From NCBI GenBank assembly GCA_019914995.1, contig CM034126.1, positions 6,577,001 to 6,641,000 of the forward strand: a stretch of DNA of 64,000 bases, in the 5' to 3' direction. Both the position numbers and the translations under genes were made by a program. Positions within the stretch are counted from its first letter, which is position 1; each line of letters starts with the position of its first letter. Source of the stretch: Acanthochlamys bracteata. Taxonomy: Eukaryota > Streptophyta > Magnoliopsida > Pandanales > Velloziaceae. The notes under the pieces were generated by a model. The model saw nothing but the letters and a program-made list of their open reading frames with translations, did not search any database and had not been told where the DNA came from. Below are positions 1-64,000 of this stretch, one piece after another.

Positions 1-35
1 AATCACCAGGGCAACAGTCTGAAGGGATTGCTTAC

Positions 36-169
36 ATCTTATTGATTATCCTCTGTCGGGCTTCAGGCTGAAGCTGAGAGCGCCAGTCAGAGATGGCAGC
101 GGATGGGACAACGCCGCTGGCGTCCATGGATTGGGGTTCTGATTTCGGCCAGCTATTTGGTTTCGTCAT
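36..169 (-). CDS. MED15-like Mediator subunit, first coding exon (KIX domain start), partial
   Basis: Only the first coding exon is present; the gene leaves the window on the left, on the minus strand. The ATG at 169-167 opens 44 codons plus two bases, ending at a GTAAGC splice donor (first intron base 35). The residues SDWRSQLQPEARQRIINK near the exon end match the beginning of the KIX domain at the N-terminus of plant MED15, the Mediator tail subunit that contacts transcription activators in the nucleus. A second in-frame ATG (127-125) lies 14 codons downstream, so the true start could be either; Arabidopsis MED15a has a comparable short N-terminal extension before its KIX domain. The call rests on one short exon matched from memory of the family; the rest of the protein cannot be seen. 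Confidence 0.72.
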
Positions 170-904
170 GGGGAAGCTCCGGCGACTAAACAATAAATTA
201 GTAATTTACTAACCTCCTGGATAAATAAACACAACTAGTTAATAGAAGAATCTCTCAGCTAAGTTTCTAAAGATCCATCGATCAACTCAAGAAGAGAACA
301 AAGAAGTTTCGAGTGCGGAGAAGGTACGCAAAGGTCGAATTAGACAATTTCTAATCCATCTTTACGGGTACAGGCGGATTAAGGTGATTTTGTTTTCCAA
401 AAATCGCATCGTAATTCATTTAATCATAAATTAGTCCCCCCTCCAAGTTATAACTAATTGTTTTTATTTCAAAAAAATAAAAACCTTTTATAATGTGAGT
501 TGATAACAATAATAATAATAATAATCACAGCGAAAATTAAAATATTGCCATCACCAATAACAATAATAACAACTAAATTTATAATAAAAAATATTTAAAT
601 AAATTTGGAGATTAGAAAAAAATAAAATCATAAAATAGAGAAATCATAAAAGAAATATAACAAAATTTTTTAGGTATACATATTTGATTCTAAATATTTT
701 ACAATATAAAAATTTAAAAATCACTAATAATTGATATTTACAAATAAGACATAAGCAATTATATTTTTATATTATCACATCCAAATATAAAATTTAAACT
801 ATATATTATTTTTCAACATAGGGCTATTAATAATTATTTTTGTATTAAATATATCATCAATTTAAAATTTTTTAATTAATTTTTTTAAATTTTTTAAATA
901 ATTT
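170..904. other. Upstream region of the MED15-like gene, no gene seen
   Basis: About 170-370 is less AT-rich than what follows and is probably 5' untranslated and promoter DNA of the minus-strand MED15-like gene. A CTGG/AG-like acceptor context near 220 on the minus strand suggests a possible intron in the leader, but this is not firm. From about 400 onwards the sequence is AT-rich with no supportable open reading frame; a short AAT microsatellite lies at 508-525. Confidence 0.4.
508..525. repeat. AAT microsatellite
   Basis: Six AAT units in a row, seen directly. No function is implied. Confidence 0.85.
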
Positions 905-1075
905 TTTTTTATAAAAAAAACCCGATTTGACCCAAACGGACTGGTCGACCGGATTAAAACGGGTCAAAAACGAGTCGAAACGGATCGATTACATACACGA
1001 TCTTTTTGCAAATCCGAATCGATTTACCGTCCGAATCGACCCGGACGGGTCAGTCCGGATCTAACAACTATAGTT
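905..1075. mobile_element. Terminal fragment of a DNA transposon, GC-rich subterminal repeats
   Basis: A GC-richer patch in AT-rich DNA made of repeated short words such as GACCC, CGGGTC, CCGGAT and GGATCGA, ending in GGATCTAACAACTATAG. The end resembles the right end of the insertion at 16910-18842 (GGATCAGTTTTTATAACTATG). The other terminus was not found, so this is called as a fragment only. Confidence 0.4.
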
Positions 1076-1401
1076 GGGTGTTACCGCTAATAATTTTTTT
1101 AATTAAACCAGATAGCTAATTGAGGTTATTGACCAATAGCCATGCTAATTAATTTTAATTTATGTCACTAAAATGCTCCAGCACTAACATTTTCATAAAA
1201 CTTTTAGGCATCGATAAGAAACACAAAATTCTGATGCACAATAGACATGCATGCTACTATGTCCCTGTCATACAATTTCGAAAGAAAGAAGTCGTAATCT
1301 GAAAGAAAGCTAACCTAAATCTTCAATACCGGAAATAATAGCTGCAAAATCCCTAGTGCATTCTACTTTGTGCGTTCATTTTTTTTTAGTTTTGGCCGCT
1401 T

Positions 1402-1621
1402 AAGGGGTGTTCACTAACACCTCAAAATTTTACTTTTTAAAATTTATTTTTCATGTAAAATAATTAAAATAATATTTTTTTAATTTTTCAAATTTATTTA
1501 AATCTTATTATTAATATAAATTAATATTAAATTTTATTTTTATTAATATTTTTAAAATTTTAATTTTAGTTTTTAAATTTATATTTAAAACTCAAGTCAT
1601 CTAATAAATAAACACGCACTT
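1402..1621. mobile_element. AT-rich MITE-like element with GTGTT ends, degenerate
   Basis: Starts AAGGGGTGTTCACTAACACC and ends near AAACACGCACTT, giving imperfect inverted ends of the type GGGCGTGTTTA. The interior is almost pure A and T without coding capacity. Comparable ends occur at 47333-47546 and 38237-38674. The ends are degenerate, so the boundaries are approximate. Confidence 0.35.
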
Positions 1622-2275
1622 GTCTACAAGCGGCCATAAGATTCTTTTCTTTCATAGGAATTCTTCCTAAACAATAATTTCTATCCAATTAGGGTATAAT
1701 TTATCAATACTTTAACTCATTTTTTTCTAAACATTTCTTTTAATTCACTTACAAATCAAATAAACCGAAAAATTAAGCTCAATTTTTCAGCCAAAAATTT
1801 CACTTCTAAATTTCAAAATTTAAAACTTTTTTGTATTTTTCAATATTTTAAAAAATTTTATAAAATATTATAAAAAATTTATTAAAAATATAAAATTAAA
1901 ATTGAATGATAAAAACATTATAAGCACCGCAACACAACGCTACATATAGAAAAATGTTTGAAAATATTTTTTAAAAATAATTTTTTAGAATAGAAAAAAT
2001 ATTTTTATTTATTTTTAAAAAGTATTACTTTTTTATTTAAAAAATAAATAATAAATAATAATAAAATTTTACAACGTAAACATTTTTGTATATTTTTTAA
2101 TTTTAAATAAATTTTAAAAAATATTATAAAAATTTTATTAGAAACTTTTAATTTAAAAAAATTAGAAAATAATTTTTCAGAATCCCAAATAGCCCCGTAT
2201 TGTGGTACTCATGTGGCTAATCGTACTGTACAGTTTATAGATATAGCAACCAAGACTCGTTTAACACTACTATGC

Positions 2276-3400
2276 AGTCTATGCTTTCCAACTTGCGTGT
2301 TTCCTCTGATAAAATTTAGGTTTTTCGGCCAAATATAAAATTCTAAATATTTTATATGTCTATTTATACAAAAAGTTTTATTTTTCATAATATCAATTTT
2401 AAACTCTATTTTTTTATATTTATATTTTCTAATTAAAAATTTCATTTCAAGACTCAATTTTAATAAAAAGATAATTATAAATATAAACTATTATTAATAA
2501 TTATTTTTTAAATAATTTATTTTTGTAACTCATTTTCAAACAAAATAGACAAATTTTGGTGTCTTATTCAGCATTTTTTCTAAACCAACAAATAGATCGT
2601 TTATTCAATATATAAATAAAAAATATGTATTCATTCAAAATAAAGTTAAATTATATATTAATTCAAAATAATTAAGACGTTGAGGAGCTGTCCATTTGTA
2701 TTAATAATTTAAGTAAAATAAATATTGGAAATTAAGTTTTGCAGAAAAAGTAAGTTTGAAGATATGAGTAGAAAATTCTTGTATTCAACTTTTATGTTGC
2801 ATTGATTATTAAACTTTACATACTTCGCTCTAAAATAGATAACAATATAATATAATCAATAACTTTTATATTAACTTTCCATAGAATATAAGGGTGCATT
2901 TTAATTGTTCGGAATTCAATTTTTTTGTCAAATTTTGAATTCAAATTTATGTTTTTTAATTCAGTTTACACTTAACTTATCTTTAATTTATTTCCATCAA
3001 ACTTAGTTTTACTAAACTTAATTTCATAAAACTCACTTCGTACTAATTAAAACACACTCTAATTAAAACTCACTTGAAAATCATTATATTTCAATTCAGT
3101 TTTACGAACGCATTTTTCAGAAATCAAGTCTTTAGGACAAATGACGAGAAGACTCACTTATCCGATTCTCAAACTCATTTCAAACTATGTCACGCATGAG
3201 TGAATGTGTCTTTAACTGGGACACAAATTGAGCTTAAAGTATCTTTACCTATCATGCGTATGTAAACCTCTATACCATTGTTACTACTAATAGAATTTCT
3301 ACATCATTATGGATCAAAATCTAAATGAAAATGAACAATCTATTATAAGTCAAGTTCTAACAAGTTCTGAGTCACACTTTGTAGTTTTTTTTCAATATAC
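2276..3400. other. AT-rich spacer in copy 1, no gene
   Basis: About 2276-2555 is an AT-rich stretch with no counterpart in copy 2, where the flanking sequences are joined near 15975-15990; this looks like a small insertion in copy 1. The rest matches copy 2 (2556-3120 against 15985-16650, and 3160-3360 against 18845-19030). No supportable coding sequence is present. Confidence 0.5.
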
Positions 3401-3916
3401 AAAATCATTACAGAAGCCAAAAGATAGGCAATATTAAAGTGCAACCAAATGTCTTATTCAAAAATCTGAAAAGATTACAATAGAAGAAAGAGTAATGTCA
3501 ATTTACTTATTTATGCTTTTCCTTATACCCTACTCATCAGAAGGAAATTTGAATAAAATCCCGATGTGCATATATCGACTAATTTTCAAGGAAAACAGAG
3601 ATCTCTTTTTTGTGTCCCTTGGGGCCTTGAGGATTGAATCGAGCATTTTTTTTGTAATGTTTTTTTTTTCAAGATACTTAAATAGCAGTGACCTAAAGTC
3701 TTCCTTGTTTTCAACGTCTAACTGTTGTAAGGGACTCCCCTTAGTAATTTTTTTTTCTAATACAGCATTTTCATTATAAAGTATGATTTATGAAATACGT
3801 AATTGTGGTTTACATCAAAAGATTAGATCAGGAAATAGTTTCAGAAAGGCGCTACTCGAAGGAATTACTTTGGCAACAATTGCTTCGCAAGGAAAAGAAA
3901 AAAAAAAAGAAAAGGC

Positions 3917-5395
3917 ATATTTTGTTGGGTTTTCTGCTCTATTACACCTGAGATTCCTCAAATTATTAGCAAGCAAGCATGAGTGATTTTTGGAGAGCAA
4001 ATTCAAAGATATAGCTTCCCCGAGATTTGGTTCTTCAATAAATAAAATGATTATTAGCAAACAAAGATGCAATTGTTGAGGCTTCTTCTGAACCTTTGGA
4101 GCTAGAATCTCCTCTGTTATTTGGAGTTTTCGGCCTCAGTTTACAAGAGTCCAGAAGCATAAGAAATTAGGGGCGGTATGTTTAAACGTATTTAGTCTTT
4201 CTCTGGTTTATAGAAGGCAGTAATTATGCAAGGGAAATGATAAACGAAAATGTTTAACGAAAAAGTAAGGTTCTTTTGTATGTCTTTCTTTCAAAAAACA
4301 AAGAGTTCCTCACCCCATAGCAAGGTTTGAGCAAACCAAAAACGAAAGAGGAAAAAGAAAAACGTATTGTAAGCTGACAAAAACAAAAAACAACTGTTAG
4401 TATATTATCTAAGAACAAGCATGGCAATTGTATTTTAAAGTATTACCCGGTGTGCTGTTTAGAAGCTCCGCAACGCTTCACGTCAACCAAAAAGTCGAAT
4501 CCTTAGTTGCTTCTTCCATTGCTGCTAAGTGACGAGTTCAACCAACCTGTGGCCAGCGACTTCTTCCCTTGATGCTATAGACCTATTACTTAAAACATTA
4601 AAGAATGCGACAATCAGATTATGTTGTATTTGAACGTGATAGTCATCTTATTTATTAAAAGGGAATGATGACTCTTCAGTCACTTCACCTCTTTCACTAG
4701 TCAGATAAAAGTGGATGGTTTCATTCTTGAAAGGAAAGTCCACCAGCTTCGACCAATGTTAAGAAAGTAAAAGACTCATGATAATTGATGTTAAGGAATT
4801 CCGTCACTTCTTTTTATTAGTTTTATTGGAATTAAGTGCATGGATGACACGGTGAAGCACAACTAAAATGGGCACGGTTCAATCAGCTCAAATTCATTCG
4901 TTTAAGATTTTTCCAGACAAAGTTAAGGAATTTCACCCTCAGCTACGCTCATATATTGTATAGGCAGATATCAGAGAGCCAATTAAGCTCTATAGGTGCA
5001 TGATGCTGCATGAGGGAACCTTTAGGATTACTTATGATAAAGAATTATTTAAAATAAACATATATTGAATTTTTAAAAAATGACTTTGGTTTTTTTATTT
5101 AACAAAACATAAAATTTATGCATATAACAATTGCACGATATATAAATTTTTGATACTTTTTAAATTAAAAATATTATAAATATTATAATTTTTTTTAAAA
5201 TATGAAATACTTTTTTAATAACAAGCACTTGATAAGGGTTGCCAAACGTCCCTAAGAGTTCTAACATCACTGTAGGGTTGCAAAACAAATATTCTAAGTC
5301 TTGTAAAACACTACCTGGTGTAGTTAGCAATTCCTTGAAAGGAACACTACGAATTTCAAAGCAACAGATCCTTGAGACATACGATAGAAAATATG
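3917..5395 (+). repeat. 1.5-kb tandem unit 1 upstream of the kinase pseudogene
   Basis: This unit and the next (5396-6905) are imperfect direct copies: landmarks such as AAATTATTAGC, GATGCAATTGTTGAGGC, GGTCCAGAAGCATAAGAAAT (TGGGTCCAGAAG in unit 2), CACCCCATAGCAAGGTTTG and AATTAAGTGCATGGATG occur in each in the same order. The intact receptor locus has one equivalent (19955-21420). The junction near 5395 joins AAAATATGTTG to TTGGGTTTTCT, the shape expected of unequal exchange at a short shared word. No convincing gene lies inside; it is probably distal promoter DNA. Confidence 0.75.
5025..5250. mobile_element. AT-rich MITE, unit-1 copy
   Basis: Same element as at 6535-6767, copied with the surrounding tandem unit. 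Right end GTTGCCAAACGT; the left end is more eroded. Core ACAAAACATAAAATTTATGC near 5103. Confidence 0.5.
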
Positions 5396-6905
5396 TTGTT
5401 GTTGGGTTTTCTGTTCTTTACGCCTAAGATTTATCAAATTATTAGCGAGCAAACATGAGTGATTTTTAGAGAGCAAATTCAAAGATACAGCTTCAAGATT
5501 TGATTCCTCAATAAACAAAATGATTATTAGCAAATAAAGATGCAATTGTTGAGGCTTTTCTTCTAACCTTTAGAGCTAGAATCTTCTCTTTTACTTGGAG
5601 TTTTCGGCCTCAGTTTGCTATGGGTCCAGAAGCATAAGAAATTAGCGGCAATATGTTTAAATGTATTTATTCTTCTCTGATTTATAGAAGGCAACAATTA
5701 CGCAAGAAAAATGATAAAAAGACGAATATATTTAAGGACAAAAGAAAGGGTTCTTTTGCATGTCTTGCTTTTAAAAAAATATAGAGTTCCTCACCCCATA
5801 GCAAGGTTTGAGCAAACCAAAACGAAAGAGGAAAAAGAAAAAGGTATTGTAAGTTGACAAAAACTAAAACAACTGTTATTATCTTATCTTATCTAAGAAC
5901 AAGCATATCAATTGTATTTTAAAGTTTAACCCTGGATGCTGTCTAGAAGCTCATCAACACTTCAGGTAAACTTAAGATACTTTGAGCTGGTAAACACTTG
6001 CTTCACTGTGTTTATGTACGTAAAAATCGAATCCTTAGTTGCGCCTTCCATTGCTGCTTAGTATGAGTTCAACCAACCTATGACCAGCGACTTCTTCCCT
6101 TGATGCTATAGAACTATTTTGAAAAAATTAAAAGAACTAGATGGATTTATCTATTTGAATATGATGGTCAGATTATTTATTAGAAGGAAATGATGAATCT
6201 TCAGCTACTTCACCCTCGGTACTAGTCAAATAAAAGCGGATGGTTTCATTCTTGAAAGGAAAGTCCACCATCTTTGACCAATGCTAAGAAAGTAAAAAGT
6301 CTCCTGATAATTAATGTTAAGGAATTCTGTCACTTATTTTTATTAGTTTTATTGGAATTAAGTGCATGGATGTCATAATGAAGCAAGACTAAAATGGACA
6401 CGGTTCAGTCAGCTCAAAACCATTCGCTTAAAATTTTTCAGATGAAGCCAAGGAATTTCACCCACGCTCATATATTGCATAGGTAGATATCACATAGCCA
6501 ATTGCTCTACCGGTGCATCATGCTGACTAAGTAAACGTTTGTAAGTACTTATGATAAAGAAGTTATTTAAAATAAAAAATATTTAAAAATTTTTCAAAAA
6601 ACGAGTTTGATTTTTCTACCTAACAAAAAATAAAATTTATATATATAAAGATTGTACAACATGTAAATACTCTATATTCTTTTAATTTAAAATTATAAAA
6701 TATTATAAAAATTAAAATATAAAATATTTTTTTAAATAACAAGCACTTGATAAGTGTCGCCAAACGTCACATAAGAGTTCTAACATCAGTGTAGGGTTGT
6801 AAAACAAATATTTTAAGTCTTGTAAAACACTACCTGGTGTAGTAATTCTTGAAAGGAACACTGTTAATTTCAGAGCAGCAGTCCTTGTTAGATACGATAG
6901 AAAAT
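5396..6905 (+). repeat. 1.5-kb tandem unit 2 upstream of the kinase pseudogene
   Basis: Second copy of the unit described at 3917-5395 and the one next to the receptor pseudogene. It includes the AT-rich MITE at 6535-6767. Small indels separate it from unit 1. I see no coding sequence; the short open frames here are not kept in all three copies. Confidence 0.75.
6535..6767. mobile_element. AT-rich MITE (ACGTTTG ends), unit-2 copy
   Basis: About 233 bp, beginning ACGTTTGTAAGTACTTAT and ending in the near inverse (ATAAGTGTCGCCAAACGT), with matching GTTATTT words just inside each end. The interior carries a shared core, here CAAAAAATAAAATTTATATA. The same insertion is seen in unit 1 (about 5025-5250) and in the intact locus (21055-21282), so it predates the duplications. 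No coding capacity. Confidence 0.6.
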
Positions 6906-7178
6906 ATGTTGGACTTCTCAGGTATTGGCTTGCATTTCTCAATGAAGAAATTACGTCAGAAAATCAGATACATAACTCCCAAGATGATACCGAGTAGTCC
7001 ATCTATTAAGTTTGAAAATAACAGCATTGCTGTGAAAGCATTGGAATCAGTCAGAAGGCTGAAAAATATTTGCATTAACGGATGATGATGCAGTATTGTG
7101 TTCACTGTCTCCAGTTTATTGGATAATAAATAATGTGTAACCCCGAAACATCATTCAGGTCAAAGCTAATAACGTGTT

Positions 7179-7185
7179 TATAAAT
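7179..7185 (+). promoter_or_regulatory. TATA box of the kinase pseudogene
   Basis: TATAAAT lies 47 bases before the ATG at 7232. The intact paralogue has the same box at the same distance (21683-21689), inside the shared context ACGTGTTTATAAAT. An out-of-frame ATG at 7201 lies between box and start and is also present in the paralogue. Confidence 0.6.
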
Positions 7186-7231
7186 ACCACAATATCCACC
7201 ATGAAATCCATGCAAGCCTTCTTATTAAGCC

Positions 7232-10200
7232 ATGGAGTTTCGATTCATTCTCAAACTTATCTCGACCCTACTGCACTTATTAGTCTTCTTGCTTGTTTCC
7301 GAGACGGTAGCCACATCTTCCCTCGACTCCCAGGTTAGAGCCCTCCTACAATGGAAGTCCTCCTTAGCTAACCAAGACCACCTCTCTTCATGGACCCCCA
7401 AAACACACCCATGCAATTGGACTGGCATAACGTGCAGAACCGTACTGCATAGCTTTAAACCAACCATAACTAGAATCAATCTATACAACATGGGACTTAT
7501 TGGACGGCTAAATACGCTAAAATTTTCCGCTTTGCCATCCCTCAGGAGCCTAAACCTTAGCTTTAACTATATCCAAGGCTCAATACCTCCAACCGTTGGC
7601 AATCTATCTCGTTTGACCTCATTGGACCTCTGCGCCAACAAATTGATCGGCAGAATTCCCTCATCTATTGGTTTTCTAACAAGTCTTCATTTCTTACGCT
7701 TGGCAGAGAACCAGCTAACCGGGCCCTTGCCTTCCAATATCTTTAACTTGACTAGGCTCATTACTTTAAACCTGACTGACAACAGCCTTTCAGGCACTAT
7801 CCCTGAATTAGGCATGCTTAGAAATATACTGGAAATAGACATCTCCGGAAATCATTTCACAGGGCCAATCCCTACTGCTTTGGGAAACTTGTCTACCCTT
7901 CATTTCTTATATATCGGGCACAATGACTATACTCCTGGTTCAATTCCTCATGAAATAGGGAAGTTAGTGAACCTTAACTGGTTAGGCATCTCCAAAAGCA
8001 ATTTAATTGGTCCCTTCCCCACCATAATACTAAACATGACAAATCTTCATATCTTGAAACTCTATGAAAACAATATTACGGGTACTTTACCCCCAAACCT
8101 AGGAAACCTTCAACAACTGACTGATCTAGAGATCGAAACCAACCATCTAGAAGGCTCTATTCCCCAAAGCTTAGGAAACCTGACCAATCTTAAAGTTTTT
8201 TACCTTGGGTACAATCAACTCACGGGCTGGATTCCTAGTGAAATAGGAAACCTTCAACATCTTCAGGAGCTTTTTCTGTATTACAACCAATTATCCGGTC
8301 CTATTCCTGGATCATTTGGGAATCTTAAAAAACTAGTAGATCTACGGTTGTTTGATAATAGCCTATCTGGATATTTGCCTCATGAATTAACAAATTTGAC
8401 AAATCTTCAGTTCCTTATGTTGACCTCCAATAATTTTTCAGGACCTATTCCACCGGACATTTTTAGAGGAGGAGCACTTCAATTTCTTTCAATGGGTATA
8501 AATGATTTCTCAGGACCTCTACCAACAAGCATAAAGAATTGCACAAACCTAGCCATACTAGCAGCTACTTTCTGTCATTTTAGTGGAAGAATATCAGAAA
8601 CCTTTGGTGTGCATCCCAACCTCACATACCTAGATTTAAGATTCAACCAACTATCCGGGCAGATGTCACCTTTTTGGGGTAAATATTCCAGCTTAACTAT
8701 TCTTGACATCTCCAATAACATGCTCAATGGAGCACTACCACCGGAATTTGGACAACTGTCTCAACTAAGGGTGCTTGACCTATCTTCCAATCGTTTATTT
8801 GGTGAAATTCCAAACTCTTTTGGTCAGTTAAAAAATCTTTACAAATTAAATGTTAGCAAAAATCAACTCCAGGGGGACTTGCCGAAAGAGCTTAAGGATC
8901 TCTCTAATCTAGAGGTGTTAGATCTATCTGCAAACAACTTAACAGGAAAGTTACCTGAAGAACTAGGCAATTGCTTCAAAATTCATTTCATAAAGCTAAG
9001 CAACAACAACTTCAGTGGGCAAATCCCTGCTAAGATTGGCAATCTTCAATATCTGCAAGAGCTGCTGGATCTAAGCCACAACTGCTTGTCAGGAGTTATA
9101 CCTTCTGAACTAGGCAAACTGGCAATGTTACAAAATTTAAATCTCTCTTTCAATCAGCTATCTGGCCAAATTCCAACCTCATTTCAAGTTATGATCAGCT
9201 TGACATCTGCCGACTTATCATACAATTACTTAGAAGGAATAGTTCCAGACAGTATGTTATTTAAGAATGCTCCTACAAATGGTTCATTGGTAACAAGGGG
9301 TTATGTGGTAGTGTAAGTGGTTTGCCTTCATGCTTTCCACCTCCAAGAAAAGTGCACGGCCATAAGCACCACAAGGTTCTGACGATTATTGCTCCTATAT
9401 GTTCTTTGTCTCCAGTATTTATACTACTTGGAGTTGTATTCTTCTTGAAGAGGCATCATGACAAGAACAGAAAGGAAGACGAAGGTCTATTCTTGTTGTG
9501 GAATTTTGATGGTAAAGCCAAATATAAAGATATCATCGATGCATTAGAAGATTTTGATGAAAAATATTGAATTGGCAACGGAACGTATGGACATGTGTAT
9601 AAGGCAGTGCTATCGCCAAATAAAGCCGTTGCTATAAAGCGAATTCAAGATGGAGCAAGTGAAATGCCAGACTCAAGACTTTTTCACAATGAGGTACGTG
9701 CACTAGCCAATATACGACATCGTAATATAATGAAACTGTATGGCTATTGCTACAACAACCAACACAAGTTTTTGATATATGAGTTCATGGAGAATGGATG
9801 TTTAGCGAGCAAGCTCAGAACACAAAATGAAGCATTAGAGATAGACTGGGGCAAAAGAATTAAAATCATAAGAGATGTTGCCAATGCTCTGTCATACATG
9901 CACCACGATTGCAACCCACCATTGGTTCATCGTGATATTACAAGTAATAACATTTTGTTGGATGGAGAATTCAGAGCATGCGTTTCAGATTTTGGGATAG
10001 CCAGATTATTAAAACCAGATTCATCGAACTGGACTTTGCTTGCTGGTACAAGAGGATACATAGCACCAGGTAAACTCCATTCCTCAACTTATATACATAA
10101 AATAATTTACACAATATGTTACTTTGCCTTAGCTTTATTTCTTACTAGCGTTTGTTAGTATAGAAGTTTGAAGAGATTATTAATTTTTTTTGATGTTTTC

Positions 10201-10881
10201 TATAAAATAAATGCTCTCAGAATCTTTGTTATAGAAACGGAGATCATACAGGTGTCCTTTTTGCTTTTAAACAGCCTTTTGAAACCCAACTTTTGTCTGA
10301 CCACTATATAGATATATATCTTCTTATATTTTGTAAACTATCAAGATTAGGAACACTAATTACTGTGCGGATGTAAATTTAAGTCCACAAAGGTGATCAT
10401 GATGGGTAAATAAACATGTATCGGTTTTATTATCAGCTCCTTGTCTGCACTTCAGAAGCTAATGCAAACAACTATGAGCTTCGTCTTTATGTAGTAAGCT
10501 AATCTCACATTATTCATTATAATTTCTGCAGAGCATGCCTATACATTAGCTGTGACAGAGAAATCGGATGTATACAGTTTTGGAGTAATCTGCTTGGAGG
10601 TCCTACATGGAAAGCATCCAGAAGAAATCATTTCTGAAATATCCTCTTCTGCTGGTGGAAAAATATTGCTCCTGGAATTTCTAGATGACAGACTACCAGT
10701 TCCAGACTTAGAAATTGCAAAAGCGATTACTAGAATTGTTATGGTCGCACTAGCATGTCTAAAGGAGAGGCCCGAATCACGTCCAACAATGCAATCTATT
10801 GCTCAACAGTTGTCTTCTTCTAAGTTTCCACATTCCGTCGAATCTGTGGACACTCTCAGGTTATCAGATCTAATGCACTAG
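7232..10881 (+). pseudogene. MIK2-like LRR receptor kinase pseudogene (frameshift plus stop)
   Basis: Full-length paralogue of the intact receptor at 21738-25561, with the same two-exon layout: exon 1 7232-10069, GTAAAC donor, exon 2 10532-10881. In order it shows a signal peptide, a CNWTGITC N-cap, 25 leucine-rich repeats, a membrane segment and a kinase with HRDITSNN and DFG. Two lesions break it. One T is missing at about 9274 (CCTAC where the paralogue has CCTTAC), which shifts frame just after the last LRR; and TGC has become TGA at 9568-9570 beside the glycine-rich loop. Adding back one base makes the total length an exact multiple of three, so no other indel is out of frame. The first frame alone gives a 694-residue product: the whole LRR ectodomain plus a short shifted tail, with no membrane anchor or kinase. 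Sequencing error at the single-base site cannot be excluded, but two independent lesions favour a real pseudogene. Confidence 0.85.
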
Positions 10882-12258
10882 TAACGCCATGAGAAGAAGT
10901 TGGAATGCTTATGTACATAAGGTTGTACATGCATTTACTCATTATAAGGCTTTATTCCTGTCAAGTAAATTCTATTGCAGCTTTTTTCCGGCTGTATGAT
11001 ACTTTTTCCGGAACAGTTTATTTTCATATGTAAGTGACAAGCCCTTTTAAGTATTTTGTTTGGCACTACCAAGTAGCATAATTTCCTGATTAAAGTCATG
11101 ATTAAAGATGTCAACAGCTGAAGAAAGTACAACCAGAGCCAAGAATATGTTAGAAAAGTCACGTACCTAGCATGTGAATAATATTTTGTAATTAATTGAA
11201 TATAAATGGGCAAAATGGTTTTACAGAGGTGGCTCGACTAAACTACCCAGCTGGTTCTACTGCTAGCGCAGACGAGGAGGATGTTTGTTCACCTTAATTG
11301 TTTCATAACTTTCATTAATTTAGTTGATAGTTTGATTGATTTTTATTTTCCGAGAAAGGAATTGAAATTGGAGATAACGTATTACTATTTAAATTTCCGT
11401 GAATAATCAAAAGTAAATCACAATCTGTTAAAATTTTACCGAGAACAGGACGAGTTTCGAAATCGGAATAGAGGAAAAAGCATCTCCTTTTCTTCTCGTG
11501 TTACTGTTTTAGTTTTTTTAAACACCAATCAATTAAATCATTATCCCACTTGAAAGATATTGACTATATGAATTTATTTTTTATACCGTTTAATAATTAG
11601 ATTCAGCGAAAGATCGATTTCTATAAATTCTTCGTCACTATTCTATACGAATTTATTTTATTTTGATATACTCTTCTTTTTCCTAAAGCGTTGAAATAGA
11701 ATTACATTATTTTTATACACTATAGTATTTTTTGGTCCACAAGATGTATCGAACCATCTAAACTTACAAATCTTTAACCTGTTCTCGGTCAACGTGACAA
11801 TTGCATTTTAATTCTTGTTAGAGCCATGTAAAAATAAGGATGCGTTTGATATCCCATTTGAAGTGTTTTTTAAGGTTAAAAATACCTCAAAAGATTTTTA
11901 AAATTTGAAGAAAGGTGCATTTGTACGATACCAAATAATTATACGTATAAGTTCTTTTTTTAAAAAGATTCTTTTATATAAAAAAAAACTTTTAAAAAAG
12001 TTATCTATTAAGCTAATATTTTAAAATAGGGGCTTGTTAGTCTAGTTCACTTCAGCCAGTCTGGACTCGGTCCGAGACAAGGGGCTGTCTACTTCAACCG
12101 ATTTTTTATGTTAACACTTTTGTTTTTCTATGACGCCAATATTCGTTATACCACTAGAGTGCAATAATTATTTATCAAATTTCAGAACCAGCCTTACGTG
12201 ATTTCAAAAAGTTTACAAGTTAGCTTACTTTATTTATCCATCTATTTAGTCTTTTAGT
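10882..12258. other. 3' flank of the kinase pseudogene, no gene
   Basis: The first 400 bases match the 3' flank of the intact receptor (25562-26600), including GGTTGTACATGCATTTACTC and GTAATTAATTGAATATAAAT, and probably hold the former 3' untranslated region. The rest is AT-rich DNA partly matching 26750-27900. No supportable coding sequence. Confidence 0.5.
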
Positions 12259-12807
12259 TAGAGTTAGCAATTTCTTACCGACCTAAAACTGATCCGAAAA
12301 TATCGAATTTGGATGAGATCTTAGTTGGATTCGGGTCAATTTTCGGATCGATCCATAAATTTAAATTACTTCGGATCGGATTCCGATTGACCCGAATTGA
12401 TCTCTTTAATCCATAAAATTATTAAAATTATATTTATTACTTAATAATTAGAGAATATTTAGAATTATAATATAAATTTTGAATTTAATTTATATATACA
12501 TATTTCTTAACTTATTCTAATTTTTACTTAATTAATAAATTTTTTCAAAATTAATATATATTTTAAAATATATCATAATTAATAATTTATATATATTATT
12601 ATTAAAAATTAATATTTTTATTTTTATTTTAATAATTAATTATTAAATGGGTCGATCCAAATTTGATCCGATTATTGAATAGGTTGGATCAAGTTGACAA
12701 TTTTGATTGATATAAATTAATAGGTCAGATTATGATTGAACAATTTTGATCCGATTTTTATATAGGTCTATCCAAAACCGACCCAAGCATCTGAATTGCC
12801 ACCCTTA
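12259..12807. mobile_element. Non-autonomous hAT-like element, short form
   Basis: 549 bp from TAGAGTTAGCAATT to AATTGCCACCCTTA, imperfect inverted ends of the TAGGGGTGGCAA type seen intact at 52045-52896. Just inside both ends are the family's subterminal words (GGATCGATCC, GGGTCGATCC, GATCCGATTATT). The flanking 8-mers (CTTTTAGT and TCTGTAGT) agree at only 5 of 8 positions, so the target duplication is eroded. No open reading frame. It is absent from the matching part of duplication copy 2, near 27890-27930. Confidence 0.55.
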
Positions 12808-13175
12808 TCTGTAGTGTTAGCACCTTCAAATCCCCACATCATCGACCAGCTATTTTATCGCCTGGTAAGAAAAAATAAAAAATAGTTCAATTTATGGCTA
12901 ATGGTTTTTCTGGGACAAAAAAGTTAGTAAAACTTAGAGGAGCAGTTCTATTCGAGTTAATTACTTCAATTCTAGAAGATGGGATTGAATTGTTATCTAT
13001 GATTTTTCGTATGTGCTTTTGGATTCTTGAAAAAGTGTACTTCTATTGAAATGTTGAGACTAAATATTATAGGTTTCCAAGTAGTATGGGTAATTTTGTT
13101 ATTCTGTCTAGCTGGTTGGAGATTGGAATGCCCTATAAATTGGAGTGTGTTAAGAAACAGAGAAGCACATTTAGC

Positions 13176-13295
13176 TGGAAGAAGTGCTTGTTTACTCTTT
13201 GTGTTGTACCTAATAGTGAAGGTGTGAGGCTCCACTCCAAGAACAAGAGCATGTTCACTCTTTGTTCTGTGCCTGATAGTGAAGGTGTGAGATTT
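13176..13295 (+). repeat. 63-bp tandem repeat, two copies
   Basis: Two imperfect copies of a 63-bp unit with the core TTTGTTCTGTGCCTGATAG and GTGAAGGTGTGAG. Three copies occur at the matching place in duplication copy 2 (28278-28465). In one frame the unit would encode 21 residues, but the surrounding frame is not conserved between the two copies, so I treat it as non-coding. Confidence 0.7.
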
Positions 13296-13299
13296 CTCT

Positions 13300-13869
13300 T
13301 TTTTGAGTTGTATTTTACTTTTGATGTTCATATGTAAAGAGTTATTGTAATGTTCTTATATGCGCTACTCTCGTTACGTTAGTAATTTGTTTCTGTAACT
13401 TCGTTGAAGTTTTTTAGAATAAATTTTATACCATTTTGTTTGGTGCTTTGGATAGTTTCATATAATGAGCTACATTTTGAGATATAGTTGAAGTGGGAAA
13501 ATAGTTGATCAAGTTTAGTTCTCTATTTTATCTTTTAATAATATTTTAAAAATGTTGCTGGACTTCTTGTTTAGGAAAATTGAACATGCACATCTCGTGA
13601 TTTACCAATGTACCATGGGTTTCCGAATTCATATTTATGTACTTAGTGCACGCTAGGGTGTTCGGATAAAGAGAAATATGGATGACTCACTTTTGGGTAG
13701 AAATTATTGGGTTTAAAGAAAAATTAGATTATTCCCGCTTTGAAAAAAATAAGATGAGAAAGGAGTTAATATTTTAAAGAGTTCCATAAACTATTGGCCT
13801 AAAACTTTTATGTTGATTTGAACTTTGTAGTGTATCGGTTGAACTGTTTAGGTTTCTTATCTTGGTTAG
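13300..13869. other. Former upstream region of the SERINC relic, no gene
   Basis: 13300-13640 matches the DNA upstream of the intact SERINC gene (28470-28830). About 13640-13870 has no match there and sits where the intact copy has exons 1-3 (29000-30580), so it marks a replacement or deletion junction. Confidence 0.5.
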
Positions 13870-14935
13870 TTTTTTTGGTGTTATATCTCTTCAACACTTT
13901 CAGGATCTACGTTTTTATCTACCTAGTATAAATCCTTTCAACTATAAGAAAGAAAGAAAAAAAGAAAGATGTGAGAAATAACAAGTTACTAAGGCTTGTT
14001 CTAAAGTATATAAATCACTGGCCTTGAACAATTTCTTACAGTGTCTTGCCTCATCTATCTAATTTATTTTACTCGTGCATTTTTTTTCACATAGCATCTT
14101 ATTTTAACATGAAATTTCATATGTTGTTTTTCGAAAGTGTTTCATATGTGAAAGCTGTGTGCTATATGTGCAGGATAATCTCCCTTTCCTTTTATAACAT
14201 CCTTCTTAGTTTATGATTCTTCCATATTATAAGTTCTAATGAATTGTTATCCTCACATTATGGTGTGAGTGGCAACCCTTAAACATTTGATGTATATATA
14301 TGATGATTCATCTTTATTTTTTTGTCTAAAAATATTTCAGTTATAGCCATTATCTTTTGCCACTATTGTTGCTTATAGTTGTATCAATATCATCACAGAC
14401 TTAGAGAAATGCTAGTCCATTAGTTTAGTATTCTGACTACACTTTTTTGAAAAATGAGTGTGTCCTGTGTGACCCCTAGCTAGTGCTTCATTGCATCAGA
14501 AATTACTATTGCCTATAATGAGCTACTTAGAGGTCTATCCATGCAACCTGAAGTGACTTTCCTATTCAAGTTTCAGGTTTTGCTACTAATTTTTACTTCA
14601 AACAATATGCGTGTAACTGTAGCATGACTTTCTTCTTCTGTGTGATCTGTGGTTAGTGCTTTCTTTGGCCAAACATTTCATTTGAAATAAATAATTGTGC
14701 ACATATATGAACAATTATCAATGCTCTAGGATGTACTTTCTCTAGTTGTAATGCATGCAATCTTTAGGAGATATGATATATATGTATTTTCTCCTTAGTT
14801 TGTACAGGATCTTTCTCCTTCTTCATCTTCTTAGTTTACTTGACTTTCTTACATAGTTTAATAACTATTGGATGGCTGAAGGACAATCACCTCAATGGTA
14901 CAAATTTTATGCATTCTCAGACAGTTTTTCAAGAC
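13870..14935 (+). pseudogene. SERINC-family relic (exon 5 and flanking introns only)
   Basis: Matches 30590-31645 of the intact SERINC gene. Exon 5 survives at full length (14808-14897, 90 bases, with the TACAG acceptor and GTACAA donor) but contains TAG where the intact gene has TGG in the words LDFLTW. Exon 4 is gone: the intact copy has the exon between two copies of GTGCAGG, and here a single copy remains near 14170, with about 24 bases lost. Exons 1-3 are absent, and everything after exon 5 is absent. The relic therefore cannot encode a SERINC protein. Confidence 0.85.
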
Positions 14936-15904
14936 TATGATGTTGAAGAATACATACAATTGATGTTGAATAATGAAACCAATAAAGCATAAGTGCTGAC
15001 TCTTTCTATCCCCATCATGCATATTGAGGCAATATGCAGGGTAGCAGGTACTTAGGGGAGTGCTAACCTTCACACAAAGATAATTAGCTAACGATCATTG
15101 TCATGACAGTGCAGAAGAGATCGAAATGAGACTAAAGGAAAAAACACTACTAATTAAGTAAAACCATAAGTTCGCACTCTATTTCTAGAGACATAATAAC
15201 ATGTATGCAAGCATGACCCAAACATCAAACAGCAATCCCACTTTCCCAATGTCACAGCGATAAAGTTCTTGGTTGACTTACTTTGCCAGTCTACCCAGCT
15301 TACAAGTGATTGCCCCATTCTAGGCAAGAAATAGGAGGGCTATTGATTGTTCAAAACAAATAGACAATACAAGAAAATCGAAGCAATCGTTTTGAGAACG
15401 AAAATAAGAGGTTAATGAGGCCAAAACTTTTTGGGTATCGGCCCAAATTAACATCGGTATATTTTGTATCAATAAAGCCAGTACTAAAGATGACAATATA
15501 GATTACCAGATCAAGTTCAGATCGACTCATATAATAATCGGATCAAATTTGTTTAATCATAGTCTGATCTATTTATTATAATAAATTTTGGGTTGATTCA
15601 AAATTTATCCAAATCTAGCTAAAATCAAATCCGAACCCAATTTAAATGAATGGTCAAGTAATATGCTTTAAATTGTCAACGTCCCCTAGAAATATAATCT
15701 TTGATGAAAATAATCTAAGTGTGATTGGAATTTAATAGATATTGTTCTTTTATCTAGAAAAGATCTTACGGTTCTTCATTATCTTCTTCTTCGCATTATT
15801 ATATTTCTTTTCAAGGCGAAGAAGAACAAGACGTGGAAAGAAGAACTATGTCGGTTTGGCGTCGACTATCTGGAGGGGAGCGTTTATGACCTGGGGTTTA
15901 GTCA
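14936..15904. other. Junction between the duplication copies, no gene recognised
   Basis: This stretch has no match in the other copy. It is less AT-rich than the intergenic average at about 15050-15480, but no reading frame in either direction resembles a known protein. About 15500-15660 carries GATC-rich words (AGATCGACTC, CGGATCAAAT) and is probably an eroded piece of the hAT-like family described at 50868-52896. Confidence 0.4.
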
Positions 15905-16650
15905 TAAAGTCATGTGCCTAATCGTACTATATGATTTATTGAAATCGCAACAAAGACTCATTTGATGCTACTATGTTTTGCACATTATTGTCTTATTCAG
16001 CATTCTTTCTAAACCAACAAATCAATGCGTTATTAAATATATACAAATTAAAAATAATAAATATAAAGTAAAACATATATTAACTTAAAATAATTAAGTA
16101 AGACGTCGAGGAGTTATCCATTTGCTTTTAATGATTTAATTAAAAAAATATTGGAATTTGAGTCTTGCAGAGAAAGTAAGTTTGAAGATATGATTACGAA
16201 ATTGTTGTATTAATATTTTATTTGTATTAATCGAAAAACTTACCACATTTCGTTCTAAAATACATAACAATATAGAGGTTGTTTCGCAATGCGAAAACTT
16301 TTCATTCTATTTAAAATTTTACTTTTCCGAATAAATTTTTTATATTATTTTATAAACTTTTTTACTTTTAAAAAATAAAGGTGAATTGTATATCATAGAA
16401 TCTTTATATATATAAATTTTATTATTTTTTGAGATAAAAAATGTCAAGTTTGATTGCTGAAAAGTCACAACATTAGCTTTTTTTTTTTTCAAAAAAAACT
16501 CCTTATATATGGTCAATAACTATGTTTATTGACTTCCATAAAATAGAAATGGCCTCAAGTCAAAAAGCCTAAAAATCATAATTCTAATTCATTTTTAGCT
16601 CACTTCTTATCAAACTCAATTTTTAAGAAATCAAGTATTCCAAACACATG

Positions 16651-16877
16651 TGGGGTTGTTTGACAGTGCTTAAAATAAAATCTTTTCTAAAATAAGGAAT
16701 ATTTCAGAAACTTTTGGGAAATGAAATTGACTTTTTTACCTAAAATAAAATAAAATTATACATATAAAGGTTGTACCTAAATTAAAAAAAATTATAGAAT
16801 ACTATACAAAATTTATTAGAAATGAGAATTATTTATTTAGAATGAAAAGTGCCTGATAACTATTACCAAATAGCACC
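16651..16877. mobile_element. AT-rich MITE, inserted in copy 2 only
   Basis: Begins TGGGGTTGTTTGACAGTGCT and ends ATTACCAAATAGCACC, with the family core (ACCTAAAATAAAATAAAATT then ATACATATAAAGGTTGTAC). The matching place in copy 1 (around 3130) has no such sequence. Confidence 0.55.
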
Positions 16878-17249
16878 GAAGAGCAGAAATCTATTGGATT
16901 CTCAAAACTGTAGTTGGCAGACCTGAACTGGACGTTCGGATCAACCCGAGAATAGTCGACCCAAACGGCAAACGGTCCAGGTCTGCAAATAGTCTGTCCA
17001 TGCTACCGACCCGTTATGACCACTTTGACCCGAACAACCTCCCGCTTGGGTAAACCCGCTCTTATATTTAAAAAAATAATTACTAAAAATATAACCTTAT
17101 CCTTACCTGGCTCGATTGAATACTAAATTTCTAATACAATTTCATTCTACTTCTCATTTGTGATGTTCAGACGAGCTCGCCCATGTTCCCCGACGAGCTC
17201 TTTCGACTGCTAAATTTCTTCCAGATCTAGACACCACTCTCTACTTAAG

Positions 17250-17796
17250 TACAGCAACTCTACGTACGAGAAGCAACAGCACGGGGGTTATGGTGCTCCG
17301 TCCGAAACTGGTAGCGGTGCTCATCACTAGCCAGAGAAGAAAGGTCTTGGCGAGAAGCTTGGTGAGAAGCTTCATTGATCCGGCAGCTCCGTAAGTTCTT
17401 ATCTTTCTCCCTTCTTTGAGAATTTTGCTATTGGTGGAAAGAATAAACGTATAATTCATACCAAGATCTACATATTACAAGGATTGTACATGTATTGTGA
17501 AATTTCAAATGAGCAAATTAGTAAATTTCAAGGGAGCAAGAGCCTCTGATTCTAATGGAAACCAGGGAGATTACTGCAGATATATATAGCGGTTCCTTTC
17601 ATAACACTAGAGTACTTGTTTCAAGAATAATCCTGAAATTTACATGAGCTAGAGTACTACAATAGTATAGATAACTTTGTAACATGAAGCCATTTAATAA
17701 CAATCAATCAAGTATATAATCATCAAATTTAAACATTTAGGAAGTAGAACTTCAATTTGCTCTTTTTTCTTGATTGTTGCAAGCATTTATAAATAA

Positions 17797-17838
<42 letters not shown>

Positions 17839-18473
17839 GAGATGATGTATGGATTAGTTAGTGTGTTGTATCTTTATAGATATTATATATATATATATTT
17901 GATGTCACAACTCTTCATAGATCATTAGAACGACAACTCTTTGCTTTCTCATCGCTTCTCATCAGACAGTCTTAACTTGTCAGTGACTGGCTCTTTAGCT
18001 TTCATTAATAAGTAGACTTCCTTGAAATGCTTTTTGTATCTCTTCTATTAAGCAAGAAGAATTTGATTAAAGTAGAAGTAGGCAGTACTTCAACAACAAA
18101 CCATGTACACATATACATGCTCGAGAATAAGAACATCATAGACGAATGCAATGTCTTTTGATCTATTATTTTTATAAAGAATGCCTTCATATCCACAACC
18201 TTTTCCAACTTGTCTTGCTGAATCAATGGAGGTATTAAAGAGTTGTGGACACATCCTTTTGGTCACCCTCTACTAGCAAATGAAAATCAACAAAATTTTT
18301 ATGTACATAAGTTTATATAAATATAGTCTTTGGTTATATAAACTCTTTTCTATTTCATACATGATAAACTTTGTTCATACTTCACAGAATTTCTCTGTTC
18401 TTGTTAGATCTTTTTTATTGTCCCTTGGCAGTTAAGTGTGTCGGAGAACATTATGTACGATGGAAAAAAAGCT
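17250..18473 (+). pseudogene. Captured dehydrin (YSK-type LEA protein) fragment, two exons
   Basis: Exon 1 (17250-17390) reads EKQQHGGYGAP, then GSGAHH, then PEKKGLGEKLGEKLH, then SGSS, and stops at a GTAAGT donor. This is the dehydrin order of glycine-rich segment, HH, K-rich linker and serine tract (S-segment). After an intron of about 1 kb, exon 2 starts at 18432 behind GGCAG and continues the serine tract in degraded form (SVSEN, then DGKK). Dehydrin genes of this type are known to have an intron inside the S-segment, which fits the break seen here. Two in-frame stops lie in exon 1 (TAG 17328-17330 after HH; TGA 17376-17378 where the family has the Arg of LHRSGSS). The N-terminal Y-segment and the C-terminal K-segment are not seen. 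Dehydrins are stress-induced disordered proteins; this fragment is not functional. Recognition is by eye. Confidence 0.65.
17800..17834. repeat. TA microsatellite
   Basis: About 17 TA units inside the presumed intron of the captured dehydrin fragment; a shorter TA run follows at about 17884-17900. Confidence 0.9.
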
Positions 18474-18851
18474 ATTAGCACTTTGGTAGACCGGCCGCCA
18501 AGATTGGGTGTTGGCCTATTGTACTGACTGTAGTGATGCGTTGAATTTGTTGATGTTGCTGTAACAATCTAAATTGATGAGTCTTATTAAAACCTAAAAG
18601 ATTACCTATAAATGTTGCTGATGTTATTGACCTATTGCACCTTTGGAGTTTTAAGTGATCTTGATGCTTTTTAAATGATTGTAATTGCATGTGTTAGGTA
18701 TTGACCTATTGCACCTTTGTAGCTGCAGAGCTATTAGCATTGGCAAACAGACAAACATTAAGTTGATCCGATGAATCAACCTGCGACCCGGCAACCCGAA
18801 TAGCTTTTCAGGTCGATAGCCGGATCAGTTTTTATAACTATGCTCAAAACT

Positions 18852-19954
18852 CATTTCAAACTATGTTACGTGTGAGTGGAGTCCTTAAGTGGACACAAAT
18901 TGAGATTAAATGATTTTTTTAACCATCATGCATATGTGAACCTCTGTACCATAGTTAGCCACTAGTAATAGAACTTCTATGTCATTAAGGATCAAAAACG
19001 AAAATGAACAATTTATTATAAGTGAAGGTCTCAAAACTTCTAATTAGGAACGTTTGGTGTTGTTTAAAATAAGGTGATTTCTTTTACAAAGAAGTTTATT
19101 TTTAAAAATTTTCAAAAAACTAGTTTTTTATCTTCAAAATAAAAAATTATATGTATAAAAATTTTATGATGTAGAATTTATTTATACATTTTAAATTAAA
19201 TTTTTTTAATATTATAAAATATTCATTGAAAAATAAAATGCTTATTTAAACAAAGGAGGTTGATAAGCAACTCCAAACAACAGCTTAAATCATATTTTTT
19301 TTGGATTTTTTGAATACATTATAACTTTACATAAGCCAAAAGTAGCCAATATTAAAGTGCAATCAAATGTCTTAAGCAAAATTTCAAAAAGATTACAAAA
19401 GAGAAAGGAGTAATGATAATTTTGTTTTTGGTAATACAGTATCTCACCAAAAGGAAATTTGAATAAAATCTCATTGTACATAGATCGACTAATTTTCAAC
19501 GAAAACAGAGTATCTCTTTTTTTGTCCCTTAAAGACTGAAGCAAGCATTTAGGACTTTTTCCTTGTAATAGAATTGTTTTTAGAAAATATCTAATTAAAT
19601 AGCAGTGTCCTAAAATTTTCCTCGTTTTTCAATTGGTTACCTAACAGAAATTCAGAACTCCTCTATGCTTGTTCGATTTTGTTCTCGATTAACTGTTGTA
19701 AAGGGTTCCCCTTTTAAGTATATATTTTTCTTTCTAAAACACTTTGTCATTATAAAGTATGACTTATGAAATACATAATTGTAGAGGAAAAGTGCATATT
19801 TTTTACACAGTTAGTTTGAAAATACGATTTTGGTCTTAAAAAAGATTATTCTGGTTTAATATGATTTTCAAGAAAAAAATAGATTAGGAAATAGTTACGA
19901 CAAGGAAGAATTACTTTGGCAAAAATTGCTTCACAAGAGAAAAAAAGGGCACAT
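18852..19954. other. Distal upstream region of the intact receptor kinase, no gene
   Basis: Matches 3165-3915 of copy 1 with indels, so it was in the ancestral block. It contains another AT-rich MITE (about 19043-19285, from AACGTTTGGTGTTG to a CCAAACA end). No reading frame is kept between the two copies. Confidence 0.5.
19043..19285. mobile_element. AT-rich MITE, ACGTTTGG ends
   Basis: Begins GGAACGTTTGGTGTTGTTTAA and ends GATAAGCAACTCCAAACA. The interior includes TAAAAAATTATATGTATAAA, a variant of the family core. It is absent from the corresponding part of copy 1 (around 3360). Confidence 0.5.
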
Positions 19955-21420
19955 TTTGTTGGGTTTTCTGCTCTATACATCTGAAATTCCTCAAATTATT
20001 AGCAAGCAAACACGAATGATTTTTAGAGAAGGAATTCAAAGATATAGTTTTCCCAAAATTAGATTCCTTATTCCTCAATAAATAAAATGATTATTAGCAA
20101 ACAAAGATGCAATTGTTGAGGCTTTCCTTCTAACCTTTAGAGCTAGAATCTCTTCTGTTACATGGAGTTTTTGCCCTCAGTTTGCTAAGGGTCCAGAAGC
20201 ATAAGAAATTAGCGGCAGTATGTTAAAATGAATTTACTCTTTCTCTGGTTTATAGAAGACAGCAATTATTCAAGAAAAATATAAAAAGACGAATATGTTT
20301 AACGAAAAAATAAGGGTTCTTTTGCATGTCTTGCATTAAAAAAATAAAGAGTTTCTCACCCCATAGCAAGGTTGGAGCAAACCAAAACGAAAAAGAAAAA
20401 AGAAAAAGGTATTGTAAGCTAACAAAAACAACTGTTATTATCTTTTCTCATCTAAGAACAAGCACGCGAATTGTATTTTGAAGTTTAACCCTGTGTGTTG
20501 TCTAGAAGCTCCACAACGCTCCACGTAAAGTTAAAGATACTTCGATCTGGTAAACACTTGCTTCACTGTTGCTCCATCCATTGCTGCTCAGTATGAGTTC
20601 AACCAACCTGTGGCCAGCGACTTCTTCCCTTGATGCAATAGACCTTATGAAAAAATTAAAAGAAATAGATGGATTTATCTATTTGAATATGATGGTCAGA
20701 TTATTTATTAGAAGGAAATAATGAATCTTCAGTCATTGGTCGGATAAAAGTGGATGGTTTCATTCTTGAAAGGATAGTCAACCAGCTTCGACCAATGTTA
20801 AGAAAGTAAAAGTCTCCTGATAATTGATGTTAAAGGAATTCCGTCACTTATTTCTATTAGTTTTATTGGAATTAAGTGCATGGATGTCACGGTTCAGCAA
20901 AACTAAAATGGACACGGTTCAGTCAGCTCAAATCCATTTGTTTAAGATTTTTCAGACAAAGTCAAGGAATTTCTCCCTCAGCTACACTAATATATTTGAT
21001 AGGCAGATATCACGGAGCCAATTGCGCTACAGGTGCATCATGCTGACTAAGAAAACGTTAGTAAGTACTTATGATAAAGAACTTATTTAACAAGAAACAT
21101 GTTTTTAAAATTTTTCAAAAAAAATGAGCTTAAATTTTGTACCTAACAAAAATAAAATTTATATACATAAATTATACGACATATAAATAGTCTGTAATTT
21201 TTAAATTAAAAATTATAAAATATTAATTAAAAAATATAATATTTGTTAAAATAATAAGCAACTGATAAGTTTTGCCAAACGTCACCTAAGAGTTCTAACA
21301 GCAGTGTAGGGTTGCCAAACAAATATTTGAAGTCTTGTAAAACACTAACTGGTGTAGTAATTCTTGAAAGGAACACTGATAATTTCAGAGCAGCAGTCCT
21401 TGATAGAGACGATAGAAAAT
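19955..21420 (+). repeat. Single upstream unit of the intact receptor (equivalent of the 1.5-kb tandem units)
   Basis: One copy of the unit that is duplicated upstream of the pseudogene (3917-6905). It shares CACCCCATAGCAAGGTT, AATTAAGTGCATGGATGTCA and CTGGTGTAGTAATTCTTG with them. No gene seen; probably distal promoter. An AT-rich MITE at 21055-21282 is shared by all copies. Confidence 0.65.
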
Positions 21421-21682
21421 ATGTTGGACTTTCAGGTATTGGCTTACATTTCTCAATGAAGAAATTACGTCAGAAGATCAGATACATAACTCCCAAGATG
21501 ATACTGGGTAGTCCATTTATTAAGTTCGAAAGTTACAACATTGCTGTGATAGCATTGGAATCAGTCAAAAGTCTGAAAAATATTTGCATTAAGGGATGAT
21601 GATGCTGTTTTGTGTTTACCGTCTCCAGTTTATTGGATAGTAAAAACGAGTAGGAAATCCTACTCCATGGCTAATACGTGTT

Positions 21683-21689
21683 TATAAAT
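21683..21689 (+). promoter_or_regulatory. TATA box of the intact MIK2-like receptor
   Basis: TATAAAT, 49 bases before the ATG at 21738, within the context ACGTGTTTATAAAT shared with the pseudogene. Transcription would begin roughly 30 bases downstream, leaving a short leader. An out-of-frame ATG at 21707 lies close to the predicted start and may or may not be transcribed. Confidence 0.65.
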
Positions 21690-21737
21690 GCCACATTATC
21701 CTCACCATGAAATTCATACAAGCCCTCCTATTAAGCC

Positions 21738-24700
21738 ATGGAGTTCCGATTCATTCTCAAACTTGCCTCCCTCCTACTGCATCCAGTAGTATTCTTGCTT
21801 GTTTCCAAGACGGTAGCCACATCTTCCCTCGACTCCCAGGTTAGAGCCCTCCTACAATGGAAGTCCTCCTTAGCTACCCAAGACGATCTCTCTTCATGGA
21901 ACCCCAAAACACACCCATGCAATTGGACTGGCATAACGTGCAGGACCGTACTGCATAGCCGTAAACCAACCATAACTAGAATCAACCTACACAACATGGG
22001 AATTAATGGAAGGCTAGATACGCTAAACTTTTCCGCTTTGCCATCCCTCAGGAGCCTAAACCTTAGCTTTAACCATATCCATGGCTCAATACCTGTAACC
22101 ATTGCCAATTTATCTCGATTGACCTCATTGAACCTCAGCACTAACAAATTGACCGGCGGAATTCCATCGTCTATTGGTTTTCTAACGAGTCTTCATTTCT
22201 TGGGCCTGGCAGACAACCAACTAACAGGGCCGATGCCTTCCACTATGTCTAACTTGACTAGGCTCATTACTTTAAACCTGACCCACAATAGTCTTTCGGG
22301 CACTATCCCTGAATTAGGCATGCTTAGAAACATAAAGGAAATAGACATCGCCTGGAATTATTTCACAGGGCCAATCCCTACAACTTTGGGAAACTTGTCC
22401 AACCTTCATGTCTTATATATTGGGCACAATGACTACACTCCTGCTTCAATTCCTCATGAAATAGGGAAGTTAGTGAACCTTAATGAGTTAGGCATCGCGA
22501 AAAGCAATTTAATTGGTCCCTTCCCCACCATAATATTAAACATGACAAAGCTTCATATCTTGGATCTTTATGAAAACAATTTAGCCGGTACTTTACCCCC
22601 AAACCTAGGGAACCTTCAACAATTGAATGACCTAGAGATCAACACTAACCATTTCGAAGGCTCTATTCCCGCAAGCTTTGGAAACTTGACCAAGCTTAAA
22701 GTGTTGTACCTTTGGAGCAATCAGCTTACGGGCACGATTCCAAGTGAAATAGGAAACCTTCAACAATTGAATGACCTAGAGATCAACACCAACCATTTCG
22801 AAGGCTCTATTCCCCCAAGCTTAGGAAACTTGACCAAGATCCGCATCTTGTATATTCACGAGAATGGACTCAATGGACACCTTCCTTCAAGTCTAGGAAA
22901 CCTGCCACAACTTCAGGAGCTTATTCTATATTACAACCAATTATCCGGTCCTATTCCTGGATCATTTGGGAATCTTAAAAAACTAGTAGATCTACGGTTG
23001 TTTGGTAATAGCCTATCTGGATATTTGCCTCGTGAATTGGCAAATTTGACAAATCTTCAGACGCTTGTTTTGTTCTCCAATAATTTTTCAGGACATATTC
23101 CACCAGACATATTTCAAGGAGGAGCACTTCAATATCTTTCAATAGGTACCAATAATTTTTCAGGACCTCTACCAGCAAGCATAATGAACTGCACAAACCT
23201 AGACACACTAAAAGCTACTGCTTGTCATTTTAGTGGAAGAATATCAAAAACCTTTGGTGTGCATCCCAAACTTACATACCTATATTTGAGATTCAACCAA
23301 CTATCCGGGAAGATGCCATCTTTTTGGGGTAAATATTCCAACTTAACTATTCTTGACATCTCCAATAACATGCTCAATGGAGCAATACCACCGGAATTTG
23401 GACAACTGTCTCAACTAAGGGTTCTTGACCTCTCTTCCAATCGTTTATTCGGTGAAATCCCAAGCTCCATTGGTCAGTTAAAAAATCTTTACAACTTAAA
23501 TGTGAGCAAGAATCAACTCCAGGGAGAATTGCCGAAAGAGCTGAAGGATCTCTCTAATCTAGAGCTGCTAGATCTATCTGCAAACAACTTAACCGGAAAG
23601 TTACCTGAAGAACTAGGCAATTGGTTCAAAATTCATTTCTTAAAGCTAAGCAACAACAACTTCAGTGGACGAATACCTGCTAAGATCGGCAATCTTCAAT
23701 ACCTACAAGAGCTCCTAGATCTAAGCCACAACTCGTTCTCAGGAGTTATACCTTCTGAGCTAGGTAAACTGGCAATGTTACAAAATTTGAATCTCTCTTT
23801 CAATCAGCTTTCTGGCCAAATTCCAACCTCATCTCAATATATGATCAGCTTGACATCTGCTGACTTTTCATACAATAACTTGGAAGGAACAATTCCAAAT
23901 GATGTTTTCTTTAAGAATGCTCCTTACAAATGGTTCATCGGTAACAAGGGGTTATGTGGTAGTGTGAGTGGTTTGCCTTCATGCTTTCCACCTCCAAGAA
24001 AAGTGCATGGCCATAAGCACCACAAGGTTCCAACTGTTATTGCTACTACATGCTCCTTGTCATTATTATTTATATTGCTTGGAGTTGTGTTCTTCTTGAA
24101 GAAGCATCATGACAAGAATAGAAAGCAAGACCAAGTTCAATTCTTGTTGTGGAATTTTGAAGGTGAAGCCAAATATAAAGATATCATCGAAGCATTAGAA
24201 GATTTTAATGAAAAATATTGCATAGGCAGCGGCGCATATGGACATGTGTATAAAGCTGAGCTATCGCCAAATAAAGCCATAGCTGTAAAACGAATTCAAG
24301 AAGGAGCAAGTGAAATGCCAGACTCGAGACTTTTTCATAACGAGGTACATGCACTAGCTCAAATAAGACATCGCAATATAGTGAAACTGTATGGCTATTG
24401 CTACAACAACCAACACAAGTTTTTGATATATGAGTTCATGGAGAATGGATGTTTAGCAAGCAAGCTCAGAACACAAAATGAAGCGTTAGAGATAGATTGG
24501 GCCAAAAGAATTAAAATCATAAGAGATGTTGCCTATGCTCTATCATACATGCACCATGATTGCATTCCACATTTGGTCCATCGTGATGTTACAAGTAGTA
24601 ACATTTTGTTGGATGGAGAATTCAGAGCATGCGTATCAGATTTTGGAATAGCTAGATTGCTAAAACCAGATTCATCGAACTGGACTTTGCTTGCTGGTAC

Positions 24701-25561
24701 AAAAGGATACATAGCACCAGGTAAACTTCATTCATGAACTTATATACATGAAATAAGTTACACATAACTTATGTACATCTTAGCTTTCCTTCTTACTAGC
24801 ATTTGTTAGTAGAATTTTGAAGAGATTTTTAATTTTTTGAAGTTTTCTATAAATGAAATGCTCACAGAATCTTTGCTATAGAAGTGGAGGTCATATAGGT
24901 ACCTATTTGGCATTTAATCATCCTTTGAAGCCCAACTTTTGTGTAACCACTATATAGAAATTTATCGTCTTATGTCAAGATTAGGAACAGCAATTACATG
25001 TGGATGCAAATTTATGTAGACAGCGTATACTTTAGTATATAATTAATTCCAATGACAAGGTGATCATGATGGGTAACATCAGTTTTGATATCATGTACTT
25101 TTCTGCACTTCAGGAGTTAATGCAGCGTCCTCAATACATGAATTTTCAGCAAACAACTCTGAGCTTTCCTATAATTTATGTTTAATCTCATATTCATTAT
25201 AATTTCTGCAGAGCATGCCTATACATTAGCTGTGACTGAGAAATGGGATGTATATAGTTTTGGAGTAATCTGCTTGGAGGTCCTACATGGAAAGCATCCA
25301 GAAGAAATCATTTCTGAAATATCCTCTTCTGGTGGTGGAAACGTATTGCTCCTGGAATTTCTAGATGGAAGACTACCAGTTCCAGAGTTAGAAATTGCAA
25401 AAGCGATTACTAGAATTGTTATAGTCGCATTAGCATGTCTGAAGGAGAGGCCTGAATCACGTCCAACAATGCAATCTATTGCTCAACAGTTATCGTCTTC
25501 TAAGTTTCCACATTCCGTCCAATCTGTGGACACTCTCAGGTTATCAGATCTAATGCACTAG
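21738..25561 (+). CDS. LRR receptor-like kinase, MIK2-like (LRR-XIIb type), intact
   Basis: Exon 1 21738-24720, GTAAAC donor; acceptor CTGCAG, exon 2 25212-25561; 1110 residues. The join is phase 1 and completes the APE motif of the kinase (GYIAPE). Order: signal peptide (about 1-27), LRR N-cap with CNWTGITC (about 59-68), 27 LRRs of the plant type, membrane segment (about 765-787, [12 protein letters not shown]), kinase (about 829-1100). Kinase motifs are complete: GSGAYGHV loop, AVKR lysine, HRDVTSSN catalytic loop, DFG, DVYSFG, and the distal R of RPTM. It is thus probably an active RD-type kinase at the plasma membrane. Relatives such as Arabidopsis MIK2 sense peptide or damage cues; the ligand here is unknown. 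The pseudogene at 7232-10881 is its tandem paralogue, with two fewer LRRs. No frame-breaking change is seen. Confidence 0.93.
22611..22838 (+). repeat. 144-bp offset direct repeat encoding duplicated LRRs
   Basis: Bases 22611-22694 and 22755-22838 agree at 81 of 84 positions at an offset of exactly 144 bp (48 codons, two LRRs). The encoded words are [16 protein letters not shown] in both. The paralogue at 7232-10881 has only one such unit and is 48 residues shorter there. So either the intact gene gained two LRRs or the pseudogene lost two. Confidence 0.9.
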
Positions 25562-25809
25562 TAACACCATGAGAAAAAGATGGAATGTTTATGTACATAA
25601 TTGTGTAGCATATTACTACTAAAGCTTGCAAAACCGCAGTTTATTTGTTTTGATATAAGGTTGTACATGCATTTACTCATTATAACGCTTGATTCCTGTA
25701 AAGTACATTCTTGCACAATGGCTGAATGATACTTTTTCGGAACAGTTTATTGCCATATGTAAGTGACAAGCCCTTTTAAGTATTTAATTCGGCAGTACCA
25801 AGCTTTTAC

Positions 25810-26040
25810 GCGTTTGAGAATGTTTAAAATAAAAAGCCATTTTTAAAAAAATATATTTTGAAGCTTTTTAAAAACAAATTTCAGTTTTTTATCTAAAAAA
25901 ATAAAATTATACATATAAAGTTTTTAACTAATAATTCATCTAAACTTCAAATTTAAAAAATAAAATATTATAAAAAGTTTACTAAAAAATAAAAAAAATT
26001 AAATAAAGTTTTGACAAATAGTGATAATCATTGCCAAACC
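25810..26040. mobile_element. AT-rich MITE, GCGTTTG ends
   Basis: Starts CGCGTTTGAGAATG and ends ATCATTGCCAAACC; interior core ATAAAATTATACATATAAAG. It is absent from the matching position of copy 1 (near 11075). Confidence 0.6.
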
Positions 26041-27533
26041 ACACCTACAGCGGATCTCTTTCTACTTTAGTACTTTACTGAATTTCTTCTTAGGAAAAAT
26101 GTTTTATACATACGAAGACCTTTTGTAATTAATATGATGCCATTCAGATGATCAGGGAGTGCATGCAGCAACCATCTTGGTGAAAGGTTTGTAAAGTACA
26201 GCATTTACAGTACTGCCAGGTAGAGAATTTAAAGAGAATTGCAGCAATTACAGCAACCATCTTGATAATCAACAATGAAGCAAGCATGAAACTAGAGAAT
26301 TTAAAGAGAGAAGAGAAATTTCAAAAAAATAATCCACACACAAGTCTAAAAGCTGTAACCAGGTAGCATGATTTCATGATTACAGTCGTGACACGATAGA
26401 AAATGAATGAAAATTTGATCAGAATTTAGGAAGGATAACAGAAGAAGGAGATAAACAGAAGATGTCAGCAGCCTAGAATACGTTAGGAAAGTCACGTACC
26501 TCGAATGTGAATAATATTTTGTAATTAATTGAATATAAATGGGCAAAATGGTTTACATAGGTGGCTCGACTAAACTACTCAGCTGGTTCTATTGCTAGCG
26601 CAGACGAGGAGGATGTTTGTTTTTGCTTTTTGCCAAGTTGCATAAAAATAAAGTTTCTCCATATGTCTTTCTACTTTCTCACCTTGTTCTTCCTTTTCTC
26701 GTGTTGCTCACCTTAACCTTTGCATACTTTGATTCATTAGTTGATAATTTGATTGATTTTTATTTTCGGATAAAGGAATTAAATTAGTAGATAATGCATT
26801 ACTATATCAAATCTATGCGATCTATCAACCGTAGGTCACAATCTCTATTAAAATTTATAAAGAACAGGACGAGTTTCGAAATCGTAACCGGAGAAAAAGC
26901 GTCTCCATTTCTTCTCTCCTTACTATTTATGTCTTTTAAAACAATTACAAATTAGGTCCTTATCCTACTTGTAAATAAAATTGGCTACATGAACTCATAT
27001 TTTTATATCGTTTGTATAAATCAAATTCAGCCAAAATATTAAATTTTTAAAAATCTTTCGTCACTATTTTAGACTCATTTATTTTTATAGGATCAGATTA
27101 CCACACTAAAAAAATTGACCAACCTCTTAGAAATTAGTATCCCCCACTTATAATCACATACATATTCTAGCACCCAGTTAATGTGATACTAATAAAAAGC
27201 GTGAGCTTAATAGAGTTTACTTGATTCAACTCAAGGCGAGTTATTGGCCCACCTCTAAGTTAGCTAATTCATTTTTTATTTGAGCACCGAGTCTAGACTC
27301 CTATGCTACTAATCTGATTCTAGCCCACCAAACTAATCCGTTTTTTATTCGGACCCATCAAGTCCTACGTGCTATCCAAATCTAACGTAACTTGAAAACT
27401 CAACAATTTTATTTTAATATTTTTTTTTGAAGTATTCAAATAGAATCACATTATTTTTATAAACCGTAGAGTTTTTTATCCGCACAAAATATATTAGAAC
27501 TATCTAATTTTACCATTCTTTTGCTATCTAATC

Positions 27534-27767
27534 CGTCGTTTGGCGCAATTTATGGAAAAACTACTTATCAATTTTTTTTATTTCACATTTTTTAATATAT
27601 ATTTTATAAATATATAAAAAATTTATTTAAAAATTTAAAAAGTGTAAAAAAAATTTACGGAGTGAGATATTTTTATTGCATATTTTTATTAATTTTTTTA
27701 AAATAAAAAAAATAAAATATTTTTTATTTTAAAAAATTCTATTTTATAAATACTACCGGATGCTCCG
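27534..27767. mobile_element. AT-rich MITE-like sequence, eroded right end
   Basis: Left end CGTCGTTTGGCGCAA resembles the GCGTTTGG ends of the local MITE family; the right end is eroded. Its interior resembles that of 38822-39048 (TTAAAAATTTA then ATATTTTTATT then AAAAAATTCTATT). Confidence 0.4.
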
Positions 27768-28277
27768 GACATGTCCTCGATCAACATGACAGTTGCGTTT
27801 TAGTTCTTTTTGGACCCGTGTTAATTATCAAATTCCAGAACCAGCTACAGACTTTCGTGATTTCATAAAGAAGTTTACAAGTTAGGTTATACTTTATGTA
27901 TCCATCCGTTTCGTCTTGTAATGTTTGCACCTTCAAATCCCCACATCCTCAACCAGCTCTTTTACTGGTTAGAAAAAGTAAGAAATCCTCAATTTATGGT
28001 TAAAGATTTCTTCTGGGCAAAGAAGTTGGTAAAACTTAGAGGAGCAGTTCTATTCCAGTTAATTGCTTCAGTTCTAGAAGATGGGATTGGATTGTTATCT
28101 AAGATTTTCCATATGTGCTTTTGGATTTTTGAAAAAGATTACTTCCATTGGAATATTGAGATTAAGGATTATAAGTTTCGTAGTCATGTGGGTAATTTTG
28201 TTAGTCTGTCTAGCTGGTTGGAGAATGGAATGCACTATAAATTGGAGTGTGTTAAAAAACAGAGGAGCTCACCAAGC

Positions 28278-28465
28278 TGGAAGAAGTGCTTGTTCACTCT
28301 TTGTTCTGTACCTGATAGTGAAGGTGTGAGGCTCCACTCCTGGAAGAAGAGCTTGTTCGCTCTTTGTTCTGTACCTGATAGTGAAGGTGTGAGGCTCCAC
28401 TCCCGGAAGAAGAGCTTGTTCACTCTTTGTTCTGTGCCTATAGTGAAGGTGCGAGACTCCACTTC
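28278..28465 (+). repeat. 63-bp tandem repeat, three copies, upstream of SERINC
   Basis: Units at 28278-28340, 28341-28403 and 28404-28465; the first two are nearly identical and the third has lost a G. They lie in a 184-codon open frame (27921-28475) that starts just upstream, with 21-residue repeats of the type SLFALCSVPDSEGVRLHS. The matching sequence in copy 1 has two units and indels that break the frame, so I do not call this a gene. It may be transcribed as the SERINC leader. Confidence 0.75.
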
Positions 28466-29044
28466 TTTTCTTTGAATTGTATTTTACTTTTGATGTTCAT
28501 ATATAAGGAGTTATTGTAATATTCTTATTTTCATGCCACTGCTCTCCTTACATTAGTAACTTGTTTCGGTGGCTTAGCTAAAGGTATTTCAGAATTTTTT
28601 TTTATATCCTACCATTTTGGTTGGAGCTTTGGGTAAGTTTAGTTGACTGAGCTACACTTTGAGATATAGTTTAAAGTGAGAAAATGGTTGATCATGTTTA
28701 GTTCTATATTTTATCTGTTAATGACATTTGAAAAATGTTGCTGGACACTTTTTAGGAAAATTGAACATGCACATCTCCCGATTTACCAATGTGTCATGTG
28801 CTTTTCGAATTCGTGTTTATGTACTTAATGGTTTGTCATGCTTCTTTTAAGTGCGAAAGACGTACAATGTGGCTCAAAACATATGATATATTATCGTAGA
28901 TTTTCATTTGATTGCAGTAGTGTGCATTACTGTGGATTGTATTGTTTCTTAGAGTACCGAGAATATACTAGCCTTTTACGTTTATCTTATCAGAAAGTAA
29001 ACTTGACATGTGACAAATTGCTACGTTGCTTTTAAATTTTCAGA

Positions 29045-32000
29045 ATGAAGGAGCATGTCAATGTACAAGTGAATGTTGCGGTACAGAGTCACAGTTTGAC
29101 GATGTTAAAAGGGTTTGGAAGGGAGGAAATGATGTCTTCTGAAGAAAAGAGTGCTTATATTAGGGTGAGAAGGAAAGAATCTTTACATGCTCGATATGTA
29201 TATGGATTTGTATTCTTCATAACAAATCTTTTGGCATGGCTAATCCGTGACTATGGCCAGAAGTTCCAAATCGGTCTTCACAGTGAGTCTTTTGTTTTCA
29301 CTTATGGGATTCTGCATTCACAATCACTTTATGTGCATTGTAGGCTATCTGCTTTATCGAATTCTATTATGACAACATTACTTACTTAAGGTTAAAAGTC
29401 CTTTTTTTAAGATAACAGACATTGCTGCAACTTAAACCCTAATCTCCCCTTTGTGGAGTGGATGCCCTACAGGCTTAGCCATCCATTGTTGGGTGTTTGG
29501 AGTGCTCTCCATCTCTAACATATCTTCGCTTTATTAGAATTGATTTTTTATAATGTTATGTTATTGTTTCGCACAACATTATTGTGATTTGTTTAGGCAC
29601 TTTATGCAGTATCACTTAAAATGTAAATCTGCTAGTTATCATTATTATTAGCCAAATTTTTAGCTCTTCCATTCCCTCTCTCGCACCTTTGACATATCTG
29701 ATAGTGCTGTTAACATTATTCACTACAGATTGCTATACGCACAGATTGAGTTCTGTCTTCTTTCAGATAAAAGTACATGCTTCCTGGATTAAGATTGGGT
29801 CTATTTGACAATTTGTTCAGTGTTTTCTACAGATATAAAAGCCTGCGGACACAATGGAGATGATTGTCTACATGCAGTAGGGGTACTTCGTCTGAGCCTA
29901 GGATGCTTTGTATCTTTTGGGTAATGATTGGAAGTTCCATTACGTCATACTAGAAGCACTCTCCGTTGAATATGCACACTGTAGCATCCTAGTTTTTTGT
30001 GTAGCATGATTGTCAGTACCATTCCTTAACCAGAACAATCAGATATTTTCTATTTTGATGGCTATCACTACATTTAAGGTGAGTAAGCTGTATGAAGTTC
30101 GTAACTCATGGCATTCTCAGTGGTGGTTCTGGAAGTGCATCTTGTATGTGACTGCAATGATGGTCCCATTCACCATTCCTGCAACTTTCATCCAGATTTA
30201 TGGTATGCAACACTCAGACTACACATAGCATTTAATACTCCAAGTCTGTTTTAGAAGAAGCATTACACAATAATTCTTCTTTGTCCCTTTAGGTTCTATG
30301 TAGAATCTTCTTTGATGAAATAATAAGAATGATATGAGTGGTCATTGTCATGTTACCTCTTTTGACTTGTAGTTACCCTCGCTAATAAATATATTTCCAA
30401 ATGTAGTTCTTTTTGTTTTTAAGATTTTCCTTTTGCATTTGTTTCTCAGACAAAGAAATCTGACTATTGGAGGGTGTTTTTCTCATATTTAAAGAGGATG
30501 TTTTACTTATATTTTAACTTACATTGAAGTATGTGGTTCATATCTTTAATTGGTTATTGAGGTTCTCCTGGTCCTCTTTTCCGGACACCTTTCATGAACT
30601 AAGTTTTTATCTGCCTAATATAAAATCCTTTTCACTAAAAAAAGAAAAAAAAAAAAGAAACAGGCGAGAAATAACAAGTAACTGAGGTTTGCTCTGGAGT
30701 ACATGAATCACTAGCCTTGAACAATTTCTTACAGTGTCTTGCCTCATCTCTTTGGTGGTATCTAAATTTATTGTTACTCGTGCACATTTTTCTGTACATA
30801 GCATCTTTTTTTAACATGAAATTGCGTATGTTGTTTTTTTGGAAAGTGTTTAATATGTGACAGCTGTGTGGCTACATGTGCAGGTGAAGTTGCTCGTGTT
30901 GGTGCAGGGTAATTTCTCTTTCCTTGTACTCAGTTTATGATCTTCCATATTGTAAGTTCTATTGAATTGCTATTCACATTATTGGTGTGATTGACAATCC
31001 TTAAACATTTAATGTATATATATTATGAATTCATTTTAATTTTTTGTTTTAAGGTATTTCAGTTAGAGCCACTATCTTTTGCCACTGATTGCTTATAGTT
31101 GAATCCAATATCATCACGGACCTAGATGAATAGTAGTCCATAGTTCAGTATTCTGACTAGGCTTTTTCTGAAAAATGTGTCTTCTTGTGTGTGATTCCTG
31201 GCTAGTGCTTCATTGTGGCAGAAACGAACATGGCCCTATAATGAGTTACTTAGAGGTTATCCATGCTACCTGAAGTGACTTCCAGGTTCTGCTATTAATC
31301 TTTACTTTAAGGAATATGCATATAGCTGTAGCATGAGTTTCTTCTTCTGTGTGATCTCTGGTTAGTGCTTTCTTTGGTTGAACATTTCATTTGAATAAAT
31401 AATGGTGCACATATATCAAGAATTATCAATGCTCTGAGATGTACTTTTTGTGGTAGTGATGCATGCGATCTTCAGGAGATCTGATATGTATGTATTTTCT
31501 AACTCGATTTGTACAGGATCTTTCTTCTTCTTCAACTTCTTAGTTTGCTTGACTTTCTTACATGGTGCAATAACCATTGGATGGCAGAAGGACAATCATC
31601 TCAATGGTACAAATGTTATATGCATTCTCAGAGTGTTTGTCCAACCTTGCGGAGTTTATTGCATTTCAGTGCGTAGTATTACATTAAACTAAAGTAGGAG
31701 TTTTAAGTGGTGTTACTGCAAGTTTAAGTAAGGATTTCAACTAATGTGAGATTCCTTCTCCACGTCACTAAATTTCCGTTTTCTAGGAGTTATTTATACA
31801 TTTGAACCTCTAAAAAACTTCATCCAGGTCGATCTGGTTTCCCTCCTGCACTTCCTTTGTCCCCCTCAGGGGAGAACCGCTAGTAACCGAACTGGAAAGG
31901 ACGTTTCCCCCCTACACTTTGTTTGTTCCCTCGGGGGAGAACATGTTAGGGATAACGGACTTGGGAACATTACTTGGGTTTGGATCACGTTTCAAAATAC

Positions 32001-35000
32001 TTAAAATACTTTCTTGGTGTGGTCATGTGACCTACTCATTTGCTGATACGATCACGTCACCCAGGACCCCAAACAACAAATTACCCATATGAGTGGTAGT
32101 GTTATGCAGCCATTACATTGTGTGATTGCTTAGTTTCTATTAGCAGGCACCTCTCTATCTCAGTTAATATAGGATAGGAATTACATTTCTTAACTACATC
32201 ACTGATGTTCAGATGGCTGCAATAAGTAGAAATGTTCTTATGATTACATAGATCAAGTTAGGTGCTTGGGACATTTTTTAAGACTTACTGTTTGTAAGAT
32301 ATATATGTGTTGGCAGTCTTTGATAATAGAATATTGGGCTCAACATTCAATATATCTAGAGGGATAAAGCAACGTTACAATGACAAGAACTTGCGAAGTT
32401 TGGATCTTTATCTGCTAATTAATTGGTTTTATTGATTTTGAATTTTTTTTTTTGTTATTTTAAACTAACATGCATACAAATACAATATGCATGCAACCTG
32501 AAGTGACATTAATGTTATTTTCCTTTTCTTTTGTATGTACCAGTGGCTTTCTGGGCTTGCTCTTCTCCACCATCTTCTGTAGTGCTTCACTCAGTGGGCT
32601 GATTGTAATGTACTTCGTGTACGCTTCTAATGGGTCTTGCACTTTGAATCTATGTTTGATCACATTGACTGCAATTATGGTTATCTTGGAGATCGTAGTA
32701 TCATTACATTCTGAGGTATGCTCTCAGAATCTCTTTCTCTATGGTTCTCACTGTATGCCAGTAATTTATGAGAAATTTATGCTGGACTTGTTGTCGTCTT
32801 GGCTTATGATTCTTGTTTACCCTAAGATGGTTACTTGTAACATTTCATTGATCGTAGCCAATTCGATATTGTTTTGTTTGCACTAAATAAGCCAAACATG
32901 TTACTATGTTAGATTTAATTGTTACAAATAGTTATTTACAAGTTAAATTGTTCATGCAATTTTAAATAGAGACTGCAAAGATACCGAGTTTGTATAGAAG
33001 TACTCCATGTTTTCAGAACTACTATTCTTTTCCAGTTAGTTTCTTATGCCTTACTTTTAGTAATGAAGAGTACATGAGTAAAACATGGATATTAGCAGGG
33101 TGGGCTGTATAAGTTACCTGACGTAACGATGTCCAACGGAGCTCGTTGCCCGTCTAAATCAAAGAGGAGGGAACTACTACAGGTTTTAGAATGAACAAAA
33201 TTTTTCAACAGACCCAAAAAGGAAGATTGTTGTAAGCTATATTATGTTGGTTTGACTAAACTGTCTATATTATTATGAGATTCCACGTCATTATAGGAGC
33301 TCCATGTTGGCACCTGTGATTCTAACGGGCCATATTCACATTGGCACTTTATACTCATCCAAAAGTTGGGGAAGACTTCCATAATTCTTTCATTTACGGC
33401 TCCTAATTAAGCAGATAGATTCTACCTGACAAATTTAAATACTGATTGGATTATTATTAATGAGAAGCTTATAAAATGATCAAGGCTTAATAATGACAGT
33501 TATTGATGATAGTATGAAAAAGGTCACAGAGAAGTTGGTAAGAAGGAGATAATATATAATGTGACTTCTATCTTCACCATCGGTTTTCATTTTATCCTTC
33601 ATTTCTTGTTGTTTTTAATTTGTTTCTAAATGTATATGTTTCTCTGTTTTGGTTATGATCTATCCTTGTTTTTGCTTGAAGTGTAAGCTTACCGCTTATT
33701 TAACGTCTTTACTTATCTTATTAGATGTGTCCATAGTTTAAATCTGTTTTTGTGAAAGTGCTGACCTGATAATATTGTTCAGTTAAACCTCAATCAATTA
33801 ATTTAATGACTCTTTATTCTCATTGTTCCAAAGATTAATAGGGGCCTTTTATCTTCCAGCATAATGGGTTCCTACATTGTTTTTCTTTGTTGGTCTGCTA
33901 TTCACAGGTATGAGATATTTTGAGTTCCATAAAAGTTAAGTCTTGGCTACACAATATTTCCTGTCTCTTGTCATTGTGATATATGTGTCTGCAGTGAACC
34001 GATAAGTGGGACATGCAGAGCTCTGAACAATCCAGCTGAAACAGCTGACTGGTCAACTGTTCTTGTAAGTAGTAAACTGCTGATATAAACATAAATGAAA
34101 TGTTAACAGGGTTTGAAGGGCCACATTGTTCCTTGTGAGAAGTTACATTATACATATACAATTTTTTTGTAGATAACTAAAGAATAAATGACTGGTAGAC
34201 AATAAAGATAGTTAAATGGAGGAAATGAATGTTTAGAAAAAAGAATATTGCTTTGAAGTAAGGATATTAAATAACAAGTGTGTAGTTAGTAAAGCATACT
34301 GATTTATCGATATTTCAAGCATTAGCTTGATGTTCTTTTATATGCTCCCTTGATGAGCGCCCCGCCCCCTATAATTGTTTGCCTGACTGGATTCGATCTT
34401 TATGTTTCTTATAGGGTTTCCTTATTGCTGTGTGCGCAATTGTTACTGCAACTTTTTCGGTAGGAATTGATTCACAATCTTCCCAGGTAATTAAAAGTTA
34501 TGTTCACCTTGGGGTTTTTCTGGCTGATTTAGCATTTTTGAGTTTTTAAGTTGCAAATCACTTATAAAATATGCCTTTGCATTTCAATCAACTATACATG
34601 ACTGTTGCTGTTAAAGAAATCTAGTTGAATGCTTTCTGTTCCTGTTTAAAGAAATCTAGTTCAAAACTTTTAGGTTCACACATAACCCAAGACTCAGGAG
34701 TCATGAAATTTTATGTTTGTAGTTGTTGAAGTGAATGCCTTTGTTCTTGACCTCATTTGCTGTTTTGCAGCAGGAAGGAGGTGCATTAGAAGATGATATA
34801 CCCTATAAATATGACTTCTTTCACTTGGTGTTTTCAATGGGAGCAATGTACTTTGCAATGTTGTTTATCAACTGGGAACTGAACCACCCAACAAAAAAGT
34901 GTGTTTATATTTGAAAACACTTCTTAGTTCTTCATTAACACGTGTATAATTCCTTTCTATCATTTTCTAGGCACTCTTTGTATTGCTTAATTGATTAAAA

Positions 35001-35623
35001 ATTTGCGCCTTTGGTTATTCAGATGGAGGATTGATGTTGGTTGGGCTAGTACGTGGGTGAAAATTATCAATGAATTGCTTGCGGCCAGCATATATTGTAA
35101 GTGGCCAAGAACACTTTAAGTTCTGACTAAGTAGAAATAGCGTAATAGGATGCTTTTTTCAGATTACATAATCGCTTACATATGAAGGAAAAAAAGATGA
35201 AGCACGAAGTGCTATAGCTTGAGTGTAAGACAAACTTTTAAGTCATGTATTATAACTCTTGAAGACACGTGCTTGGCGAGTGTAACTTAATACTACAACA
35301 TCACATTGAAAATGTAACAACATTTTGCACTATCTTATACTAATTGTCTATAATTAGTGTAGCTGAAAAAGTTTAACATTACTTACATATGGCTACAAGT
35401 TAACCAAATCTTGCGAAATGTAGCTGAAACACCATTTTAACCTTGATGTAATTGTTATTATTATTATTGTTTCTGTGCTTGTTATTCTTGACTTTCATCA
35501 AGGACTTATCCTAGTATTTGCTTTTACGATCATGCAGCATGGAGACTTGTATCACCTGTTATCTTGAAAAGCGGTAGAGCAGATTCTCAAGAATCAAGTC
35601 TTGACATTCATAATCTAGCTTGA
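29045..35623 (+). CDS. SERINC/TMS1-family membrane protein, 13 coding exons
   Basis: Exons: 29045-29282, 29833-29909, 30043-30202, 30884-30908, 31517-31606, 32544-32715, 33099-33112, 33860-33907, 33995-34064, 34415-34486, 34774-34898, 35023-35096, 35538-35623. All introns are GT-AG, the phases agree throughout, and the product is 416 residues (up to 418 if upstream NAG acceptors are used at 33096 and 34771). Family words in order: ARYVYGFVFFITNLLAW, RDYGQK, GVLRLSLGCF, RNSWHS, GEVARVGAG, FLTWCNN, SCTLN, VSLHSE, YIVFLCWSAI, GIDSQS, DDIPYKYDFFH, AMYFAMLFINWEL, DVGWASTWVKIINE. This is the plant SERINC subgroup of Arabidopsis At3g06170, about 10 membrane segments, in the endomembrane system; a role in serine use for phosphatidylserine and sphingolipids has been proposed for the family, but plant function is little known. 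Exon 7 (14 bases) is the least certain, since homologues have about four more residues there. The ATG follows an AG acceptor, so at least one non-coding leader exon lies upstream. Confidence 0.88.
31836..31966. repeat. Two-copy repeat with a palindromic core in SERINC intron 5
   Basis: Two imperfect units (about 31836-31895 and 31902-31966), each with GTTTCCC, then CACTT, then a hairpin-like CCCTC..GGGGAGAAC and a TAACGGACTTGG-like end. GC-rich within an AT-rich intron. No known element recognised. Confidence 0.55.
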
Positions 35624-37560
35624 TTACTGCAATCCAAGCTTTTGCTGCATACCATTTCAGCAGCCGGGCATGTTACCTCGAGCAGTTATCGCGCGTCTAT
35701 TGAGGATAAGTTAAGGGAAGGTAGGCTTGGTGGTTTCGACACGTCTTTCATAGGTCAAAAAATACTGCAGCGGATAAAAGTGATGCGATTTCATTAGAAT
35801 ACTTGAGTAGGAAAAAGAATGGACTAAAATTAATTTGGCATAAGGTGGAGGCTAAGGATTTAGAAAAATTAAATTTTTCGACGAATCTGTTCTATAGTGG
35901 AGTCTAATAGAGATTGGAGAGAAGAAATTTTTATAGCTGATCCGAATGTAAGTGGGATAAAGGATTAATTTGTTATTGTTGTGTAGTGAATATCAACAAG
36001 ACTACGCTCTACACATCTATGACTCGACCAAAATGAAATGGCATGCGTAAACAAGGAAAGCTTGTAATATTGTAAGCTTGTAAGAATTCTGTTTTTTGTA
36101 TTTTCAAGAATCTTTTTTTTTTTTCTTGAGTGAAAAATGAAAGACTAAGGGAGTCTATTCTCAACAAGTCGCAAGATAATTTGCGACGCTGTTAGGTTTT
36201 AGAAATCTGTTGCACAGATTGGCAAGGAGATGCTGAACTGCTTTGAGCTGTTCTCTTTGAACATTTTTCATGTGGTTTTAATTGTTATATTGATCTTTAA
36301 CATAAACATCCGGGTTTTAACAAAGAACAAACTCCAAAAACTTAATGTGTATCACCAACTGTAATGATTGGTGACCCAACAGTTAGGTGGTGCTGACAAT
36401 CTTCGAAACAAACGATTCATACAAGTTTAATTTTATGTTTTCAAGAGAAATTTGGTTAGAAATCATTAAAGAAAGATTTAGTTTCATATTGTTTATTAAT
36501 GGTCCTGAAATGATATTCATAAATATTTGGGCTCACTTTTTTCAAAGCCAATTGGTTTTGAAAAAAATACTAAATTCGTTCCATGCTATCAGAGAGTGAT
36601 GGGCCGGATCGGCCCAAAATGTAGGATAAATTTAATTTATTATTCATATCTATTTAGGGCCTTTATGGTCCAGTTTATTCTAAAGTAAAAATAGTTCGTT
36701 TCATTTCAGAGCAGGTCGTCCGCTTCATCCAATTTATGGACACGTAGTCCACATCAATTTAATTTTAGGAAAAAAAAAAACCCTTTGCTGAAGAACATGT
36801 GTTAAAAAAAGATTTAGTCTTTGCTTATCAATAATCCTAATATGATATTTATAAAAATTTGGGCTCACTTTTCTTATCGTCAATTGGTTTTGAAAAGAAT
36901 CATAAGTTTATTACATAAACGAATTATAATAGAAGATTCCTGGCATCAATTAAGTCCAAACTGAACTGAAAAAAGTTTGGTAATTGAAGAAGAAATCATA
37001 GAAATAAGTGAAGAAACATTTCTGAAATCTTGACAAATTCTTCACATTGACGACAAAAACCTTAGGTGATGTCCAGAACTGGCGAAAATTTGAAGTCGCT
37101 GGGACTTAATTTAGTGTTGGGTGCTTAGTGATTGTGATTAATTGAAGTTTTTAGATGCTGTTTTAGGTTTTAACACCTGCTGCTGTTGTTGAACAAAAAA
37201 GTCTGAAAGTTTAGATGATGCAAAACATACATTAAGTAGCCGAAGTACCCAATTGATAAATTAGATGCTTTAATTATTTTTAAAAATCTATACAGTAATT
37301 AAATATTTCTAAATAAATTAACCGTTCTGAAATATAACATAACCGTTTTTTTTTTCTTAATACATGAACTAATAATGCAGACTTTTCGATCCGGAATCCA
37401 CAAAAAAAGTCGCCATTAGGCAAATTAGTGGAACAAGCAATCACCAATTTTTAAATCATTAAAAATATTCAAAATCTTGTCAAACTCCAGATGGGAATCA
37501 GATTAGGAAGCAACGTGTTAATGCGAGTGCATCAATTAGAAATTTAATCGAAGCTAGTAA
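35624..37560. other. 3' flank of SERINC and intergenic DNA with a transposon-like repeat pair
   Basis: The first several hundred bases are probably the SERINC 3' untranslated region. About 36471-36570 and 36811-36905 are imperfect direct copies (TTTGGGCTCACTTTT, then CAATTGGTTTTGAAAA). The first is followed by TTCCATGCTATCAGAGAG, which resembles the tRNA-Met primer site of plant LTR elements (TGGTATCAGAGC). This could be a small eroded LTR-type element, but no protein is encoded. Confidence 0.35.
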
Positions 37561-38236
37561 CCTTAATTTTAAGATAATATAGGAGATATTTGACATTTAT
37601 ATTAAATTACTTATCATATTATTTCAAAAATAATTTTAATTTATATAAATATTATTTTATAAACATTTTTTTAAATGTTCTTATAATCTTTTTAATTTTT
37701 TAATATTAATTAAAAGTAGAGTGTAAATACTTTAATGAATTTTCAAAGCTTTAACCTAATTTTGATGTAGACATCTTCTTTTAAAAAGCTTGATTGATTT
37801 AACCACAATAATAAATAAAGCAACACATGTACGTAACTCGAGTGATGGCTGCACCAGAATTTCAAGATGCAAGTTTCTCAAAACTCAACTCGTGTTAACT
37901 AATTTTAATCCAACATTATTGTTGTAAACTTGACTTATATCGTTCTTTTATTAATTAAACAAATCGAAAGATAATGCCGTTCGTTTATTCATTAAAACAT
38001 ATTAGCCAGCAGAACCAGTATAAAATAAATTTTTAAGAAATGTCTCGCTTAACTTATTACATATTTTTTATTTTAAAAAATATATTTTTATTTTTTCATA
38101 AGTTTTTTAATTATTTATAATTTTTTTAGTTTTAAAAAAAGTTATATAAATTTTTAATATATACATTTTTTAAAAAATAAATTTGTTTCTTAAATATTTT
38201 TAATTTAATAAAGATTTTTTATCATAAGTAAAATAA

Positions 38237-38674
38237 TGATGTGTTTATCGTAGTATTAAATTTACTTTTTAAATTTGAATTTAAAAATAAATTTGACGAG
38301 TAAATTGTTTTATCTTATATTAAATATGAGTTTCAAAATAAAATTTATAAGTTTAGTAAATTTTATTGAGAAAATTTAATTAAAATTATATATTAATTTT
38401 AATTTAAAATTAATTAAAAATTAAGTTTAAAAAATAATTTCAAATGTAAATTAAATAAACTCTAAAATCGTATTTATCTACCATCCAAACTCATTTTAAA
38501 TATAAAATAAACAAATATTTTGAATAAATGTTATATCAAAAAAATTTTCAAAATTTAAATTTAAAAACTTACTATTAATATAAATTTTAATAATATAAAC
38601 GTATTTTTATTAAATATTTAATTTATAATTTAATTTAAAGTTTATTTTCAAAAAATCAATCGTAAACACATCCT
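38237..38674. mobile_element. MITE-like element with GATGTGTTTA inverted ends
   Basis: Left TGATGTGTTTATCGTAGT, right CAATCGTAAACACATCC: imperfect inverted ends of about 14 bases. The interior is nearly all A and T. Related ends occur at 47333-47546. Confidence 0.5.
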
Positions 38675-38821
38675 AAAAATTCATAAAACATAAATTGTCA
38701 CGTGTTTATTTTATTTTTAACTTCTTCTAAAACAAACAACTTTTTAAAAAACCACGAAAAAAAAATAAAAAAAAAAGCAAAAAAGTTTAGTCATGGGTGC
38801 GCGTAAAGTTAACCTCGGGCT

Positions 38822-39048
38822 GCGTTTGGCAGCGCATATCAAATCGGCGTTTTCAATTTTTCTATATTTTATATTTTTTAATATTTAAAGATTTATTTAA
38901 AAATTTAGATAGTGTAATAAAATTTTACGTAATAATATTTTTTATTATATATTTTTATTATTTTTGAAAATAAAAAAATAAACTCATTTTTTAAAAAATA
39001 AAATACTTTTTTTTAAAAAATTCTATTATATAAATAATTTCAAACGAA
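38822..39048. mobile_element. AT-rich MITE with GCGTTTGG ends
   Basis: Begins CTGCGTTTGGCAGCG and ends TTTCAAACGAACACC, with an AT-only interior like that at 27534-27767. No coding capacity. Confidence 0.5.
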
Positions 39049-41513
39049 CACCCCGGCAATTAGCATGCAGTTTTTTTTATAAAATACTTGCTTTTCTTTT
39101 CCTTCACCACTCTCACCGGCTGCATGTGGCATTGAATCATGCGGTGCAGTAGTAGCTTTCACTTGTGGGTTCCAATAAAAGAAGATTTTATTCTGTTCGC
39201 TCTTTTTAGCTTAATAGGGCCATTAAGTGGGCCTTACTTGGTCCCGCTTTGTTGTGGTGATTGGGTGAAATTTGATACTCTCTACTGATTGATTAAATTA
39301 GAGTATACTTAATATGTAATTAATTGCTTGGTTAGATTTTTCTTAAATTATTATAAGTATTTTAGTTGAAGCATAGACTTAGAGAAGCCTCCTTATAGAA
39401 TGATCTAATTGAAACATTATTGACACACATGTCCAAATGAGGATGTAATACTGAAGTCAAATGAGTCAATTTATATTCGGAAATATTTGACGTTGCTTAT
39501 AACACTAATTTTATTTTAAAAAATTTCACATATTTAATAAATTTTTTATAATATTTTATAAATTTAATATATATATATATATTAAATACTTAAAATTTTA
39601 TTAAAAAATATGGTTAAAAATAAAAACTAATGCTTATAAGCACCGCCAAAATTTCCATAGTCCTCATCCATTGCTCAGAATATATGTGAATGGAAATTCA
39701 ACGTGGCAGGCTTTTAAAAAAAATTCTAAAAACGAATTTTTTAATATATTATTTTATAAAATTTTTAAATATAAAATTATACATATAATTATTTTATAAT
39801 TATATTTCATTGTATTTTTCAAAAATATTTAAAAAACTTTTTAAAAATTATCATAAACTTTTTGAATTTGAAATTTCTTTTATTAATATTGATAAATAAT
39901 CTCAAACATAGCTCGAATTTAAAAGTTACTAATGAGATTTTACTATATGATTACAAAGCCAAAAGTATAAACAAATGTTAAATATCAAGAACACCTGTGA
40001 GCCACTCGCAAAAGAAGGACCATTTTTTTTTTTATTTTACTTTTGTTTTGTTTTTCTTGTGCAAAACAAAATTCGCGCTTTATGGAATTCTAGGTATATG
40101 TTCCTATATTGGACAAGATTACTTTATTAACTTCTCAGAAATCAAACTATTTATAGGCTTTTTGGATCAGAAATCTTATTCTTTCTTGACCGGAAATAGA
40201 AATGTTATAATACATATTTGATAAAGAAGGTATGCTTGAAAAACATCAGATATGCTCATATGAGATATTTGAAATAAGTAAACACTTAGAAAGAACATTT
40301 TGGATTAGAAAACATATCATTGATTGATTAAAAAATTAAAATAGAAGTGTTTGAGCAAGATAATTATATGGTGGACAAAAAGAATTGCTTATAAATAATT
40401 TCTTATAATAAAATTGAACCTAAACTAATAAATAGGTGTGAAGATCTTATTATGTATGTAACTACCATCATCCTATTATTAAAACAAACTTACGAAACAA
40501 TAAAAACAAAATTATAGAAATACTCATCTTGATAATGCAACATTAACCAATCCAAAAAGAATCCAGTAAACAGCAATTATTAGCAATAAATAAATATTTG
40601 CAAGAATCTTTTTTTTTATTTTTAATGGCAGAACATGAGAGCAGAGTAGTAGAATAGTAAAATAGATAAACTTCGGTTGGGAATTTGATGAAGATGTCCA
40701 AAAGAAAATTTCTAAAGCACAAAAACCTACGGAAGGCAAAACTAGTTTAATAATGCTTTAACCAGGAGAAAACATCTAGCATGTTCGGCACCATCAACAA
40801 AGTCTTGCCCGTACTCTGTAATCAGTTGTTCCCTCAACAAACAAATTGTTTTTAAACAAAACTTGTTTCAAGATTCATGAAAAATGAGCAATTTTTTATG
40901 TTGTTAACTATAGAAAAAGATTCCAAAACAAAAATTTGGCATGATATGGTAGAGTAGAGAGCAGAAGAGGAAGAAGATAGAAGTTTTTATGTGGGGGTGA
41001 AAAGAGTGTGCGGTGGGGGCTTCTCCTAATTGTGTTGTTGTAAAGTTGTAGTTGTGGAAGAAGATTGAGAGCGAAAGCACACAAAAAGTGAAAAGTTTTG
41101 AACCTTCAAAGCATGCTTGCCTGCCATTTAAGCCTCTCTCTCTCGCCTTCATTTATTCTTCTTTCTCTATCTGTCTGGATTTCATGTTCTCTCCTTGTTC
41201 TTTGAATGATTAATCTGATGAACAGAGGATGAAAATGATGATGATGATGATGATATCTTGTTCTTTGGTAGGAAAGAACAAGAAGAAAGGATAAATTTAA
41301 GATTGTTGGGGAAATCAAAGGAGTGAAATTTTTGGGATCCAAGTTGGGAAAAAGCCAACTTTTTATGCATTACTTCCTCGTGGGTCTATTGAAAAAGGTG
41401 GGAGTTTTTTAACTCTTCTTCTACTTCTTCTTCTTCTTCTTTGGTGACGGGCAATTGGGTTGATTGATGAGAAGAAGACGTGGCGGATCTTCTCAGGATT
41501 CGTTTGGTGTTCT

Positions 41514-41520
41514 TATATAG
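41514..41520 (+). promoter_or_regulatory. Possible TATA box of the LRR-XI receptor kinase
   Basis: TATATAG about 590 bases before the chosen ATG. The leader that follows would be about 550 bases and may contain a short intron (GTATGT at 41885 to GGGTAG ending at 41976). The spacing is long but usual for this receptor subfamily; this remains an inference. Confidence 0.35.
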
Positions 41521-42100
41521 TTTTGCTGGAAGACATCCAAGTGAGTGTTGGTCAGCTTAGTTTCGCACTGATGAGTTTGGAAACAAGGTTCCTGCTTTTC
41601 AAATTTTCTGTTCTTTAATGTACTGAAATCTTTGTTTCGAGTCTTTCTGCTGTCTTGAGAAGATTCTTGATAAACTGGTGATTAATTTTGAAATCCAAGA
41701 GCTGCTGGGTCTATTCAAGAAATGTGAAGATCCACTGGTGATTAATCTAGATAAAAGGTGGAATTTGGTTTGGAATTTGTAACTTCTGTTCTTTCTTGGA
41801 GGGATTTTAGCTTCAGAAAAGCTATATCACATTCATCCCCAATTCATGGTGTTAAGTTTCTTTGGATGTTTTCTGCAAATTAAGGTATGTGAAGATCCTC
41901 AGACTAAAGTTGGTACTATTCATATGTTCGATTTCTTAGTGATTTCTCATTTTGATGTACTGAATTTTTTGGGTAGGTGAACTTCTGCATTTACGTTAGC
42001 AGTTGTCTAGTACTTTGGTTATGATCCACTATAGATGGTGGAAATTTTACTCAAACATCTTCAGCAGCATGTTAGCGTATTGCAACAATTGATTGATACC

Positions 42101-45100
42101 ATGTTGGGTACTTGTAATTGTCGAAGAGATTTTAGATTTGGGACACTGCAATTTATTGTTCAGTTTGTGTTCTTCTTGGTTTCTGTCTCTCAAGGGTTAA
42201 ATACAGAAGGAAATTACCTTTTAGACATCAAGATAAACCTAAGGGATGAGCTAAATCATCTTTGGAATTGGAATCTGAATGACCGTACTCCTTGTGGATG
42301 GACGGGTGTGAATTGCACAGACGGCTATTACCCAGTTGTGTATTCTCTTGATCTGAATTCTATGAACCTCTCTGGCACACTCTCATCTAGCATCGGCAAT
42401 CTTGTTCACCTAACAAATCTTGATTTGTCCTACAATCAGTTGTCGGGGAGTATTCCTCCAGAGATTGGAAAGTTGACAAAACTAGTGATACTTTATTTGA
42501 ATAACAATCAGTTTGAAGGTAATATTCCTCCTGAGCTTGGAAACCTCACGCCATTGGTGTTATGCAATCTATGCAACAACAAGATCACTGGCTCCCTTCC
42601 TGAGGAGATTGGAAATTTATCCTCCCTTGTAGAGTTATTGGCTTATACAAATAACTTGACCGGTCCAGTTCCTAGTACTATCAGAAAGCTCAAGCGCTTG
42701 CAAGTCTTCCGAGTTGGGCAGAACCTAATATCAGGAAGAATTCCTGACGAGATTGGTGAATGTCAGAATATGCGGCTACTGGGTCTTGCTCAAAATCAAA
42801 TAGGAGGTCCAATCCCTAAAGAGCTGGGGAAACTCCAGTACCTGTCTGAGCTGATTCTTTGGGGCAACAAATTGTCAGGCTTCATTCCCAAGGAGCTTGG
42901 TAATTCTACAAATCTCATGATTCTTGCACTTTATCAAAACAATCTAGTTGGTGGTATTCCTGTGGAAATTGGGAACATAAAGTCCTTACAGAAGCTGTAT
43001 CTTTACAGGAATGGGTTAAATGGAACTATCCCGAGGGGAATTGGGAACATCACCCTTGCTACTGAGGTTGATTTTTCTGAGAACTGGTTGACTGGAGGAA
43101 TACCTGCTGAGTTTGGTCAGATTAAGGGTTTGAACCTGCTTTACCTTTTCGAAAACCAACTCACTGGTCCCATACCAGATGAGCTCGGCCAACTAAAGAA
43201 TTTGACAAAGCTCGATCTCTCAATCAATTATCTCAGTGGACGGATTCCTGTTGGACTCCAGTATTTGACAGAGTTGCTTCAGTTGCAGCTCTTTGAAAAC
43301 ACGCTCTCAGGAGCCATACCACAAAAGTTTGGGTTGTATAGTCGACTTTGGGTAGTGGACTTCTCAAACAACAATCTCACAGGCCCAATACCAAGCCTTC
43401 TGTGCAGGCACTCCAACCTTATTTTGTTGAATCTGGATTCTAACAAGCTTACTGGAAATATCCCCACTGGAGTAACAAATTGCAAATCTTTAGTGCAGCT
43501 TCACGTTGGCGACAACCTTCTCACTGGGAGCTTCCCATCAGATTTGTGTAAGCTGGAAAATTTGACAACCATTGCGCTGGACCAAAACAAGTTCAGTGGC
43601 CCTATTCCTCCAGAGGTCGGGCAATGCCAAGCTTTACAGAGACTCAGTGTGCCAAATAATTGCTTTGAATCTGAACTGCCGAAGGAGATCGGTAATTTGT
43701 CCCGCCTGGTTGTCTTCAACATCTCATCAAATAAGCTTGCAGGAAGAATACCTGCTGATATTGTCAACTGCTCCATGCTTCAGCGATTTGATGCAAGTCA
43801 GAATCAGTTTGAGGGCCCTCTACCTTATGAAATTGGAACCCTTCTCCAGCTAGAGCTTCTCAGTGTTTCTGACAATAAGTTTTCAGGGCCAATACCTTGG
43901 GTCTTAGGGAACCTTTCTCATTTGACAGGTTTACAAATGGGTGGTAACAAGTTCTCTGGTGAAATTCCAAAAGAGTTAGGTGATCTATCTAGTTTGCAGA
44001 TTGCAATGAATCTTAGCTACAATAATCTTTCGGGAAACATACCATATGAGCTTGGGAATCTTGCTTTATTGGAGTACCTTTATCTGAATAATAACCACTT
44101 GACTGGGGGAATTCCTCCCACATTTGCAAATCTGTCCAGTTTACTCGACCTCAATGTCTCCTACAATGATCTCAGTGGACCCCTTCCTGCTATCCAACTA
44201 TTTGATAGCATGACGACAAGCAGCTTTATAGGAAATAAGGGGCTTTGTGGTGGCCCTCTTGGTGACTGTGGTGGATCTCCACCATTATCAACTCCGCCAT
44301 CAATAACATCAGTAAGTAACCCAATGGGTAAGACCATTGCAATCATAGCTGCTGCTGTTGGAGGTGTATCTCTTGTTCTTATTGCCATTATTGTTTATTT
44401 TATGAGAAGACCAGTTGATACTGTTGCTCCTTTGCAAGACAAGCAGCCATCCTCTCCAGATTCCGGTATGTACCTTGCACCAAAGGAAGGATTTACTTTT
44501 CAACATATTGTTACAGCTACAAACAATTTCGATGAGTCATTTGTCATTGGAAGAGGAGCATGTGGAACAGTTTACAAAGCCATCATACCTTCCGGGCATG
44601 TGATTGCTGTAAAAAAGTTGGCATCAGACAGGGAAGGAGCCAATACAGACAACAGTTTCCAAGCAGAAATTTTGACATTAGGAAAGATAAGGCATCGGAA
44701 TATCGTTAAGCTGTATGGTTATTGCTACCACCAGGGCTCCAATCTCCTTCTCTATGAGTACATGTCACGAGGCAGCCTAGGGGAGTTGCTGCATGGGGAA
44801 TCTGATGCTCTAGATTGGGACACACGTTTTATGATTGCACTTGGGGCTGCCGAGGGGCTTTCATATCTGCATCATGATTGCAGACCTCATATCATTCACC
44901 GTGATATTAAGTCCAACAACATCCTTCTTGATGATAACTACGAAGCCCATGTAGGAGACTTTGGATTGGCAAAGGTCATTGACATGCCCCAATCAAAATC
45001 AATGTCAGCAGTTGCTGGATCATATGGATACATTGCGCCTGGTAAGCACTCACATTATGACTTCTCAGGATTATGTTGTAATATTTGGCAATTTAATGAT

Positions 45101-46003
45101 TTTCATAATTTTTTATGATTTTACGAAAGAATAATGATTCTAAGAAAACTGCCTGACTTATCTTCTTGGTTGCCAACGTAGAAGTGAAACATAAAGAAAA
45201 ACTAATTCTCAGTATTAGTTCGATCTAGCTTGAAAGCTTATTGCTGATTGTTTAGGTGAGATATTGAGAGCATTCGTATGCATATTCACTCAGAAAAAAT
45301 AAAGTAACTTTTAGCTGAAAGATTATTGTATAGACTCGGTCTACGTTAGACAAGCAGTCAGCCAGCACAAGCTATACTCACTCTTTGTTCTATCATTACG
45401 CAACCATTAGACACTATCTATTACTGAACCGATGCACAGCTATCATCACTTATAAGCTTCATAATACGATGTTGGAATTCCAACAAGTAAAATCTTGAAT
45501 TCCTTTTCCCATTGACCTAAGCTACATGTGATTATTTATCAACAGTTTATTCAGAAACCTGAACTTGTTTATAGTGATGAAAAAGTCTTCCGAATGGAAC
45601 TAAGTGTTTATTTTTCTGTCCAGAATATGCCTATACCATGAAAGTTACGGAAAAATCAGATATTTATAGCTACGGAGTTGTCCTGTTGGAATTGCTCACT
45701 GGTAGGACACCTGTACAACCACTGGACCAGGGAGGAGATCTTGTTACATGGGTAAGGAACTTTATTAGAAACAATTCTTTAAATTCTGAAATACTTGATA
45801 GTAAATTAGGTCTCGAAGACAAGGATGCTGTTGATCACATGATCACAGTTTTAAAAATTGCTTTGCTCTGTACCAGTATGTCTCCATTTGATAGGCCGAC
45901 AATGCGGCAAGTTGTGTTGATGCTAGTTGAGTCTAAAGAAAGATATCGTAGTTATGCATCTTCACCCGTTTCAGATTTCTCCTCAAAGGAAGAGAACTTC
46001 TAG
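42101..46003 (+). CDS. LRR-XI receptor-like kinase (At2g33170/At5g63930-like)
   Basis: Exon 1 42101-45041 with GTAAGC donor, exon 2 45624-46003 after CCAG; 1106 residues. The frame is open from an earlier ATG at 42035 (22 more residues), but starting at 42101 (MLGTCNC) places a hydrophobic signal peptide (FIVQFVFFLVSVSQG) near the N-terminus, as in relatives. Order: signal peptide, CGWTGVNC N-cap (about 64-71), 26 LRRs, membrane segment (about 745-768), kinase (about 815-1085). Motifs: GRGACGTVYKA loop, IAVKK lysine, HRDIKSNNILLD, GDFGLAK, AGSYGYIAPE split by the intron, SDIYSYG and the RPTM arginine. It should be an active RD kinase of the plasma membrane. The LRR wording (LNGTIPRGIGN, LSINYLSGRIP, MGGNKFSGEIP) matches the At2g33170 and At5g63930 group. 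It is not part of the tandem duplication to its left. Confidence 0.93.
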
Positions 46004-47332
46004 TGTATTTATATAATCTATCATGGCATTAATTTATTTATGATAGGTTCTGTCTCATCTTCTATGCAATGTTATTCTGTTGTCTTTCCATATTCAGCTT
46101 GAATGCCATTATAGTATCTATGGTTTTTGTCCAAGGAAGGCAGTATCATTATCACAGCAATCATTCAGTAAGTAGGGAACCTGAGCCTGTACGTTTGCCA
46201 AGAGCTTGAAAGTTCATGTTTGTAAGATTCAAAGTTTCTGGCCAGATGATATTAACCAAAGTCGGTAAAATCTATCATTTTCATTTGACTGCATTCTGAC
46301 CTGAAAGCTTAAACACCACGTAAGCAATCACTGACTTCTGTCTCCCATTCCTTCCTGATAATTTTAGCTACTTTCGGGAATCTTGTATAGTAATTATGTT
46401 AGCAATAAAGAGTGTCACAAGTTAACAAGTCAGTTATGTTCTGGAAAAATCATTTATCTTTTCTCCTGATTTATTGCTGCCTTGAGGTTGGTATGACATA
46501 TTCTTTGTTATATCAATATTTAAGACCTAAGCAGTGTACTCTCTCTATCCATATGCAGCACCTTCTGTTTAGCAATTTGAATCCTGTGAAAGGTTTCTGA
46601 CTACTGTAACTGAACTCAGTAAGCTTTTGATATTAATAAGAGCAAATTAGTTGATACCTTTGTTTAAGGATTTAACAGCACATTGTTTGCTATGACATTT
46701 TGCATTACTCATTTTACGGACACCGGTACTTACGGTTCAGTTTTCTGTTTTGTTTATTTACAACAACGCTGCAACATCATAGTTTTTGTTGGCAACCTCT
46801 TTAACAACTATGTCATATAGTAATATCGGTGCATTCTAAATTGATCTGTTTCCAAGTAGCTGCCATCTTAGAAAGGGGCTAGTGTGTATCAAATCGATAC
46901 CTTAATAGTGAAAATTTGGTCGAATTGAAGCTGTGCTTATATAAAGTTTTTATAATAGAAAGTAACATGTGCTAATTAATTAAAAGTTTTTTATAAAGCT
47001 TCTCTTATAAATTGAAGGAGAAGATATGTACAATTTCATAAAACTTCACATATCAACAACAACAAAAAAAATTCAAAAGAATTTTAAACACAGATTACTT
47101 AATAATAGTTTGTTACAACTAGGAGGCTCAAAATATTTTCAGAAGTTCACAATTTTTTATATTTTATAAATTTTTAAAGAAATTTTATAAAATATTATAC
47201 AAAATTTATTAAAAAATATATAATTAAAATAAAAGAATGAAAAATATCTCATAAGTAATGCCAAACGACCGTGGATGCATAAAAGTTCACCATAAGAATC
47301 TAATAATACCGCTTATTAAACTCCGTGAAACA
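46004..47332. other. 3' flank of the LRR-XI kinase and intergenic DNA
   Basis: Probably the 3' untranslated region at first, then ordinary intergenic DNA. An AT-rich stretch ending GTAATGCCAAACGACC (about 47130-47270) looks like one more member of the local MITE family. No gene recognised. Confidence 0.45.
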
Positions 47333-47546
47333 TTAGGGCGTCTTTACCGATACCCTAAATTTACTTTTTTTTAATATAAAATATATACAAAAATTAAAAT
47401 AAAATTTTTTTTTAAAAATTTAATTTTAAAATTTATTATAAATATTAAATTAATATATAATTTTATTTTTATTAAATATTTTTAATTTTTAATTTAATTT
47501 TTTAAATTGACTTTCAAAAAATTATCTTCAGGATAAACACGCCCTT
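47333..47546. mobile_element. MITE-like element with TAGGGCGTGTTTA inverted ends
   Basis: Left TAGGGCGTCTTTACCGATA, right GGATAAACACGCCCTTA: inverted ends of about 14 bases with one or two mismatches. About 214 bp, AT-only interior, no coding capacity. Confidence 0.55.
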
Positions 47547-50500
47547 AGGGATGAAAATATCGGTGAGCGTAACGAAACATGATCTTAACTAATTGCATAT
47601 GAGCTAGAGTTATTTCTGAAATACCTCACTCATCTGCTGTTGTGAGGACTCGTCATGAGAACCTATAAGAAAGACATTCTAAATGAATTCATCTCTTTCT
47701 TCCTTTAAGAAATACCTTTCTGAATGAACCTAACTACTTCACCAATAAAAATTTTCAAATATCAAACAAATTTCTTACAAAAAAATCCATTTGTTTTTTC
47801 TTTGAAGCAACTTCGATATTCATTTTATGGCAGCAGGAGAGCCATCAAATTTACGAATCTACCATTTCCGTGTTGTTTCCTTCCACATCGTTGCAGTATC
47901 AACGACGGCGACCGTTTCGCGGAGCCGCATCGAGGTGGAGCCGCTCAGCTTCGTAAGCCGATGAATCGAAGGAGTTCGAGAACTTCGAAATCCAAGTGAC
48001 TCGCGTGTGTGAAGAGGTCCGGGAACATGTTCCGGCTTAATGAAGAACGTCAAAAAATATCCAACGGGAATGAAGAACGACGTCGTAAATTCAACAGCCA
48101 AAATTGTTTGAAGTCTCCAAAGTTTAATTTTGATATGCTAGTAAAATAAAATTTTATTTATTTAATGTTAAAAAGAAATTTAGATTGGGGAAATATGCTT
48201 ATAATTTTTATTAATACAAGAAATTTAATAATATATTTATTAAAACTTATTAAATTATTATTAAAAATTTTGTAAATTTTTTAGAATTATTTTATGATAC
48301 TACTGTTTTTATTAGTCGGTGTTTACTATCCTATTTTTATTAGTTCACACTCAACTTTTAATATGGCCATAATGTTGTGTTTGTATTTAACAAATGAATT
48401 ACTTGAACTTATCCTTATAATAATGATAAACAAATTAAAAAATATTGGTCTATTGTTTATATTATTTTACTTTTATATTAAATTTTTAATATAATTTATG
48501 TATTTTTAAATATTCTTTTTATATTGCTATATATTTAGATATTTTTTATATTTAATTTTGAATTATAAACGCTCGTAATAAGTTGTGTGAAGTTTATGAT
48601 CTTTATAAGACACAAACGCATCAGAGTAAGAAGAAAAAAATGATCAATTAGTTTTGATTACCATCAATCTCGCCTCAACATCAACACTAACTTCGAATCA
48701 AACAGCACATAATTTTCATTAGATTTGAGCAAATACTTTAAAAGAGATATCGATATTATCGATGACTATGACAACTCAGAAAAGTTTAACAGTTTAAACC
48801 GGTGGAAGTTACATTCGACAAGATATCAATTATTTTTTTAATTAATACGTGATATTTTGATTATTTTTATTTTAATAATATTTTTAGAATCGATATTTAG
48901 TATAGTTGAAAAGATAATTGAAAAGCAAAAAATACAATTGACAAGTGAAACGATAGTGGTTCTAACTTGTCTCAAAAATAAAAATATAATTACAAAATAT
49001 AGCATATAAATCATAATAAAATTTTGACAGAATAATTTTTTATGTTATATTTAACAAAAGATATTTAAATACAACTCCAAATATATAATTATGTAAATAT
49101 TATAGTAAAATTATTTACATTTACTTTTATCTTATCTTAGTAATGGTTTACTTTTTAAAACATTTATTTCTTTCATTCTTTAAAAAAAAAAAAACAGATA
49201 TACAGATAAATCAAAGAATTTTTTTATCGTGCCGACCCGACTAGAGAATAGAACGGGCCGGGTCAGTTAAACTTGATATTAATTTGGCATGCTCCGGGCC
49301 GATCGGCGCGACCCATCCGTTGATAATAACGGGCCGAAGGGAAGCACGAATATCGAAAGTGAAAGTTGAATTGCTTAAAAAGAAGAAGAAGATAGCGAGG
49401 GGCAGCTCCCGAAAAAAGTTGTTGGAAACTGTGTTGGTTTGTTTTTTTTTTTAATAATAACGGTGCTGTCTTGATTCAAAATATATATTCACTTCTTATT
49501 TTAATACGTGGCTGTAATTACAAACGCATTAATTTTTTTTTCTTTTGATCATTTTATCCATGTTAACAAATTTATAAGCAAGTCTTAGGCGAAAATCAAT
49601 CTTAATTATAAAAAAAAGTTAACAAACTAACGAATACATGCGTCATAATTGTTTCAAAATTTTAAGCATTACAGAAAAACATCATAAACTTTATTCTTAA
49701 CATCTTACTAGTTAATTAGCGAACGAAGAAATAAATCTTAAATTGTATCGAATAATTAGCATTCGATTACTAAAAAAGAAAACAAAAATCTTTATCTATC
49801 AAAATAATTGATAGAATAATTCATTAATTATCGATAAAACAACCATCAATCAATGCATTTGATGTGAATAATAAATTATATGATTCTTCATAGCAACTAT
49901 GTGATTTTTCTTTGTAACCGTCAATCAATGCATTTGATGCGAACAAAAAATTTTGTGGCTGTTCGTAGAACGAGAAGACATATTAAGCTAACATTAAAAT
50001 GCAATAAAGAGTGAATAAATTAACAAACAAGCAAACAATTTTTTAAAATAATTTTTTATGAAAGAATCTATTTTTTAAATTAAAAAAATGATAAAAATAT
50101 ATAATAAAAAATTATATTATATAAAATATTTTATATTTTTTAATTGTTAATAAATTTTTAATATATATTAAAAAATATGAAATAAAAATTAAAAAATTAT
50201 TTTTAAAATAAGTAATGACAAATATCACCTATAATTATAGTTCTTTATTGAATAAATATTTTATTTTTTAATAACTTATTGTATTTAAAATTTTTTAAAT
50301 TACAAATATTTATATGCTATAAAATTATTATTTTAGAATATATAAACTAACCTATTTAAAAAAATTATTTTAATCAACTCTAGTCAATTCCTTACTAATG
50401 GAAAATGTAGACCATCGCAGTTGTTAGACTTACCTATGCTAAATTAATAATTATATCTAGCTAGCTTTTCAAAGACATTTGATGGAATTGAATTTAAATT

Positions 50501-50867
50501 CCAATCTGAATTATGAAGTAGTGCCTCACGATATTATTTAACCTTATGATATTATTGAGTTATGGCGTTGAGATGTTAGAAAAAGCCAAAAAGTGTTTTC
50601 CTATTCTGATAACCGATAACGAAATATTGAAAAGTAGTAAATGATTAAAGTATTTACAAAAATGTTTTTAAATATAATTTTTTTATAACATAAAATATTT
50701 TTATTAAATAATAATAATAAAAGTAAAAATAATAAATTTTTTGTGTAAATTTGTATATGTTTTGAAATTTTAAATAAAAATTTTGAAATGAAATAATATA
50801 AAACGTCAAAACGCTCAACTTTCGGCTCAACTTTAAATTCAATTCAATATCTAGGTATACGTTTAGC
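47547..50867. other. Intergenic DNA with a GC-richer island, no gene recognised
   Basis: About 47850-48080 is markedly GC-richer than its surroundings and has several short open frames on both strands, none of which I recognise; one reads DESKEFENFEIQVTRVCEEV. It might be a captured or decayed gene fragment. About 49220-49340 is another GC-rich patch of GACCCG and CGGGCC words typical of transposon ends here. About 49843-49968 holds two copies of CAATCAATGCATTTGATG. The rest is AT-rich. Confidence 0.4.
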
Positions 50868-51683
50868 TAGGGATCGCAATATATGACCCAATCCAAAAAT
50901 TCAATTCAAAATCAATCTATTTAATCAAAATTAGAGTTGAAAAATTTGACCCGGTTATTAAATGGGTCGATCCGGGTTAATCCGAAATTGACTCACCAAT
51001 CCGAAATATCATTTTTTGAAGAAATAATTTTGATTTTTTCTTACCGTATAATAAAATATTGGTAATAAAAATAATCGATAATAGTTATTTACAAACTATT
51101 AAAGTATATTGTATTTATAATTAATTTTTTATTTTTATACCTTAGTAAAATAGTGTAAGATGAAAATTATAATATTATCGAAAGTATCACTATGTAGGTA
51201 TTTTTAATGACGAATTTAAATTTCGTATAAAGATTTTTATGAAAATTTTGTTAGATAGATATATTTATCAAAATTTTTATCGAAATTATTAATATGTATT
51301 TATAATCATAAATTTCAGATGTTATCATATATTTTCAAAAAATAAAAATAACAATTTTTTTTGGATATTTTAAGGGCCAATGAAGACATTAAAAATACAT
51401 ATTTTGTCGGACATAATTATATCTCATCAGTAAAAATATCGTGCACCTTTATTCGAACTGATTTTATAATTTCGCTGAAGCTTAAAAATATATAATTAAT
51501 AATTAATATTTTTAATTATTAAATAAGTCGATCCGAATTTGATCTGGTTATTAGTAGGTTGGATTAGGGTTGACAATTTTGACCCGTATAAATTTATGGA
51601 TTGGATTAGGGTTTAATGAATTTGACACGGTTATTAAATGGGTCGATCCGAAATCGACCCACCAACTCATATTGCCACCCCTA
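50868..51683. mobile_element. Non-autonomous hAT element A, with exact 8-bp target duplication
   Basis: 816 bp from TAGGGATCGCAATAT to ATATTGCCACCCCTA, inverted ends of about 15 bases with two mismatches. The 8-mer CGTTTAGC flanks it exactly (50860-50867 and 51684-51691), the length used by hAT elements. Inside each end are several copies of GGTCGATCCG and GATCCGGTTATT. No open frame of note, so it needed a transposase from elsewhere. Most of its length matches element B at 52045-52896. Confidence 0.8.
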
Positions 51684-52044
51684 CGTTTAGCTTAGCTTAT
51701 TAGATATTTTATTTTAAAAAACATTTCATTATTTAATAATTTCAATATTTTAAAATATAAAAATAATAGCTGCAAAAATATATATATATATATATATATG
51801 TAATTTATTTCTACTAATAAATTAAGTTTATTGTTAAAAAATGTTTTAAATAGTTTTTATTTTTAAAAAGTTTGTTGTCTAAGCACGTCAAACGTCTTTT
51901 AATATTTTCATAATATTATTTAATTTTAGAAAATATTATGCTATCGGCTTTCAAATATATTTGAAATTTTCAATCTGAAAATCTCGATAATTGCTGAATA
52001 GAAAACACCCCAAATATAATATTAGTGGACCAAAGACATTTATA
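51684..52044. other. Spacer between the two hAT elements
   Basis: AT-rich, with a TA microsatellite at about 51778-51800. No gene. Confidence 0.6.
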
Positions 52045-52896
52045 TAGGGGTGGCAATATATGATCCGATCCGAAAATTTAATCCGAAATCGACCTGTTTA
52101 ATCAGAGTTAGGGTTAGAAAATTTGACCCGTATAAATATATAGGTTGGGTTAGGGTTGAATTAATTTGATCCGGTTATTAAATGGGTCGACTCGGGTTCA
52201 CACGAAATTGACCCACCAATCCGAAATGTCATATTTTGAAGGAACAATTTTTGATTTTTTCTTACCGTATAATAAAATATCAGCAATAAAAATAATCGAT
52301 AATAGTTATTTACAAACTATTAAATTATATTGTATTTATAATTAATTCTTTATTTTTATATTTTAGTAAAATAGTGTAAGATGAAAATTATAATATTATT
52401 AAAAGTATTACTATATAGGTAGTTTTAATGACGAATTTAGATTTCTTATAAAGATTTTTATGAAAATTTTGTTAGATAGATATATTTGTCAAAATTTGTA
52501 TCGAAATTATTAATATGTATTTATAATCATAAGTTCAGCTGTTATCATATATTTTTAAAAAATAAAAATAACAATTTTTTTATATTTGAAGGACCGATGA
52601 AGATATTAAGAAATACATATTTTATCGAACATAATTATATCTCGTCAGTAAAATATCGTGCACTTTCATTCGAACTGATCTTATAATTTCGCTGAAGCTT
52701 AAAAATATAAAATTAATAATTAATAATTATAATATTAAATAGGTCGATCCGAATTTGATCCAGTTATTAATAGGTTGGCTTAGGATTGATAATTTTGACT
52801 AGTATATCATGGGTTGAGTTAGGATTGAACGAATTTGATCCGATTATTAAATAGATCGATTCAAAATCGACCCACCAATTCATATTGCCACCCCTA
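52045..52896. mobile_element. Non-autonomous hAT element B
   Basis: 852 bp with inverted ends TAGGGGTGGCAATAT and CATATTGCCACCCCTA. Flanking 8-mers CATTTATA and TATTTATG agree at 6 of 8, both differences being transitions, as in an old target duplication. Same family as element A: shared interior words include TTCTTACCGTATAATAAAAT, TCGATAATAGTTATTTACAA and TATCGTGCAC. No coding capacity. Confidence 0.8.
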
Positions 52897-55131
52897 TATT
52901 TATGATCCCACAAGTAGGACTATTATTTAATTACAATAAGCTATATTTACCGTACTTATTATTATTTTAAAATTTATTCATTTTATTCTTTATAAATTAT
53001 TATAATAAAGTTTATAGTATATTTATTTTATACATTTTAAAATAAAATTAATTTGTTTTTAAAACTTTTGAAATTTTAACAAATATTATTTTAAATAATT
53101 TCAAACATTTTCAAAATATATCAACCTACTATTTCAACTCGCATATTTTAAACTCGTAACTAAATTTCATATAAGTAAAAAAAAGAAATAATTTTTTTAA
53201 AAATAGATTAAAAATAAAATTTCATTTTATATTTCAATTAGTTTAAAAATGAATTAAAAATTTAAAAATAAAACTGTATTAAAAATATATAAATAAAAAA
53301 ATTAAGACAAAAATTTTTATATATAAATTTAGAATATCTAATATTTTATATAAATAAAATATATAAACTTTGTAAAATTCTAATTTAAAAATTTTTGGGC
53401 GATTGAAACATGCGCTTTAACGTCGGATCTGAAATATTTCAAGTAGTGGTCTCAGTTTACGAATTTAAACTCAATTTCAATACGAATCAAATACTATCTT
53501 ACTAATTTAAATTGGATCGGTGTTAGAACTTCATGTGCTTTCTAATTAGAAACAAGTGGTCCATTAATTTGTATTCTAATTTGAATCCAAAGTTTAAGCT
53601 AATAATTTAAATAAGTTTTAAGTTAGAAGTGTCAGAGAATTTTAATAAGAGCCAAAAAAACTAAGAATATATAAACATGACAAATAGCACAATTTTTATT
53701 TTTCTTCACAAGTATGCTACTACACCTATTAGGGTGTGTTTTATCTTGATATAAAATTTATTTTTTAAAAATAAGTTTGAAAAATTAAATTTAAACTTAA
53801 ACATATTTAAGAACAATAAGATTTTATATTAAAATAGGTATTAAATTAAATTGTGAAAAGATTTTAGTAAAAAATTATAATTTCAAATAAATAAATTTTT
53901 ATATAAAAATAATTTCCAAATACAAATGAATGATGTATCTCAAGAAAAGAACCGAGGCATACAAAAGAAGATGAAGGCAGAGAGCCTCCATTTTCTCGAG
54001 AAGACTTTTGCTAGGGGACTTTCACCATAATCGTCCACTCTACCTTTCAGGATATATATATAGGTGAAATCAGAGTCCGCCGACAAGTGCAACTAGATCC
54101 GGGGTCAGCGAGAAAGGTTTAAGTTAGCTTGTTTATAAAATAAAATTTTTTTGAAATAAAAAATATTTTTATTTTTTTTAAAATAAGTTTTATTTTTTTA
54201 TTTTTAAAAAATTAATAAAAATATATAATAAAAAATTTTATTTTGTATAATTTTTTTTACATTTTTTAATTTTTAAATAAATTTTTTATATAATTATAAA
54301 ATATGTATTAAAATTTAAAATAAAAAAAATTTGAAAAGTAGCTTCTGATCAGCTCAACCAAACGCGCTATAAATGATAGATAAAAAGTCTGGGGCTGCGC
54401 TTTTCTTCAAACATATATAATATTATTCACTTTTTTCTAACATCTATTCTGTTATCTTCACCTCCACACGTAAAGTTACCTTCCCCCCTCTCCACTTTCT
54501 GGAATTATAATTTTAAATATATATTTTATATTTATTAATAATGTATATAATATTTAGTATAATATTTAAAAATATAAAACTATTATTATTAAACTTATAT
54601 ATAAATACCTTAACTTTAATTCAAAAAATTAAAATTATTTCTAAAAATATTTTTATTTAAAAAACTATTTGTATATTCAGAAATAAATAATTTTTAATTT
54701 TCTGCTATTTTTATAAAGAATTTCTATAAAATTTTAAAATATATAATCAAAGTTTTTTATTATATCTATTTTTTAAAAATATAAAATAATTTTATTTTAA
54801 AAATTAAAATATTTTTATTTAGAATTTTTTATTTGAAAAATATTTTGAAAAGCTCCTTTTACCCGTTCTGATTAGCCACATGCTTCATCTTCTATTAAGT
54901 ACTGATCAGCGGTTCAGGTAACTCTTCTTCTTTTTTTATACGCGTGGCATCGTATATTGGTTTCCTATTGTAAAACTTTTTCTAATGTCTTTTTTTCTTT
55001 TTTAACCATGACTACCTACCTGCACGGCAATACCCAGTTAGTTATTTATTACCAAGTATTCAAATATAAGTAATAACAATAAGCAAGCGAGTGAGCACCC
55101 ACCCCTTTCTCTCTCCCCGTCGTCCTTCACC
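52897..55131. other. AT-rich intergenic DNA and SUVH promoter region
   Basis: No gene seen. 53730 onward begins TAGGGTGTGTTTTATC, similar to the GTGTTTA MITE ends. A MITE-like sequence lies at about 54115-54371. 55098-55127 is a pyrimidine-rich patch (CCCTTTCTCTCTCCCC) of the sort common at plant transcription starts, just before the SUVH leader. Confidence 0.45.
54115..54371. mobile_element. AT-rich MITE, CCAAACGCGC end
   Basis: Right end GATCAGCTCAACCAAACGCGC, left GTTAGCTTGTTTATAAAA, AT-only interior. Resembles the element at 60497-60740. Confidence 0.45.
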
Positions 55132-55185
55132 ATGGGAGCAGTAGTTAAAAGCTCTTCCAATAGTTCTCTGAATCTAGAAATCTAA
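55132..55185 (+). other. Possible upstream open reading frame in the SUVH leader
   Basis: A 17-codon frame whose ATG sits in a favourable context (ACCATGG), ending 83 bases before the SUVH start. If transcribed it could reduce translation of the main frame. The transcription start is unknown, so this is tentative. Confidence 0.3.
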
Positions 55186-55268
55186 ATTTTTTTTTTTGAA
55201 CTTCTGTTCTTTTCTTGCCAAAATACCATTTCCCCACTCTACCCCTTCCAAACTGAACCTTAATCTGC

Positions 55269-57227
55269 ATGGCTTCATTGGCTTCACCGGAGCCGCCGCT
55301 GCCGACGGCGTTCACAACGCCACCTCTACCGATGTCCACGCCACCAACACCTCCACCACCTGCGACATCCATGCCGCCGCCGGATTTAAACCTGAGTCTA
55401 CTAGTGAAAGCCGAACCGAAAATTGAACCGTTTGATCCCATCACTCCTGGTCCGATCATTGGACCAATTGAACCGCTTGCCGCTCAACCCGCTACTCCTC
55501 CTAACGCCGAAGATGAATCTGCTCTCTTCGCCGAGTACTGCCGTCTAGCTCAACTCTTCTTATCTTCCCTCTCCCATTCTAACGCCGTCGTTCCTTCTAA
55601 CGGAGAGTGTTCCGGAGCTTTGTCGGCGAACAAGCCGAAGAAATCTCCCCGGCCGCCGCGATCGGCGGAGATGGTTCGGGTTTCTCCGATGGGCCCGCGT
55701 GATCGGGCTTACTTCCATGATATCGTCCGGCGATCGCGTGCGAGTTTCGAGTGCCTCCGGTTGCTTCTACACCGGCAATGCAACGCTGAGCCCCGGGTTA
55801 GCGGAGGAGGAATGAATAGGCCTGATTTGAAGGCTGCGGCATTGATGGGTGACAGAAATCTCTGGCTCAATAGGGATAAAAGGATTGTTGGCGCAATACC
55901 TGGTGTAGAGGTTGGTGATGTTTTCTTCTTCAGGATTGAGCTTTGTGTTGTTGGATTACATGGGCAGGTTCAGGCAGGGATTGATCATGTGCCTGCTACA
56001 CGTTCAGCTACTGGAGAACCAATTGCTACTAGCATTATTGTGTCAGGTGGTTATGAGGACGATGAAGACCGAGGGGATGTATTAATTTATACAGGGCATG
56101 GTGGCCGTGACCGGAATTTACATAAAATGAGTAGTAATCAGAAATTAGAGGGAGGGAATCTTGCACTAGAACGGTCTATGCATTATGGGATTGAGATTAG
56201 AGTGATTCGAGGGTTCAAAGCTGACATAAGTCCATCGAATAGGATTTATGTATATGATGGATTGTATAAGATTGTTCAGTATTGGCAGGATGTAGGTAAG
56301 TCAGGGTTTGGGGTTTATAAGTATAAGATGGTGAGGTTGGAAGGACAGGAGCAGATGGGTACTCGTGTAGTTAGGATTGCTCAGGATCTGAAAGTGAATC
56401 CGCTCGCTGTGCGGCCATCTGGGTACTTGAGTCTTGATATGTCCATGGGCAAGGAGAATTTGCCAGTTTCAGTGTTTAACGATATCGATGAGGATAAGGA
56501 CCCTCTCTTGTTTGAGTATCTTGCTCGACCGATATACCCCCCAGCAGTTTATATGCCTAAAGGGATGACCGTAGGGGGTGGATGTGACTGCTTCAAGGGC
56601 TGTTCAAAGGATTGCTACTGTGCTAAGCTGAATGGTGGAGAATTTGCATATGATGAGAATGCAATTCTTTTGAGAGGGAAGCCGTTGGTGTATGAATGTG
56701 GCCCTTATTGCCGGTGCCCTCCGACTTGCACCAACAGGGTTACGCAAAAGGGAATCAGAAGCAGGCTGGAGGTGTTTCGGTCGCATGAGACAGGTTGGGG
56801 AGTGAGGTCGTTTGATTTAATTCGTGCTGGGTCTTTCATTTGTCAATTTACAGGAATCGTGCTAATGAAGCAGCAAGCTGAGACTATTTCCATGAATGGC
56901 GGTAGTTTGGTGTCACCACGCAGATTCCCACAAAGATGGGTGGAATGGGGAGAACTGTCCGATGTATTGCCAGGCTATACTCCGCCAGGACATCCTCCAC
57001 TGCCTGAACTCAACTTTGCCCTAGATGTCTCAAGAATGAGAAATGTAGCTTCATATTTAAGCCATAGCTGCAGCCCAAATGTTTTTGTACAGTTTGTGTT
57101 ATATGATCACTATAATGCTTTATATCCTCATGTTATGGTGTTTGCCATGGAGAACATCCCTCCTCTGAGAGAGCTGAGTATTGATTATGGAATGGTTGAA
57201 GAATGGGTCGGAAGATTAACCATGTAG
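55269..57227 (+). CDS. SUVH2/SUVH9-type SRA-SET protein, intronless
   Basis: A single open frame of 652 residues. Order: Pro-rich N-terminus (about 1-80) with PDLNLSLL; SRA/YDG domain (about 200-360) with IPGVEVGDVFFFR, ATGEPIATSI, SGGYEDDED and VYDGLYKI; pre-SET zinc cluster (about 436-490) with GCDCFKGCSKDCYCAKLNGG and YECGPYCRCPPTC; SET (about 497-645) with ETGWGVRS and LDVSRMRNVASYLSHSCSPN. It ends at GRLTM with no post-SET cysteines, and the usual NHSC is SHSC. Both are marks of the SUVH2/SUVH9 branch, whose members are regarded as lacking methyltransferase activity and instead bind methylated DNA through SRA and help recruit RNA polymerase V in RNA-directed DNA methylation. SUVH2 against SUVH9 cannot be settled by eye. 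The GC-rich 5' part contrasts with the AT-rich surroundings. Confidence 0.93.
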   Translation: MASLASPEPPLPTAFTTPPLPMSTPPTPPPPATSMPPPDLNLSLLVKAEPKIEPFDPITPGPIIGPIEPLAAQPATPPNAEDESALFAEYCRLAQLFLSSLSHSNAVVPSNGECSGALSANKPKKSPRPPRSAEMVRVSPMGPRDRAYFHDIVRRSRASFECLRLLLHRQCNAEPRVSGGGMNRPDLKAAALMGDRNLWLNRDKRIVGAIPGVEVGDVFFFRIELCVVGLHGQVQAGIDHVPATRSATGEPIATSIIVSGGYEDDEDRGDVLIYTGHGGRDRNLHKMSSNQKLEGGNLALERSMHYGIEIRVIRGFKADISPSNRIYVYDGLYKIVQYWQDVGKSGFGVYKYKMVRLEGQEQMGTRVVRIAQDLKVNPLAVRPSGYLSLDMSMGKENLPVSVFNDIDEDKDPLLFEYLARPIYPPAVYMPKGMTVGGGCDCFKGCSKDCYCAKLNGGEFAYDENAILLRGKPLVYECGPYCRCPPTCTNRVTQKGIRSRLEVFRSHETGWGVRSFDLIRAGSFICQFTGIVLMKQQAETISMNGGSLVSPRRFPQRWVEWGELSDVLPGYTPPGHPPLPELNFALDVSRMRNVASYLSHSCSPNVFVQFVLYDHYNALYPHVMVFAMENIPPLRELSIDYGMVEEWVGRLTM

Positions 57228-60200
57228 TTAAGTGCTTTCAGATACATTTCTGTTTCTGGAGACATTCTTCAGGTCTTGACTGCCTTAACACGCTTGGTAA
57301 TCTTTCTAAACTTTCCTTTTATGTATCTTCTAAAATTTTGATTTAATAGGGCTTGCAAATGCACATGTATTCCAACAATGTGGAAGTTGGGATTTGCATT
57401 ATTATGTTTGCATTAATTTATGTTCTGTTGTTAATCACAATAAACCAACAAAATGGATAAAATCTGTTTGTGTATATCTAACATGGGCCCTCTTGCTAGT
57501 AGCTGCCTAGATATAACAGCCGGGAAGTAAGCATCTAGCTAACTCTTTCTGAGGCATTATGAATGTAACCTTGTCATTGTAGTATATCTTTCATTTCTTA
57601 AAACTTATTTTTAAATAGTTATTTACAATAAATTAGTTACCCTGTGCTGGTGACGTAGCAACTGTAGTCATGCCTTTGAGGTGGTGCTACTTGTTATTCA
57701 TGTATATTATATCTGCTAATTATGCCAATAATGTTGCTGATCAAACTGATTTCAGGGTCAAACATGCGGCATGCTCATGGCATGTATAATAAAATGAATA
57801 ATATCAAATGCAGCCATCATTTTCAAAGAAGCAGATAGCCTGCTAGATTCAGGAATAACAAAGTCATTGTCTAACAATAGACGCAAACACTCTTTACGGT
57901 TTAACGGTCTGAGACAATTACCAAATTTATACTTCTTGTTTTCTGGAGGCTGTTGTACTTGCTATGACCCTAAGCTCAGCTGTATACTGAATTTGAGAGA
58001 AGCAAACATTTGCATGGTGTGAGCCACATATCAACAAATCTTTGGTAAACCCAAGTAGAACTTTATTTTTGTTAAAAGACTTTGTTGATTTAGCATCACA
58101 TTTCTGAAGGCTTGGGATAAGTGGCCAACTTTGTGGAACTGTGTTTTGGTAGCCTCTAGATAGGAGATGCACCTCTCGTTCAATAATTCGATATGCGTAT
58201 GAACTATGAAATCACAAAGAAGGATGGCTGAGCAGAAGGGAAAGGTGATCGTAATTTTCGAGGACATGAAGTGCTTGGTTGTTAGGGGCATAATATTATT
58301 TAGTCCAATTAGTAAAAAATTTATACTTGTCTTTTATATTTGACAGTGTTATGTCAACAAATAGGTTGCTCACGTGGCCACACTCCTGACTAACAGAGGT
58401 TTCTCCTAGGCTTTCCCCACCATTGTCAAAGTATTAGCTGCTTACTGTGTAGGTTCAGAATACAAGAAGCTTCTCTTGTTTGGTGCAAAATTTCATCTTA
58501 GCCAATAGCTGCGCATCCTGTCTCTTCTGTGTGAGAGGTTAGGACCCTATTTCTCACGGTTCCAGTTTTGGCCCATTGCTGAGCTTTAAGAGTTTGCAAC
58601 ATCCATTAGTACTATATACAAGTTAGTAATGGATGATAAAAACAACTAGAATATACCGTTGAACAACTGGGTTGGACAACTTTGTTGTCAAATGCTAATT
58701 ATGCTGTAAAAGCTTGTCAGTACCGTCACTGAAATTTTGTTAAGGAGTGTTGAACTGCAGCAGCATAGTAGTTAAACTGACCAAGTTTCAGTTTGCCTAA
58801 CCATCAGATCTCTTATTCAACTTGAAAATGGATGCTTCATCTGTAGGGCTGATAAATTAACAAAGTTTCTGGTTCATATTAAAAGCTAGTATCTCATTTA
58901 TGATACTTTTGTCAAGTTATAATTCAAACGGGTAGTAACAGTCAGTATTAGCACACATATGCATTCATTTATGGTGCCATTATATGCTAAGAAACATCAC
59001 CCCTCACTCTGGTTCACTCACCAGCATTGTTTTATGTGAAATCTGGTGTGTTGAGCAGCGGGGTTCTAATCAAAATGTGAACCCAGATCACTTGTCAGTT
59101 TCAAGATAAATGAGAATGACTACTGTTAAATGAGTCTCACTGGATCATTACCTCCCATTGTTCATAAGAAATAATGGAATGATGTTCAGTATGTATTGTC
59201 TGTAATTGCTCGAGTTGTGCTTTTGATTCTTAAAGATTGTGTTTTTGTTAGATTTCTCTGCGAATGCCAGTGTTAAGATTTCAGCTGTATCCCCCTTATT
59301 ACACTGATTTTATGTTGAACTGATGACGGCTTTGTTATGTTGTCTTCTAGGCTTTCGAGGAGGTTCTTTCAGTTAAGTATCACACTACTCATCAATGCAG
59401 CTTTTGATAATGGTCATAGAAGGTTTTAGAAGTTGGACAACGGAAGTGTGATCATTAGAAGTAATTAGCATTGATACTGGATTTTGTATTAACAAGATAG
59501 GCTAACTGCCTCTCAGTCAAAGTATAAGCCTCGGCCATTCTGTCTTCATGTAGGAACACAGATGCTGTTCTCGAGCTAATGGTGTATATATCTGTACATT
59601 ATTACTGTAGTGTTCTTACTTGTGCATTTCCATCTTGTATGATGTATTACTCTCTGGGAGCATCCTCTTCCTTGCATCTTCTGTAGTGATATAAGGTGGA
59701 GGTAAGTGATATTCAAAGCAAAGCCTGTTCTGTATTCAGTTACTGGGAAATCACCAACTTGTGGAGATAGTGCTGAATATTTACTTAAAGGTGCTGAAAG
59801 CTGTTGCAAGAAACTACGTTAGCACAGAATCTCTTCTTTTAATGTTTGCAGAGTATTCCAAACTCCTTCCTGAAGCGACCAAAAAAATGTTCTTAGAATT
59901 TGCTTTGTTATTAACATGTAGGAAAGAAAAGTGTCTTCCTGAGCTATATGGCAATTGAGTTTATGCAGCAGACATATTTTGAGAATTAATTCTTCTACTG
60001 CTGCTATGTTCATGTCATGGCAAATGTGGTGCTTCAACTAACAGGGAGTATGATCACGTGGCTTCTGATGGATCCAACAGAGGCGCCATCATGTCCATCC
60101 ATCCATCTGCAGGAGTGAAGTGATCATAAGAGATCCAGGAGCCAAGATAATCCCGTCGGAGTTCTTCTGCCATTGATACTGTTACCAGCAGACATCGTCG

Positions 60201-60370
60201 ATCCAACGCAGAGAGGATTGCTTCTGTACGCGAATGGGGACAATGGATTCTCTGGTTTGCTTGCTATGTCATGCTGTTGTTTACTGCATTTGGGTACCGA
60301 GGGCTCTGTAAATTAACTGGTGCAGTACCAGTGTTTGTGATCTCAATTCTTTCACGTGGAGAATTTAGAA
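57228..60370 (+). other. Long region downstream of SUVH, probably transcribed, non-coding
   Basis: Normal base composition but no recognisable protein. Splice-like sites suggest 3' untranslated exons: a donor at 57297 (CTTGGTAATC) and an acceptor ending at 59350 (TGTCTTCTAG). The best open frame (59761-59958, 65 codons) has no family match that I know. A long or spliced 3' untranslated region of the SUVH gene is my preferred reading, at low certainty; an unrelated non-coding transcript is possible. Confidence 0.3.
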
Positions 60371-63299
60371 TGAGAGATTATAACTCAAAAAAAGGTAAAA
60401 ATATTACAGATACTAAGGTTTAAACTTTAAATGCACTGCACCTCTTTTAAGTTTTTTGTGGTTGTATCAAAGACATCCCTAGGTTTTGAAACGTGTGCTG
60501 TGTTTGAAATTACTTATGGAATAAAATTTTTTTAAAATAAAAATATTTTTATTTTTTTTAAAAAATAAGTTTTTTTTATTTTAAAAAAAAATAAAAAAAT
60601 ATATAATAAAAAAATTTTATTACGTAAAATTTTTTTATATTTTTAAATAAATTTTTTAAATATTTATAAAATATATATTAAAAAATATAAAATTAAAAAT
60701 TAAAAAATTTTGTAAAATAAATGGAAAGTCAAACGCACCGTTACCTTTCGATCAAGTTGGAAAAGTTAGGGAGCGCTTGAAATAAAAAAATTTTTTAAAA
60801 TTTTTTCTTTAAAGTAATTTTATTTTTTTAACTTAGAATATAATAAAAATAAATATAAAAATAAAATTTTATAAAGTATAATTTATTTATATTTTTTAAT
60901 TTAAATAATTTTTTTAAAATACCTGGAAGATTTATTGAAAACTAAGAAGTTGAAATGAAATGTGAATGAAATAAAGTATCTTGCCCAAACATACCAATAG
61001 TCTATTCTGGTAAAACTTTTTTTAGGTTAAGGTCAAAGTATTTATAAAGCGCTGTTTTCCTGTAATGAATGAAATTTGAGAGATTTTTCGCAAAAACGTT
61101 TGACTTTATATCTAAAACAAAATAAAATTATGCATATATAGATTGTACGATATATAGTTTTTTTTATATTTTTTAAATTAAAAAAAATATTGTACAAAAT
61201 TGTAAAATTTTTATTATAAAATATGAATATTTTTTGAAATAAAAAGCACTTCATAAACTCTCTCTAACATTCACTTAATTTTAAGTATTGATGCGTAAAA
61301 ACATGACCCGCTTCGTGCCGTCAAATGACAAGTTTGCCTATTTTTCTTCTTTTGATTTTTTGAGAGGCAATTTTTAAAGGATCTCAGTGATCTCCATAAT
61401 CTCGACAATTTTCTTTGCGGCCAACGAATTATAATTTTGTATTGAACGAAACATAGATTTTAATTAAGCACATGAAAATATTTTCTTCTGAAATTGCTTA
61501 AAACATTAGCACCTTGCAAGTAATCAAGAACTCTGTTCAAGTTTGTTCATTGCAACTGCTGTGGAAGTTTGATTAACTCAGAGCTTTATATCAACGCATC
61601 AATCGGTTGTTAAAACACTATACATTAATATCAGTAAGCAAGTTTGAATCCTTCATGTAACTCCTTTCCTTCGTTAACATGCTAACTTTTTATCTCTCTG
61701 TCTAGCTTGATCATTCATACCTAATTGCTTATTTTTATAAGAGAAAGGGAACTTTAGCAGTAAACAAAGTTTTACATGAATGGTGTGTTCTTTTTTTAGT
61801 AAGTGACTACTGAAAAGTGGCTTACTACGAAATGAGTTGTCGTAAATAATACTATTAAAAATGAGTTCAATTTCTATTATTCTTTTGCAGCTGAAAATAA
61901 TTTTATTTTTTTATATAACTGAAAATAAGTTAAAAATAATTTTTAGTAAAAAATAAGTTATAAACGAAACTAATACACCTAAAGTTAATACGAAGAAAGT
62001 TATATGTATTCATGTATACATATTGTTCAAAGAGATATTTTTTTGACTCAATTAGATAATAAATGTGTACATATATATAGCATGCAGAAGGATATTTAAC
62101 TCATGCCAATACTTTTCTTAAGTTGGAAATTAAACTATTTTAAACTTGAGTTTTTGTTTAATGAAATGTCAATCCACTCAACTTGTTTTCTTCGGTCATG
62201 GGGACCTGAATTACGAGTCATATCAGCAGATGTCTTATTATTGCATAATTTCATTGCAGAAATCAGTGCATAATTAATTTTATTAAGTAACTACCTCAAC
62301 CAAATAAGTTCATATAATTCTTTCTTCATTCATTTGAACTCAATTTCTATACTTGATAATACAACTATTTTTATTTCTTACTTCTCTAATAAGTGATCAG
62401 GTTGCCTCCCACAATTTTAAAATAATCCGATATAAAACCTTCGTTAGTAACATTCACAATCCAATTAGTATCTATTATATAGCCTTCAATTTTAGGATAG
62501 GTTATTTTATAAAAAAAGTAAACCCTTTTCTAGGAGCATATTTTAGGTAGGGAAATATCTAACAATTTCATTCATATAATATTCACTACAATGAACAAAC
62601 TAGCTTACGGTATGTTTAGATATATGGTTAAAAAATAAAAGTAAAATAATAATTTGAAAAAATAATAAAAATACAAATAAAAAATATTACAATTTAATTT
62701 TATAATATTTAAATATATAATAAGAGTAATAAATTAATTATATTTGGATGGATAGATAAATAGATGAGTAAGAAAAGTAAATTTTGTATAAAAGACTCAA
62801 TTATTTTTTTTATTTATATTAATCTAACTTTAAACTAATTTGATTAATATAATTCAAATTAATTTATAAATATAACTTTTAGATTAATTTTTTATTAATT
62901 TTTGATATAATTTAACAAAATTAAATAAAATTTTAAATTAAAAATTTGATCATAGTTTTTATTTTTTTTTCTACAAACTAAAATCAATTAAAATTAATAA
63001 ATATAAAATTTAAATTATTATAATAAAATTAACACATATTAATTAAAATAAATATTTAATTAAAAAATATCTAATTAAAATAAATAGTAAATAATTAAAA
63101 AAATAAAAAAATAAAAAGATAAAAAAAAAAAGTAAATTTGTTTCTTTTTTTTCATCACCATATATACCTAACAAATTGGTGGGTATATATTTCAATCATA
63201 TTTTATGGTGAGGAAATAGGAACAAGTTTTCTTCCGTTCTCTTAATGAAACAAAAACAAACATAATTAATATGGTGAAATACTTCATCATCACCATATT
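60371..63299. other. AT-rich intergenic DNA with MITEs, no gene
   Basis: No supportable coding sequence. It holds AT-rich MITEs at 60497-60740 and about 61030-61260, the latter with the core AAAATAAAATTATGCATATA and GATTGTACGATATAT. 62600-63150 is almost pure A and T. Confidence 0.5.
60497..60740. mobile_element. AT-rich MITE with CAAACGCACC end
   Basis: Left GTGCTGTGTTTGAAATTAC, right AAGTCAAACGCACCG; the inverted ends share GTGTTTG/CAAACGC. AT-only interior. Confidence 0.5.
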
Positions 63300-64000
63300 C
63301 ATCATAATTCAAACAATTCCTTAATATGCTCACAATATAAGCAATATCTAATCATGTGTGAGACAAATAGATTAGCATTCCGACAATCTTTGAAACATCT
63401 TTCTTTACTAGTAGATATCTGATCAGGATATTTCTCCAAATCCTGATTCAGAATGATTAGAGTGTTATCTGATTTAGAATTAAGCATTCTTATCTCTAAT
63501 AATAAGACTAACATGTACTTTCTTTGGAAAAAGAATATGCTTTGCTTCGACCGAACCATTTCAAATATCTAAAAAGTTTTTCAATCCCCTAAAATTATTC
63601 ATTTCAAATTCTACCAAATACTCCCAAAACATAAAATTTCTCCTTCATGTCTTATCTCGTATTATCATGCCATTAATATAAATTATTAAAATTACACCTT
63701 TTCCTATTGGTTTTAGTAAATAAGTATGATTTGAGTTGCTTTACTTGAAGCACTGTTTTTCATATCAAACTAAAACGCTCAAATCATGTGCCAGAATATC
63801 TTCAATCCATATAGTGCATTTGTAGCTTACACATGACTATAGTTTGAGATGGTATAATGCATTCTGAGCAAATATCTATATATTACTCCCTTCTTGAGGT
63901 AGCCATAGAGAAAATTATTTTTTTCCTCAAACTGATACAACAACCAGTGCAAAATTGTTGCAAGAGATAATAACACCTTGACAGTATTCAATTTAATCAC
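63300..64000 (-). pseudogene. Decayed Ty1/copia reverse-transcriptase relic, cut by the window edge
   Basis: Read on the minus strand, 63990-63880 gives LNTVKVLLSLATILHW and then YQFEEKNNFLYGYLKKGV, recalling the copia words with conserved leucines, QFDVKNAFLHG and the following LEEEVY. Further on, 63560-63440 gives SIFFFQRKYMLVLLLEIRML, recalling the SQRKYVLDLL stretch. Stops and frame changes lie between, the YVDD active site is not seen, and no LTR is in view. This is therefore an old, dead copy whose remaining part lies beyond the right edge. A plant retrotransposon relic. Confidence 0.6.

Follow-up and report, generated by a model that had tools for sequence, protein, structure and literature searches.

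The 64,000-nt stretch of the Acanthochlamys bracteata genome analyzed here (contig CM034126.1, denoted C1, positions 6577001-6641000; hereinafter, the window) contains a Pack-hAT, i.e., a non-autonomous element of the hAT superfamily that carries a captured fragment of a host gene, in this case a piece of a dehydrin gene. It is very probable that the element was inserted once beside a receptor kinase gene and was then copied by tandem duplication. The genome searched for relatives of the element, donor genes and transposases comprises 195.5 Mb.

Boundaries and target site duplication

The element occupies positions 16909..18842 of the window (1934 bp, TGTAGTTGGCAG..TTTATAACTATG, on the plus strand, as are all its parts described below), and related ends recur in the genome. 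It is flanked by two copies of the 8-bp word CTCAAAAC, at 16901..16908 and 18843..18850; the left copy is found at the same place beside two further copies of the element in the array (F2 and F3, see below), and the right one was identified by word search and from the table of family ends. The element between identical target copies that was proposed in the initial annotation is real: the 9-mer CTCAAAACT occurs at four sites on the plus strand of the window (16901, 18843, 19030 and 37877), and the pair 16901/18843 brackets a unit that recurs elsewhere with related ends. The possibility that the 9-mer pair is a chance repeat was ruled out by the recurrence of the same ends and the same site. 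The previously assigned length of 9 bp had to be revised, however: the duplication is better read as the 8-bp CTCAAAAC followed by the first base of the element, which is C in F2 (L010) and T in the window and in F3 (L014), because the ninth base disagrees in 7 of the 11 family elements that were tabled.

The table includes the window copy, L010, L011, L012, L020-L023 and L063-L065, with the window copy and L010 representing one insertion. For seven of these (L010-L023), a script picked the register within a few bases from the combination of end motif and match. For L063-L065, which are 3 of the 40 listed left ends taken from the top rows, the 8-mer preceding the left end was sought downstream with one mismatch allowed, and each was found once, in exact form. 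L019 and L024, which yielded no left end accompanied by a matching word, as well as L013-L018 and L032-L037, are outside the table. The two target copies are identical at all eight positions in 8 of the 11 elements, namely CTCAAAAC (window and L010), GTTAAAAC (L020), GTTTTAAT (L021), ATGATGAT (L022), CTTTCACT (L063), CCAAACAT (L064) and GTTAAGAG (L065); they agree at 7 of 8 in L011 and L023, and at 2 of 8 in L012. The ninth base differs in L010, L011, L020, L021, L022, L023 and L063, all with the first eight fitting at 7/8 or 8/8, and is the same on both sides in the window copy, L064 and L065, with L012 being uninformative. The dehydrin-related elements L011, L020, L021, L022 and L023 are located at separate sites, each with its own, differing target duplication; the family that carries the captured fragment has thus been mobile.

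The hAT-like 5' terminal and subterminal region (16911..17221) matches L033 at 67% over element positions 11-321. The probable 3' subterminal region (18329..18630) matches C4:7826848 (L035) at 66%, a site some 1 kb downstream from the remnant of a hAT transposase (DNA that is 74% like the transposase region of the coding element on C10 described below), and the 3' terminal region (18782..18842) matches the right end of L022 at 75% over 61 bp. The longest reading frame inside the element is 85 aa. The inverted repeat of the window copy amounts to 14 identities among 26 end bases in a global alignment that had no shuffled control; aligned locally, the ends score 23, below the shuffle mean of 35. 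Under the global alignment, there are 18-20 identities of 26 in L022, L063, L064 and L065 (20 in L022) and 15 in the C10 element.

Relatives in the genome and hAT affiliation

A DNA search with positions 16901-18851 yields at least 37 matches, with dispersed relatives on C9, C3, C4, C13, C14, C6, C15 and C2, among others. One relative is a 5680-bp element at C10:7722758-7728437 that has the left end of the family, with the 5' end of the window element matching it at 72% over the first 168 bp, and the 8-mer GTAGGAAG on both sides (8/8). In its frames, DUF659 is found with E 1.5e-54 and the hAT dimerisation region with E 1e-11, along with zf-BED below the cut-off, so that it is predicted to be a transposase-coding relative. 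The right ends of L022, L011 and L063 match this element, whereas the right end of the window element does not. Because the right end of the window element is unmatched, the C10 element is to be considered a relative and not a proven helper. The family is placed in the hAT superfamily by its 8-bp duplication and by elements that have the same ends and carry hAT transposase domains.

The captured dehydrin fragment and its donor

The dehydrin part of the window element consists of a short match to the upstream region of the donor gene that adjoins the coding part (17226..17245; 20 bp at 95%, E 0.004), an exon 1 fragment with two in-frame stops (17250..17390; QQHGGYGAP..GEKLGEKLH.S), and about 50 nt of the 5' part of the intron, starting with GTAAGT (17391..17440), as delineated by alignment with the donor and with L022. 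The closest gene found, at C7:4719442-4720100 (L005), codes for a dehydrin and has a single intron, which lies where a serine tract ends. It matches the window at 78.6% over 206 aligned columns (element 350-540, intron start included), and the alignment passes through the splice donor into the intron; in tblastn, the donor protein finds the window element with E 1.7e-25. The donor was sought among 8 dehydrin loci that were compared singly, the other 13 of the 21 dehydrin rows including exons of single genes and sister copies. Among the matches listed in the whole-genome DNA search with 16901-18851, only C7:4719668 and C12:4817417 fall in dehydrin genes. The captured pieces diverge from the C7 donor by approximately 15-20%. 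We also observe that dehydrin matches cluster at C7:4.70-4.81 Mb and at C12:4.81-4.86 Mb; these two clusters perhaps belong to a duplicated chromosome pair.

The initial annotation described a two-exon dehydrin fragment including its intron. What is indeed present (17250-17440) is the 3' part of exon 1 with its splice donor, followed by some 50 nt of the intron, but exon 2 is absent from the window copy: donor exon 2 matches the window element at chance level only (best E 0.054, falling on the exon 1 part), and neither translations nor blast revealed an exon 2 at 18380-18560 above chance level. The two-exon content does hold for six dispersed sister copies (L019-L024), each of which contains dehydrin exon 1, the intron and the start of exon 2. 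The dehydrin profile search, set beforehand as a test, came out negative for the window copy, with no Pfam family found for its peptide (X at the two stops), and the dehydrin is instead recognized through tblastn and the DNA match to the C7 gene.

Across 338-346 aligned columns, the six sister copies share 81.5-85.4% identity with the C7 gene, compared to 73.6-75.5% for the next-best of the 8 loci, the dehydrin locus on C12 (L004). All six stop at donor residue 96-97, a common end that fits one capture, and the dehydrin capture probably happened once. In four of the six (L019, L021, L022 and L023), 22-38 bp of donor upstream DNA adjoin the coding part. Given this upstream snippet, the intron and the start of exon 2, the captured material was genomic DNA and not cDNA, as originally proposed and in line with the match of the window copy that crosses into the intron. 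In L019 (C15:3368425-3371840), the exon 1 and exon 2 stretches are both stop-free, and Pfam recognizes dehydrin with E 1.5e-4 (below the cut-off) for one stretch and 1.2e-7 (above it) for the other; each of L020, L021, L022, L023 and L024 has at least one stop in exon 1. It appears unlikely that the dehydrin Pack-hAT family is functional, whether through transcription and splicing of L019 to give a shortened dehydrin-like peptide or through small RNAs of the family that act in trans on the donor gene.

The homology of the window element to these sister copies ends at approximately 17447, within the intron; from there on, matches are limited to the terminal 60 bp in the case of L022 and to about 30 bp in that of L019. 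The middle segment (17452..18124) is of other origin and resembles C12:1719088-1719641, in four pieces at 76-82%. A coding origin of this segment was examined with two frames, one at the C12 locus and one in the window, neither of which produced a Pfam family above the cut-off; no family-typed ends above shuffles were found at the C12 locus. Nearly the whole structure of the window element is present in L011 on C9 (element 51-1944 at 81%), which has its own target word. These observations fit a replacement of the inner part between related elements, as has been proposed for Pack-TYPE elements (PMC8903248).

Filled and empty sites in the receptor kinase array

The window is located within a tandem array of LRR receptor kinases on C1. 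In duplication copy 2, the kinase frame (21735..24734, plus strand; Pfam LRR_1 E 2.1e-65, Pkinase E 7.9e-32) is 2.9 kb downstream of the element; the partner frame in duplication copy 1 is at 7229-9313, with continuations. The insertion site is filled in three array copies (F1-F3) and empty in two others (E1 and E2); in a further copy (F4), an inner remnant of the element adjoins the same flank. F1 is the window copy. F2 (L010, C1:6528504-6530458) is full-length, and F3 (L014, C1:6496664-6501418) is inverted and full-length but split by other DNA, with one base different in the right target copy (CTCGAAAC). F2 and F3 agree with the window copy in both flanks and are therefore the same insertion; its presence in further array copies indicates one insertion amplified by tandem duplication. 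F4 consists of element positions 585-915 at C1:6505753 and 923-1494 at C1:6512669, followed by the same downstream flank; since both element ends are lost, its target site is unreadable.

The absence of the element from window copy 1 (E1) is borne out, with approximately 2560-3370 in register on both sides. The target word, which had been thought to occur there once, is found in altered form: the exact CTCAAAACT is absent, and the empty site reads CTCAAACT at 3168..3175 (plus strand; GATTCTCAAACTCATTTC from 3164), one A shorter than in copy 2. To the left of the insertion, readable homology between copies 1 and 2 extends over only some 35 bp, mismatches included, since a MITE occupies this position in copy 2 and other sequence in copy 1. 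The second empty copy, E2 (L057, C1:6469001), has a left context like that of E1 and the shorter spacing CTCTTGAACT. A search with the right flank listed 46 matches (40 of 839 candidates were scored), of which six are the array copies F1-F4, E1 and E2; the remaining 40, dispersed over the genome, correspond to a repeat contained in the query. Coverage of C1 below 6477001 was confined to the surroundings of L057, so that further array copies may exist there.

An unrooted tree of the six sequences was built from about 1 kb of the right flank (1016 columns, of which F1 covers 1016, F2 532, F3 492, F4 830, E1 1016 and E2 962; the insert in E2 was left out). The tree separates {E1,E2} from {F1,F2,F3,F4} with an ultrafast bootstrap of 100, and the midpoint root falls on the E2 branch. 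Flank identity is 0.89-0.93 between filled copies, 0.74-0.82 between filled and empty copies, and 0.77 between E1 and E2. Given this separation, a single insertion copied together with the host segment is the simplest reading, and window copy 1 probably never contained the element.

Transitions and transversions number 201/95 (F1-F2), 122/59 (F1-F3) and 179/89 (F2-F3) in the element and 31/45, 33/38 and 32/49, respectively, in the flank; the difference in bias between element and flank yields Fisher p values of 2e-5 (F1-F2) and 0.003 (F1-F3), for pairs that are non-independent. The transition excess in the element could weakly hint at deamination of methylated cytosines and hence at present silencing, but the share of changed CG sites is similar in the element (38/58, 27/50 and 38/56 for F1-F2, F1-F3 and F2-F3) and in the flank (4/8, 6/9 and 6/10), which counts against this interpretation.

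Several other repeats were noted. F4 is split by about 6.6 kb of DNA (C1:6506071-6512684; L041, L042) whose ends, each about 990 bp long, are inverted copies of each other at 93% identity and inside of which a MULE transposase domain with four stops is found at C1:6509964, i.e., a Mutator-like element is nested in the Pack-hAT. MITE-like repeats that are partly inverted copies of each other flank the insertion site at window positions 16301-16780 and approximately 19051-19240, and the 40 scattered right-flank matches fall on the second of these. Finally, two direct copies (89%) at 50931-52902 of the window resemble the DNA inserted in F3 (C1:6497519-6498379).

Alternative explanations and proposed scenario

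A Mutator-like origin of the element, with a 9-bp target duplication, was considered, given that CTCAAAACT is repeated 9/9 around the window copy, that the ninth base also agrees in L064 and L065, and that MULE domains are abundant in the genome (at least 150 rows). Against this possibility stands the disagreement of the ninth base in the seven tabled elements with well-fitting first eight bases. Moreover, none of the 40 family left ends has a listed MULE row within 4 kb, the nearest being 6 kb away (131 of the 150 listed rows, those on contigs with left ends, were compared), whereas 6 of the 40, the C10 element among them, have a same-strand hAT-type transposase match within 4 kb downstream (a count that used 32 of the 112 transposase rows). 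Membership among MULEs was accordingly rejected and is very unlikely. The proposition that the dehydrin match is due to chance or to a retrogene draws on the lack of a Pfam profile match for the window peptide; it is refuted by the alignment through the splice donor into the intron, and it is hardly conceivable given also the tblastn match and the intron and exon 2 start in the six sister copies.

The remaining alternative, that copy 1 once held the element, which was later excised or deleted, is improbable, albeit slightly less so than the Mutator-like origin. hAT elements excise, the one A missing from the target word of copy 1 is readable as a scar, and in an unrooted tree the root could lie among the filled copies. 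However, excision normally leaves extra bases of the target duplication, and a deletion in copy 1 is unlikely because the second paralogue, L057, is also empty, with the same shorter spacing, and because E1 and E2 are set apart from the filled copies in the tree, with the midpoint on the E2 branch.

Under the preferred reading, a single insertion of a Pack-hAT followed by tandem duplication, a deletion derivative of a hAT transposon of the zf-BED/DUF659 type would have captured, as genomic DNA, a stretch of a dehydrin gene closest to C7:4719442-4720100, comprising the upstream snippet, the 3' part of exon 1, the intron and the start of exon 2. The resulting two-exon Pack-hAT would have spread to the six dispersed places where it is now found. 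A recombinant form might then have arisen, in which the 5' end, dehydrin exon 1 and the start of the intron were retained but the middle and 3' part came from another lineage; this form would have been inserted upstream of an ancestral LRR receptor kinase gene with an 8-bp target duplication. Tandem duplication would subsequently have copied the segment and the insert together, with the lineage of window copy 1 staying empty. The element presumably was moved in trans by the transposase of full-length relatives. Relative dates are provided by the flanks, in which filled copies are 7-11% apart and filled and empty copies 18-26%. A single genome thus displays the likely donor, the captured copies, a relative predicted to code for a transposase, and one insertion in both its filled and its empty state; because all stages are readable in one genome, the order of capture, spread, insertion and tandem duplication is testable.

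Comparison with known systems

With the hAT transposons of the zf-BED/DUF659 type, exemplified by C10:7722758-7728437, the window element shares the left end and the 8-bp duplication but, in contrast to these, it contains no long reading frame. Pack-MULEs of rice capture genomic gene fragments and typically create 9-bp duplications. The capture of a genomic gene fragment is common to these elements and the one described here, whereas the 9-bp duplication and, among the listed rows, a Mutator-type transposase were not found with the ends of the window family. Among the papers listed in literature searches, no title or abstract start joins dehydrin and gene capture by transposons; one of these papers contains the terms 'dehydrin' and 'Pack-MULE', and three contain 'dehydrin' together with another of the terms.

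The closest counterparts are Pack-hATs known from maize and rice (PMC8903248). According to that source, these share with the window element the non-autonomous state, hAT ends, an 8-nt target duplication, captured host gene DNA and an internal part that varies between related elements. The present case differs from them in the plant genome, in the end sequence (CATAGTTG..), in the captured gene, a dehydrin, and in the additional copying through tandem duplication of a receptor kinase array. The window element is thus a new, well-documented member of a published kind (PMC8903248) and extends the Pack-hATs of maize and rice by a dehydrin case from a further plant genome.
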